Positions 1-33,309 of a stretch of DNA of 33,309 nt are shown here, piece after piece; the stretch's first letter is position 1; every line of letters begins with the position of its first letter. The translations under genes were made by a program, and so were the position numbers. The notes beneath the pieces are model-generated. The model did not search any database, had not been told where the DNA came from, and worked only from the letters and a program-made list of their open reading frames with translations. This DNA is from Gelidibacter sp. (GTDB lineage Bacteria; Bacteroidota; Bacteroidia; Flavobacteriales; Flavobacteriaceae), in contig JAAFHC010000013.1 of assembly GCA_010906935.1 (NCBI GenBank), forward strand, positions 1 through 33,309, given 5' to 3'.

Positions 1-257
1 CCTGCTGGGGATAGGATAAAAACTCAAAATGAACCCATAAACAAAAATAACGCTAGGACTTTAGGCATTCTAGGCACTCCAAACTTTTTTGACCGCACGA
101 CAAAATTAAACAACCATCAATCCAAAACTAGCTGTTAATTTCTTTTCTCAATTTAAGGCAATACCCTATATTTACCCACATTTACAAATTTACAAACTCT
201 AAAAAATAACTACAACAATAATCCCGGCATACAAAGCCCTGATTATTAAACCACTTT

Positions 258-1127
258 ATGAAAAACAGCAACACAAATAACGGCGATTGGTTGTTTGAAA
301 TAACCCCAAAAAACAAGCTCTTCAGCTTAAATTTAAAAGAAGTCTGGCAATACCGAGATTTACTGATGCTTTTTGTAAAACGCGATGTGATCACAGTTTA
401 CAAACAAACCATTCTGGGGCCGCTGTGGTATTTAATTCAACCTTTATTTACTTCTGTAATTTTTACTTTAATATTCAACAATGTGGCCAATATTTCAACG
501 GGAACTGTGCCTCCCTTTTTATTTAACCTGGCAGGGATTACCATTTGGAACTATTTTACATCCTGTTTTTCCGGCACTTCCAACACTTTTAGTGCCAACG
601 CAGGAATCTTTGGAAAAGTTTATTTTCCCAGATTGATTATGCCGCTGGTTGCGGTAATTTCCAATTTGGTGCGGTTCGGGATTCAGTTGTTCATTTTTAT
701 GGCATTTTTTCTTTATTATTACACGCATGGTGCCGATATCAGTATTAATAAGTATGTAATCTTCTTTCCGGTCATGGTATTGATTATGGGAATGTTAGGC
801 TTGGGCTTGGGAATGATTATTTCGGCGATGGTAACCAAATACAGGGATTTGAATATTTTGGTCGGATTTGGTATGCAACTCTTGATGTATATTTCGGCAG
901 TGATGTATCCCGTTTCCTTTTTTGTGGAAAAATTACCAAAATATGCCTGGGTGGTGAAGTACAATCCGCTTTCCTTTGTGATTGAATCGGTGCGATATAT
1001 GTTGTTGGATACAGGTGTTTTTAATGCGAATATGTTCATCTATACCTTAATAGTAACCACCGTGGTGTTGTTTTTGGGAATATTAATTTTTAACAGGGCA
1101 GAAAAGAGTTTTATTGATACGATCTGA
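258..1127 (+). CDS. wzm: Polysaccharide ABC transporter permease (Wzm-type)
   Basis: Membrane subunit of the ABC exporter that moves a finished lipid-linked polysaccharide across the inner membrane; it would pair with the ATPase at 1895-3160. The 289 aa length is usual for the ABC-2 permease family. Residues 31-63 hold the conserved amphipathic N-terminal stretch of O-antigen permeases (YRDLL, KRDV, YKQTILGPLWYLIQP). About six hydrophobic segments follow, near 56-75, 87-105, 127-152, 168-190, 202-222 and 261-278, and a YNPLSF motif lies at 235-240. The start ATG follows an A/T-rich leader with no Shine-Dalgarno sequence. Unusually, the ATPase gene does not follow directly: a small gene and repeat arrays separate the two. 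Role is inferred from family and context; the transported glycan cannot be read from this gene. Confidence 0.93.
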   Translation: MKNSNTNNGDWLFEITPKNKLFSLNLKEVWQYRDLLMLFVKRDVITVYKQTILGPLWYLIQPLFTSVIFTLIFNNVANISTGTVPPFLFNLAGITIWNYFTSCFSGTSNTFSANAGIFGKVYFPRLIMPLVAVISNLVRFGIQLFIFMAFFLYYYTHGADISINKYVIFFPVMVLIMGMLGLGLGMIISAMVTKYRDLNILVGFGMQLLMYISAVMYPVSFFVEKLPKYAWVVKYNPLSFVIESVRYMLLDTGVFNANMFIYTLIVTTVVLFLGILIFNRAEKSFIDTI

Positions 1128-1135
1128 GGTTTTTG

Positions 1136-1254
1136 GTTGTAAGTTATACGTTGTAGGTTATACGTTATAAGTTATAGGTTATACGTTATAAGTTATACGT
1201 TATACGTTGTAAGTTGAAAAAGAAAAATAATTAGCTATGAAAAGTTATAAAGAT
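1136..1254 (+). repeat. Degenerate GTTATACGTT/GTTGTAAGTT array, copy 1, with 5' end of the following gene
   Basis: About 80 bp of imperfect tandem units of about 10 bp (variants of GTTATACGTT, GTTATAAGTT, GTTGTAGGTT) begin just after wzm. They are followed by a short purine-rich leader and the ATG of the small gene at 1237. The whole block, including the first six codons of that gene, recurs at 1601-1710, so the gene is bracketed by direct repeats. Confidence 0.85.
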
Positions 1255-1599
1255 TTAGACATCTATAATTTGTCTTATAAATATGCTATTGAGGTTCATA
1301 AAATGACACTTAAATTGCCTAAATATGAATTATATGAAGGAGGAAGTCAATTAAGAAGATCCTCTAAAAGTATTGTAAACAATATAGTAGAAGGTTATGG
1401 AAGAAGGAAATATAAAGGAGATTTTGTAAAGTTTTTAATATATGCACAAGCTTCATTGTTAGAGAGTACTAGCCAGTTAGAAATGATAAAAGATATACAC
1501 TTTTTTGAAGGAATTGATGAAATGGTTGAAAATTATAATAGGTTAGGAGCAAAAATATTTAGTTTTATTACGTATGTTGAAAATAATTGGAAAACATAA
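1237..1599 (+). CDS. Four-helix bundle protein (23S rRNA intervening-sequence protein family)
   Basis: A 120 aa protein of the S23/four-helix-bundle family. These proteins were first found encoded inside intervening sequences of 23S rRNA and are common as stand-alone genes in Bacteroidota; their biochemical function is not settled. The family signature is clear: the N-terminal YKDLDIYNLSYKYA helix, then QLRRSSKSIVNNIVEGYGRR at about residues 38-57, then a helix ending in LEMIKD. Nothing suggests a part in polysaccharide synthesis. It sits between the two subunits of one ABC transporter. Nearly identical leaders plus the first six codons occur before it (1216-1254) and after it (1672-1710), so it looks like an inserted or duplicated cassette. 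Family call is secure; any function here is unknown. Confidence 0.9.
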   Translation: MKSYKDLDIYNLSYKYAIEVHKMTLKLPKYELYEGGSQLRRSSKSIVNNIVEGYGRRKYKGDFVKFLIYAQASLLESTSQLEMIKDIHFFEGIDEMVENYNRLGAKIFSFITYVENNWKT

Positions 1600-1600
1600 C

Positions 1601-1710
1601 TGTAAGTTGTAGGTTGTACGTTATACGTTGTAGGTTATACGTTATACGTTGTAAGTTATATGTTGTAAGTTGAAAAAGAAATATAATTAGCTATGAAAAG
1701 TTATAAAGAT
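1601..1710 (+). repeat. Degenerate GTTATACGTT array, copy 2, with truncated 5' copy of the four-helix gene
   Basis: A second array of the same ~10 bp units starts 2 bp after the stop of the four-helix gene. It is followed by the same purine-rich leader and by ATGAAAAGTTATAAAGAT (1693-1710), identical to codons 1-6 of the gene at 1237. The next codon is TAA, so the copied reading frame is only MKSYKD. This is direct evidence of a duplication or insertion event with repeats at both borders. Confidence 0.85.
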
Positions 1711-1718
1711 TAAATAGG

Positions 1719-1898
1719 ATGACACAGTTTAATGAACACTCCCATTTAGAATTAATAGAAACCGGTCAACACGAGCGAAGCGAGATCAACAACCAACAAC
1801 CAACAACCAACAACCAACAACCAACAACCAACAACCAACAACCAACAACCAACAACCAACAAACCAACAACCAACAACCAACAACCAACAACCAATGA
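1719..1898 (+). CDS. Possible short ORF overlapping the wzt start by ATGA
   Basis: A 59-codon frame begins MTQFNEHSHLELIETG and then runs through the heptanucleotide array as a repeated Q/P/T/N pattern. Its TGA stop (1896-1898) overlaps the wzt ATG (1895-1897) in the ATGA arrangement typical of coupled genes. The array contains only A and C, so it cannot hold a stop in this direction, and only about 22 codons are informative. This may be chance. If it is translated, gain or loss of one 7 bp unit would shift its frame and break the overlap. Confidence 0.22.
   Translation: MTQFNEHSHLELIETGQHERSEINNQQPTTNNQQPTTNNQQPTTNNQQTNNQQPTTNNQ
1787..1894 (+). repeat. Heptanucleotide (CCAACAA)n tandem array before wzt
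   Basis: About 15 uninterrupted-looking units of a 7 bp A/C-only repeat, with a single extra A near 1861-1863, run right up to the wzt ATG. The array forms the whole immediate leader of wzt, giving an unstructured, Shine-Dalgarno-free 5' region. Seven-base units are prone to slippage and change the frame of any upstream coupled ORF. Nothing shows that it is functional. Confidence 0.93.
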
Positions 1899-3160
1899 AT
1901 ACCATTCTTAAAATAGAAAACCTTTCAAAACAATACCGCCTCGGCCTCGTAGGCACCGGCACTATGGCCGACGATTTAAAACGTTGGTGGTACAAGGTGC
2001 GCGGCAAGGAAGACCCGTTTTTAAAAGTGGGTGATGTTAACGACCGCAGCACCAAAGGAACATCCGACTATGTATGGGCATTGCAGGACATTAATTTTGA
2101 AGTACAGCAAGGAGAAGTTTTAGGGATTATCGGTAAAAACGGCGCAGGAAAATCTACCTTGTTAAAAATATTGTCTAAAATTACGAGCCCAACCACAGGA
2201 AGCATAAAATCACGTGGGCGTATTGCTTCTTTGTTGGAAGTAGGCACGGGTTTTCACGGGGAAATGACCGGCAGGGAAAACATTTTTTTAAACGGCGCTA
2301 TTTTGGGGATGACCAAAAAAGAAATTACTGCCAAATATGAGGAGATTGTAGAATTCTCGGGTTGCGAACGGTATATAGACACTCCTGTAAAAAGATACAG
2401 CAGCGGGATGACGGTGCGTTTGGCTTTTGCCGTAGCGGCATTTTTAGAACCCGATATTTTAATTATTGACGAAGTGTTGGCAGTGGGTGATGCCGAATTC
2501 CAGAAAAAAGCCATAGGAAAAATGCAGGATATCAGCAAAGGAGAAGGCCGCACCGTATTGTTTGTGAGCCATAATATGGTGGCAGTTAAGAGTTTGTGTA
2601 CTCGTGGTATTGTGTTGGAAAATGGAGGGATTGTTTTTGATGGAGGCACCGGTGAGGCTGTTGATTATTATTTACAATCCAACCAATATGAGGGGTATAA
2701 AGGCACTTATGTTAATAATGCTATTAAAGAGGAAGAATCTGGAATTGTAAGTTTGGCGCTTTTAGATAAAAATAATACCAACAGAACTGAATTTGGTTTT
2801 GATGAGCCTATAGCCATTAAAATTAAAGTAAAAGTTTTAGAAAAGCACCTTAAATCTCATTTAGGTTTTAGAGTTGTAGACAGAAACGAGAGAGTGATAT
2901 TTACTTCAGAAATAAAACTGGCTGAGGAAATTAAAACAGCCGGTTTTCACGAATTTGAAGTGAAATTACCCGTGAATTTTTTAGTCCCTAATAAATATAG
3001 ACTTACTTTTGGAATACATTTGCCTAATGTTAAGTTGATTGACCTACAGGAAGAATGTTTGTCTTTTGAAATTGTTGAAACAGGCTCTGAGTTTCATATA
3101 TACCAAGGAGCAGATTATGGCTGCGTTATAGTAAATTGTGGATGGACTACTCAATACTAG
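1895..3160 (+). CDS. wzt: Polysaccharide ABC transporter ATP-binding protein with C-terminal Wzt domain
   Basis: Cytoplasmic ATPase that powers export of the polysaccharide through the Wzm channel at 258-1127. Walker A is GKNGAGKST (80-88), the ABC signature is YSSGM (168-172) and Walker B is ILIIDE (188-193). These are followed by VLAVGD and a switch-region SHNMVAVKSL. From about residue 250 there is an extra 170 aa C-terminal domain. In O8/O9a-type systems the equivalent domain binds the modified non-reducing end of the chain and couples termination to export. The 421 aa length fits Wzt proteins with this domain. The chosen ATG directly follows the heptamer array; no in-frame ATG, GTG or TTG lies between it and the upstream stop at 1733-1735. 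No wzx or wzy is visible in the window, which agrees with this export route. Confidence 0.95.
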   Translation: MNTILKIENLSKQYRLGLVGTGTMADDLKRWWYKVRGKEDPFLKVGDVNDRSTKGTSDYVWALQDINFEVQQGEVLGIIGKNGAGKSTLLKILSKITSPTTGSIKSRGRIASLLEVGTGFHGEMTGRENIFLNGAILGMTKKEITAKYEEIVEFSGCERYIDTPVKRYSSGMTVRLAFAVAAFLEPDILIIDEVLAVGDAEFQKKAIGKMQDISKGEGRTVLFVSHNMVAVKSLCTRGIVLENGGIVFDGGTGEAVDYYLQSNQYEGYKGTYVNNAIKEEESGIVSLALLDKNNTNRTEFGFDEPIAIKIKVKVLEKHLKSHLGFRVVDRNERVIFTSEIKLAEEIKTAGFHEFEVKLPVNFLVPNKYRLTFGIHLPNVKLIDLQEECLSFEIVETGSEFHIYQGADYGCVIVNCGWTTQY

Positions 3161-3259
3161 GTTTTAGGGTAAATTTAATTAATGATTTTAGTTGTAAAAA
3201 AATTTAGTATAAAACATACCGTAATTAAAATTTAAAACAGCTTATAAAAATACATTTTT

Positions 3260-4180
3260 ATGTTTAAAAAAATATTAAAAATTTTAAGACCGAAAGTTGT
3301 AAATAATTGCGTTTCGTTAGAAAAGACTAATAAATTACTCACAGATTCATTGCTTCAAAATGGAAGAATATGGTCAGAACTTTTGGCTCGGAAAAAAAAT
3401 ATTAAAACTTTGCATGAAACTGAATTTAAGGTATTTTCTCAATGGGGAGATGATGGTATTATACAATATTTGATTAACTATTTGGATATTGATAATAAGA
3501 CTTTTATCGAGTTTGGAGTAGAAGATTATATGGAAGCAAATACTCGCTTTCTACTCATTAACAATAATTGGGCTGGTTTAGTTATAGATGGAAGTGAAAG
3601 TAATGTTGCCAAGATCAAGGAAGATGAAATTTATTGGAAACATGATTTAATAGCTAAATCTGCATTTATTACTAAAGATAACATTAATCAGCTTATTGAG
3701 GAGGAAGGAATAAAAGGAGAAATAGGCCTTTTACATATTGATATTGATGGAAATGATTACTGGATTTGGAGAGCTATTGAAGTTGTGGATCCTATTATAA
3801 TGATTATAGAATATAATAGTAAATTTGGGTATGAAAGAGCAATTACAATACCCTATAAGGAGGATTTTGTTTGGACCAAGGCGCATTATAGCAATCTTTA
3901 TTTTGGCGCTTCTATTTTAGCACTTTGTGACTTAGCAGAAGAAAAAGGATATTCTTTCGTTGGCAGTAACAGTGCAGGGAATAATGCTTATTTTGTAAAA
4001 AAAGAATTTTTAAAGGATCTTAAGCCATTAATAGCTAAAGAAGGTTATGTTGAATGCAAATTCAGACAGTCCCGGAATAAGAATGGAAATTTAAATTATC
4101 TGAGAGGAAACGAAATTATAGAATGTATTAAAGGGATGCCTATTTATAATACAGGATCTAATAAAATTGAAAAATTATAG
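3260..4180 (+). CDS. Methyltransferase-like protein of a polysaccharide cluster
   Basis: A 306 aa protein of uncertain activity with features of an SAM-dependent methyltransferase fold. Residues 82-90 (FIEFGVEDY) resemble the glycine-containing SAM-binding loop, followed by an acidic strand end (VID, 108-110). The stretch IDIDGNDYW (160-168) corresponds in position to the IDVEG motif of FkbM proteins, and IIEYN follows at 182-186. The first 50 residues are poorly conserved-looking and may be an anchor or helical lead. It lies 99 bp after wzt and 35 bp before a true FkbM methyltransferase. That position suggests modification of the glycan, perhaps at the chain end seen by Wzt. The first eight residues (MFKKILKI) and the preceding bases resemble those of the gene at 15568, but the rest of the two proteins differs. 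Confidence 0.6.
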   Translation: MFKKILKILRPKVVNNCVSLEKTNKLLTDSLLQNGRIWSELLARKKNIKTLHETEFKVFSQWGDDGIIQYLINYLDIDNKTFIEFGVEDYMEANTRFLLINNNWAGLVIDGSESNVAKIKEDEIYWKHDLIAKSAFITKDNINQLIEEEGIKGEIGLLHIDIDGNDYWIWRAIEVVDPIIMIIEYNSKFGYERAITIPYKEDFVWTKAHYSNLYFGASILALCDLAEEKGYSFVGSNSAGNNAYFVKKEFLKDLKPLIAKEGYVECKFRQSRNKNGNLNYLRGNEIIECIKGMPIYNTGSNKIEKL

Positions 4181-4215
4181 AAAACATCATTAAATGGGAA
4201 AATTCAAAGGATAGT

Positions 4216-5112
4216 ATGAGTTACGGCATGTTTAAATTATGGAATAAAAAAAAGGAGAATTTAGAAGAGGATATTGAATATTCGATTGGTAAATACAGGA
4301 TAAATATTCCCCATAATCATCCATTGCCTCAATATCAAAAATCAAATAGATTGTATGATAGATTCTTACCTGTTTTAGTAAAAAATTTAAATTCCGATAG
4401 GATAATAATTGATGTTGGAGCCAATGTGGGTGATACTACAATAGCTATGATACAGAATTGTAAAAATCCAATTTATTCTATTGAGCCTTCAGATTTTTTT
4501 TATTCATACTTAGAAAAAAATATAAAAAAACTTTTGTCCTCGGAAAAAAAAAGAGTGAAATGTATAAATAAATTTATTGGAACAGGTTATTTTAACGGTC
4601 AATTTTTGCACTCTGGAGGAACTGCAAGGGTAACCACATTGAGTAATTCAGATGTTATTATTTATAAGACTCTGGATAGCGTAATTGAGGATGTCTCAGA
4701 TGTTGAATTAATTAAAGTTGATACTGATGGATATGATTTTGATGTCTTAAAATCATCAGAAAATATATTAATTAAATCGGAGCCAATATTATATTGGGAA
4801 AATCAAATGTTTGAGGAATTTCAAATACTAGGATTTAATGATCTTTATATTAAACTCCAAAATATTGGATATAAGTATATTTATATTTTTGATAACTTCG
4901 GTAACTTAATAATGGAAGAGTCAGATTTCGAAACACTTAAAAAGATTAATTCCTATGTTTTTGCCATGGATAGAAATCAATCAACAAGAACATTTTTTTA
5001 TACAGATATACTTGCATCTACTGAGAAAAATTTTTCTACTGTTAAGAAAGCTATATTAGAATATAAAAGGGATTGGTTATATATAGAAAATTTAAAAACT
5101 CAAATAAAATAA
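4216..5112 (+). CDS. FkbM family SAM-dependent methyltransferase
   Basis: A 298 aa methyltransferase expected to put a methyl group on a hydroxyl of a sugar or sugar-linked group. Motif I is IIDVGANVGD (64-73), with an acidic IEP at 89-91 ending the second strand. The FkbM hallmark follows as LIKVDTDGYDFDVLK, where TDG replaces the more usual VEG. The C-terminal 100 residues look less conserved. The gene is 2 bp upstream of the GTG start of the next glycosyltransferase, so the two are probably co-translated. Substrate is unknown; nearness to wzt makes a terminal or capping methylation possible, but this is inference. Confidence 0.85.
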   Translation: MSYGMFKLWNKKKENLEEDIEYSIGKYRINIPHNHPLPQYQKSNRLYDRFLPVLVKNLNSDRIIIDVGANVGDTTIAMIQNCKNPIYSIEPSDFFYSYLEKNIKKLLSSEKKRVKCINKFIGTGYFNGQFLHSGGTARVTTLSNSDVIIYKTLDSVIEDVSDVELIKVDTDGYDFDVLKSSENILIKSEPILYWENQMFEEFQILGFNDLYIKLQNIGYKYIYIFDNFGNLIMEESDFETLKKINSYVFAMDRNQSTRTFFYTDILASTEKNFSTVKKAILEYKRDWLYIENLKTQIK

Positions 5113-5114
5113 CT

Positions 5115-6191
5115 GTGAAAATACTCATTGATAATCAGGTATTCGAGAATCAAAAATTTGGAGGGATAAGTCGGTATTTTAGTGAATTACAAGTAGATAA
5201 TGATTCAATTAAGAGGATGGAATTGTTCGTTCATAAAATTCCAAAAAAAAAGGGCCTTTATAAAAGAGTTCAGTCAAAATTAAACAGAACGCTGTTTAAT
5301 GAAAAGCAAACAGTACTTAATAAATATGATTTTTATAATTCACAAATAAGGGATCTTCAATTTGATATTTTTCATCCAACCTATTACGACAACTATTTTT
5401 TAGAACAACTCACCAAGCCATTTGTTATAACGGTTCATGATATGATCCATGAAAAATATGCAGAGTATTTTGGGAATAGTCAGGATTCATTTAACAAACG
5501 AAAGTTATGCAATGCGGCGGCCAAAATTATTGCAATATCAAATTCAACGAAAAATGATTTAATCGATGTTTTTGGAATACCGGAAGAAAAAATAGATGTT
5601 ATTTACCATGCAACAAATTTTGATTCGGTACCAGCTATTGATCCAAACCTGAATTTTCAAGACCGACGCTATTTGCTTTATGCCGGTAACAGGAGTATCT
5701 ATAAAAATTTCTTAACTTTTTTAATTGCTGTTTCACCAATTTTAAAATATAATAAAAATCTACATTTGGTTTGTACCGGTCCAGATTTTACAACTATAGA
5801 AAATAGTTGGATAGAAGAATTGGGAATAAAAAGTAAAGTGAATAACTATTTTTGTCAAAGTGATGGAGAATTAGTTCACCTATATAATAATGCAGAATGT
5901 TTTGTTTTCCCTTCATTATACGAAGGCTTTGGTTTTCCGCTTCTTGAGGCCTTTGCTTGCAATTGCCCGGTAATAAGTAGCTCGGGAGGATCGCTAAAGG
6001 AAATAGCCGGCAATGCGGCTATTTATTTCGATCCAAAAGATATTATATCTATTAGAAATTCCATACAAAATGTTATTTCAGATGGTACATTAAAATTAGA
6101 TTTAATTGAGGCGGGAAAAATTCGATTAAAAGATTTTTCCTGGGAAAAATGTCGGAAAGAAACTATGGATTTATACGCTAAAGTTATTTAA
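5115..6191 (+). CDS. Glycosyltransferase, GT4 family (mannosyltransferase-like)
   Basis: A 358 aa GT-B-fold retaining glycosyltransferase. Near the N-terminus are FGGISRYFSEL, an acceptor-side loop, and VITVHDMIHEKYAEYF, typical of the WbaZ/mannosyltransferase subgroup. IIAISNSTKNDL, YLLYAGNRSIYKN and the nucleotide-sugar binding EX7E region (SLYEGFGFPLLEAFACNCPV) follow. I chose GTG at 5115 over an upstream ATG at 5073, because the family begins at VKILIDNQVF and the longer form would overlap the FkbM gene by 40 bp. The GTG sits 2 bp after that stop. Donor could be GDP-mannose, which is also the substrate of the next gene, but this cannot be proved. Confidence 0.87.
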   Translation: MKILIDNQVFENQKFGGISRYFSELQVDNDSIKRMELFVHKIPKKKGLYKRVQSKLNRTLFNEKQTVLNKYDFYNSQIRDLQFDIFHPTYYDNYFLEQLTKPFVITVHDMIHEKYAEYFGNSQDSFNKRKLCNAAAKIIAISNSTKNDLIDVFGIPEEKIDVIYHATNFDSVPAIDPNLNFQDRRYLLYAGNRSIYKNFLTFLIAVSPILKYNKNLHLVCTGPDFTTIENSWIEELGIKSKVNNYFCQSDGELVHLYNNAECFVFPSLYEGFGFPLLEAFACNCPVISSSGGSLKEIAGNAAIYFDPKDIISIRNSIQNVISDGTLKLDLIEAGKIRLKDFSWEKCRKETMDLYAKVI

Positions 6192-6227
6192 GAGTTAAGA
6201 AAGATTGAATCAATAATTCAAATTGAA

Positions 6228-7343
6228 ATGAATAAAACAGCACTCATTACAGGAATCACAGGACAAGACGGCGCTTATTTAGCAGAATTTTTATTGCTAA
6301 AAGGTTATGAAGTTCATGGTATAAAAAGGCGTAGTTCTTTGTTTAATACAGAACGAATAGACCATTTGTACAAAGACCCGCATGAAAAAAATGTGAAGTT
6401 TAAATTGCATTATGGAGATTTAAGCGATGCGTTAAATTTAACCCGTATTATACAAGAAGTGCAACCCGATGAAATTTACAATTTAGGAGCCATGTCGCAT
6501 GTAAAAGTGAGTTTTGATACCCCAGAATATACGGCAAATGTAGATGGTTTGGGTGTTTTACGTATTTTAGAATCGGTTCGTTTATTAGGGTTAACAAGCA
6601 AAACAAAAATATACCAAGCATCTACCTCAGAATTGTATGGGTTGGTGCAGGAAACGCCACAAACCGAAAAAACACCGTTTTACCCGCGTTCACCTTATGC
6701 AGTGGCCAAAATGTATGCCTATTGGATTATTGTAAATTACAGGGAAGCTTACAATATGTTTGCTTGTAATGGTGTTTTATTCAACCATGAATCGCCTTTG
6801 CGTGGTGAAACCTTTGTAACCCGTAAAATCACCCGTGCTGCAAGTCGCATAGCCTTAGGATTGCAGGACACCATTTATTTAGGAAATTTAAACGCCAAAA
6901 GAGATTGGGGTCATGCAAAAGACTATGTAGAAGCCATGTGGCTCATGTTGCAACAAGACCAACCGGAAGATTTTGTAATTGCTACAGGAATTAGCACTTC
7001 TGTTCGGGATTTTGTGCGTTTGGCTTTTAAGGAAATAGGAGTTGAATTGGTTTTTGAGGGGAAAAATGAACACGAAACTGGTAAGGTTGCCAAGTGTACA
7101 AATCCTAAATATCAATTGGAAATAGGAAAAGAAGTGATAAAAATTGATCCAAGATATTATCGTCCAACAGAGGTTGCCGAATTAATTGGAGATGCCACAA
7201 AATGCAAAGAAAAATTGAATTGGAAACCCAAGTATAATTTACAGGGATTGGTAAAAGAAATGATGGAATACGACCTGCACTTATTTAAAAAAGATCAATT
7301 TTTAAAAGAGCATGGTTTTGATACGTTGAATACATATGAGTAA
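6228..7343 (+). CDS. gmd: GDP-mannose 4,6-dehydratase
   Basis: Converts GDP-D-mannose to GDP-4-keto-6-deoxy-D-mannose, the first step towards GDP-L-fucose. It is a 371 aa cytoplasmic SDR-fold enzyme, full length for the family. The NADP-binding loop is [11 protein letters not shown] (8-18); the catalytic residues are T133 and E135 in STSELYG, with Y157 and K161 in the YxxxK motif of [29 protein letters not shown], a Gmd family stretch, is intact. The partner fcl is 789 bp downstream, an unusual gap filled by a GIY-YIG gene and three repeats. Its sequence looks less A+T-rich than neighbouring glycosyltransferase genes. Identification is very secure. Confidence 0.98.
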
Positions 7344-7350
7344 TGTTCTC

Positions 7351-7440
7351 GTTCTCGATACAATTTTAATAAAAATTTGCATTTTTATTAAAACCACTCG
7401 AACTGACGCAAACAAACAAACAAGCACCGTCAGTTCGAGC
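7351..7440 (+). repeat. Multi-hairpin flavobacterial repeat, copy 1 (partial)
   Basis: Starts GTTCTCGATACA, then a hairpin with arms TTTTAATAAAAAT / ATTTTTATTAAAA (7364-7389), then an inner pair CTCGAACTGACG (7397-7408) / CGTCAGTTCGAG (7428-7439). It lacks the third hairpin and closing arm of copies 2 and 3 and runs through a 15 bp linker into copy 2. It lies 7 bp after the gmd stop. Confidence 0.85.
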
Positions 7441-7455
7441 GATTTTGACAGGAAG

Positions 7456-7614
7456 GTTCTCGATACAATTTTAAAGCAATTATGATAATTATTTATATTT
7501 AAATTTGACAAGCTTTAAAACCACTCGAACTGACGAAATTGAGCAAACAAACCAAAACACGTCAGTTCGAGTGTTTTTAGTGTAGCGCAGCGAAACTAAA
7601 AATGTATCGAGAAC
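7456..7614 (+). repeat. Multi-hairpin flavobacterial repeat, copy 2 (complete)
   Basis: Closing arms GTTCTCGATACA (7456-7467) and TGTATCGAGAAC (7603-7614) are perfect complements. Inside are three hairpins: A, TTTTAAAGC (7469-7477) with GCTTTAAAA (7512-7520); B, CACTCGAACTGACG (7522-7535) with CGTCAGTTCGAGTG (7560-7573); C, TTTTTAGT (7574-7581) with ACTAAAAA (7595-7602). The plan is a cloverleaf-like four-way structure. Hairpin A differs in sequence from copies 1 and 3 but still pairs. Confidence 0.9.
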
Positions 7615-7657
7615 GAGAAGGGCTTTGAAACCCAATCAAAATAATTAAGTTAACGCT

Positions 7658-7957
7658 ATGAAAAAGAGTTATGTATACATTTTAAAATGTGCTGATGATT
7701 CCTATTATACAGGAGTTACAAGCAATTTGGAAAATAGAGTATTCCAACATTCAGAAGGGTTTTTTAAGAATAGTTATACGTCTAAAAGGAGACCTCTGGT
7801 ATTAGTGTTTTATGCTGAGTTTACTGATATTAATTTAGCTATTGAGACAGAAAAGAAAATAAAAAAATGGTCAAGAGCAAAAAAAGAGGCTTTAATTAAT
7901 GAGGAATATGACAGTTTAATTAATTTAGCCAAGAAGAAGTTCTCGATACAATTTTAA
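7658..7957 (+). CDS. GIY-YIG nuclease superfamily protein
   Basis: A 99 aa single-domain GIY-YIG protein of the small group common in Bacteroidota. The family signature is YVYILKCADDSYYTG (5-19), with conserved R27, H31 and E63 and the EKKIKKWSRAKKEALI helix. The core active-site residues are present, so it may be a functional endonuclease; the biological role of this subgroup is not established. It lies between gmd and fcl, with repeat copies 1 and 2 before it and copy 3 after it. Its last codons and stop (encoding FSIQF) are supplied by the first bases of repeat copy 3, so the natural C-terminus was probably replaced or extended by the repeat. It is most likely an insertion in the operon, not a polysaccharide gene. 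Confidence 0.92.
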   Translation: MKKSYVYILKCADDSYYTGVTSNLENRVFQHSEGFFKNSYTSKRRPLVLVFYAEFTDINLAIETEKKIKKWSRAKKEALINEEYDSLINLAKKKFSIQF

Positions 7958-8076
7958 TAAAAATTATCATTTTTATTAAAATCACTCGAACTGACGAAAG
8001 AGAACAAACAATAAGCATCGTCGTCAGTTCGAGTGTTTTTAGTGTAGCGCAGCGAAACTAAAAATGTATCGAGAAC
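7939..8076 (+). repeat. Multi-hairpin flavobacterial repeat, copy 3 (complete)
   Basis: Closing arms GTTCTCGATACA (7939-7950) and TGTATCGAGAAC (8065-8076). Hairpin A is ATTTTAATAAAAAT (7951-7964) with ATTTTTATTAAAAT (7969-7982); B is CACTCGAACTGACG (7983-7996) with CGTCAGTTCGAGTG (8022-8035); C is TTTTTAGT (8036-8043) with ACTAAAAA (8057-8064). The left arm overlaps the last codons of the GIY-YIG gene. A small extra stem-loop GATTTTC-GGA-GAAAATC follows at 8087-8103. Confidence 0.9.
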
Positions 8077-8131
8077 GAGAACGGGTGATTTTCGGAGAAA
8101 ATCGTATCGAGAAGATCGTGAAGAAATAAAA

Positions 8132-9061
8132 ATGATAATGCTAAAAGATTCAAAAATATACGTTGCCGGTCATAAAGGAATGGTGGGTTCCGCCATGGTA
8201 CGAAAACTTCAAAAAGAAGGTTTTACCAACTTGGTTCTAAAAACGTCAAAGGAGTTGGATTTAACCAACCAACAACAGGTCATTTCTTTTTTTGAACAGG
8301 AAAAACCGGAATATGTTTTTTTGGCAGCGGCTAAAGTGGGGGGAATAGAAGCCAATAACACGTACAGGGCACAGTTTTTATATGAAAACCTGATGATTCA
8401 AAGCAATGTGATTCATCAAAGTTATGTACATAAAGTAAAAAAATTATTATTCTTGGCATCTTCATGTGTTTATCCTAAATTAGCGGCACAACCCATTAAA
8501 GAATCCTATTTGTTAACCGAAGCGTTAGAACCTACCAATGAGCCCTATGCCATTGCTAAAATAGCAGGCATTAAATTGTGTGAAAATTACCACAAACAAT
8601 ACGACTGTAATTTTATTTCGGTGATGCCTACCAATTTATATGGCCCCAATGACAATGATGATTTAAAGAATTCACATGTGTTACCTGCCTTATTGCGAAA
8701 ATTTCATGAAGCGAAAACTCATAATTTGGAAACTGTTGAGGTATGGGGAACCGGCACCCCAAAGCGCGAATTTTTGCATGTAGATGATTTAGCAACTGCT
8801 TGTTTTCATTTAATGCAGACCTATGAAGGAACAATAAGTGTAAATATTGGAACAGGAAAGGACATTGCTATTAAAGAATTGGCAGAAATGATTAAGGAGA
8901 TCGTTGGTTTTAATGGTAAAATTGTTTGGAATTCCAGTAAGCCAGATGGCACTCCTCGAAAATTATTAGATGTTAGTTTAATCCGTAGTTTAGGATGGGA
9001 ACATAGGATTGAATTGGAAGAAGGAATTAAGGAAGTTTATGGGAATAAATATTTAAGTTAG
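8132..9061 (+). CDS. fcl: GDP-L-fucose synthase
   Basis: Bifunctional epimerase/reductase that turns GDP-4-keto-6-deoxymannose, the product of gmd, into GDP-L-fucose. It is 309 aa, full length, with an SDR fold. The cofactor loop is [10 protein letters not shown] (12-21). SSCVYPK (110-116) carries the family's catalytic serine and cysteine, and the YxxxK motif is Y139/K143 in [19 protein letters not shown] and [17 protein letters not shown], both typical of GDP-fucose synthases, are intact. Two close ATGs exist (8132 and 8138); either gives an acceptable N-terminus. The next gene starts on the base after its stop. Together with gmd it shows that L-fucose, or a direct derivative, is a building block of this glycan. 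Confidence 0.97.
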
Positions 9062-9850
9062 ATGACAAAAAAGCCTTTAATATCAATAATAACGGTTAAT
9101 CTTAACGATGTCGAAGGACTGAAAAGGACGATGACAAGCGTTTTTGAACAGACCTGGCAGGAGTATGAATACATTATAATAGATGGAGGATCTTCAGACG
9201 GGAGCAAAGAATACATAGAAAGTTTTAGCGATAAAATCTCGGTTTGGGTGAGTGAGCCTGATACCGGAATTTATAATGCAATGAATAAAGGTATAAAAGT
9301 GGCAAGTGGGGAGTATTTGTTATTTTTGAATAGTGGGGATCATTTAAATAATGCCACTGCCTTGGATAAAGTTCATGTTCATTTAAAAAACAAAGAAATA
9401 GTTTACTTTAATATAAACGTAATAGGAGATAATAATTCTTTCATAAAAAAATGTCCTAATGAATTGTCTTTTGAATTTCTTCATAACGATTTGCCAGCAC
9501 ATCAATCTACATTTATACGTAAAAGTTTATTTGATAGGCATGGGGTTTATGATGAAAATTTAAAAATTGTGGCAGATTGGAAGTTTTTAATTTTGGCTTT
9601 AATTAAATACAATTCAACCTATAAATATGTAAACGATACCTTTACTACATTTTATGCAGGTGGGATAAGTGCAAAAGAAGGGAGTTTTGCGGCCATGGAA
9701 AAAGAAAGGGAAATAGTTTTGAATTTAGAATTCCCAATTTTAATGAACGACTTAAAAGAAAATTTTATTTTGAAAAGAATCATAAGGGATTTAAGGAAAT
9801 CTCGCAAAATTAATTGGTTAATCAAATTGCGCTTGTTGAATAAATTCTAA
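9062..9850 (+). CDS. Glycosyltransferase, GT2 family (WcaE-like; paralog of 13009-13791)
   Basis: A 262 aa GT-A-fold inverting glycosyltransferase acting at the cytoplasmic face of the inner membrane. DGGSSDGS (41-48) is the nucleotide-binding loop, VSEPDTGIYNAMNKGI (63-78) is characteristic of this subgroup, and NSGD (90-93) stands where other GT2 proteins have DxD. The C-terminus ends in a basic hydrophobic tail (INWLIKLRLLNKF). It abuts fcl (ATG immediately after TAG) and overlaps the next GT2 gene by 1 bp, so it belongs to the fucose transcription unit. The protein at 13009-13791 is an obvious paralog, sharing long blocks and the same tail. Donor sugar is unknown; GDP-fucose is only a suggestion from position. 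Confidence 0.9.
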   Translation: MTKKPLISIITVNLNDVEGLKRTMTSVFEQTWQEYEYIIIDGGSSDGSKEYIESFSDKISVWVSEPDTGIYNAMNKGIKVASGEYLLFLNSGDHLNNATALDKVHVHLKNKEIVYFNINVIGDNNSFIKKCPNELSFEFLHNDLPAHQSTFIRKSLFDRHGVYDENLKIVADWKFLILALIKYNSTYKYVNDTFTTFYAGGISAKEGSFAAMEKEREIVLNLEFPILMNDLKENFILKRIIRDLRKSRKINWLIKLRLLNKF

Positions 9851-10797
9851 TGCTGGTTATGAACGATAATTTCACTCTTTCTGTAATAATTCCGGTATAT
9901 AATGGGGAGCGCTTCATAGAAAAAGCGATAGTTTCAGCTTTACAGCAACTGGAAGTTACAGAAGTAGTGGTGGTTAATGATGGAAGTACAGATAGTACCC
10001 AAGAAATTATTGAAAAACTGCAAACGCAAAATCCAAGAATTAAAATTTATCACCATAAAAACAGCTTTAATAAAGGTCGTTCTGCCAGCAGAAATTTAGG
10101 CATTAAAAAAGCCAATGAAAAGTATATTGCTTTTTTGGATGCGGATGATTTTTATTTGAAAAACAGGTTTACCAACGATGTGAAAATATTTAAGGAAAAC
10201 AAAGATGCAGATGGTGTTTATAACGCAGTTGATTTCCATTTTTATAGAGAATCCACACCATTGGAAAAACAAAAATTGACATTAAATACTTTAACGCAAG
10301 TAATCAATCCAGAAAAACTTTTTGAAGCATTGATTTCAGGCAAGTACGGGCATTTTCAAATAGATGGTTTAACAGTAAAAAAAGAAGTTTTTGGTGAGGT
10401 TGGATATTTTAACGAGTCATTAATTGTTGCGGAGGATACGGAGCTTATTTTTAAAATGGCTTTAAAATGTATTTTGATGCCTGGGATTTTAAATAATCCT
10501 GTAGCAAAACGAGGCATTCATAACGACAATGTGTTTAATAAAAGGGATTTATATGATATATATGATTTAAAACTTTATGAGTCCATGTATGTGTGGAGCT
10601 CCAAAAACCATTTTGAATTAAAAACTATAGAACGGTTTCTAGAACGAATATGGATTTTGCAATATAGAAAACGTAAAAAAAAATATAGCTATATTTTTTA
10701 TTGGGTTCAAATAAATTTAAGGGCGCCAAGGCTTTTGTTAAGTTATTTAGGGATTAAATACTTCCCTTTAGTAAGACTTCTTAAAAAAAAGTTTTAA
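9850..10797 (+). CDS. Glycosyltransferase, GT2 family (paralog of 12045-12998)
   Basis: A 315 aa GT-A-fold glycosyltransferase. SVIIPVYNGE (11-20), NDGSTDS (43-49) and DADD (97-100) form the nucleotide-sugar and metal site. An acceptor-side region with FNESLIVAEDTELIFKMALK follows. The tail SYLGIKYFPLVRLLKKKF is basic and could hold the protein to the membrane. It starts inside the stop of the preceding GT2 gene (TAATG), implying translational coupling; a second ATG at 9859 is an alternative. The protein at 12045-12998 is a clear paralog over the full length, and a third C-terminal remnant is at 11962-12027. Specificity is unknown. Confidence 0.9.
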   Translation: MLVMNDNFTLSVIIPVYNGERFIEKAIVSALQQLEVTEVVVVNDGSTDSTQEIIEKLQTQNPRIKIYHHKNSFNKGRSASRNLGIKKANEKYIAFLDADDFYLKNRFTNDVKIFKENKDADGVYNAVDFHFYRESTPLEKQKLTLNTLTQVINPEKLFEALISGKYGHFQIDGLTVKKEVFGEVGYFNESLIVAEDTELIFKMALKCILMPGILNNPVAKRGIHNDNVFNKRDLYDIYDLKLYESMYVWSSKNHFELKTIERFLERIWILQYRKRKKKYSYIFYWVQINLRAPRLLLSYLGIKYFPLVRLLKKKF

Positions 10798-10867
10798 TAT
10801 TTTAAAAGAGAAATTAATATGAGGTTGATTTTTGATTTTATCAATTTTTATAAAAGTGTTGAAAAAG

Positions 10868-11860
10868 ATGAAAATAAAAGATAAAAAATGTATATTATTT
10901 TGCCATTATGGTAATTCGTCATATTTAAATTATATTTTAAAGCAAGTTAAATTAACTAATCCTGAGAGCAGAGTGATTTTGCTTGGAGATGAGAACAATA
11001 ATAGGATAGCAAGAAAAACTGGTGTTGAGCATTACTATTTTAAAGATTACGATAACAGTGATGAAATTTTAAATTTTGAAAAAGTTTATCATCATGTTGC
11101 TGGAGTAAAACATAAGAAGGAATTTTGGACAAAATTTGTTTTTAAGAGGTGGTTTTATATACATAATTTTATCAAAAAGAATAATATAAATTCTTTCTGG
11201 CATTTTGATTCTGATAATATGATTTTATCAAATTTAGATAAACAAGAAAGCAAGTTTAAAGATTTTGATTGTACCGAACAATGTAACGGAATATGCATGA
11301 ATGGGTATATTACTTCTTTTCAAGTTGTAGATGGCTATGTAAATAAAATTAATAATTTATTTATTGATAAAGATTATTTAAATGAACAAAAATTGGATTT
11401 TGAAAGAAATCCAGATTATGCATTTACTGAAATGAGAGCCTATAAGGCTTATAAAGAACAGGAAAACATAAAAAGTATTAGGCTGAATAAAATAATTGAT
11501 AATGAGTCATTCGACGATTGTATTTGTCAAGAACATGGATATGAAATGTACAATACGCCATTAGGTGGTCGTTACTTAAAGAAGATTTATTTTGATAATT
11601 ATGGTAATTTTTATTGTTATCATATTAGTTCTTCTAAATATATAAAAATGAATAGCCTTAACCTTAGTTGGGTCCCTACTAGTTTGTTCAAATTAATATT
11701 CAGAAAGTTTAAAAAAAATTATAGAAAACCGAGCCCTTTGATAATTGAGGAGTATTTATTGTTAGATGTATTTCAAACAAAAAGTCTCAAGTTAAAAGTA
11801 TTAAGGTTAATACCTAAACCCATAAAAAATTATATTAAAAATATTATTAAAAAGTTTTAA
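10868..11860 (+). CDS. Uncharacterised protein, probable glycosyltransferase with a DSD motif
   Basis: A 330 aa protein that I do not recognise with certainty. The N-terminus CILFCHYGNSSYLNYILKQV looks like the first strand and helix of a GT-A-type domain. It is followed by RVILLGDENN, then FWHFDSDNMIL (110-120), whose DSD is placed like the metal-binding DxD of glycosyltransferases. The middle is cysteine-containing (CTEQCNGICMNGY) and the C-terminus is strongly basic. The region is visibly more A+T-rich than gmd or fcl, consistent with a separate origin. I chose ATG 10868 over an in-frame TTG at 10832. It lies between two paralogous GT2 pairs. Sugar transfer is an inference from the motif and the neighbours. 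Confidence 0.6.
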   Translation: MKIKDKKCILFCHYGNSSYLNYILKQVKLTNPESRVILLGDENNNRIARKTGVEHYYFKDYDNSDEILNFEKVYHHVAGVKHKKEFWTKFVFKRWFYIHNFIKKNNINSFWHFDSDNMILSNLDKQESKFKDFDCTEQCNGICMNGYITSFQVVDGYVNKINNLFIDKDYLNEQKLDFERNPDYAFTEMRAYKAYKEQENIKSIRLNKIIDNESFDDCICQEHGYEMYNTPLGGRYLKKIYFDNYGNFYCYHISSSKYIKMNSLNLSWVPTSLFKLIFRKFKKNYRKPSPLIIEEYLLLDVFQTKSLKLKVLRLIPKPIKNYIKNIIKKF

Positions 11861-11961
11861 TTGAATCTTATTTGGAACAGTTTTAAAATCTAAATTGGTT
11901 TAAAAAGAAGATATAAGTTATTGTGCTAATTTAATTATAAAATCAAAAAAATTTTAAATTT

Positions 11962-12027
11962 ATGGATAAAACACTTCCTTGTTGTAGATTGAGACAAAAA
12001 CTTTTCCCATTTTTGTTTAATAAATAA
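11962..12027 (+). pseudogene. 3' remnant of a GT2 glycosyltransferase gene
   Basis: A 21-codon frame whose C-terminal part RLRQKLFPFLFNK matches the end of the downstream GT2 protein (RLRKELFPFLYRK at its C-terminus). A 15 bp block around ACTTTTCCCATTTTT is shared exactly. No upstream glycosyltransferase body is present in the 184 bp gap, so this is the tail of a third paralog left by duplication or recombination. Confidence 0.65.
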
Positions 12028-12044
12028 AAATTCAATTTAAATTA

Positions 12045-12998
12045 ATGATTTTTTCCGTTTCAGTAATTATACCTGCATACAATGTTGAGCCATTTATAGA
12101 AACAGCAATCGTTTCTGCATTGATACAACCTGAAGTTGTGGAGGTTATTGTTGTTGATGATGGTAGTACTGATAAAACGTTGCCTATCATTAAAGCCTTA
12201 CAACTGTCAGATCCCAGAATTAAAATTTACAACCACCCCAACAATTGTAATAAAGGACGTTCTGCTACAAGAAACGTAGGGATTCAAAAAGCAAATGGTA
12301 ATTACATTGCTTTTCTAGATGCAGATGATTATTATTTGGAAAACAGGTTCAGTAATGATAAGAAAATCATCGAGGACGGTAATAATGTAGATGGAGTTTA
12401 TAATGCTGTAGGGTTTCATTTTTACAGGGAACTTAGTCCCTTGGAAGAAGGAACATTTAAACTCAATACAGTTTCTCAAAAAATAAAACCGAAAGCACTT
12501 TTTGATGCCGTCATTTCGAGTAAATATGGTTATTTGCATTTAAACGGATTAACCGTTAAAAAAGCAGTTTTTGATACTATAGGTTTTTTTAATGAATCGT
12601 TACTGGTGGCTGAGGATTCCGATATTATTTATAAAATGGCCTTAAAATGTTCTTTGGAATCCGGCAGTATAGCTGTTCCTTTAGCAAAAAGAGGTATTCA
12701 TGATTCAAATGTTTTTAATAGAGACGATTTATATCGAAAATATAACATAAAGCTTTATGAATCCATTATTTCTTGGAGTTGTAAAAATGGTATTTCGATT
12801 GAGAATATTGACAGTACCTTAAAATGGTTATGGGTATTTAAATTTAAGGAGAAAAATAGTTTAGGAAAAGATATCGTTTATTGGGCGTCACTCTTTTTAA
12901 ATAATCAAATACTTTTGTTTACGTATTTAAGCGTCAAATATTTTCCAATTGTAAGGCTTAGAAAAGAACTTTTCCCATTTTTATACAGAAAGAATTAA
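12045..12998 (+). CDS. Glycosyltransferase, GT2 family (paralog of 9850-10797)
   Basis: A 317 aa GT-A-fold glycosyltransferase. SVSVIIPAYN (4-13), DDGSTD (38-43) and LDADDYY (91-97) are the expected donor and metal motifs, and FNESLLVAEDSDIIYKMALK matches the paralog upstream. By eye roughly half of all residues are identical to 9850-10797, including KGRSA.RN.GI.KAN and the GLTVKK block. It ends with YFPIVRLRKELFPFLYRKN, the sequence seen again as a remnant just upstream of its own start. It is preceded by a 184 bp A/T-rich gap with that remnant, and followed after 10 bp by the second member of the duplicated pair. Probably adds a related sugar in a related linkage. Confidence 0.9.
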   Translation: MIFSVSVIIPAYNVEPFIETAIVSALIQPEVVEVIVVDDGSTDKTLPIIKALQLSDPRIKIYNHPNNCNKGRSATRNVGIQKANGNYIAFLDADDYYLENRFSNDKKIIEDGNNVDGVYNAVGFHFYRELSPLEEGTFKLNTVSQKIKPKALFDAVISSKYGYLHLNGLTVKKAVFDTIGFFNESLLVAEDSDIIYKMALKCSLESGSIAVPLAKRGIHDSNVFNRDDLYRKYNIKLYESIISWSCKNGISIENIDSTLKWLWVFKFKEKNSLGKDIVYWASLFLNNQILLFTYLSVKYFPIVRLRKELFPFLYRKN

Positions 12999-13008
12999 AA
13001 AACAGCAT

Positions 13009-13791
13009 TTGAAACCAAAAATTTCCATAATCACGATCAACTATAATAATCTTGAAGGTTTAAAAAAAACCGTGGAGGGCGTTTTAAATCAAACCTGGCA
13101 AGAGTTTGAGTATATTATTATTGATGGTGACTCCACTGATGGCAGCGCAGCGTATGTTGAAAGTAAAAAGGATTTATTGCACTATTGGGTAAGTGAACCG
13201 GATAAAGGAGTGTATCATGCCATGAACAAGGGAATTGCGAAAGCCTCTGGGGATTACTTGCTTTTTTTAAATAGTGGAGATCATTTTTATAATAAGAAAG
13301 TGTTAGAAAAAAACGTACATTTCTTAATTGATTATGATTTAATTTATTTTAATTTATATGTGGTGGGTGAGATAAAGGAATTTATTAAAGAATATCCAGA
13401 CACCTTATCTTTTGCTTATTTTGTAAAAGACACCTTGCCACATCCTGCAACCTTTATAAAAAAAGAATTATTTCAAAAATATGGGTTATATAAAGACAAT
13501 TTTAAAATTGTGTCAGACTGGAAGTTTTTTTTAGACGCCGTTTGTAAATACCAAGTATCATATATCCACATAAATAAAACACTCTCTGTATTTTACTTAG
13601 GAGGAATGAGTTCATATCCAGAAAATAGGCTGGTTATTTTCAACGAAAAACAACAGGTTTTAAAAGTAAGTTATGCTTCTTATTTACAAGATTTAGATGA
13701 TGTTTTAAAAAACAATAACACTATAACAAGTTTAAAAAAATCAAGAATTATTAAATGGCTTATTAAATTGGGTTTTTTAAATAAATTTTAG
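13009..13791 (+). CDS. Glycosyltransferase, GT2 family (WcaE-like; paralog of 9062-9850)
   Basis: A 260 aa GT-A-fold glycosyltransferase with KISIITINYNN (4-14), DGDSTDGS (39-46), VSEPDKGVYHAMNKGI (61-76) and NSGD (88-91). These closely match the protein at 9062-9850, as do SDWKFF in the acceptor half and the tail IKWLIKLGFLNKF. No in-frame ATG lies near the family's natural N-terminus, so the start is TTG at 13009, 10 bp after the previous stop. The gene order of this pair (12045 then 13009) is reversed relative to its paralogous pair (9062 then 9850). Donor and acceptor are unknown. Confidence 0.88.
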   Translation: MKPKISIITINYNNLEGLKKTVEGVLNQTWQEFEYIIIDGDSTDGSAAYVESKKDLLHYWVSEPDKGVYHAMNKGIAKASGDYLLFLNSGDHFYNKKVLEKNVHFLIDYDLIYFNLYVVGEIKEFIKEYPDTLSFAYFVKDTLPHPATFIKKELFQKYGLYKDNFKIVSDWKFFLDAVCKYQVSYIHINKTLSVFYLGGMSSYPENRLVIFNEKQQVLKVSYASYLQDLDDVLKNNNTITSLKKSRIIKWLIKLGFLNKF

Positions 13792-13792
13792 A

Positions 13793-14644
13793 ATGAATAT
13801 ACTGGTTTCCATAATTGTTCCCTGTTACAAGCAAGCCCATTTTTTGGGTGAAGCATTACAATCGGTATTGGATCAAACCTATCAAGACTGGGAATGTATC
13901 ATTGTTAATGATGGAAGCCCAGACAATACGGAAGAGATCGCTTTGCAATGGTGTGCTAAGGATAAGCGAATGAGTTACCTTAAAAAGGACAATGGAGGTT
14001 TGTCCAGCGCCAGAAATGCAGGGATTCAAATTAGTAACGGGGAATATATTTTACCATTAGATGCTGATGATATTTTGCATTGCGAGTATTTAAAGAAACT
14101 TGTGCCGGTATTAAACTCAAATGAAGCTTTAGGTATAGTATCTTGCCATCATTATTTTTTTATTAAAAACAAACTAAATATTATTTTTAAATACAAAGCT
14201 TCAGGCTCAAATTATAAGGACTTAATGTTTGAAAATAAATTAATGTCTTCGTCATTATACAGAAAAAAATGTTGGGAAGAAGTTGGTGGTTATGATGAAA
14301 GCATGAAAAATGGTTTTGAAGACTGGGAGTTTTGGCTTAATATATCTAAAAAAGGCTGGGCGTTTACAGTTGTTGAAGCGTTTTTGTTTTATTATAGAAA
14401 AGCAAAAAAATCCATGTTGGTAGATACTATTAACAATCATGCTGAGGCTAATATGGAGTATATTTTTAGAAAACACAAAGAACTTTATAAGGAACATTTT
14501 GATAATACAGCTGAGGTGCTTTTTTATTATATCAAAACGCATAGGTTAGGTAAAATGCAAATTAAAAGCTCATTAGAATACAAAATAGGAAAACTAATAA
14601 CTAAACCGTATAAGATACTATTAAAGTTGTTTTCTCGTAAATAA
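13793..14644 (+). CDS. Glycosyltransferase, GT2 family
   Basis: A 283 aa GT-A-fold enzyme. VSIIVPCYKQA (5-15), NDGSPDNT (39-46), NGGLSSARNAGI (67-78) and LDADD (89-93) make a complete donor-binding half, and the acceptor half carries GGYDESMKNGFEDWEFWL. The C-terminal 60 residues are basic. The ATG lies 1 bp after the stop of the previous gene, so it is part of the same transcript. It shows no special similarity to the duplicated pairs beyond the family fold. Family is secure, specificity unknown. Confidence 0.9.
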   Translation: MNILVSIIVPCYKQAHFLGEALQSVLDQTYQDWECIIVNDGSPDNTEEIALQWCAKDKRMSYLKKDNGGLSSARNAGIQISNGEYILPLDADDILHCEYLKKLVPVLNSNEALGIVSCHHYFFIKNKLNIIFKYKASGSNYKDLMFENKLMSSSLYRKKCWEEVGGYDESMKNGFEDWEFWLNISKKGWAFTVVEAFLFYYRKAKKSMLVDTINNHAEANMEYIFRKHKELYKEHFDNTAEVLFYYIKTHRLGKMQIKSSLEYKIGKLITKPYKILLKLFSRK

Positions 14645-14659
14645 ATTAAACCCAAACCA

Positions 14660-15439
14660 ATGATTTCAGTCGTTATTAGAAATAAAAACCAAGGAGAAGC
14701 ATTATCTTTTTTGTTGAAAAATTTAACAGAAAGATATAGCAATGATATCGCTGAAATTGTTGTAATAGATAACCTTTCTACTGATGATAGCAAAGTGATT
14801 ACAGATAGGTATGGCGGCAGATTCGTAACCATAGAAAATTTTAGTTATGGCGGTAGCGCAAATGTCGCCGCAAATGAAGCAAGGCATCCTATTGTCGTTA
14901 TTTTTAGCGCACATTCCTATCCGGTAAGCCATGATTTTTTTAAATTGATTCAAGAAAAATTTGAAGCCAATCATAATTTGGCAGGGTTAAGATGTTTGCA
15001 CAGTTCAAATGATTATCGAAATTATATCAATAAAATTTCAGCAAAAGTTGATCCCAATAAATCAGGTTTGATTTTTTCAGGTGCTGCTTTCAATAAAAAA
15101 GTTTGGGAAAAACACTCATTTAGCGAAGATGTGGCTACTTTTGAAGATAAAGAATGGAGTAAAAGAGTTTTAAATGAAGGTTATGAAATTGAATTTGTTC
15201 CTTCAATATTTCATTATGAAATAAAAAGAACTAAAAAGCAAGACTTTTTTCGATTTAAAAATGATGTGATAGGGAATTATCAACTTTGGCATCAAGATAT
15301 AAGATTATCAAATGCTTCAAAAGGATTTCTAATGTCAATATTTAGATTAGTAAAAATTTTTTTTGTTGATTTGTGGTATATAATTTTGCGATACTTTTAC
15401 TTAATAAAGTTTATATTTAATAAACCAAAGAAGTTTTGA
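14660..15439 (+). CDS. Glycosyltransferase, GT2 family (SAH-motif subgroup)
   Basis: A 259 aa GT-A-fold protein. ISVVIRNKNQGEAL (2-15), IDNLSTDDS (36-44) and FSYGGSANVAANEA (61-74) are typical of a GT2 subgroup that has SAH in place of the DxD triad, seen here as FSAHSYP (82-88). The acceptor side has the usual EDKEWSKRVLNEGYEI. A hydrophobic C-terminus (IFFVDLWYIILRYFYLIKFIF) may bind the membrane. It follows its neighbour by 15 bp and ends before a 128 bp gap. It is still expected to be active, because the SAH variant is a recognised pattern in this subgroup. Donor unknown. Confidence 0.87.
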   Translation: MISVVIRNKNQGEALSFLLKNLTERYSNDIAEIVVIDNLSTDDSKVITDRYGGRFVTIENFSYGGSANVAANEARHPIVVIFSAHSYPVSHDFFKLIQEKFEANHNLAGLRCLHSSNDYRNYINKISAKVDPNKSGLIFSGAAFNKKVWEKHSFSEDVATFEDKEWSKRVLNEGYEIEFVPSIFHYEIKRTKKQDFFRFKNDVIGNYQLWHQDIRLSNASKGFLMSIFRLVKIFFVDLWYIILRYFYLIKFIFNKPKKF

Positions 15440-15567
15440 TATTTAGTGTAAAATCTTAAAATTATACTGCTTATAAGTTCAATACATATAAAGAATCATT
15501 TAAATAAACACAAAGTTGATTATCCAAATTTAATTCGGATTTCATCTGATAAAATTAAAATACTTTT

Positions 15568-16293
15568 ATGTTTAAGAAAATATTAAAGAATATAATTGAA
15601 GAAAATAAAAAGTTGCATAGATTAACTTATGAACAGTTAAAAGAACTTGAGTGGGCGCATATTTATCATGATAGTATTAGAGGGAAACAGTGGTTGCAAG
15701 AGTTACCTTTAAATATCGGTAGATGGGCTGGAAATTACACCTTTTTTTATGTGTTAAACAGAATTTTAACAGAATATAAACCTAGATTAATTATTGAATT
15801 TGGTTTAGGTGAATCTAGCAAATTTATTTCTTCTTTTTTAGATAATTATCTTGATCAAAGTAAACATTTGGTTATAGAACAAAGTCAAGAGTGGAAAGAT
15901 TATTTTGATAAAAGTTTTAAGTTATCTGCTAATTCCGAAGTGAGAATTCATGATATGATTTCAAAACAAGTGAAGGGTAATGAAACTAAAGGTTACCATG
16001 GCATTGAAAAAATTCATAATAAAAAGTTTGATCTTTATATTGTTGACGGACCTTTTGGAAGTGATAAATATTCAAGATATGATATTGTTGAATTAGCTCA
16101 AACTTTAAATCCTAGTGATGATTTTATCATAATAATGGATGATTACCAACGCGAAGGGGAAAAGCAAACAGTAAATGATCTTGAAAAATTATTTGAGAAA
16201 AGAAAGATTACTATTTATAGTTATGTTTATTCTGGAAACAAAAGTTTTATGGTGTTGGCAACTATTAAGTATAAATATACAACTTCCTATTAA
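15568..16293 (+). CDS. Class I SAM methyltransferase-like protein
   Basis: A 241 aa protein with a Rossmann-type methyltransferase pattern. IIEFGLGESSK (75-85) is the SAM loop, LVIEQSQEWKDYF (101-113) is the second strand with its acidic end, and VDGPFG (159-164) and IIMDDY (188-193) are later strand ends. The VDGP..MDD pattern resembles O-methyltransferase-type enzymes that use a metal, but the assignment is loose. It sits among glycosyltransferase genes and is followed after 2 bp by the next one, so it probably modifies the glycan. Its start context and first eight codons resemble those of the gene at 3260. A 44-codon open frame without a start codon lies just upstream (15452-15586) and may be a gene remnant. 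Confidence 0.65.
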   Translation: MFKKILKNIIEENKKLHRLTYEQLKELEWAHIYHDSIRGKQWLQELPLNIGRWAGNYTFFYVLNRILTEYKPRLIIEFGLGESSKFISSFLDNYLDQSKHLVIEQSQEWKDYFDKSFKLSANSEVRIHDMISKQVKGNETKGYHGIEKIHNKKFDLYIVDGPFGSDKYSRYDIVELAQTLNPSDDFIIIMDDYQREGEKQTVNDLEKLFEKRKITIYSYVYSGNKSFMVLATIKYKYTTSY

Positions 16294-16295
16294 CA

Positions 16296-17255
16296 ATGAG
16301 CTTTCTAGTTTCTATTATTATTCCTACTTACAATAGATCTCATTTAATTTGCGATACTTTAGATAGTGTAATTAATCAAACTTATGATAATTGGGAATGC
16401 ATTATTGTTGATGATGGTTCAACTGATAATACAGTTGAGCAACTAAAAAAGTATTGTAGTACGGATAAACGTTTTCAATTTTTTTTACGTCCGAACGAAG
16501 CCATAAAAGGTGCGTCTACATGTAGAAATATAGGCTTGTTTAAGGCTATTGGTGAATGTATTATTTTTTTGGATTCGGATGATTATTTAGTTAAAGATTG
16601 TTTGTTTAACCGTGTTTTAAAGTTTGAAGAAAACAGTGGTGAAAGTTTTCTAGTGTTCCCTATGGGTGTATGTAATTATAATAATAATATTGTAACTAAA
16701 AAGGAAATAGAATATAAGAAATCCTTTTTGATAGAGTTTTTAAAGTATAAATTACCTTGGTCAATTATGTGTCCGATATGGAAAAGAGAGTTTTTAATAA
16801 AATTAAAGGGGTTTAAGGAAGGATATCCAAGATTAAACGATCCAGAACTAATGATTCGTGCTTTATTAGAGTCAGAAGTTAAATTTAAGGTTTTTAATGA
16901 AATGGATTATGACACTATTTATTATCCTAGTGTTGCAAACTGGACTTCAATGATAGATAAGTACTTTGATAGCTTAAAACTTTTTATACCAGATATTGTT
17001 AAGGAATTGGAATTAAGGAATAAAATGGATTTAAAGCATTATTTAAGCAGTTACTTAAAAGTTTGGTTTAGAGATTTTATGCTTCCAAACGGTAAAAACT
17101 TAATAAAACAAAATAAAACTTTGATTTTTCTCTTTTATAAATATGGAATAAATTCTTTGCCAAAGACTATATTGTTAGCAATACTATTTTATCTGTACAT
17201 TATGATGAATTATATTAAAAGAAAATTAGCAAAAAAAATAATTGAAGTAAATTAA
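16296..17255 (+). CDS. Glycosyltransferase, GT2 family
   Basis: A 319 aa GT-A-fold enzyme starting 2 bp after the previous stop. VSIIIPTYNRS (5-15), VDDGSTDNT (38-46), KGASTCRNIGL (71-81) and LDSDDYL (92-98) are all present. The acceptor half includes a WSIMCPIWKREFL segment, common in GT2 proteins of O-antigen loci. The C-terminal 60 residues are basic and hydrophobic and may attach to the membrane. The gene is visibly more A+T-rich than the gmd/fcl block, like its two neighbours. Family secure; sugar unknown. Confidence 0.9.
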   Translation: MSFLVSIIIPTYNRSHLICDTLDSVINQTYDNWECIIVDDGSTDNTVEQLKKYCSTDKRFQFFLRPNEAIKGASTCRNIGLFKAIGECIIFLDSDDYLVKDCLFNRVLKFEENSGESFLVFPMGVCNYNNNIVTKKEIEYKKSFLIEFLKYKLPWSIMCPIWKREFLIKLKGFKEGYPRLNDPELMIRALLESEVKFKVFNEMDYDTIYYPSVANWTSMIDKYFDSLKLFIPDIVKELELRNKMDLKHYLSSYLKVWFRDFMLPNGKNLIKQNKTLIFLFYKYGINSLPKTILLAILFYLYIMMNYIKRKLAKKIIEVN

Positions 17256-17323
17256 ACTTTATTCATGATAATAGAATTAAAGAATTAAAAAAAGAGGTTC
17301 AATTTTTGAATAAAGGAGTACTT

Positions 17324-18514
17324 ATGCAATCTTATAAAATTTTAATATGTGAAATTAAAAAACTCTTTAAAGACTTTTTAGCAGTTTTATATTTTTTAAA
17401 ATTCTACGCTTCACAACGTAAAAAAATTAAAAATTCAGATATTATTTTCTTTTTTCCATACTATCATACGGGTGGAGCAGAGCGTGTACATACAAACATT
17501 TTAAAATCAATTCACAATAAAAAATGCTGTGTAATTTTCACACATAAATCGGCAACCAACAACTTTAAAGCAAATTTTAATGAATATGCAGAATGTATAG
17601 AATTAAACGAAATATTAAATAAAAAATCAAAAATAATTAATGATTTACTATTTAAATTAATTTATAAAACAATCAATAAAAGCAAAACTGCGAATATTGT
17701 TTTTGGGAGCAATACTACTTATTTTTATGCAATTTTACCTTATATAGAAAATTCTAAAGTAAAGATTGACTTAATTCATGCTTTAAGTAAAGATGATTTG
17801 CGAGAAGATGATTTTGTAAAAACAGCAAAAATTATAGATAAAAGAATTGTAATTAATAATAAAGCAAAATCCGATATTGTTCAGATTTATAATAAAAATA
17901 ATATGGATTTTGAATTGTCAAAGCGAATAGGCATCATTGAAAATGGAATTGAAATAGGCAACAAAACATTTCAGAAAAAAGCTAAAAACAGAATTGGATA
18001 TATTGGTCGATGGTCAGAAGAAAAAAGACCGGAAGTATTTTTAGAAATCGCAAAACAAATAAAATCTATTTATCCTGCTTTTGAGTTTGTAATGGCTGGA
18101 ACAGGAATGAAAAGTAATATTGATAAAATTAGTGAGGCTGAAGTTCAGTTTTTAGGTGAAATCACGAATGCTGATGAGTTACAAGATTTATACTCCAGTT
18201 TAAAGTTTGTTTTAATAACATCTGTTTATGAAGGATTTCCAATGATTTTTATGGAATCAATGATTCATGGTGTAATTCCAATTAGTACAAATGTTGGTGG
18301 AATATCAGAACACATAAAAAACAATTTTAATGGTATTTTAATTAAAAACGCTGATAATGAGAAACAATTAGAAAAACAATTTGTGGAATCTATCAAAAAA
18401 CTAATTGAGGATAAAAATTTGGCAGATGAAATTTCCAAAAATGCTTTTGAGTATGCACAAAATAACTTTAGTATTGAAAAATTCAATAAATCCTATCAAC
18501 AATTATTAAACTAA
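17324..18514 (+). CDS. Glycosyltransferase, GT4 family
   Basis: A 396 aa GT-B-fold retaining glycosyltransferase. The N-terminal acceptor loop is HTGGAERVHTNIL with GGAERV at 50-55. The C-terminal domain carries IGYIGRWSEEKRPEVFLEIA, FLGEITNADELQDLYSS, and the donor-binding YEGFPMIFMESMIHGVIPIS with its EX7E pair. A basic hydrophobic segment (residues 8-30) precedes the first strand. I chose the ATG at 17324 because GGAG lies 7 bp before it, a rare clear Shine-Dalgarno in this window; an in-frame TTG at 17306 would add six residues. The next gene starts 4 bp downstream. Specificity unknown. Confidence 0.88.
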   Translation: MQSYKILICEIKKLFKDFLAVLYFLKFYASQRKKIKNSDIIFFFPYYHTGGAERVHTNILKSIHNKKCCVIFTHKSATNNFKANFNEYAECIELNEILNKKSKIINDLLFKLIYKTINKSKTANIVFGSNTTYFYAILPYIENSKVKIDLIHALSKDDLREDDFVKTAKIIDKRIVINNKAKSDIVQIYNKNNMDFELSKRIGIIENGIEIGNKTFQKKAKNRIGYIGRWSEEKRPEVFLEIAKQIKSIYPAFEFVMAGTGMKSNIDKISEAEVQFLGEITNADELQDLYSSLKFVLITSVYEGFPMIFMESMIHGVIPISTNVGGISEHIKNNFNGILIKNADNEKQLEKQFVESIKKLIEDKNLADEISKNAFEYAQNNFSIEKFNKSYQQLLN

Positions 18515-18518
18515 AATC

Positions 18519-19661
18519 GTGAAAATTCTACTAGTCGCTATTCCGAACCATCATTTTTTTCAATGGACAAACCAGTTGAAAGAGAGTGGTTTTGAAGTTT
18601 ATTGGTTCGATATAACTGATGGCGCAGGTTTTGTAAAAAAGATAAATTGGGTACAGCAGTTTAATGGCTGGAAACTAAAATGGAATTATCCATTGCGCTA
18701 CAAAATAAAAAAGCATTTCCCCAAATTACATTCCATATTGGAAAAATTAACGGTCAATAAAACCGAAATAGTTTTCGAGAAAATTATTGATCAAATTCAG
18801 CCTGATGTGGTGCATTGTTTTGAAATGCAATTAACAGGTTTACCCATTTTAACAGTAATGCGGAAAAATACAATTCCTTTTGCGTATTCCTCTTGGGGCA
18901 GTGATTTATTTAATTATCAGAATTTAGGTGTTGCAACTGCACTGGCAAAATCATTTTTAAATAGAGTAGATTATTTAATTACAGATTGCCAACGCGATTA
19001 TAAGATTGCTCAAAATTTGAGTTTTACAAATACGTTTTTAGCAGTTTTTCCTGGTAATGGCGGCATCGAAATTGAAACCGATTTCATTCAATCCATAAAA
19101 AACAGAAGAACAATTTGTATAAAAGGCTACAATGATGGCGTCGGTAAAGCAATAGTGGTTTTACAAGCAATTGAAACCATAGAACTTGATGAGGCTATTG
19201 ATTTTTTAATTTTCAGTGCTGACGATGTTGTAGAAAAATATCTGAAAGATTCAGACTATTTTAGAAACAAAAAAGTTGAAATCATTTCAAGAAAATCATT
19301 TTTGCCTAATAAATTATTACTGCAAAAATTAGGTTCGTGCCAGCTTTATATTGCCAATAGTATTTCTGATGGGTTACCAAATGCACTATTGGAAGCTATG
19401 GGGATGGGTGCATTTCCAATACAATCAAATCCGGGGCAAGTCACAGAAGAAGTGATTACTGATGCTAAAAACGGTTACTTAATTAAGAATCCTCTAGATG
19501 TAAAAGACATTGCCCTTCTTATAGAAAAAGCTTTAGAGAATGATAGCTTGAGAGCAAAATCACAAGATTATAATGTGAATTTTATTCAAAAAAATTACAA
19601 TCGTAACGAATTACAAGCAAAAATTGTAAATATTTACAGCACTATTAAGCCCACATATTAA
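18519..19661 (+). CDS. Glycosyltransferase, GT4 family
   Basis: A 380 aa GT-B-fold protein. The N-terminal half has VAIPNHHFFQWTNQL and a DVVHCFEMQLTGLPIL strand-helix, with SSWGSDLFNY in the place where GT4 enzymes position the acceptor. The C-terminal half has CIKGYNDGVGKAIVVLQAIE and the donor site SISDGLPNALLEAMGMGAFP followed by GYLIKNP. The start is GTG, 4 bp after the previous stop; no in-frame ATG lies closer to the family's N-terminus. A repeated short ORF (19666-19740) fills the space before the next gene. Probable sugar transfer; donor unknown. Confidence 0.87.
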   Translation: MKILLVAIPNHHFFQWTNQLKESGFEVYWFDITDGAGFVKKINWVQQFNGWKLKWNYPLRYKIKKHFPKLHSILEKLTVNKTEIVFEKIIDQIQPDVVHCFEMQLTGLPILTVMRKNTIPFAYSSWGSDLFNYQNLGVATALAKSFLNRVDYLITDCQRDYKIAQNLSFTNTFLAVFPGNGGIEIETDFIQSIKNRRTICIKGYNDGVGKAIVVLQAIETIELDEAIDFLIFSADDVVEKYLKDSDYFRNKKVEIISRKSFLPNKLLLQKLGSCQLYIANSISDGLPNALLEAMGMGAFPIQSNPGQVTEEVITDAKNGYLIKNPLDVKDIALLIEKALENDSLRAKSQDYNVNFIQKNYNRNELQAKIVNIYSTIKPTY

Positions 19662-19665
19662 AGAT

Positions 19666-19740
19666 ATGAAATCACCATTAACAAAGAGTTTGCTGCAAGC
19701 AAACACCAATGAAGATAGGGTGATTCCATATGACCAATAA
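19666..19740 (+). repeat. Repeated 25-codon ORF with inverted-repeat ends, copy 1
   Basis: Encodes MKSPLTKSLLQANTNED followed by RVIPYDQ. The first 63 bp recur at 33220 with only two differences (one silent, one Arg/Lys). Arms AATCACC (19671-19677) and GGTGATT (19718-19724) are complementary, and TTTGC/GCAAA inside can pair, so it may be a structured element instead of a gene. No family recognised. Confidence 0.6.
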
Positions 19741-19761
19741 AAAGCAAATAATAATCTACAT

Positions 19762-20640
19762 ATGAAATTATCGTTTCTTATTGTTACAAAAAACAGACCA
19801 GAGGCCTTGACATTTACCTTAAATAAACTGAAAAGTTTGATAGATTTATCTATTCACGAGGTGTTGGTTTTAAGTGATGGTTGCACAAAAACAGAAGCTT
19901 TTGTTTCACAATTCAGTTGGGTAAATTGGACAATTAAAACCAAAAGTGTAAGTGCTTCACCAGCTAGAAATGCATTATATAAAAAAGCAAAAGGCACTAT
20001 TTTTATAGGGTTAGATGACGATGCGCATCCAATTAGCGATAATTTTATAGAACAAATTGAGAATGAATTTGTTAATAACAAAAATCTTGGAATTATTGCA
20101 TTTCAAGAGGTGAGAGGCATTTTTGAATCTGATGCAATTGCTTTAAGTAAAGCAACTCAAAAGAACTCTTATTTTACGAACGATTTTGTTGGCTGTGGCT
20201 TTGCCATAAAAAAAGAGGTCTATAATACTACAAGGGGTTTCCCATTATGGGTAGATATTTATGGAGAGGAATCAGCTTTAGCGTTAGAAGTCTTAGATTT
20301 AGGATGTGATATAACCTATAATAGCGCTATTATTATAAATCATAGAGTAGATGTTGAAAAACGTAAGCAACAAGGAAGAAATTATTTTAGGTTTGAAAAA
20401 CAACTTCAAAACAGCATTCGATATTATTTGGTATATTATCCAACGCCATTTTTAAAAATAGCGAAATTGCTAATACATAATTTTAAAAAATATGGAATCA
20501 AAGATATTCAATATTTTAAACTGTATTTTAAGGTTTGCTTCTCAACGGTATTTCAGTTATTTGAAATATTAAAATATAGAAAACCGGTTAAAAAAAATAC
20601 GTTGCAAAAAAAAATAAGTTTGCAAAGTTTAAAATATTAA
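19762..20640 (+). CDS. Glycosyltransferase, GT2 family
   Basis: A 292 aa GT-A-fold protein beginning LSFLIVTKNRPEAL (3-16). VLSDGCTKTE stands at the DGSxD position, SASPARNALYKKAKG (64-78) matches the conserved ARN segment, and LDDDAHP (84-90) is the metal site. The second half has VGCGFAIKKEVY and a GEESALALEVLDLG acceptor helix. The C-terminal 70 residues are hydrophobic and basic. It is separated from the previous GT4 gene by about 100 bp containing the repeated short ORF, and lies 24 bp upstream of the MBOAT gene. Family secure, function in the chain unknown. Confidence 0.88.
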   Translation: MKLSFLIVTKNRPEALTFTLNKLKSLIDLSIHEVLVLSDGCTKTEAFVSQFSWVNWTIKTKSVSASPARNALYKKAKGTIFIGLDDDAHPISDNFIEQIENEFVNNKNLGIIAFQEVRGIFESDAIALSKATQKNSYFTNDFVGCGFAIKKEVYNTTRGFPLWVDIYGEESALALEVLDLGCDITYNSAIIINHRVDVEKRKQQGRNYFRFEKQLQNSIRYYLVYYPTPFLKIAKLLIHNFKKYGIKDIQYFKLYFKVCFSTVFQLFEILKYRKPVKKNTLQKKISLQSLKY

Positions 20641-20664
20641 AAAACATATAGGAATCAAATTTAG

Positions 20665-22101
20665 ATGTTATTCAACTCCATAGATTTTGCTGTTTTTCTG
20701 CCTATAGTTTTTTTGCTATACTGGTTTGTAACACAATCAAATTTAAAATTACAAAATTTATTGTTGGTTGCAGCAAGTTATATTTTTTATGGATGGTGGG
20801 ATTGGAGATTTCTATCATTAATTATCTTTAGTTCACTAATTGATTATTTTATAGGTGTTGTATTATTGAAAGAAAATAATCCAGCAAAACGAAAAGGATT
20901 ATTGTGGTTAAGTATAGTGGTCAATTTAGGATTTTTAGGATTTTTCAAATACTATAATTTTTTTGCAGATAATTTTACAAAAGCATTTTCGTTTTTTGGA
21001 AACGAGATATCAGCCAATTCTTTAAATATCATTTTACCCGTTGGTATTAGTTTTTATACGTTTCAAACGTTAAGCTATACCATAGATGTTTATAATAGAA
21101 AGATGGAACCTACAAAAGATATTATTTCATTTTTAGCTTTTGTCAGTTTCTTCCCTCAATTAGTAGCTGGTCCTATTGAAAGAGCAGCCAATTTACTTCC
21201 ACAGTTTTATAAAAAGAGAATTTTTCATTTCTCTAAAGCAGTAGATGGTTCTCGTCAAATTTTGTGGGGATTTTTCAAGAAGATTGTCATTGCTGATAAT
21301 TGTGCCGAGTATGCCAATTTAATTTTCAACAATGCTGATGATTATTCTGGAAGCACATTGGTAATAGGCGCAGTTTTTTTTACATTTCAAATTTATGCAG
21401 ACTTTTCCGGATATTCAGATATTGCAATAGGAACTTCCAGACTTTTTGGATTTGATTTAAAGCAGAATTTTGCATTTCCATATTTTTCGAGAGATATCGC
21501 CGAGTTTTGGCGTCGTTGGCATATATCATTATCCACTTGGTTTAGAGATTATTTGTATATTCCATTAGGTGGCAGTAAAGGACCTTTAAAAATGAAAGTT
21601 AGAAATATATTTATCATATTTATAGTCAGCGGTTTTTGGCATGGTGCAAATTGGACATTTATTTTTTGGGGCTTTTTGAATGCACTCTACTTTTTGCCTT
21701 TATTACTCAAAAACCGTAATAGACATCATTTAGGAATTGTTGCTCAGCATACAAATCTACCATCAATAAGGGAGTTTTTTGCGATGTCATTAACTTTTGG
21801 GCTAACTGTTTTTGCATGGATATTTTTTAGATCGCCCTCTATTTCTGATGCCTTTAGTTTTATAAAAAATATTTTTACAAAATCTTTATTCCAAATCCCG
21901 GAAATCAGGCCTTCATATTTAATATTATTGATAGGATGCTTTATCTTCATTGAATGGGTAGGAAGGACTCAAAAATATGCTTTAGAAAAATTATTATTAA
22001 ATAAGCCAATGGCATTACGTTGGGCTTTTTACATGCTTTTAATTGCTTGTATATTTATATTTAGCAGTAATGAACAAGAATTTATTTATTTTCAGTTTTA
22101 G
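20665..22101 (+). CDS. MBOAT family O-acyltransferase (AlgI-like)
   Basis: A 478 aa integral membrane acyltransferase, the usual length for AlgI/DltB-type MBOAT proteins. About ten hydrophobic segments are visible. FYGWWDWRFL (41-50), AGPIERAANLLP (168-179) and RRWHISLSTWFRDYLYIPLGG (283-303) are family hallmarks; SGFWHGANW (322-330) contains the expected catalytic histidine H326. In alginate systems this protein receives an acyl group from the cytoplasm and passes it across the membrane to a periplasmic SGNH-type partner. The next gene here encodes such a protein 2 bp downstream. Most likely the pair O-acetylates the exported polysaccharide; the acyl group and target sugar are not determined by the sequence. 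Confidence 0.95.
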   Translation: MLFNSIDFAVFLPIVFLLYWFVTQSNLKLQNLLLVAASYIFYGWWDWRFLSLIIFSSLIDYFIGVVLLKENNPAKRKGLLWLSIVVNLGFLGFFKYYNFFADNFTKAFSFFGNEISANSLNIILPVGISFYTFQTLSYTIDVYNRKMEPTKDIISFLAFVSFFPQLVAGPIERAANLLPQFYKKRIFHFSKAVDGSRQILWGFFKKIVIADNCAEYANLIFNNADDYSGSTLVIGAVFFTFQIYADFSGYSDIAIGTSRLFGFDLKQNFAFPYFSRDIAEFWRRWHISLSTWFRDYLYIPLGGSKGPLKMKVRNIFIIFIVSGFWHGANWTFIFWGFLNALYFLPLLLKNRNRHHLGIVAQHTNLPSIREFFAMSLTFGLTVFAWIFFRSPSISDAFSFIKNIFTKSLFQIPEIRPSYLILLIGCFIFIEWVGRTQKYALEKLLLNKPMALRWAFYMLLIACIFIFSSNEQEFIYFQF

Positions 22102-22102
22102 A

Positions 22103-23002
22103 ATGAAAAAATTTATTAAACATAGCGTTCTGTTTTTTGTAATTTTCTTCATTGCTGAGAAAAGTGCTTATTTCATTAGTAATGCATCAGAAAGAGAATA
22201 TGATAAACGTTTGGAGTATGTAATTAATGGTAAAATGAATAAGGACTTAATTATCTTAGGATCCTCAATAGGAGCAAGTAATATTTTAGCAGGACAAATT
22301 GAAAATGAAACAGGTTTAACTGCTTATAACTTATCATATCCTGGTTCTAATGTGCTCTTCCATGAATTTATATTAAAATCGTTGTTGAAGTTTAATAATA
22401 GTCCAAAAACAATTATTTTAACAATAGATAATCCTTCCGAATTTATTGAAGAAAAAACGTTAAAATATAGATCAGATCGTTTGTACCCGTTGGCTAAATA
22501 TAATTATATAAATAATGAGCTCATAAATCAAAATGAAAAAAATTTTATGTCAAAACTATTTTGTTTGGCAAGGTTAAATACTTCTGTTTTTAAATTTGAC
22601 AAAATAAAAACACCCATTGAAAATCCTATTGATTCAAGTGGTTCAATGCCTTTTATTAAAAAAACGTCAACTATTGAAATGGAATTTTTAGAAGAAGTTA
22701 AAGGATATACAATTAAATTTGAATTAAAAGAAAAATTAAGGGCTTTTAAAAGCATTCAAAAGCTTTGCGCTGATAATAATATTCAATTAATCTTTGTCTT
22801 TTCTCCAAATTATCAAAAATTTAATGCTGCTTTTGAAAAGCGTTTTCAGCAATTGATGTTAGATGAAAATAAAATAATGGTATACGATACGCTTAACCCT
22901 ATATATAAAAATAAGGATTTCTATTATGATGTTTCACATTTAATGAAAAATGGAGCATCTATTTTTACAGCAGAAATAAGTACTTTTATAAAAACCAATT
23001 AG
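22103..23002 (+). CDS. SGNH/AlgJ-like protein, probable periplasmic partner of the MBOAT
   Basis: A 299 aa protein with one N-terminal membrane helix (residues 7-24) and a soluble, presumably periplasmic domain. LGSSIGASNI (52-61) has the GxS nucleophile block of SGNH hydrolases. YDVSHLMKNGA near the C-terminus gives the D276-x-x-H279 pair of the same fold. I start it at ATG 22103, 2 bp after the MBOAT stop; a longer frame from 22043 overlaps the MBOAT gene by about 60 bp and only adds a hydrophobic stretch. DltD, AlgJ and AlgX-like proteins occupy this position in other O-acylation operons. The role is inferred from gene order and motifs; overall similarity to any one of those is not judged here. 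Confidence 0.75.
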   Translation: MKKFIKHSVLFFVIFFIAEKSAYFISNASEREYDKRLEYVINGKMNKDLIILGSSIGASNILAGQIENETGLTAYNLSYPGSNVLFHEFILKSLLKFNNSPKTIILTIDNPSEFIEEKTLKYRSDRLYPLAKYNYINNELINQNEKNFMSKLFCLARLNTSVFKFDKIKTPIENPIDSSGSMPFIKKTSTIEMEFLEEVKGYTIKFELKEKLRAFKSIQKLCADNNIQLIFVFSPNYQKFNAAFEKRFQQLMLDENKIMVYDTLNPIYKNKDFYYDVSHLMKNGASIFTAEISTFIKTN

Positions 23003-23040
23003 CACCGTTTTTTTTAATATTTTAGCATAAAGTTTATATA

Positions 23041-24219
23041 ATGAATAACAAAGCTTCGATGAAAAAAATAGGAATTATTCCGCTCCGTAAAGATTCAAAA
23101 GGAATTCCCGGAAAAAATAAAAAGAAAATGGTGGGGCGCCCTCTTTTCACCTGGGTGCTCACAGAAGCTATTTTTTCCCAATTGGATGAGGTTTATGTAT
23201 TTACAAACGATTTAGAAATTATGGCATTTGTAGAACGTGAATACCATTGGACAACCAAGGTAAAAGCCCTGTTGCGTAACGAAGAAAATGCAAATGATAC
23301 CGCTTCTACTGAAAGTACCATGCTTGAGTTTAGCGCGAAAATAAATCACGATTATGACATCCTGTGTTTGTTGCAGGCAACTTCACCTTTAACCTTGGCA
23401 ACGGATATCAATAAAGGAATTGAAAAAATCACCCTTGAAAAATTTGATGCTTCAGTAAGTGTGGTAAAAACGCATAGGTTTACTTGGAATAGCGATGGTA
23501 CTTCACAAAACTATGACGTATTTAAAAGACCGAGAAGACAAGATTTTGAAGGATTGTTGATTGAAAATGGTTCCGTGTATTGCACCACAAAGGAAGCTTT
23601 TTTGGAATCTAAAAACAGGGTAAGCGGCAACATCGGATTGGTGGAAATGCCGGAAGAAACACTTATGGAAATAGACAGCCTGTCCGATTGGACCATCGTT
23701 GAAAATGTTTTAATAGAACGTCAAAAAGGGATGAAAAGCAATCAAAGAATTGATTTTTTGGTACTCGATGTGGATGGGGTTTTTACCGACGGCGGGGTTT
23801 ATTATAATGAAGCAGGGGAGTTTGCCAAAAAGTTCGATATGCGTGACGGGATGGGATTGGAAATTTTAAGACAAAATAAGGTAGAAGTGGCAGTTTTAAC
23901 TTCCGAAAATTCTAAAGTAGTTGCCCAACGAATGAAGAAACTCCAAATTCAACATACTTTTCTGGGTGTAAAAGATAAATTTTCTTTTTTGAAACAATTT
24001 CTTGCCGATAAAAATAGCAGTTTTGATGGGGTGGCTTATGTGGGAGATGATGTAAATGACTTGGCTAATATATGCAGTTCAGGATGGTCATTTGCCCCGG
24101 CCAATGCAACGCATATTGTAAAAACACATGCCGACGTAGTTTTGGCAAATAACTCGGGTAAAGGAGCCATAAGAGAAGTTTGTGAATTTATATTAAAATA
24201 TAATAAAAAATATGCATAA
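23041..24219 (+). CDS. neuA: Fusion: CMP-nonulosonate cytidylyltransferase + KdsC-like HAD phosphatase
   Basis: A 392 aa two-domain protein. Residues 7-228 are a NeuA-type cytidylyltransferase: IIPLRKDSKGIPGKN (12-26), LLQATSPL (110-117) and the metal-binding MEIDSLSDW (209-217). Residues 237-392 are a C0-type HAD phosphatase: DVDGVFTDGG (243-252; nucleophile D243, acid D245), LTSEN (286-290), K311/K313 and VGDDVNDL (334-341). A nonulosonic acid 9-phosphate would be dephosphorylated by the second domain and activated with CTP by the first. All catalytic HAD residues are present. Animal CMAS has the same domain order. An internal ATG (23059) fits the family N-terminus equally well. The gene overlaps neuB by 8 bp. 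The block looks less A+T-rich than the genes before it. Confidence 0.9.
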   Translation: MNNKASMKKIGIIPLRKDSKGIPGKNKKKMVGRPLFTWVLTEAIFSQLDEVYVFTNDLEIMAFVEREYHWTTKVKALLRNEENANDTASTESTMLEFSAKINHDYDILCLLQATSPLTLATDINKGIEKITLEKFDASVSVVKTHRFTWNSDGTSQNYDVFKRPRRQDFEGLLIENGSVYCTTKEAFLESKNRVSGNIGLVEMPEETLMEIDSLSDWTIVENVLIERQKGMKSNQRIDFLVLDVDGVFTDGGVYYNEAGEFAKKFDMRDGMGLEILRQNKVEVAVLTSENSKVVAQRMKKLQIQHTFLGVKDKFSFLKQFLADKNSSFDGVAYVGDDVNDLANICSSGWSFAPANATHIVKTHADVVLANNSGKGAIREVCEFILKYNKKYA

Positions 24220-25087
24220 ATATAAAAAGCCTTATGTTATTGCGGAGATTGGTTGCAATCATAAAGGAGAGCTGGAAATAGCAAAGGAGCTAATTAAAAT
24301 TGCCAAGATATTTTGTAATGTGGATGCGGTTAAATTCCAAAAAAGAAATAATAAAGAGTTATTAACAGAAGAGCAATACAACACCCCTCATCCCAATCAG
24401 GCCAATTCTTATGGCAATACCTATGGTTTGCACAGGGAATATTTAGAGTTTGATGTAAAGCAGCATGCGGAACTGAAAAATTACTGTGAGCAAATAGGAA
24501 TCGTATATGCGACTTCGGTTTGGGACACCACTTCTGCCAAAGTAATAGCTTCCTTAAAACCAGATTTTATTAAAATACCTTCTGCATGTAACAATAATTA
24601 CGAAATGTTAGGCTGGCTTTGTGATCATTATCAAGGTGAAATTCATATTTCAACGGGGATGACCACGAAAGATGAAACAGAAACTTTGGTAAACTATTTT
24701 ATAGCAAAAGGAAGAAATAATGATTTGGTATTGTACAACTGTACTTCCGGTTATCCGGTACCTTTTGAAGATGTGTGCCTGTTGGAAATTAATTTGTTGC
24801 TAGCAAAATATGGTGATAAAGTAAAACATATTGGTTTTTCCGGACATCATTTAGGCATAGCGGTAGATATTGCGGCCTATACATTGGGCGCCAATATTAT
24901 AGAAAGACATTATACGCTGGACAGAACCTGGAAAGGAACAGACCACGCCGCTTCATTGGAACCTATGGGTTTGCGTAAACTGTCACGCGATTTGCATGCG
25001 GTTCATGCCGCATTAAGTTTCAAGGCGACTGATATCCTGCCTATTGAACAGGTGCAACGTGATAAGTTGAAAAATAAAAAAATATAA
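24212..25087 (+). CDS. neuB: NeuB-type nonulosonate (9-phosphate) synthase lacking the SAF domain
   Basis: Condenses phosphoenolpyruvate with a hexose or N-acetylhexosamine (phosphate) to make a nine-carbon keto acid. The TIM-barrel domain is complete: IAEIGCNHKG (10-19), KFQKR (41-45), KIPS (121-124), STGM (147-150), then GFSGHHLGIA (208-217) and ERHYTLDRTWKG (231-242) with the metal-site histidines. SGHxxGIA and TLDxTWKGxDHxASLEP match the animal NANS clade that makes 9-phosphates, more than bacterial NeuB with SDHT. At 291 aa it stops just where the C-terminal SAF (antifreeze-like) domain of NeuB/NANS would begin. No SAF remnant was seen downstream. No ManNAc-forming NeuC is in the window, so the substrate may be mannose-6-phosphate (giving Kdn); this is inference. 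Confidence 0.9.
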   Translation: MHKYKKPYVIAEIGCNHKGELEIAKELIKIAKIFCNVDAVKFQKRNNKELLTEEQYNTPHPNQANSYGNTYGLHREYLEFDVKQHAELKNYCEQIGIVYATSVWDTTSAKVIASLKPDFIKIPSACNNNYEMLGWLCDHYQGEIHISTGMTTKDETETLVNYFIAKGRNNDLVLYNCTSGYPVPFEDVCLLEINLLLAKYGDKVKHIGFSGHHLGIAVDIAAYTLGANIIERHYTLDRTWKGTDHAASLEPMGLRKLSRDLHAVHAALSFKATDILPIEQVQRDKLKNKKI

Positions 25088-25123
25088 TTATTTGATAAGG
25101 TTTTAAAAATAATTAGAATTTAG

Positions 25124-25255
25124 AGTCCTACAATCAGAAAAATCCAATATACTACCAATAAATTAGAAAAATTGTATAAAAAGTTTCCAAGTTTGCCAAA
25201 AAAAGAAGTAATTGAGGCCTTATGCCACGGATTAATGGAAGTGTGTCCGTTTTAA
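25124..25255 (+). other. Coding-like remnant without a start codon
   Basis: A frame of 43 codons after a stop at 25121 reads like protein (LEKLYKKFPSLPKKEVIEAL and a C-terminal HGLMEVCPF) and ends at TAA 1 bp before the next gene. It has no usable start codon near its beginning. It could be the tail of a deleted gene in the space between neuB and the following GT-like gene. I do not recognise its family, and it does not resemble a SAF domain. Confidence 0.3.
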
Positions 25256-25256
25256 A

Positions 25257-26678
25257 ATGAAATATAGAATAATGAAGAAGAAAGTTTTTATTTTTTTACC
25301 TGATGGCGTAGGATTGCGCAATTTTGCATTAACCCATTTTAAAGAAATTGGGGAACAAAGGGGCGTTGAAATAGTATATTGGAACAATACCGTTTTTTCC
25401 TTAAAAGAAGGTTTTAATTATGAGGAAGTAAAAATAGAAAACCACAAATTACATCCATTTACCACGATTTTTACAAGAGCAAGAAAAAGAATAGAATTAA
25501 ATATTTTTGATCGTAAATTTAAAGAGTCCGTTTACAATACCTATAATTTTCCTCAATCTTACAAAGGATTTAACAATACTTTCAAAAGCATATTGGTTGA
25601 CTTATTCGTTTTTTTTGGTTCGAATGAAAAAGGATGGCAATTTGTGCGGAACCAAATTAAAAAACTGGAAAGAAAAAACACCAAATATGCCTATTGTAAA
25701 GCACAACTGCAACAACACAAACCCGATTTAATTTTTTGTACCAATCAGCGCCCCTCACAAGCCATAGCGCCATTGTTGGCTGCGCAGGATTTAGGGATTC
25801 CTACAGCTACGTTTATATTTTCGTGGGACAATTTACCCAAAGCAACCACCTTGGTTGAAACTGATTATTATTTTGTGTGGAGTAACCATATGAAAAACGA
25901 ATTGTTAAGGTATTGCCCTTATGTGCAAGAAAACCAGATTTTTGTAACCGGGACACCTCAATTTGAAAGTCATTTTAACCTGGAGCTTTTAATGAGCAGG
26001 GCACACTTTTTTGAAGCCCATAATTTAGACATCCAAAAAAAATACATTTGCTTTTCAGGCGATGACATCGTAACTTCACCGTTAGACCAGTATTATTTGG
26101 AAGATTTGGCAAAATCAGTGATTGAATTGAATCAGCAAGGATATCATTTGGGTATTGTTTATAGAAAATGTCCGGTAGATTTTACAGGACGATACAATGC
26201 TGTTTTAGAAAAATATAAAGAGGTGATTGTACCCCTTGATCCATTATGGAAGCCTTTGGGAGAAAGTTGGAACGAAATAATGCCAACCAGTGATGATTTT
26301 GCACTGCAAGCCAATATTTGTGAACATACCGAATTTGTTGCGAATATTGCATCTTCCATGGTATTTGATTTTGTGGCGCACAACAAATCGTGCTTGTTTT
26401 TCGATTATGAACAGCCGCAGCTTAAAAAAGGCATTCGTGATATTGGACAGAATTATAAGTATATTCATTTCCGCTCTATGCCTTCAAAGGATGCAGCGCT
26501 TTGGTGTAGAGATAAAAATGAATTGACAGCAACAGTTAAAAATATTTTGGACGGTAAAATTTCAAATGTTGCAGAGGGAAAGAAATGGTTTGACATTGTT
26601 GTTGGAGAAGAACCTACCAAAGCTTCACAAAAGATATGGGAAGGAATAAAAGAAATAATAAAAAAAATTAAGCTATGA
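25257..26678 (+). CDS. Probable GT-B-type glycosyltransferase, family uncertain
   Basis: A 473 aa protein (468 aa from the internal ATG at 25272). VFIFLPDGVGLRNFAL forms the first strand and loop of a Rossmann domain. NQRPSQAIAPLLAAQDLGIP (163-182) and the segment TFIFSWDNLPKATT are typical of two-domain UDP-glycosyltransferase or CDP-glycerol-transferase-like proteins, as is IFVTGTPQFESHF. In the second half, HTEFVANIASSMVFDFVAHN corresponds to the donor-side helix and loop that end such domains. It lies directly after neuA-neuB, so a role in transferring the CMP-activated nonulosonate is an attractive guess, not a demonstration. It overlaps the next gene by ATGA. No metal motif is expected in GT-B enzymes, so its absence is not informative. 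Confidence 0.62.
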   Translation: MKYRIMKKKVFIFLPDGVGLRNFALTHFKEIGEQRGVEIVYWNNTVFSLKEGFNYEEVKIENHKLHPFTTIFTRARKRIELNIFDRKFKESVYNTYNFPQSYKGFNNTFKSILVDLFVFFGSNEKGWQFVRNQIKKLERKNTKYAYCKAQLQQHKPDLIFCTNQRPSQAIAPLLAAQDLGIPTATFIFSWDNLPKATTLVETDYYFVWSNHMKNELLRYCPYVQENQIFVTGTPQFESHFNLELLMSRAHFFEAHNLDIQKKYICFSGDDIVTSPLDQYYLEDLAKSVIELNQQGYHLGIVYRKCPVDFTGRYNAVLEKYKEVIVPLDPLWKPLGESWNEIMPTSDDFALQANICEHTEFVANIASSMVFDFVAHNKSCLFFDYEQPQLKKGIRDIGQNYKYIHFRSMPSKDAALWCRDKNELTATVKNILDGKISNVAEGKKWFDIVVGEEPTKASQKIWEGIKEIIKKIKL

Positions 26679-27451
26679 ATATTAAAAATTTAATAAAAAA
26701 TGTATTTGGTATAAATAATATAAAATTTATTAAATCTTGGTTACGAAGTTCGAAAGAAAAAATACTTATTGAAAAAAGGCGTAAATTTTATTCTCAATTC
26801 CTTAAGCCAGATAGTGTTTTTTTTGATATTGGCGCAAATTATGGAAACAGAATAGAGCCTTTAATAAATGAAAAAATAAAAATTATTGCTATTGAACCAC
26901 AAATAGAGTGTATTAGGTATTTAAGAAAAAAATATGGAAAAAAAATTACAATACTTCAAAATGGTGTTGGAAAAAATATGGAAACCAAATTAATGTATAT
27001 TTCTACTAATGCTAATATTTTATCTTCATTCTCAAAGGAATGGATTGATTCTACCAAGCATAGTGGAAGATTTAAAAAGAGTAACTGGAATAAAACTCGA
27101 AACATAGAGATGATTACTTTAGATTACTTAATATCTACCTATGGAAATCCAGATTTTATTAAAATTGATGTTGAGGGTTTTGAATTGGAAGTACTAAAAG
27201 GTCTTTCTCAAAGTGTAAATGTTTTATCATTGGAATATACAGTTCCAGAGCGTATAGATGCATTAATGGATTGTCTGTGTTATCTAAATAAGTTATATAA
27301 TTCGAATATCTTGTTTAATTATTGTATTACAGAAAGCACAGAATTTTCTTTACCTAACTGGATTAATTATAATGAAATAATTAAGTTGGTTAATACCAAT
27401 GCATTTTTAAATACTCAATTTGGAGATGTTTATGCAAAATTCAATGGATAA
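26675..27451 (+). CDS. FkbM family SAM-dependent methyltransferase
   Basis: A 258 aa methyltransferase with VFFDIGANYGNR as motif I and IAIEPQIECIRYL as the second strand with its acidic end. The FkbM hallmark IKIDVEGFELEVLKGL follows, then LSLEYTVPERID. The first 35 residues are basic and helical-looking. Its ATG overlaps the stop of the preceding gene (ATGA), and a GT4 gene follows after 20 bp, so it belongs to the same transcript. It is distinct from the FkbM protein at 4216, and is more canonical (VEG in place of TDG). Likely O-methylates a sugar of the glycan; acceptor unknown. Confidence 0.87.
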   Translation: MNIKNLIKNVFGINNIKFIKSWLRSSKEKILIEKRRKFYSQFLKPDSVFFDIGANYGNRIEPLINEKIKIIAIEPQIECIRYLRKKYGKKITILQNGVGKNMETKLMYISTNANILSSFSKEWIDSTKHSGRFKKSNWNKTRNIEMITLDYLISTYGNPDFIKIDVEGFELEVLKGLSQSVNVLSLEYTVPERIDALMDCLCYLNKLYNSNILFNYCITESTEFSLPNWINYNEIIKLVNTNAFLNTQFGDVYAKFNG

Positions 27452-27471
27452 CTATAAATAACAAGTCAACT

Positions 27472-28617
27472 ATGCATATTGCCTTTTTAACTCCTGAATA
27501 TCCGCATCAAAAAATCAATCATTCTGCCGGTATTGGTTCCAGTATTAAAAATCTGGCTGTGGCATTGTCAAAAAAAGGACATGACATCACGGTCATTGTT
27601 TATGCCCAGAAAAAAAGCGAAATATTTGAAGAAGAGGGTGTAAATATTCATCTGCTTGAAAATAAAAAATATAATTTTGGCAAATGGTATTTTTATAGGA
27701 AATACATTCAAAATTACTGTGAAAAATTAATTAAAACGAAGAAAATTGACCTTATTGAAGCCCCAGATTGGACAGGTATAACGGCTTTTATGAAGTTTAA
27801 AATTCCTTTAGTCATAAGATTTCATGGAAGTGACACCTATTTTTGTTATTTAGAAAAAAGAAAGCAAAAATTAAAAAACTTTTGGTTCGAAAAATTGGCC
27901 GTTAAAAAGGCAGCAGCATTTATTGCACCCACCTCATTTGCTGGAGAAGTATCCCAAAAACTGTTTGGCATAAAAGACAGAACCATAAAAACCATTCATT
28001 ATGGGTTGGATCTTCAAAAATTTGAGAATCTCAATCCTGAAGTCTATGAAAATGGATTGATTTTGTATATAGGAACCATAATTCGTAAAAAAGGAGTTCT
28101 TGAATTACCAGCTATTTTTAGTTTAGTGGAAAAGCAATATCCAAGGGCTAAACTGATTTTAATTGGAGGCGACTCTTTTGATATTATATCACAATCAAAA
28201 TCAACATGGGGGTTGATACAACAAGAACTTGCTGTGAATATAAGAGAGAAAGTAATTTATTTAGGTAAAATTCCGTATCAGGAAGTACAAGCTTATATGA
28301 AAAAGGCCCATGTTTGTGTTTTTCCTACCTTTGCAGAAACATTGGGGATGGTTACCATTGAATCCATGGCTTTGCTAAAACCAGTGGTAAATAGCAATAT
28401 TGGTTGGGCGCAAGAATTAATCGTAGATGGGGAAAGTGGCTTTTTAGTACATCCTGAAAATCATCAGCAATATGCTGAGAAGATTATTTCTATTATAGAA
28501 AACAAGCAGCTGGCAGTGCAAATGGGTCAAAATGCACGTCGTCGCGTGGAATCTGTTTTTAATATTGAAAAGATTGCGGATAAGAATATTGAATTTTATA
28601 AATCTTTAATAGATTAA
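27472..28617 (+). CDS. Glycosyltransferase, GT4 family
   Basis: A 381 aa GT-B-fold retaining glycosyltransferase. IAFLTPEYPHQ (3-13) and SAGIGSSIKNLAVAL (18-32) form the first strand and glycine loop. IEAPDWTG and RFHGSDTYFCYLEKRK are acceptor-side segments well known in GT4 enzymes, and ILYIGTIIRKKGVLELPAIF opens the donor domain. The EX7E motif lies in FAETLGMVTIESMALLKPVV, followed by GESGFLVHP. Full family length. It is preceded by the FkbM gene and followed by a TTG-started GT2 gene 3 bp downstream. Donor unknown. Confidence 0.92.
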   Translation: MHIAFLTPEYPHQKINHSAGIGSSIKNLAVALSKKGHDITVIVYAQKKSEIFEEEGVNIHLLENKKYNFGKWYFYRKYIQNYCEKLIKTKKIDLIEAPDWTGITAFMKFKIPLVIRFHGSDTYFCYLEKRKQKLKNFWFEKLAVKKAAAFIAPTSFAGEVSQKLFGIKDRTIKTIHYGLDLQKFENLNPEVYENGLILYIGTIIRKKGVLELPAIFSLVEKQYPRAKLILIGGDSFDIISQSKSTWGLIQQELAVNIREKVIYLGKIPYQEVQAYMKKAHVCVFPTFAETLGMVTIESMALLKPVVNSNIGWAQELIVDGESGFLVHPENHQQYAEKIISIIENKQLAVQMGQNARRRVESVFNIEKIADKNIEFYKSLID

Positions 28618-28620
28618 GTT

Positions 28621-30159
28621 TTGATTATAGTTTATCACCAGAACAATCAGATTTCCAATGTCGTTTCCGTTCAAAACGAGCGTATTTCTTTCAGTCAAAA
28701 GGATTCTATAGCAGCTGGACTATTGCAAATAGCGGAACAGTTTCCCAATCAAAAGATAGTTTGGTGTCATTTAAATTATAGCGATAATTTAGATCTCGTA
28801 TCAATCGATACTGTTTTTCATCATGACAAAATGATGCTTTCTTATGCGCCTTGGGAGCAGCATTATTTGGGTGAAAAAATAGGCTATGTAGAAGAATCTC
28901 CCTTTATAAATATAAATAAAAAAGTAACCTATCCTTCCTGGCAAATGAGCAACGTTGTTGGTGTGTTGCACGCTTCATTACTATTAGCCATAAAAGATAA
29001 GATAAAATTGGATTCGGATTTTGATTATTACCTTAATTCAGTTGCCAAAGTATGCATGCCTTTGGGGTTATTTTGCTATTCGGAACCAAAACTGTTAAAA
29101 GGTATTGAAATTATTGAAATGCCTGTTCAGACCTCAAATTACACCCTTTTTAAATTTGTAAAACAGCATTACAAGGCAAGATGGGTGTTTTTATTGTTTT
29201 TAAATCTAATGATATATGAAAAACAATTTCCGTTTTTGGCTTTCCTTTATGCAGGGTTTTTTAAGAACAGAAATAAAAACAACATAAAACTGGATGATAT
29301 TGTTGTCAATTCCTCTTTAGAAGTGATCAATACAGCGACAATTGATGTGATTATCCCTACCATAGGCAGAAAAAGCTATTTATATGACGTATTGTGCGAC
29401 TTAAGAAAGCAAACGGTTTTACCCAAAAATGTCATAATTGTAGAGCAAAACCCTCTTGAAAATAGTAGTTCAGAATTAGATTATTTGCATACCGAAGTTT
29501 GGCCATTCGCTATAAAACACACTTTTACACATCAGGCCGGGGTATGCAATGCCAGAAATATAGCATTGAGCCAAATAGAAAGTGATTGGGTGTTTTTAAA
29601 TGACGATGATAATAGATTTGATGCCGATTTATTAAAAAATGTATTACAAAATAGTCAAAAGTATGGTGTACAAGCATTAATTACATCTTATTTAAAAACC
29701 AATGAAAAATTAAATTATAAATTTATCTCACAGACTGGTATTTTTGGTTCAGGAAATAGTTTTGTTAAAACATCTTGTTTAATAGATGTTTCTTTTGATA
29801 TGAGCTTTGAATTTGGGTACGGAGAAGATACCGATTTTGGTTTGCAATTAAGGAATAAAGGTTATGATATTATTTATTTTCCTAGTATAAAAATTGGTCA
29901 TTTATATGCGCCAATTGGTGGTTTTAGAATAAAACCTATATTAGCTTGGGATACTGAAGTGATCCAACCAAAACCTTCCCCTACAATTATGTTATTGAAA
30001 TTAAAATATGATTCTGAAAAACAATTTAATGGGTACAAACTTTTATTATTTTTGCAATTATTTATAAAGGGAAATATTAAAAATCCAATAAAATTTTATT
30101 TCTCTTATAAAAAAAAATGGAATAAAAGTGTGTTTTGGGCTGAAAAAATAAGATTATGA
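28621..30159 (+). CDS. Glycosyltransferase GT2 with ~235-residue N-terminal extension
   Basis: A 512 aa protein. The C-terminal part, from about residue 240, is a GT2 domain: IDVIIPTIGRKSYL (241-254), VEQNP (274-278), AGVCNARNIAL (306-316), NDDD (327-330) and FGYGEDTDFGLQLRNKGYDI. The N-terminal 235 residues match no domain I can name; they include KIVWCHLNYSDNLDL, a short hydrophobic stretch (WVFLLFLNLMIY, 188-199) and a PSWQMSNVVG segment. They could be a second, divergent transferase domain or a binding module. The start is TTG, 3 bp after the previous stop; no suitable ATG lies nearby. The gene overlaps the next one by ATGA. The GT2 call is secure; the role of the N-terminal part is unknown. 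Confidence 0.83.
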   Translation: MIIVYHQNNQISNVVSVQNERISFSQKDSIAAGLLQIAEQFPNQKIVWCHLNYSDNLDLVSIDTVFHHDKMMLSYAPWEQHYLGEKIGYVEESPFININKKVTYPSWQMSNVVGVLHASLLLAIKDKIKLDSDFDYYLNSVAKVCMPLGLFCYSEPKLLKGIEIIEMPVQTSNYTLFKFVKQHYKARWVFLLFLNLMIYEKQFPFLAFLYAGFFKNRNKNNIKLDDIVVNSSLEVINTATIDVIIPTIGRKSYLYDVLCDLRKQTVLPKNVIIVEQNPLENSSSELDYLHTEVWPFAIKHTFTHQAGVCNARNIALSQIESDWVFLNDDDNRFDADLLKNVLQNSQKYGVQALITSYLKTNEKLNYKFISQTGIFGSGNSFVKTSCLIDVSFDMSFEFGYGEDTDFGLQLRNKGYDIIYFPSIKIGHLYAPIGGFRIKPILAWDTEVIQPKPSPTIMLLKLKYDSEKQFNGYKLLLFLQLFIKGNIKNPIKFYFSYKKKWNKSVFWAEKIRL

Positions 30160-30956
30160 AAAATAATAATAAATTAATCAGTGTATTAATAACGCATTTT
30201 AATAGAGCACACGATTTATTTAAGTGTATAGAAGCAATTCATAACCTAGGTTTTTCTAATTATGAGGTGGTAGTTAGTGATGACGGCAGTGATAATGACA
30301 CAATAGCTTTAATAAAAACGTATAAATTTGATCAACTTGTATTGTCAGAAAGAAATAAAGGTCTTGCTGCTAATATTAATAAAGGTCTTAAAGCTTGTAA
30401 AGGTAATTATATTTTATATTGTCAAGAAGATTTTAAATTACATCACGAAATAAAAAATATCTTACCAGAATGTATTAAGCTTTTAGATTCTAATGAAACA
30501 GATTTAATAAGATTTACTTCAAATCTTAAATTTAATAAGTTGAATAGTTTATCGAGTAATATAAAGTCTATACCGAGATTTTCATTTAAAAATTTTCTAC
30601 AAAATTATTATCGATATAGCGACCATCCATTTATAACGACAAACCAATTTCATAATAAATTTGGTTATTATATGGAAAACACTTCAGGCCGCTATGGAGA
30701 AACTGAATACGGAATAAGAATAAGTAATTCTAAAGCTAATATAGCAATAACAAATAAAACTTTTGCAAATATTATAGATGGAAGTGAATCGATATTAATT
30801 AATGAGTTTAAACCTAAAAAGTATAAAATTATATTTAGTAAATCGATAATTAAAATTGTTAGAGCCTTTAGGTTGTATTTTGAGTGGGTTTTTTATATGA
30901 AGAATAGAAGAGGTTTAATAACATATAAAAATGCAAGAAAACTAACAAGAAATTAA
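30156..30956 (+). CDS. Glycosyltransferase, GT2 family
   Basis: A 266 aa GT-A-fold protein. ISVLITHFNRAHDL (8-21), VVSDDGSDND (39-48) and NKGLAANINKGLKACKG (67-83) are clear. The metal site is shifted to QEDF (90-93) within YILYCQEDFKL, a variant where an acidic pair replaces DxD. GRYGETEYGIRIS lies in the acceptor half. The C-terminus is strongly basic. It overlaps the preceding gene by 4 bp (ATGA), sits 2 bp before the next, and is visibly A+T-rich. Family likely; activity depends on whether the QED variant is functional. Confidence 0.85.
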   Translation: MKNNNKLISVLITHFNRAHDLFKCIEAIHNLGFSNYEVVVSDDGSDNDTIALIKTYKFDQLVLSERNKGLAANINKGLKACKGNYILYCQEDFKLHHEIKNILPECIKLLDSNETDLIRFTSNLKFNKLNSLSSNIKSIPRFSFKNFLQNYYRYSDHPFITTNQFHNKFGYYMENTSGRYGETEYGIRISNSKANIAITNKTFANIIDGSESILINEFKPKKYKIIFSKSIIKIVRAFRLYFEWVFYMKNRRGLITYKNARKLTRN

Positions 30957-30958
30957 TA

Positions 30959-31981
30959 ATGCTTAAAATATTTACAGATACCAATTATTTAACTGAAAAA
31001 AACAGAGGGATTGTTTTTCCACTGCTTTTTGATTTATGGTATATTAAAAATAAAAATATAGAAGATTACTATAGTTTGGTTGATGACTTTAAATTGGCTG
31101 ATATTGCAGTTGTTCCTGTTGATATTGCTTATTTCTTCAAAAAAAATAAAACCCAGTGGCTATATAATTTTATTGATGAAGGGAATAGATTAAATAAAAA
31201 AGTATGGGTTTACAGTGCTGGTGATTTTGGAATCACACTGAATAAAAACATTTATACTTTTAGATTGGGTGGTTTTAACAGCAAATTGGACAAGCACACA
31301 TTTATATTACCAGCATATACTGTTGATCCTTATAAATTGATTACCAATGAATTTAAAACAATACCTAAAGATAAATTACCTCAAATTGGTTTTGTGGGAA
31401 ATGCTGATGGAACTTGGGCTAAGCTGGCAAAGGAATTTTTAATTTATTTAAAACTTAATTTTAAAAGAATATTCAAAAACTATTTTTCAGATTATCAGGA
31501 ATTTTATCCATCTAGCTTAAAAAGATATCAATTTTTAAAAGCTTTGCAAAAAAACAATACTGTTAAAACTGATTTTATTTTTAGAAAAAAGTATAGGGCA
31601 GGTGCTAAAACAGAACAACAAAGAAAACTAACCAGTTTGGAGTTTTTTGAGAATGTTTATAATAATCCATACACATTTTGTTTAAGAGGTTCCGGTAATT
31701 TTTCTGTTCGATTATACGAAACGTTGGCGATGGGCAGAATTCCTGTTGTCATTGATACGGATATTCGGATGCCTTTAGGTGAGGTAATTGATTGGGAAGC
31801 GCATTGTGTAATAGTGGCAGAACATGATTTTATGACAAAACTAATAGACTTTCATAAAAATATAAATGAAAAAGATTTTGAACAAATGCAACTTAATAAT
31901 CGTAATTTGTGGCTAAATTATTTAAACCTTGAGGCATATTTTATTCGAATTTATTCAATTTTTAAAGAAAAAATTATATGA
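30959..31981 (+). CDS. Exostosin-like glycosyltransferase (GT47-type)
   Basis: A 340 aa protein of the exostosin-like group found in bacterial polysaccharide loci. IFTDTNY and DIAVVPVDIAYFF (49-61) lie in the N-terminal half, and QIGFVGNADGTWAKL (142-156) opens the second domain. The diagnostic stretch is YTFCLRGSGNFSVRLYETLA (238-257) followed by GRIPVVIDTD, which corresponds to the donor-binding end of exostosin domains. Animal exostosins build heparan sulfate; bacterial members have varied or unknown donors. It starts 2 bp after the preceding stop. Its stop overlaps the ATG of a broken GT2 gene, so it was formerly not the last gene of the operon. Confidence 0.82.
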   Translation: MLKIFTDTNYLTEKNRGIVFPLLFDLWYIKNKNIEDYYSLVDDFKLADIAVVPVDIAYFFKKNKTQWLYNFIDEGNRLNKKVWVYSAGDFGITLNKNIYTFRLGGFNSKLDKHTFILPAYTVDPYKLITNEFKTIPKDKLPQIGFVGNADGTWAKLAKEFLIYLKLNFKRIFKNYFSDYQEFYPSSLKRYQFLKALQKNNTVKTDFIFRKKYRAGAKTEQQRKLTSLEFFENVYNNPYTFCLRGSGNFSVRLYETLAMGRIPVVIDTDIRMPLGEVIDWEAHCVIVAEHDFMTKLIDFHKNINEKDFEQMQLNNRNLWLNYLNLEAYFIRIYSIFKEKII

Positions 31982-32064
31982 AATTTAGCCTCATCATTTG
32001 TACCTATTTGCGCCCGATCTTCGAAGTCTCCCGATATCGAAGATCACAACTTCAAGGAAAATGA
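31978..32064 (+). pseudogene. Truncated GT2 glycosyltransferase gene (5' end only)
   Basis: The frame begins MKFSLIICTYLRP, the standard first strand of a GT2 domain, and its ATG overlaps the stop of the exostosin-like gene (ATGA). After residue 13 the sequence is unrelated to any glycosyltransferase and stops at codon 29. The change coincides with a perfect inverted repeat (32016-32045). No other part of the gene is seen downstream, so it was cut by a deletion or insertion. Confidence 0.75.
32016..32045. repeat. 9-bp inverted repeat at the break in the GT2 gene
   Basis: GATCTTCGA (32016-32024) and TCGAAGATC (32037-32045) are perfect complements around a 12 bp spacer. It begins one codon after the last recognisable glycosyltransferase codon and so marks the junction with foreign intergenic sequence. 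Confidence 0.85.
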
Positions 32065-32131
32065 ATTGGATTTAACATAGAAATCATTACCCCAGCGCTG
32101 CGAAGTCCCCAAAAACGTCTCTGCGAGCCCG

Positions 32132-32147
32132 CCTGCCGGCCGGCAGG
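32132..32147. repeat. 16-bp perfect GC palindrome
   Basis: CCTGCCGGCCGGCAGG is its own reverse complement. Such CCTGCCGG/CCGGCAGG palindromes recur as intergenic elements in Bacteroidota. Only one copy is in this window. Confidence 0.85.
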
Positions 32148-32373
32148 AAAGCTTACTGAGGCGATACCGAAGCAATCGCCGAAGCAATCTGTCAAGAACT
32201 GCCGCAATCTCCATAAATAAATTACGCACTGGCTCTGTAACAATAATAAGCAACAGATTGCCGCATTTCAATGCGTTCCTCCCCATATCCATCGGGACAA
32301 AGGCGTTTCATGAGTATGTTTCACTCGTTTGTAAAGTCACCCAACTAAAAAATAACTATACTAAATTATTTAT

Positions 32374-32520
32374 GAAGCTATTTCCTGCTGTCCGCTACAA
32401 GTCCGCAACCCTGCCTGTCATTTTGTAAGGCTTTTTTCGTGGCTTCTTTTAGTCGCCCCAAAAAGCCAACAAAATTGTACAGCCATTATTTTACGGGCTT
32501 TCCGCTACCATCAGGGCTAA
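32374..32520. repeat. Dispersed-type element with internal hairpin
   Basis: Begins GAAGCTATTTCCTGCTGTCC and ends TCCGCTACCATCAGGGCTAA. These ends resemble a repeat that I recall downstream of many flavobacterial genes (GAAGCTATTTCCTGC ... TCAGGGCTA). TCCGCTAC occurs near both ends. Inside, GGCTTTTT (32429-32436) and AAAAAGCC (32460-32467) can form an 8 bp stem. Recognition rests on memory and not on a search. Confidence 0.5.
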
Positions 32521-32718
32521 AATGTAAGCATAAGAAAGTGATTTAAAAATTCCCAATAGTCTGTAAACTTCATACAAAACACTTTCAAAACCTTACCACA
32601 AAAATTTTACTTATGCCTAAAAAATAGAGTTAAAAATTTAAATTGTGTATTATTTTGTACATTAGCATCAAGTCTTATAGAATTAATAAATAGTCGAAGG
32701 TTTTAAAAACAGATCATT

Positions 32719-32934
32719 ATGCACACCTATAAATTACATTTACACAAAGAAGCGCAAGGTAGATTCACGGTTTCTGTGCCATCACTACCAGGTTGTATTA
32801 CTTATGGCGAAAATGTAGATGAAGCAATTTCTATGGCGAAAGAAGCCATTGAGCTCTATTTGGAGGAATTAAAAGAAAGAGGTGAAGTTATTCCAGATGA
32901 CAACAATGTTTTAGAATATTCATTAATTGTTTAA
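32719..32934 (+). CDS. hicB: HicB-type antitoxin (short form)
   Basis: A 71 aa protein with the HicB fold pattern: YKLHLHKEAQGRFTVSVPSL, then PGCITYGENVDEAISMAKEA and a helix IELYLEELKERGE, ending in the acidic VIPDD segment. It is expected to bind and neutralise the mRNA-cleaving toxin HicA. It has no C-terminal DNA-binding domain, as in many stand-alone short HicBs. The order here is hicB then hicA, with the hicA ATG 2 bp after the hicB stop. The pair lies outside the polysaccharide operon, beyond a repeat-rich boundary. The toxin partner is truncated, so this antitoxin may be a relic. Confidence 0.88.
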   Translation: MHTYKLHLHKEAQGRFTVSVPSLPGCITYGENVDEAISMAKEAIELYLEELKERGEVIPDDNNVLEYSLIV

Positions 32935-32936
32935 TA

Positions 32937-33086
32937 ATGAACTTGTCACCAAAACACCTCATAAAAATTTTGGAACAAAATGGGTTTTTATTTAAACGGG
33001 CAAAAGGATCACACCAACTTTATCACAATTCCATAACAAACAAGACCGTCATAGTCCCTATTCATGGAGGAAAAGATATGAAATGA
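32937..33086 (+). pseudogene. hicA: HicA-type mRNA interferase, truncated at the 3' end
   Basis: A 49 aa frame that is a normal HicA for most of its length: LIKILEQNGFLFKRAKGSHQ (9-27) with catalytic H26 in the GSH motif, then VPIHGGKDMK. Typical HicA proteins continue after HGGK with a final helix of about 10-14 residues (often like G-T-L-x-x-I-L-K-Q-A). Here TGA follows DMK at once, and the next bases are unrelated. The catalytic histidine is intact, but loss of the last helix probably weakens or abolishes activity. The stop overlaps the ATG of a short repeated ORF (ATGA), so that sequence seems to have replaced the end. Confidence 0.75.
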
Positions 33087-33142
33087 GCATAACCAACAAA
33101 TTGGTCGCAAATACCAATGATGATATGCGACCCGAGCGATAG
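33083..33142 (+). other. Degenerate copy of the repeated short ORF
   Basis: Nineteen codons, MSITNKLVANTNDDMRPER, aligning with MKSPLTKSLLQANTNED of the copies at 19666 and 33220 (shared S, TxxL and ANTNxD). It overlaps the hicA stop. DNA similarity to the other copies is low, so this is an older relative or a chance match. Confidence 0.35.
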
Positions 33143-33161
33143 CGAACTGGCGAAGCAATTA

Positions 33162-33190
33162 CATTCCTGTGCTGAGCGTAGTCGAAGTAT
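33162..33190 (+). repeat. 29-bp direct repeat, copy 1
   Basis: CATTCCTGTGCTGAGCGTAG followed by TCGAAGTAT, identical to the last 29 bases of the window (33281-33309). The CTGAGCGTAGTCGAAG core is a common dispersed repeat of Bacteroidota. Confidence 0.9.
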
Positions 33191-33219
33191 GACCGATAAA
33201 AAACAATAAATATCAACAT

Positions 33220-33294
33220 ATGAAATCACCACTAACAAAGAGTTTGCTGCAAGCAAACACCAATGAAGATAAGGTGATTCCATTCCTGTGCTGA
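33220..33294 (+). repeat. Repeated 25-codon ORF with inverted-repeat ends, copy 2
   Basis: Encodes MKSPLTKSLLQANTNED then KVIPFLC. The first 63 bp match the copy at 19666-19740 at 61 positions. AATCACC (33225-33231) and GGTGATT (33272-33278) pair as in copy 1. After the shared part it runs directly into the 29 bp repeat, which supplies its last codons and stop. Confidence 0.6.
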
Positions 33295-33309
33295 GCGTAG
33301 TCGAAGTAT
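33281..33309 (+). repeat. 29-bp direct repeat, copy 2 (at window edge)
   Basis: Identical to 33162-33190, 119 bp away. The window ends inside or at the end of this copy, so its full length is not known. It begins within the 3' end of the repeated short ORF. Confidence 0.9.

Follow-up and report, generated by a model that had tools for sequence, protein, structure and literature searches.

The small GIY-YIG nuclease gene between gmd and fcl in Gelidibacter sp. and the tagged hairpin repeats around it probably form one selfish REP system (we put this at roughly 70%), whose nuclease would bind and nick the repeats and thereby spread them. Genes of this group are as a rule flanked by the repeats, repeat type and nuclease clade tend to match, the hairpins covary, copies are dispersed in genomes, and the gmd-fcl junction is occupied in some congeners and empty in others. 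We regard the UPF0213/Slx1-like nuclease as the best candidate for the missing partner enzyme of CGTC-tagged REPs.

The gmd-fcl locus and its nuclease

The window, i.e., the whole stretch of 33,309 nucleotides that was analyzed (contig JAAFHC010000013.1), has the following features at this locus.

6228..7343, + strand: gmd, left neighbour of the insertion
7351..7408, + strand: half-element F1, GTTC-TC-GA-TAC-hairpin-CAC-TC-GAAC with the tag TGACG
7428..7455, - strand: half-element R1, truncated; tag CGTC kept, closing arm gone
7456..7535, + strand: half-element F2; inner hairpin longer and of different sequence
7560..7614, - strand: half-element R2; tag CGTC outward (left), directly upstream of the gene
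7658..7957, + strand: GIY-YIG nuclease gene, 99 aa, predicted UPF0213/Slx1-like fold, PF01541 match
7939..7996, + strand: half-element F3, overlapping the last codons and stop of the GIY-YIG gene
8022..8076, - strand: half-element R3, paired with F3 in copy 3
8082..8114, - strand: degraded half-element; hairpin and GTATCGAGAA arm present, tag arm gone
8132..9061, + strand: fcl, right neighbour of the insertion

The first-pass annotation had described a GIY-YIG gene bracketed by three copies of one repeat within gmd-fcl, and a motif scan of the window confirmed this, with GTTCTCGATAC at 7351, 7456, and 7939 and the closing arm GTATCGAGAA at 7604, 8066, and 8104. Two of the copies are complete and have perfect 12-nt closing arms, as had also been claimed (copy 2, 7456-7614; copy 3, 7939-8076); the 3' arm of copy 1 (7351 to about 7455) is missing. 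In copy 2, hairpin A does have a different stem sequence with pairing retained. The complete copies are F-linker-R pairs of half-elements, where the forward unit (F) reads GTTC-TC-GA-TAC-hairpin-CAC-TC-GAAC-TGACG and R is its reverse complement. The order over 7351-8114 is F1, truncated R1, F2, R2, gene, F3, R3, and degraded R, and the stop codon of the GIY-YIG gene lies inside copy 3 (F3).

A structural half-motif had five matches in the window, all at the GIY-YIG locus, compared with a mean of 0.01 and a maximum of 1 in 100 mononucleotide shuffles. Similarly, all repeat matches with an E value below 0.1 in the 3.3-Mb draft genome to which the window belongs fall at this locus. Rfam gave no match at the window's repeat, no family was obtained from NCBIfam, PADLOC, or PHROGs, and a scan of viral contigs found no relative.

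The protein encoded at 7658-7957 matched PF01541 (E 2.7e-16). Its structure was modelled with a mean pLDDT of 85.8 and a pTM of 0.75 (residues 93-99 below 50), and the best PDB matches of the model were the UPF0213 structures 1ZG2 and 1YWL, followed by Slx1 (E 0.017 and up, probability 1.00). In 26 aligned sequences Y7, Y17, G19, R27, and E65 were invariant, and we take the catalytic residues to be among Y7, Y17, R27, and E65. The predicted fold and these Tyr, Arg, and Glu residues identify the protein as a UPF0213/Slx1-like GIY-YIG nuclease. Slx1 itself is a nuclease of branched DNA.

The window protein shares a stand-alone minimal GIY-YIG domain with UPF0213 and prokaryotic Slx1-like nucleases, for which a 2006 survey of the GIY-YIG family cites a predicted role in DNA repair; a text search of that survey turned up no mention of flanking repeats (PMC1564403). 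Selfish spread through a GIY-YIG cut would be a trait in common with homing endonucleases of the I-TevI type, but the window gene is bounded by hairpins, and no intron, intein, or NUMOD domain was seen. Homing enzymes, moreover, are described as cutting uninterrupted target sites and not recognizing their own mobile DNA (PMC1564403).

Other features of the window include a Flavo-1 RNA (RF01705, 46.4 bits) at 32377-32522 (- strand), downstream of polysaccharide genes, and, by eye, two short genes at about 32720-33090 (+ strand) resembling HicB (antitoxin-like) and HicA (toxin-like). A 23S rRNA intervening-sequence-type protein (PF05635) is encoded at 1237-1599 (+ strand) among transporter genes of the polysaccharide cluster.

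We compared the gmd-fcl junction within the genus. Thirteen of the 31 genomes of this test matched, and six junctions were read, the window's own included; those of G405, G412, G413, G416, G417, G419, and G421 were left unread. The junction is occupied in the window's genome (G000), G403, and G415, the latter two having a window-like GIY-YIG gene with their own versions of the repeats between gmd and fcl. It is empty in G047, G404, and G414, where 5-6 nt separate the gmd stop from the fcl start. The unit therefore sits in an operon junction that is vacant elsewhere in the genus.

Twelve sites of solo elements were also sought in other genomes. Among the matches listed, sequence across one site (L272) came from two sister species, another (L268) was compared in four, and the unit was absent from each. 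At these two solo sites, as at the empty gmd-fcl junctions, divergence was too high to place boundaries, and no target-site duplication was resolved. An indel between a pair of Rhizobium plasmids was considered as an insertion and rejected; by eye, a 262-column stretch that lay between similar REP copies has been lost there.

The hairpin half and the cloverleaf

Folded as single-stranded DNA, copy 3 forms a cloverleaf (-42.1 kcal/mol, z -11.7) that none of 200 shuffles equalled, and the changed but paired hairpin of copy 2 had been read as a covariation-like sign that structure matters. This proved right for the hairpin half and wrong for the cloverleaf. In 101 adjacent F-linker-R pairs, the within-half pair was complementary 93 times in the one half and 93 times in the other, whereas the between-half pair was complementary in only 7, i.e., the central between-half pair was broken in 94 of 101 dimers. 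Because the pairs within halves covary and those between halves do not, the cloverleaf was rejected as the conserved unit; that unit is a bulged hairpin half ending in the tag (C/T)GTC. Most dimers consist of unlike halves, one C-type and one G-type (G/G or C/C across the junction in 80 of 101), which breaks the long palindrome. The window, with its perfect cloverleaf, is of an exceptional kind. Di Nocera et al. also report heterodimers that they leave unexplained, in the part of their paper used here (PMC3733652).

The repeats of nuclease clades A, B, and C, described below, have in common 5'-S4-TC-GA-X-TC-S4'-TGAC, where the S4 arm pairs with S4' and X stands for either a hairpin of variable sequence or a short loop. 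Among 717 loose elements near the genes, collected without demanding S4 pairing, the S4 arms were complementary in 469 (361 of 567 unique elements), compared with a mean of 116 and a maximum of 137 after shuffling. Their outer 4-bp stem came in 26 types, and the outermost pair in clade A was G:C in 193 cases and C:G in 153. The longer inner sequences also tend to pair, with a perfect stem of at least 6 in 61% of 436 as opposed to 8% when shuffled. Our stem assignment follows covariation rather than single-sequence folding: DNA folding of isolated halves gave TCGA:TCGA as the preferred outer stem, not the bulged GTTC:GAAC pairing to which the covariation points, and R halves folded just modestly better than shuffles (z -1.7).

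Some elements are nested or composite. At L277 and L278 in one genome (G353), R-F pairs lie inside another palindromic repeat, GTTGTGCATTTTGA...TCAAAATGCACAAC, which has many copies in that genome; hairpin loops are possible targets there. Clade A units at L261 and at G353:C1:4923342-4923403 have a clade-B-like TTCGACTC(C/T)GCTCA in the inner arm and are nested or chimaeric.

Repeats and GIY-YIG genes across Flavobacteriaceae

We fetched 80 named loci of relatives of the gene with a protein alignment. Half-elements lay within 600 bp of the gene in 74 of the 80 and on both sides in 67, and their density was 3.9 per kb near the gene vs 0.14 per kb beyond 1.5 kb. For comparison we used the 214 other ORFs of at least 100 aa at the same 80 loci. 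Within 300 bp, half-elements flanked 62 of the 80 GIY-YIG genes and none of the 214 other ORFs on both sides, and 72 of 80 and 28 of 214, respectively, on at least one. The expectation that such nuclease genes are usually repeat-flanked thus holds for this group. The strict scan at up to 300 bp, on at least one side, gave 30 of 30, 38 of 40, and 72 of 80 loci in related sets, whose counts are not additive because some loci are present twice, in different sets (e.g., L048 and L124, L051 and L128, L054 and L136, L063 and L148).

Most but not all of the tags nearest the gene faced outward, 113 of 142 upstream of it and 91 of 138 downstream. Minimal R-gene-F units, in which the gene lies between terminal inverted repeats, occurred at, e.g., L057, L058, L063, L125, L145, and L152, and long arrays enclosed the gene at, e.g., L046, L066, and L067. 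The GIY-YIG gene is the sole cargo seen, a result biased because the loci were collected by this gene. Separately, tandem nuclease genes lie about 0.4-1 kb apart in G378:C22, G013:C15, G244:C1, and G495:C86, which suggests local duplication via the repeats.

Abundance was scored over 397 Flavobacteriaceae genomes. The exact inner arm CGAACTGAC...GTCAGTTCG proved too narrow a search pattern (5 of 397 genomes), and we therefore used the half-element pattern TCTCGATAC-N12-42-CTCGAA(C/G)TGAC, which gave 1779 half-elements in total in 164 genomes and 0 with the reversed pattern as a control. Close relatives of the gene, at E up to 1e-31, occurred in 62 genomes; half-elements were present in 59 of these (mean, 14.0 copies) and in 105 of the remaining 335 (mean, 2.7 copies). 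With a GIY-YIG hit at 1e-15 as the criterion, 105 genomes had both gene and repeat, 53 the gene only, 59 the repeat only, and 180 neither. The prediction of the first-pass annotation that gene-bearing genomes hold more repeats was therefore upheld for copy number (14.0 vs 2.7) but not as a strict association, as the repeat is found in 59 of 239 genomes without a hit (33 of them with at least five copies) and missing from 53 of 158 that have one. The counts are not independent, because genomes and arrays, and some of the loci, are related to one another or recur from set to set.

At 40 sites sampled from two complete genomes, a relaxed scan found 26 single halves, 9 R-F, 1 R-F-R, 3 RR or FF, and 1 F-R. 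The solo R-F order is the order at the gene, as though the gene had dropped out.

The repeat family tends to go with the GIY-YIG clade, incompletely. Clade A has GTTCTCGATAC...CTCGAA(C/G)TGAC repeats, clade B proteins, which end in SECRNATHYKY, occur among TTCGACTGCGCTC repeats, and TTCGACA(A/G)GCTC repeats accompany clade C proteins (KGWSRRKK). In a first scan of 25 clade B loci, 16 had the B motif, 2 the A motif, and 7 neither; by hand count, the C motif lay within 400 bp at 7 of 12 clade C loci, the B motif at 1, and none at 4. Mapped on a tree of 189 rows (198 loci less 9 whose frames were broken or overlong), six repeat labels required 21 changes vs 82.7 in shuffles, with 0 of 200 shuffles as low; the tree has few columns and many unresolved forks, so its fine branching is unsure and near copies inflate the clustering.

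Thirty-three genomes had at least five half-elements and no hit at 1e-15; searching by alignment revealed GIY-YIG genes of other subgroups in 26 of these, and half-elements were near none of the 30 such loci fetched. We suggest that the GIY-YIG genes of these repeat-rich genomes adjoin no half-element because different clades go with different repeats. A second, distant GIY-YIG gene (L033/L447) lies just past the window on its own contig (C208, 34862-35119), near CGTCATTGCGAG- and CGTCTTTGCGA-type repeats that were seen by eye and missed by the strict and relaxed scans. Two TTCGACT.CGCTCA-type (clade B type) repeats occur at 33173-33186 and 33292-33305.

A candidate enzyme for CGTC-tagged REPs

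CGTC-tagged REPs have been described from five phyla, Bacteroidetes among them, and include dRS3 of Neisseria and RPE-4/6 of Rickettsia; S. meliloti, A. lipoferum, N. aromaticivorans, and Neisseria are named as CGTC-positive (Di Nocera et al. 2013, PMC3733652). In the part of that paper drawn on here they are reported without a dedicated transposase, and we therefore searched a distant GIY-YIG protein (L092) against a plasmid collection. This returned 33 records, including S. meliloti, A. lipoferum, N. aromaticivorans, and Neisseria, and flanks were read in 15, picked for diversity. GIY-YIG genes flanked by CGTC REPs were seen in A. lipoferum, N. aromaticivorans, N. gonorrhoeae, Rhizobium, Shinella, and Sphingobium. 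In A. lipoferum, a GIY-YIG gene located between sufB and sufC has CGTCATCCCCGCGAAGGCGGGGATCCAG to its left and right, and in N. gonorrhoeae the gene has on both sides CGTCATTCCCGCGCAGGCGGGAATC-type units, which we take to be dRS3. N. aromaticivorans, Rhizobium CIAT894, Shinella, Sphingobium, Neorhizobium, and Aeromonas have their own repeat versions, with the nearest tags outward.

Tagged hairpins lay within 300 bp on at least one side at 11 of the 15 plasmid loci in the strict scan (10 on both) and at 13 (11 on both) in the relaxed scan, which also allowed a CCTC tag. Across the phylum, a search of 296 genomes returned 30 loci. The relaxed scan showed tagged hairpins at 17 of them, 7 on both sides, and none at 13, and hairpin density was 2.9 per kb near vs 0.22 per kb far from the gene. 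Canonical CGTCATTCCCGCG...CGGGAATCCA copies occurred among these loci, and canonical copies with AT-started stems and CCA tails flank several far relatives. Overall, classical CGTC-tagged REPs are frequent beside the more distant GIY-YIG genes of Proteobacteria and of Bacteroidota outside the family. Distant GIY-YIG genes of Flavobacteriaceae had tagged hairpins in 5 of 33 cases (strict) or 7 of 33 (relaxed); since most had none, the link covers part of the superfamily. The placement of a GIY-YIG gene between sufB and sufC was seen in Azospirillum (annotated) and Shinella (read from unannotated flanks), at L327 and L336, and could be either a recurrent or an old insertion.

The window repeat is best filed as a bulged variant of the CGTC-tagged REPs rather than a full member. 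It shares with them a CGTC/TGTC tag beside a hairpin, dimers, and dispersed copies, and its terminal tag is unpaired (CGTCAGTTCGAG at 7428, 7560, and 8022; inverse, CTCGAACTGACG, at 7397, 7524, and 7985). However, the uninterrupted 8-9 bp stem and 4-5 nt loop of the superfamily, which the repeats of several far relatives do have, are replaced in clade A by a 4-bp stem with a TC bulge and a GA:TC step and by a variable inner hairpin. The window repeat is also accompanied by a gene, whereas no dedicated transposase is reported in the part of the paper considered here (PMC3733652).

In REP/RAYT REPtrons, GTAG REPs surround TnpA-REP, an HUH/Y1 transposase (PF01797). The system described here likewise has a small gene within inverted tagged hairpins, with scattered copies, repeat-specific genes, and dimers; in contrast, its gene encodes a PF01541 GIY-YIG nuclease, not an HUH/Y1 transposase, and the tag is (C/T)GTC, not GTAG. 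To our knowledge, GIY-YIG genes are not a known class of transposase. The idea that the nuclease plays a RAYT-like part stands insofar as two-sided flanking is the rule and repeat type tends to follow clade, and has to be amended insofar as 59 of 239 gene-less genomes carry the repeat and the cloverleaf is not the unit.

On the selfish REP reading, two inverted units would enclose the nuclease gene, in the manner of the termini of a very small insertion sequence, and the gene-less units in many relatives, although not in the window's own genome, would be non-autonomous scattered copies. The hairpin may be extruded on single-stranded or supercoiled DNA, where the nuclease most likely recognizes that of its own clade by the stem, TC bulge, and GTCA tag and might nick it at or near the tag; host repair would then copy or move the unit. 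GIY-YIG enzymes are thought to hydrolyze DNA without a covalent intermediate, and therefore strand joining would need host help. For the wider proposition that small GIY-YIG nucleases are the mobilizing enzymes of the whole CGTC-tagged REP superfamily, a one-domain hydrolytic nuclease replacing the transposase and co-diversifying with its hairpin across Bacteroidota, Proteobacteria, and probably Cyanobacteria, we see about an even chance.

The nuclease might instead be a tamed enzyme that clears hairpins by cutting replication-stalling REP cruciforms, its gene co-evolving with the REPs and not moving them. The fold near that of Slx1 would fit such a role, as would the broken between-half pair in 94 of 101 dimers, which looks like avoidance of long perfect palindromes, and the gmd-fcl site common to three species; but a gene bounded at short spacing by inverted units, patchy among congeners, and present in tandem or nearby copies in several genomes is what is expected of a mobile unit, and we consider clearance unlikely. 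Repeats could also build up in intergenic DNA where a small gene merely tolerates them. The repeats of the 59 genomes without a 1e-15 hit and the 28 other ORFs with a unit on one side are in line with this, and yet none of those 214 ORFs is flanked on both sides, repeat type tends to follow nuclease clade, and none of 30 homologous small GIY-YIG genes that belong to other subgroups and lie in repeat-rich genomes is flanked, so that a passenger role is already disfavoured and quite improbable.

Long arrays enclosing the gene at L046, L066, and L067 recall a structured-RNA array with an endonuclease, like type III toxin-antitoxin systems, or an integron-like cassette array. There is only a very slight chance of this, as the units are inverted on both sides and dispersed in genomes (26 of 40 sampled sites single), and neither Rfam at the repeat nor PADLOC gave a match. 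A RAYT or other Y1 transposase elsewhere in the genome was rejected and is probably not the mover; it is hardly credible even though the window's genome has two Y1_Tnp matches, since Y1_Tnp occurs in 7 of 20 repeat-rich and in 8 of 21 repeat-free genomes (own not counted) and, of 30 Y1 loci returned across the two groups, none has the strict bulged-hairpin motif. Nor did Di Nocera et al. find a tyrosine transposase gene flanked by CGTC repeats, according to the part of their paper cited here (PMC3733652).

CGTC REPs, a known family of "orphan" repeats, were reported in 2013 as having no enzyme of their own (PMC3733652); what is new is a candidate GIY-YIG partner gene for repeats of this type. 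A search of the open-license literature, which took in no preprints and few subscription papers, yielded no published link of GIY-YIG genes to such repeats. The selfish REP system would explain lone "GIY-YIG nuclease family protein" genes inside operons, such as gmd-fcl here and sufB-sufC in Azospirillum and, from unannotated flanks, Shinella. If true, it would provide a transposase-free route of REP movement beside that of RAYTs, and with a clade-matched nuclease at hand the spread of CGTC REPs becomes a direct biochemical question.
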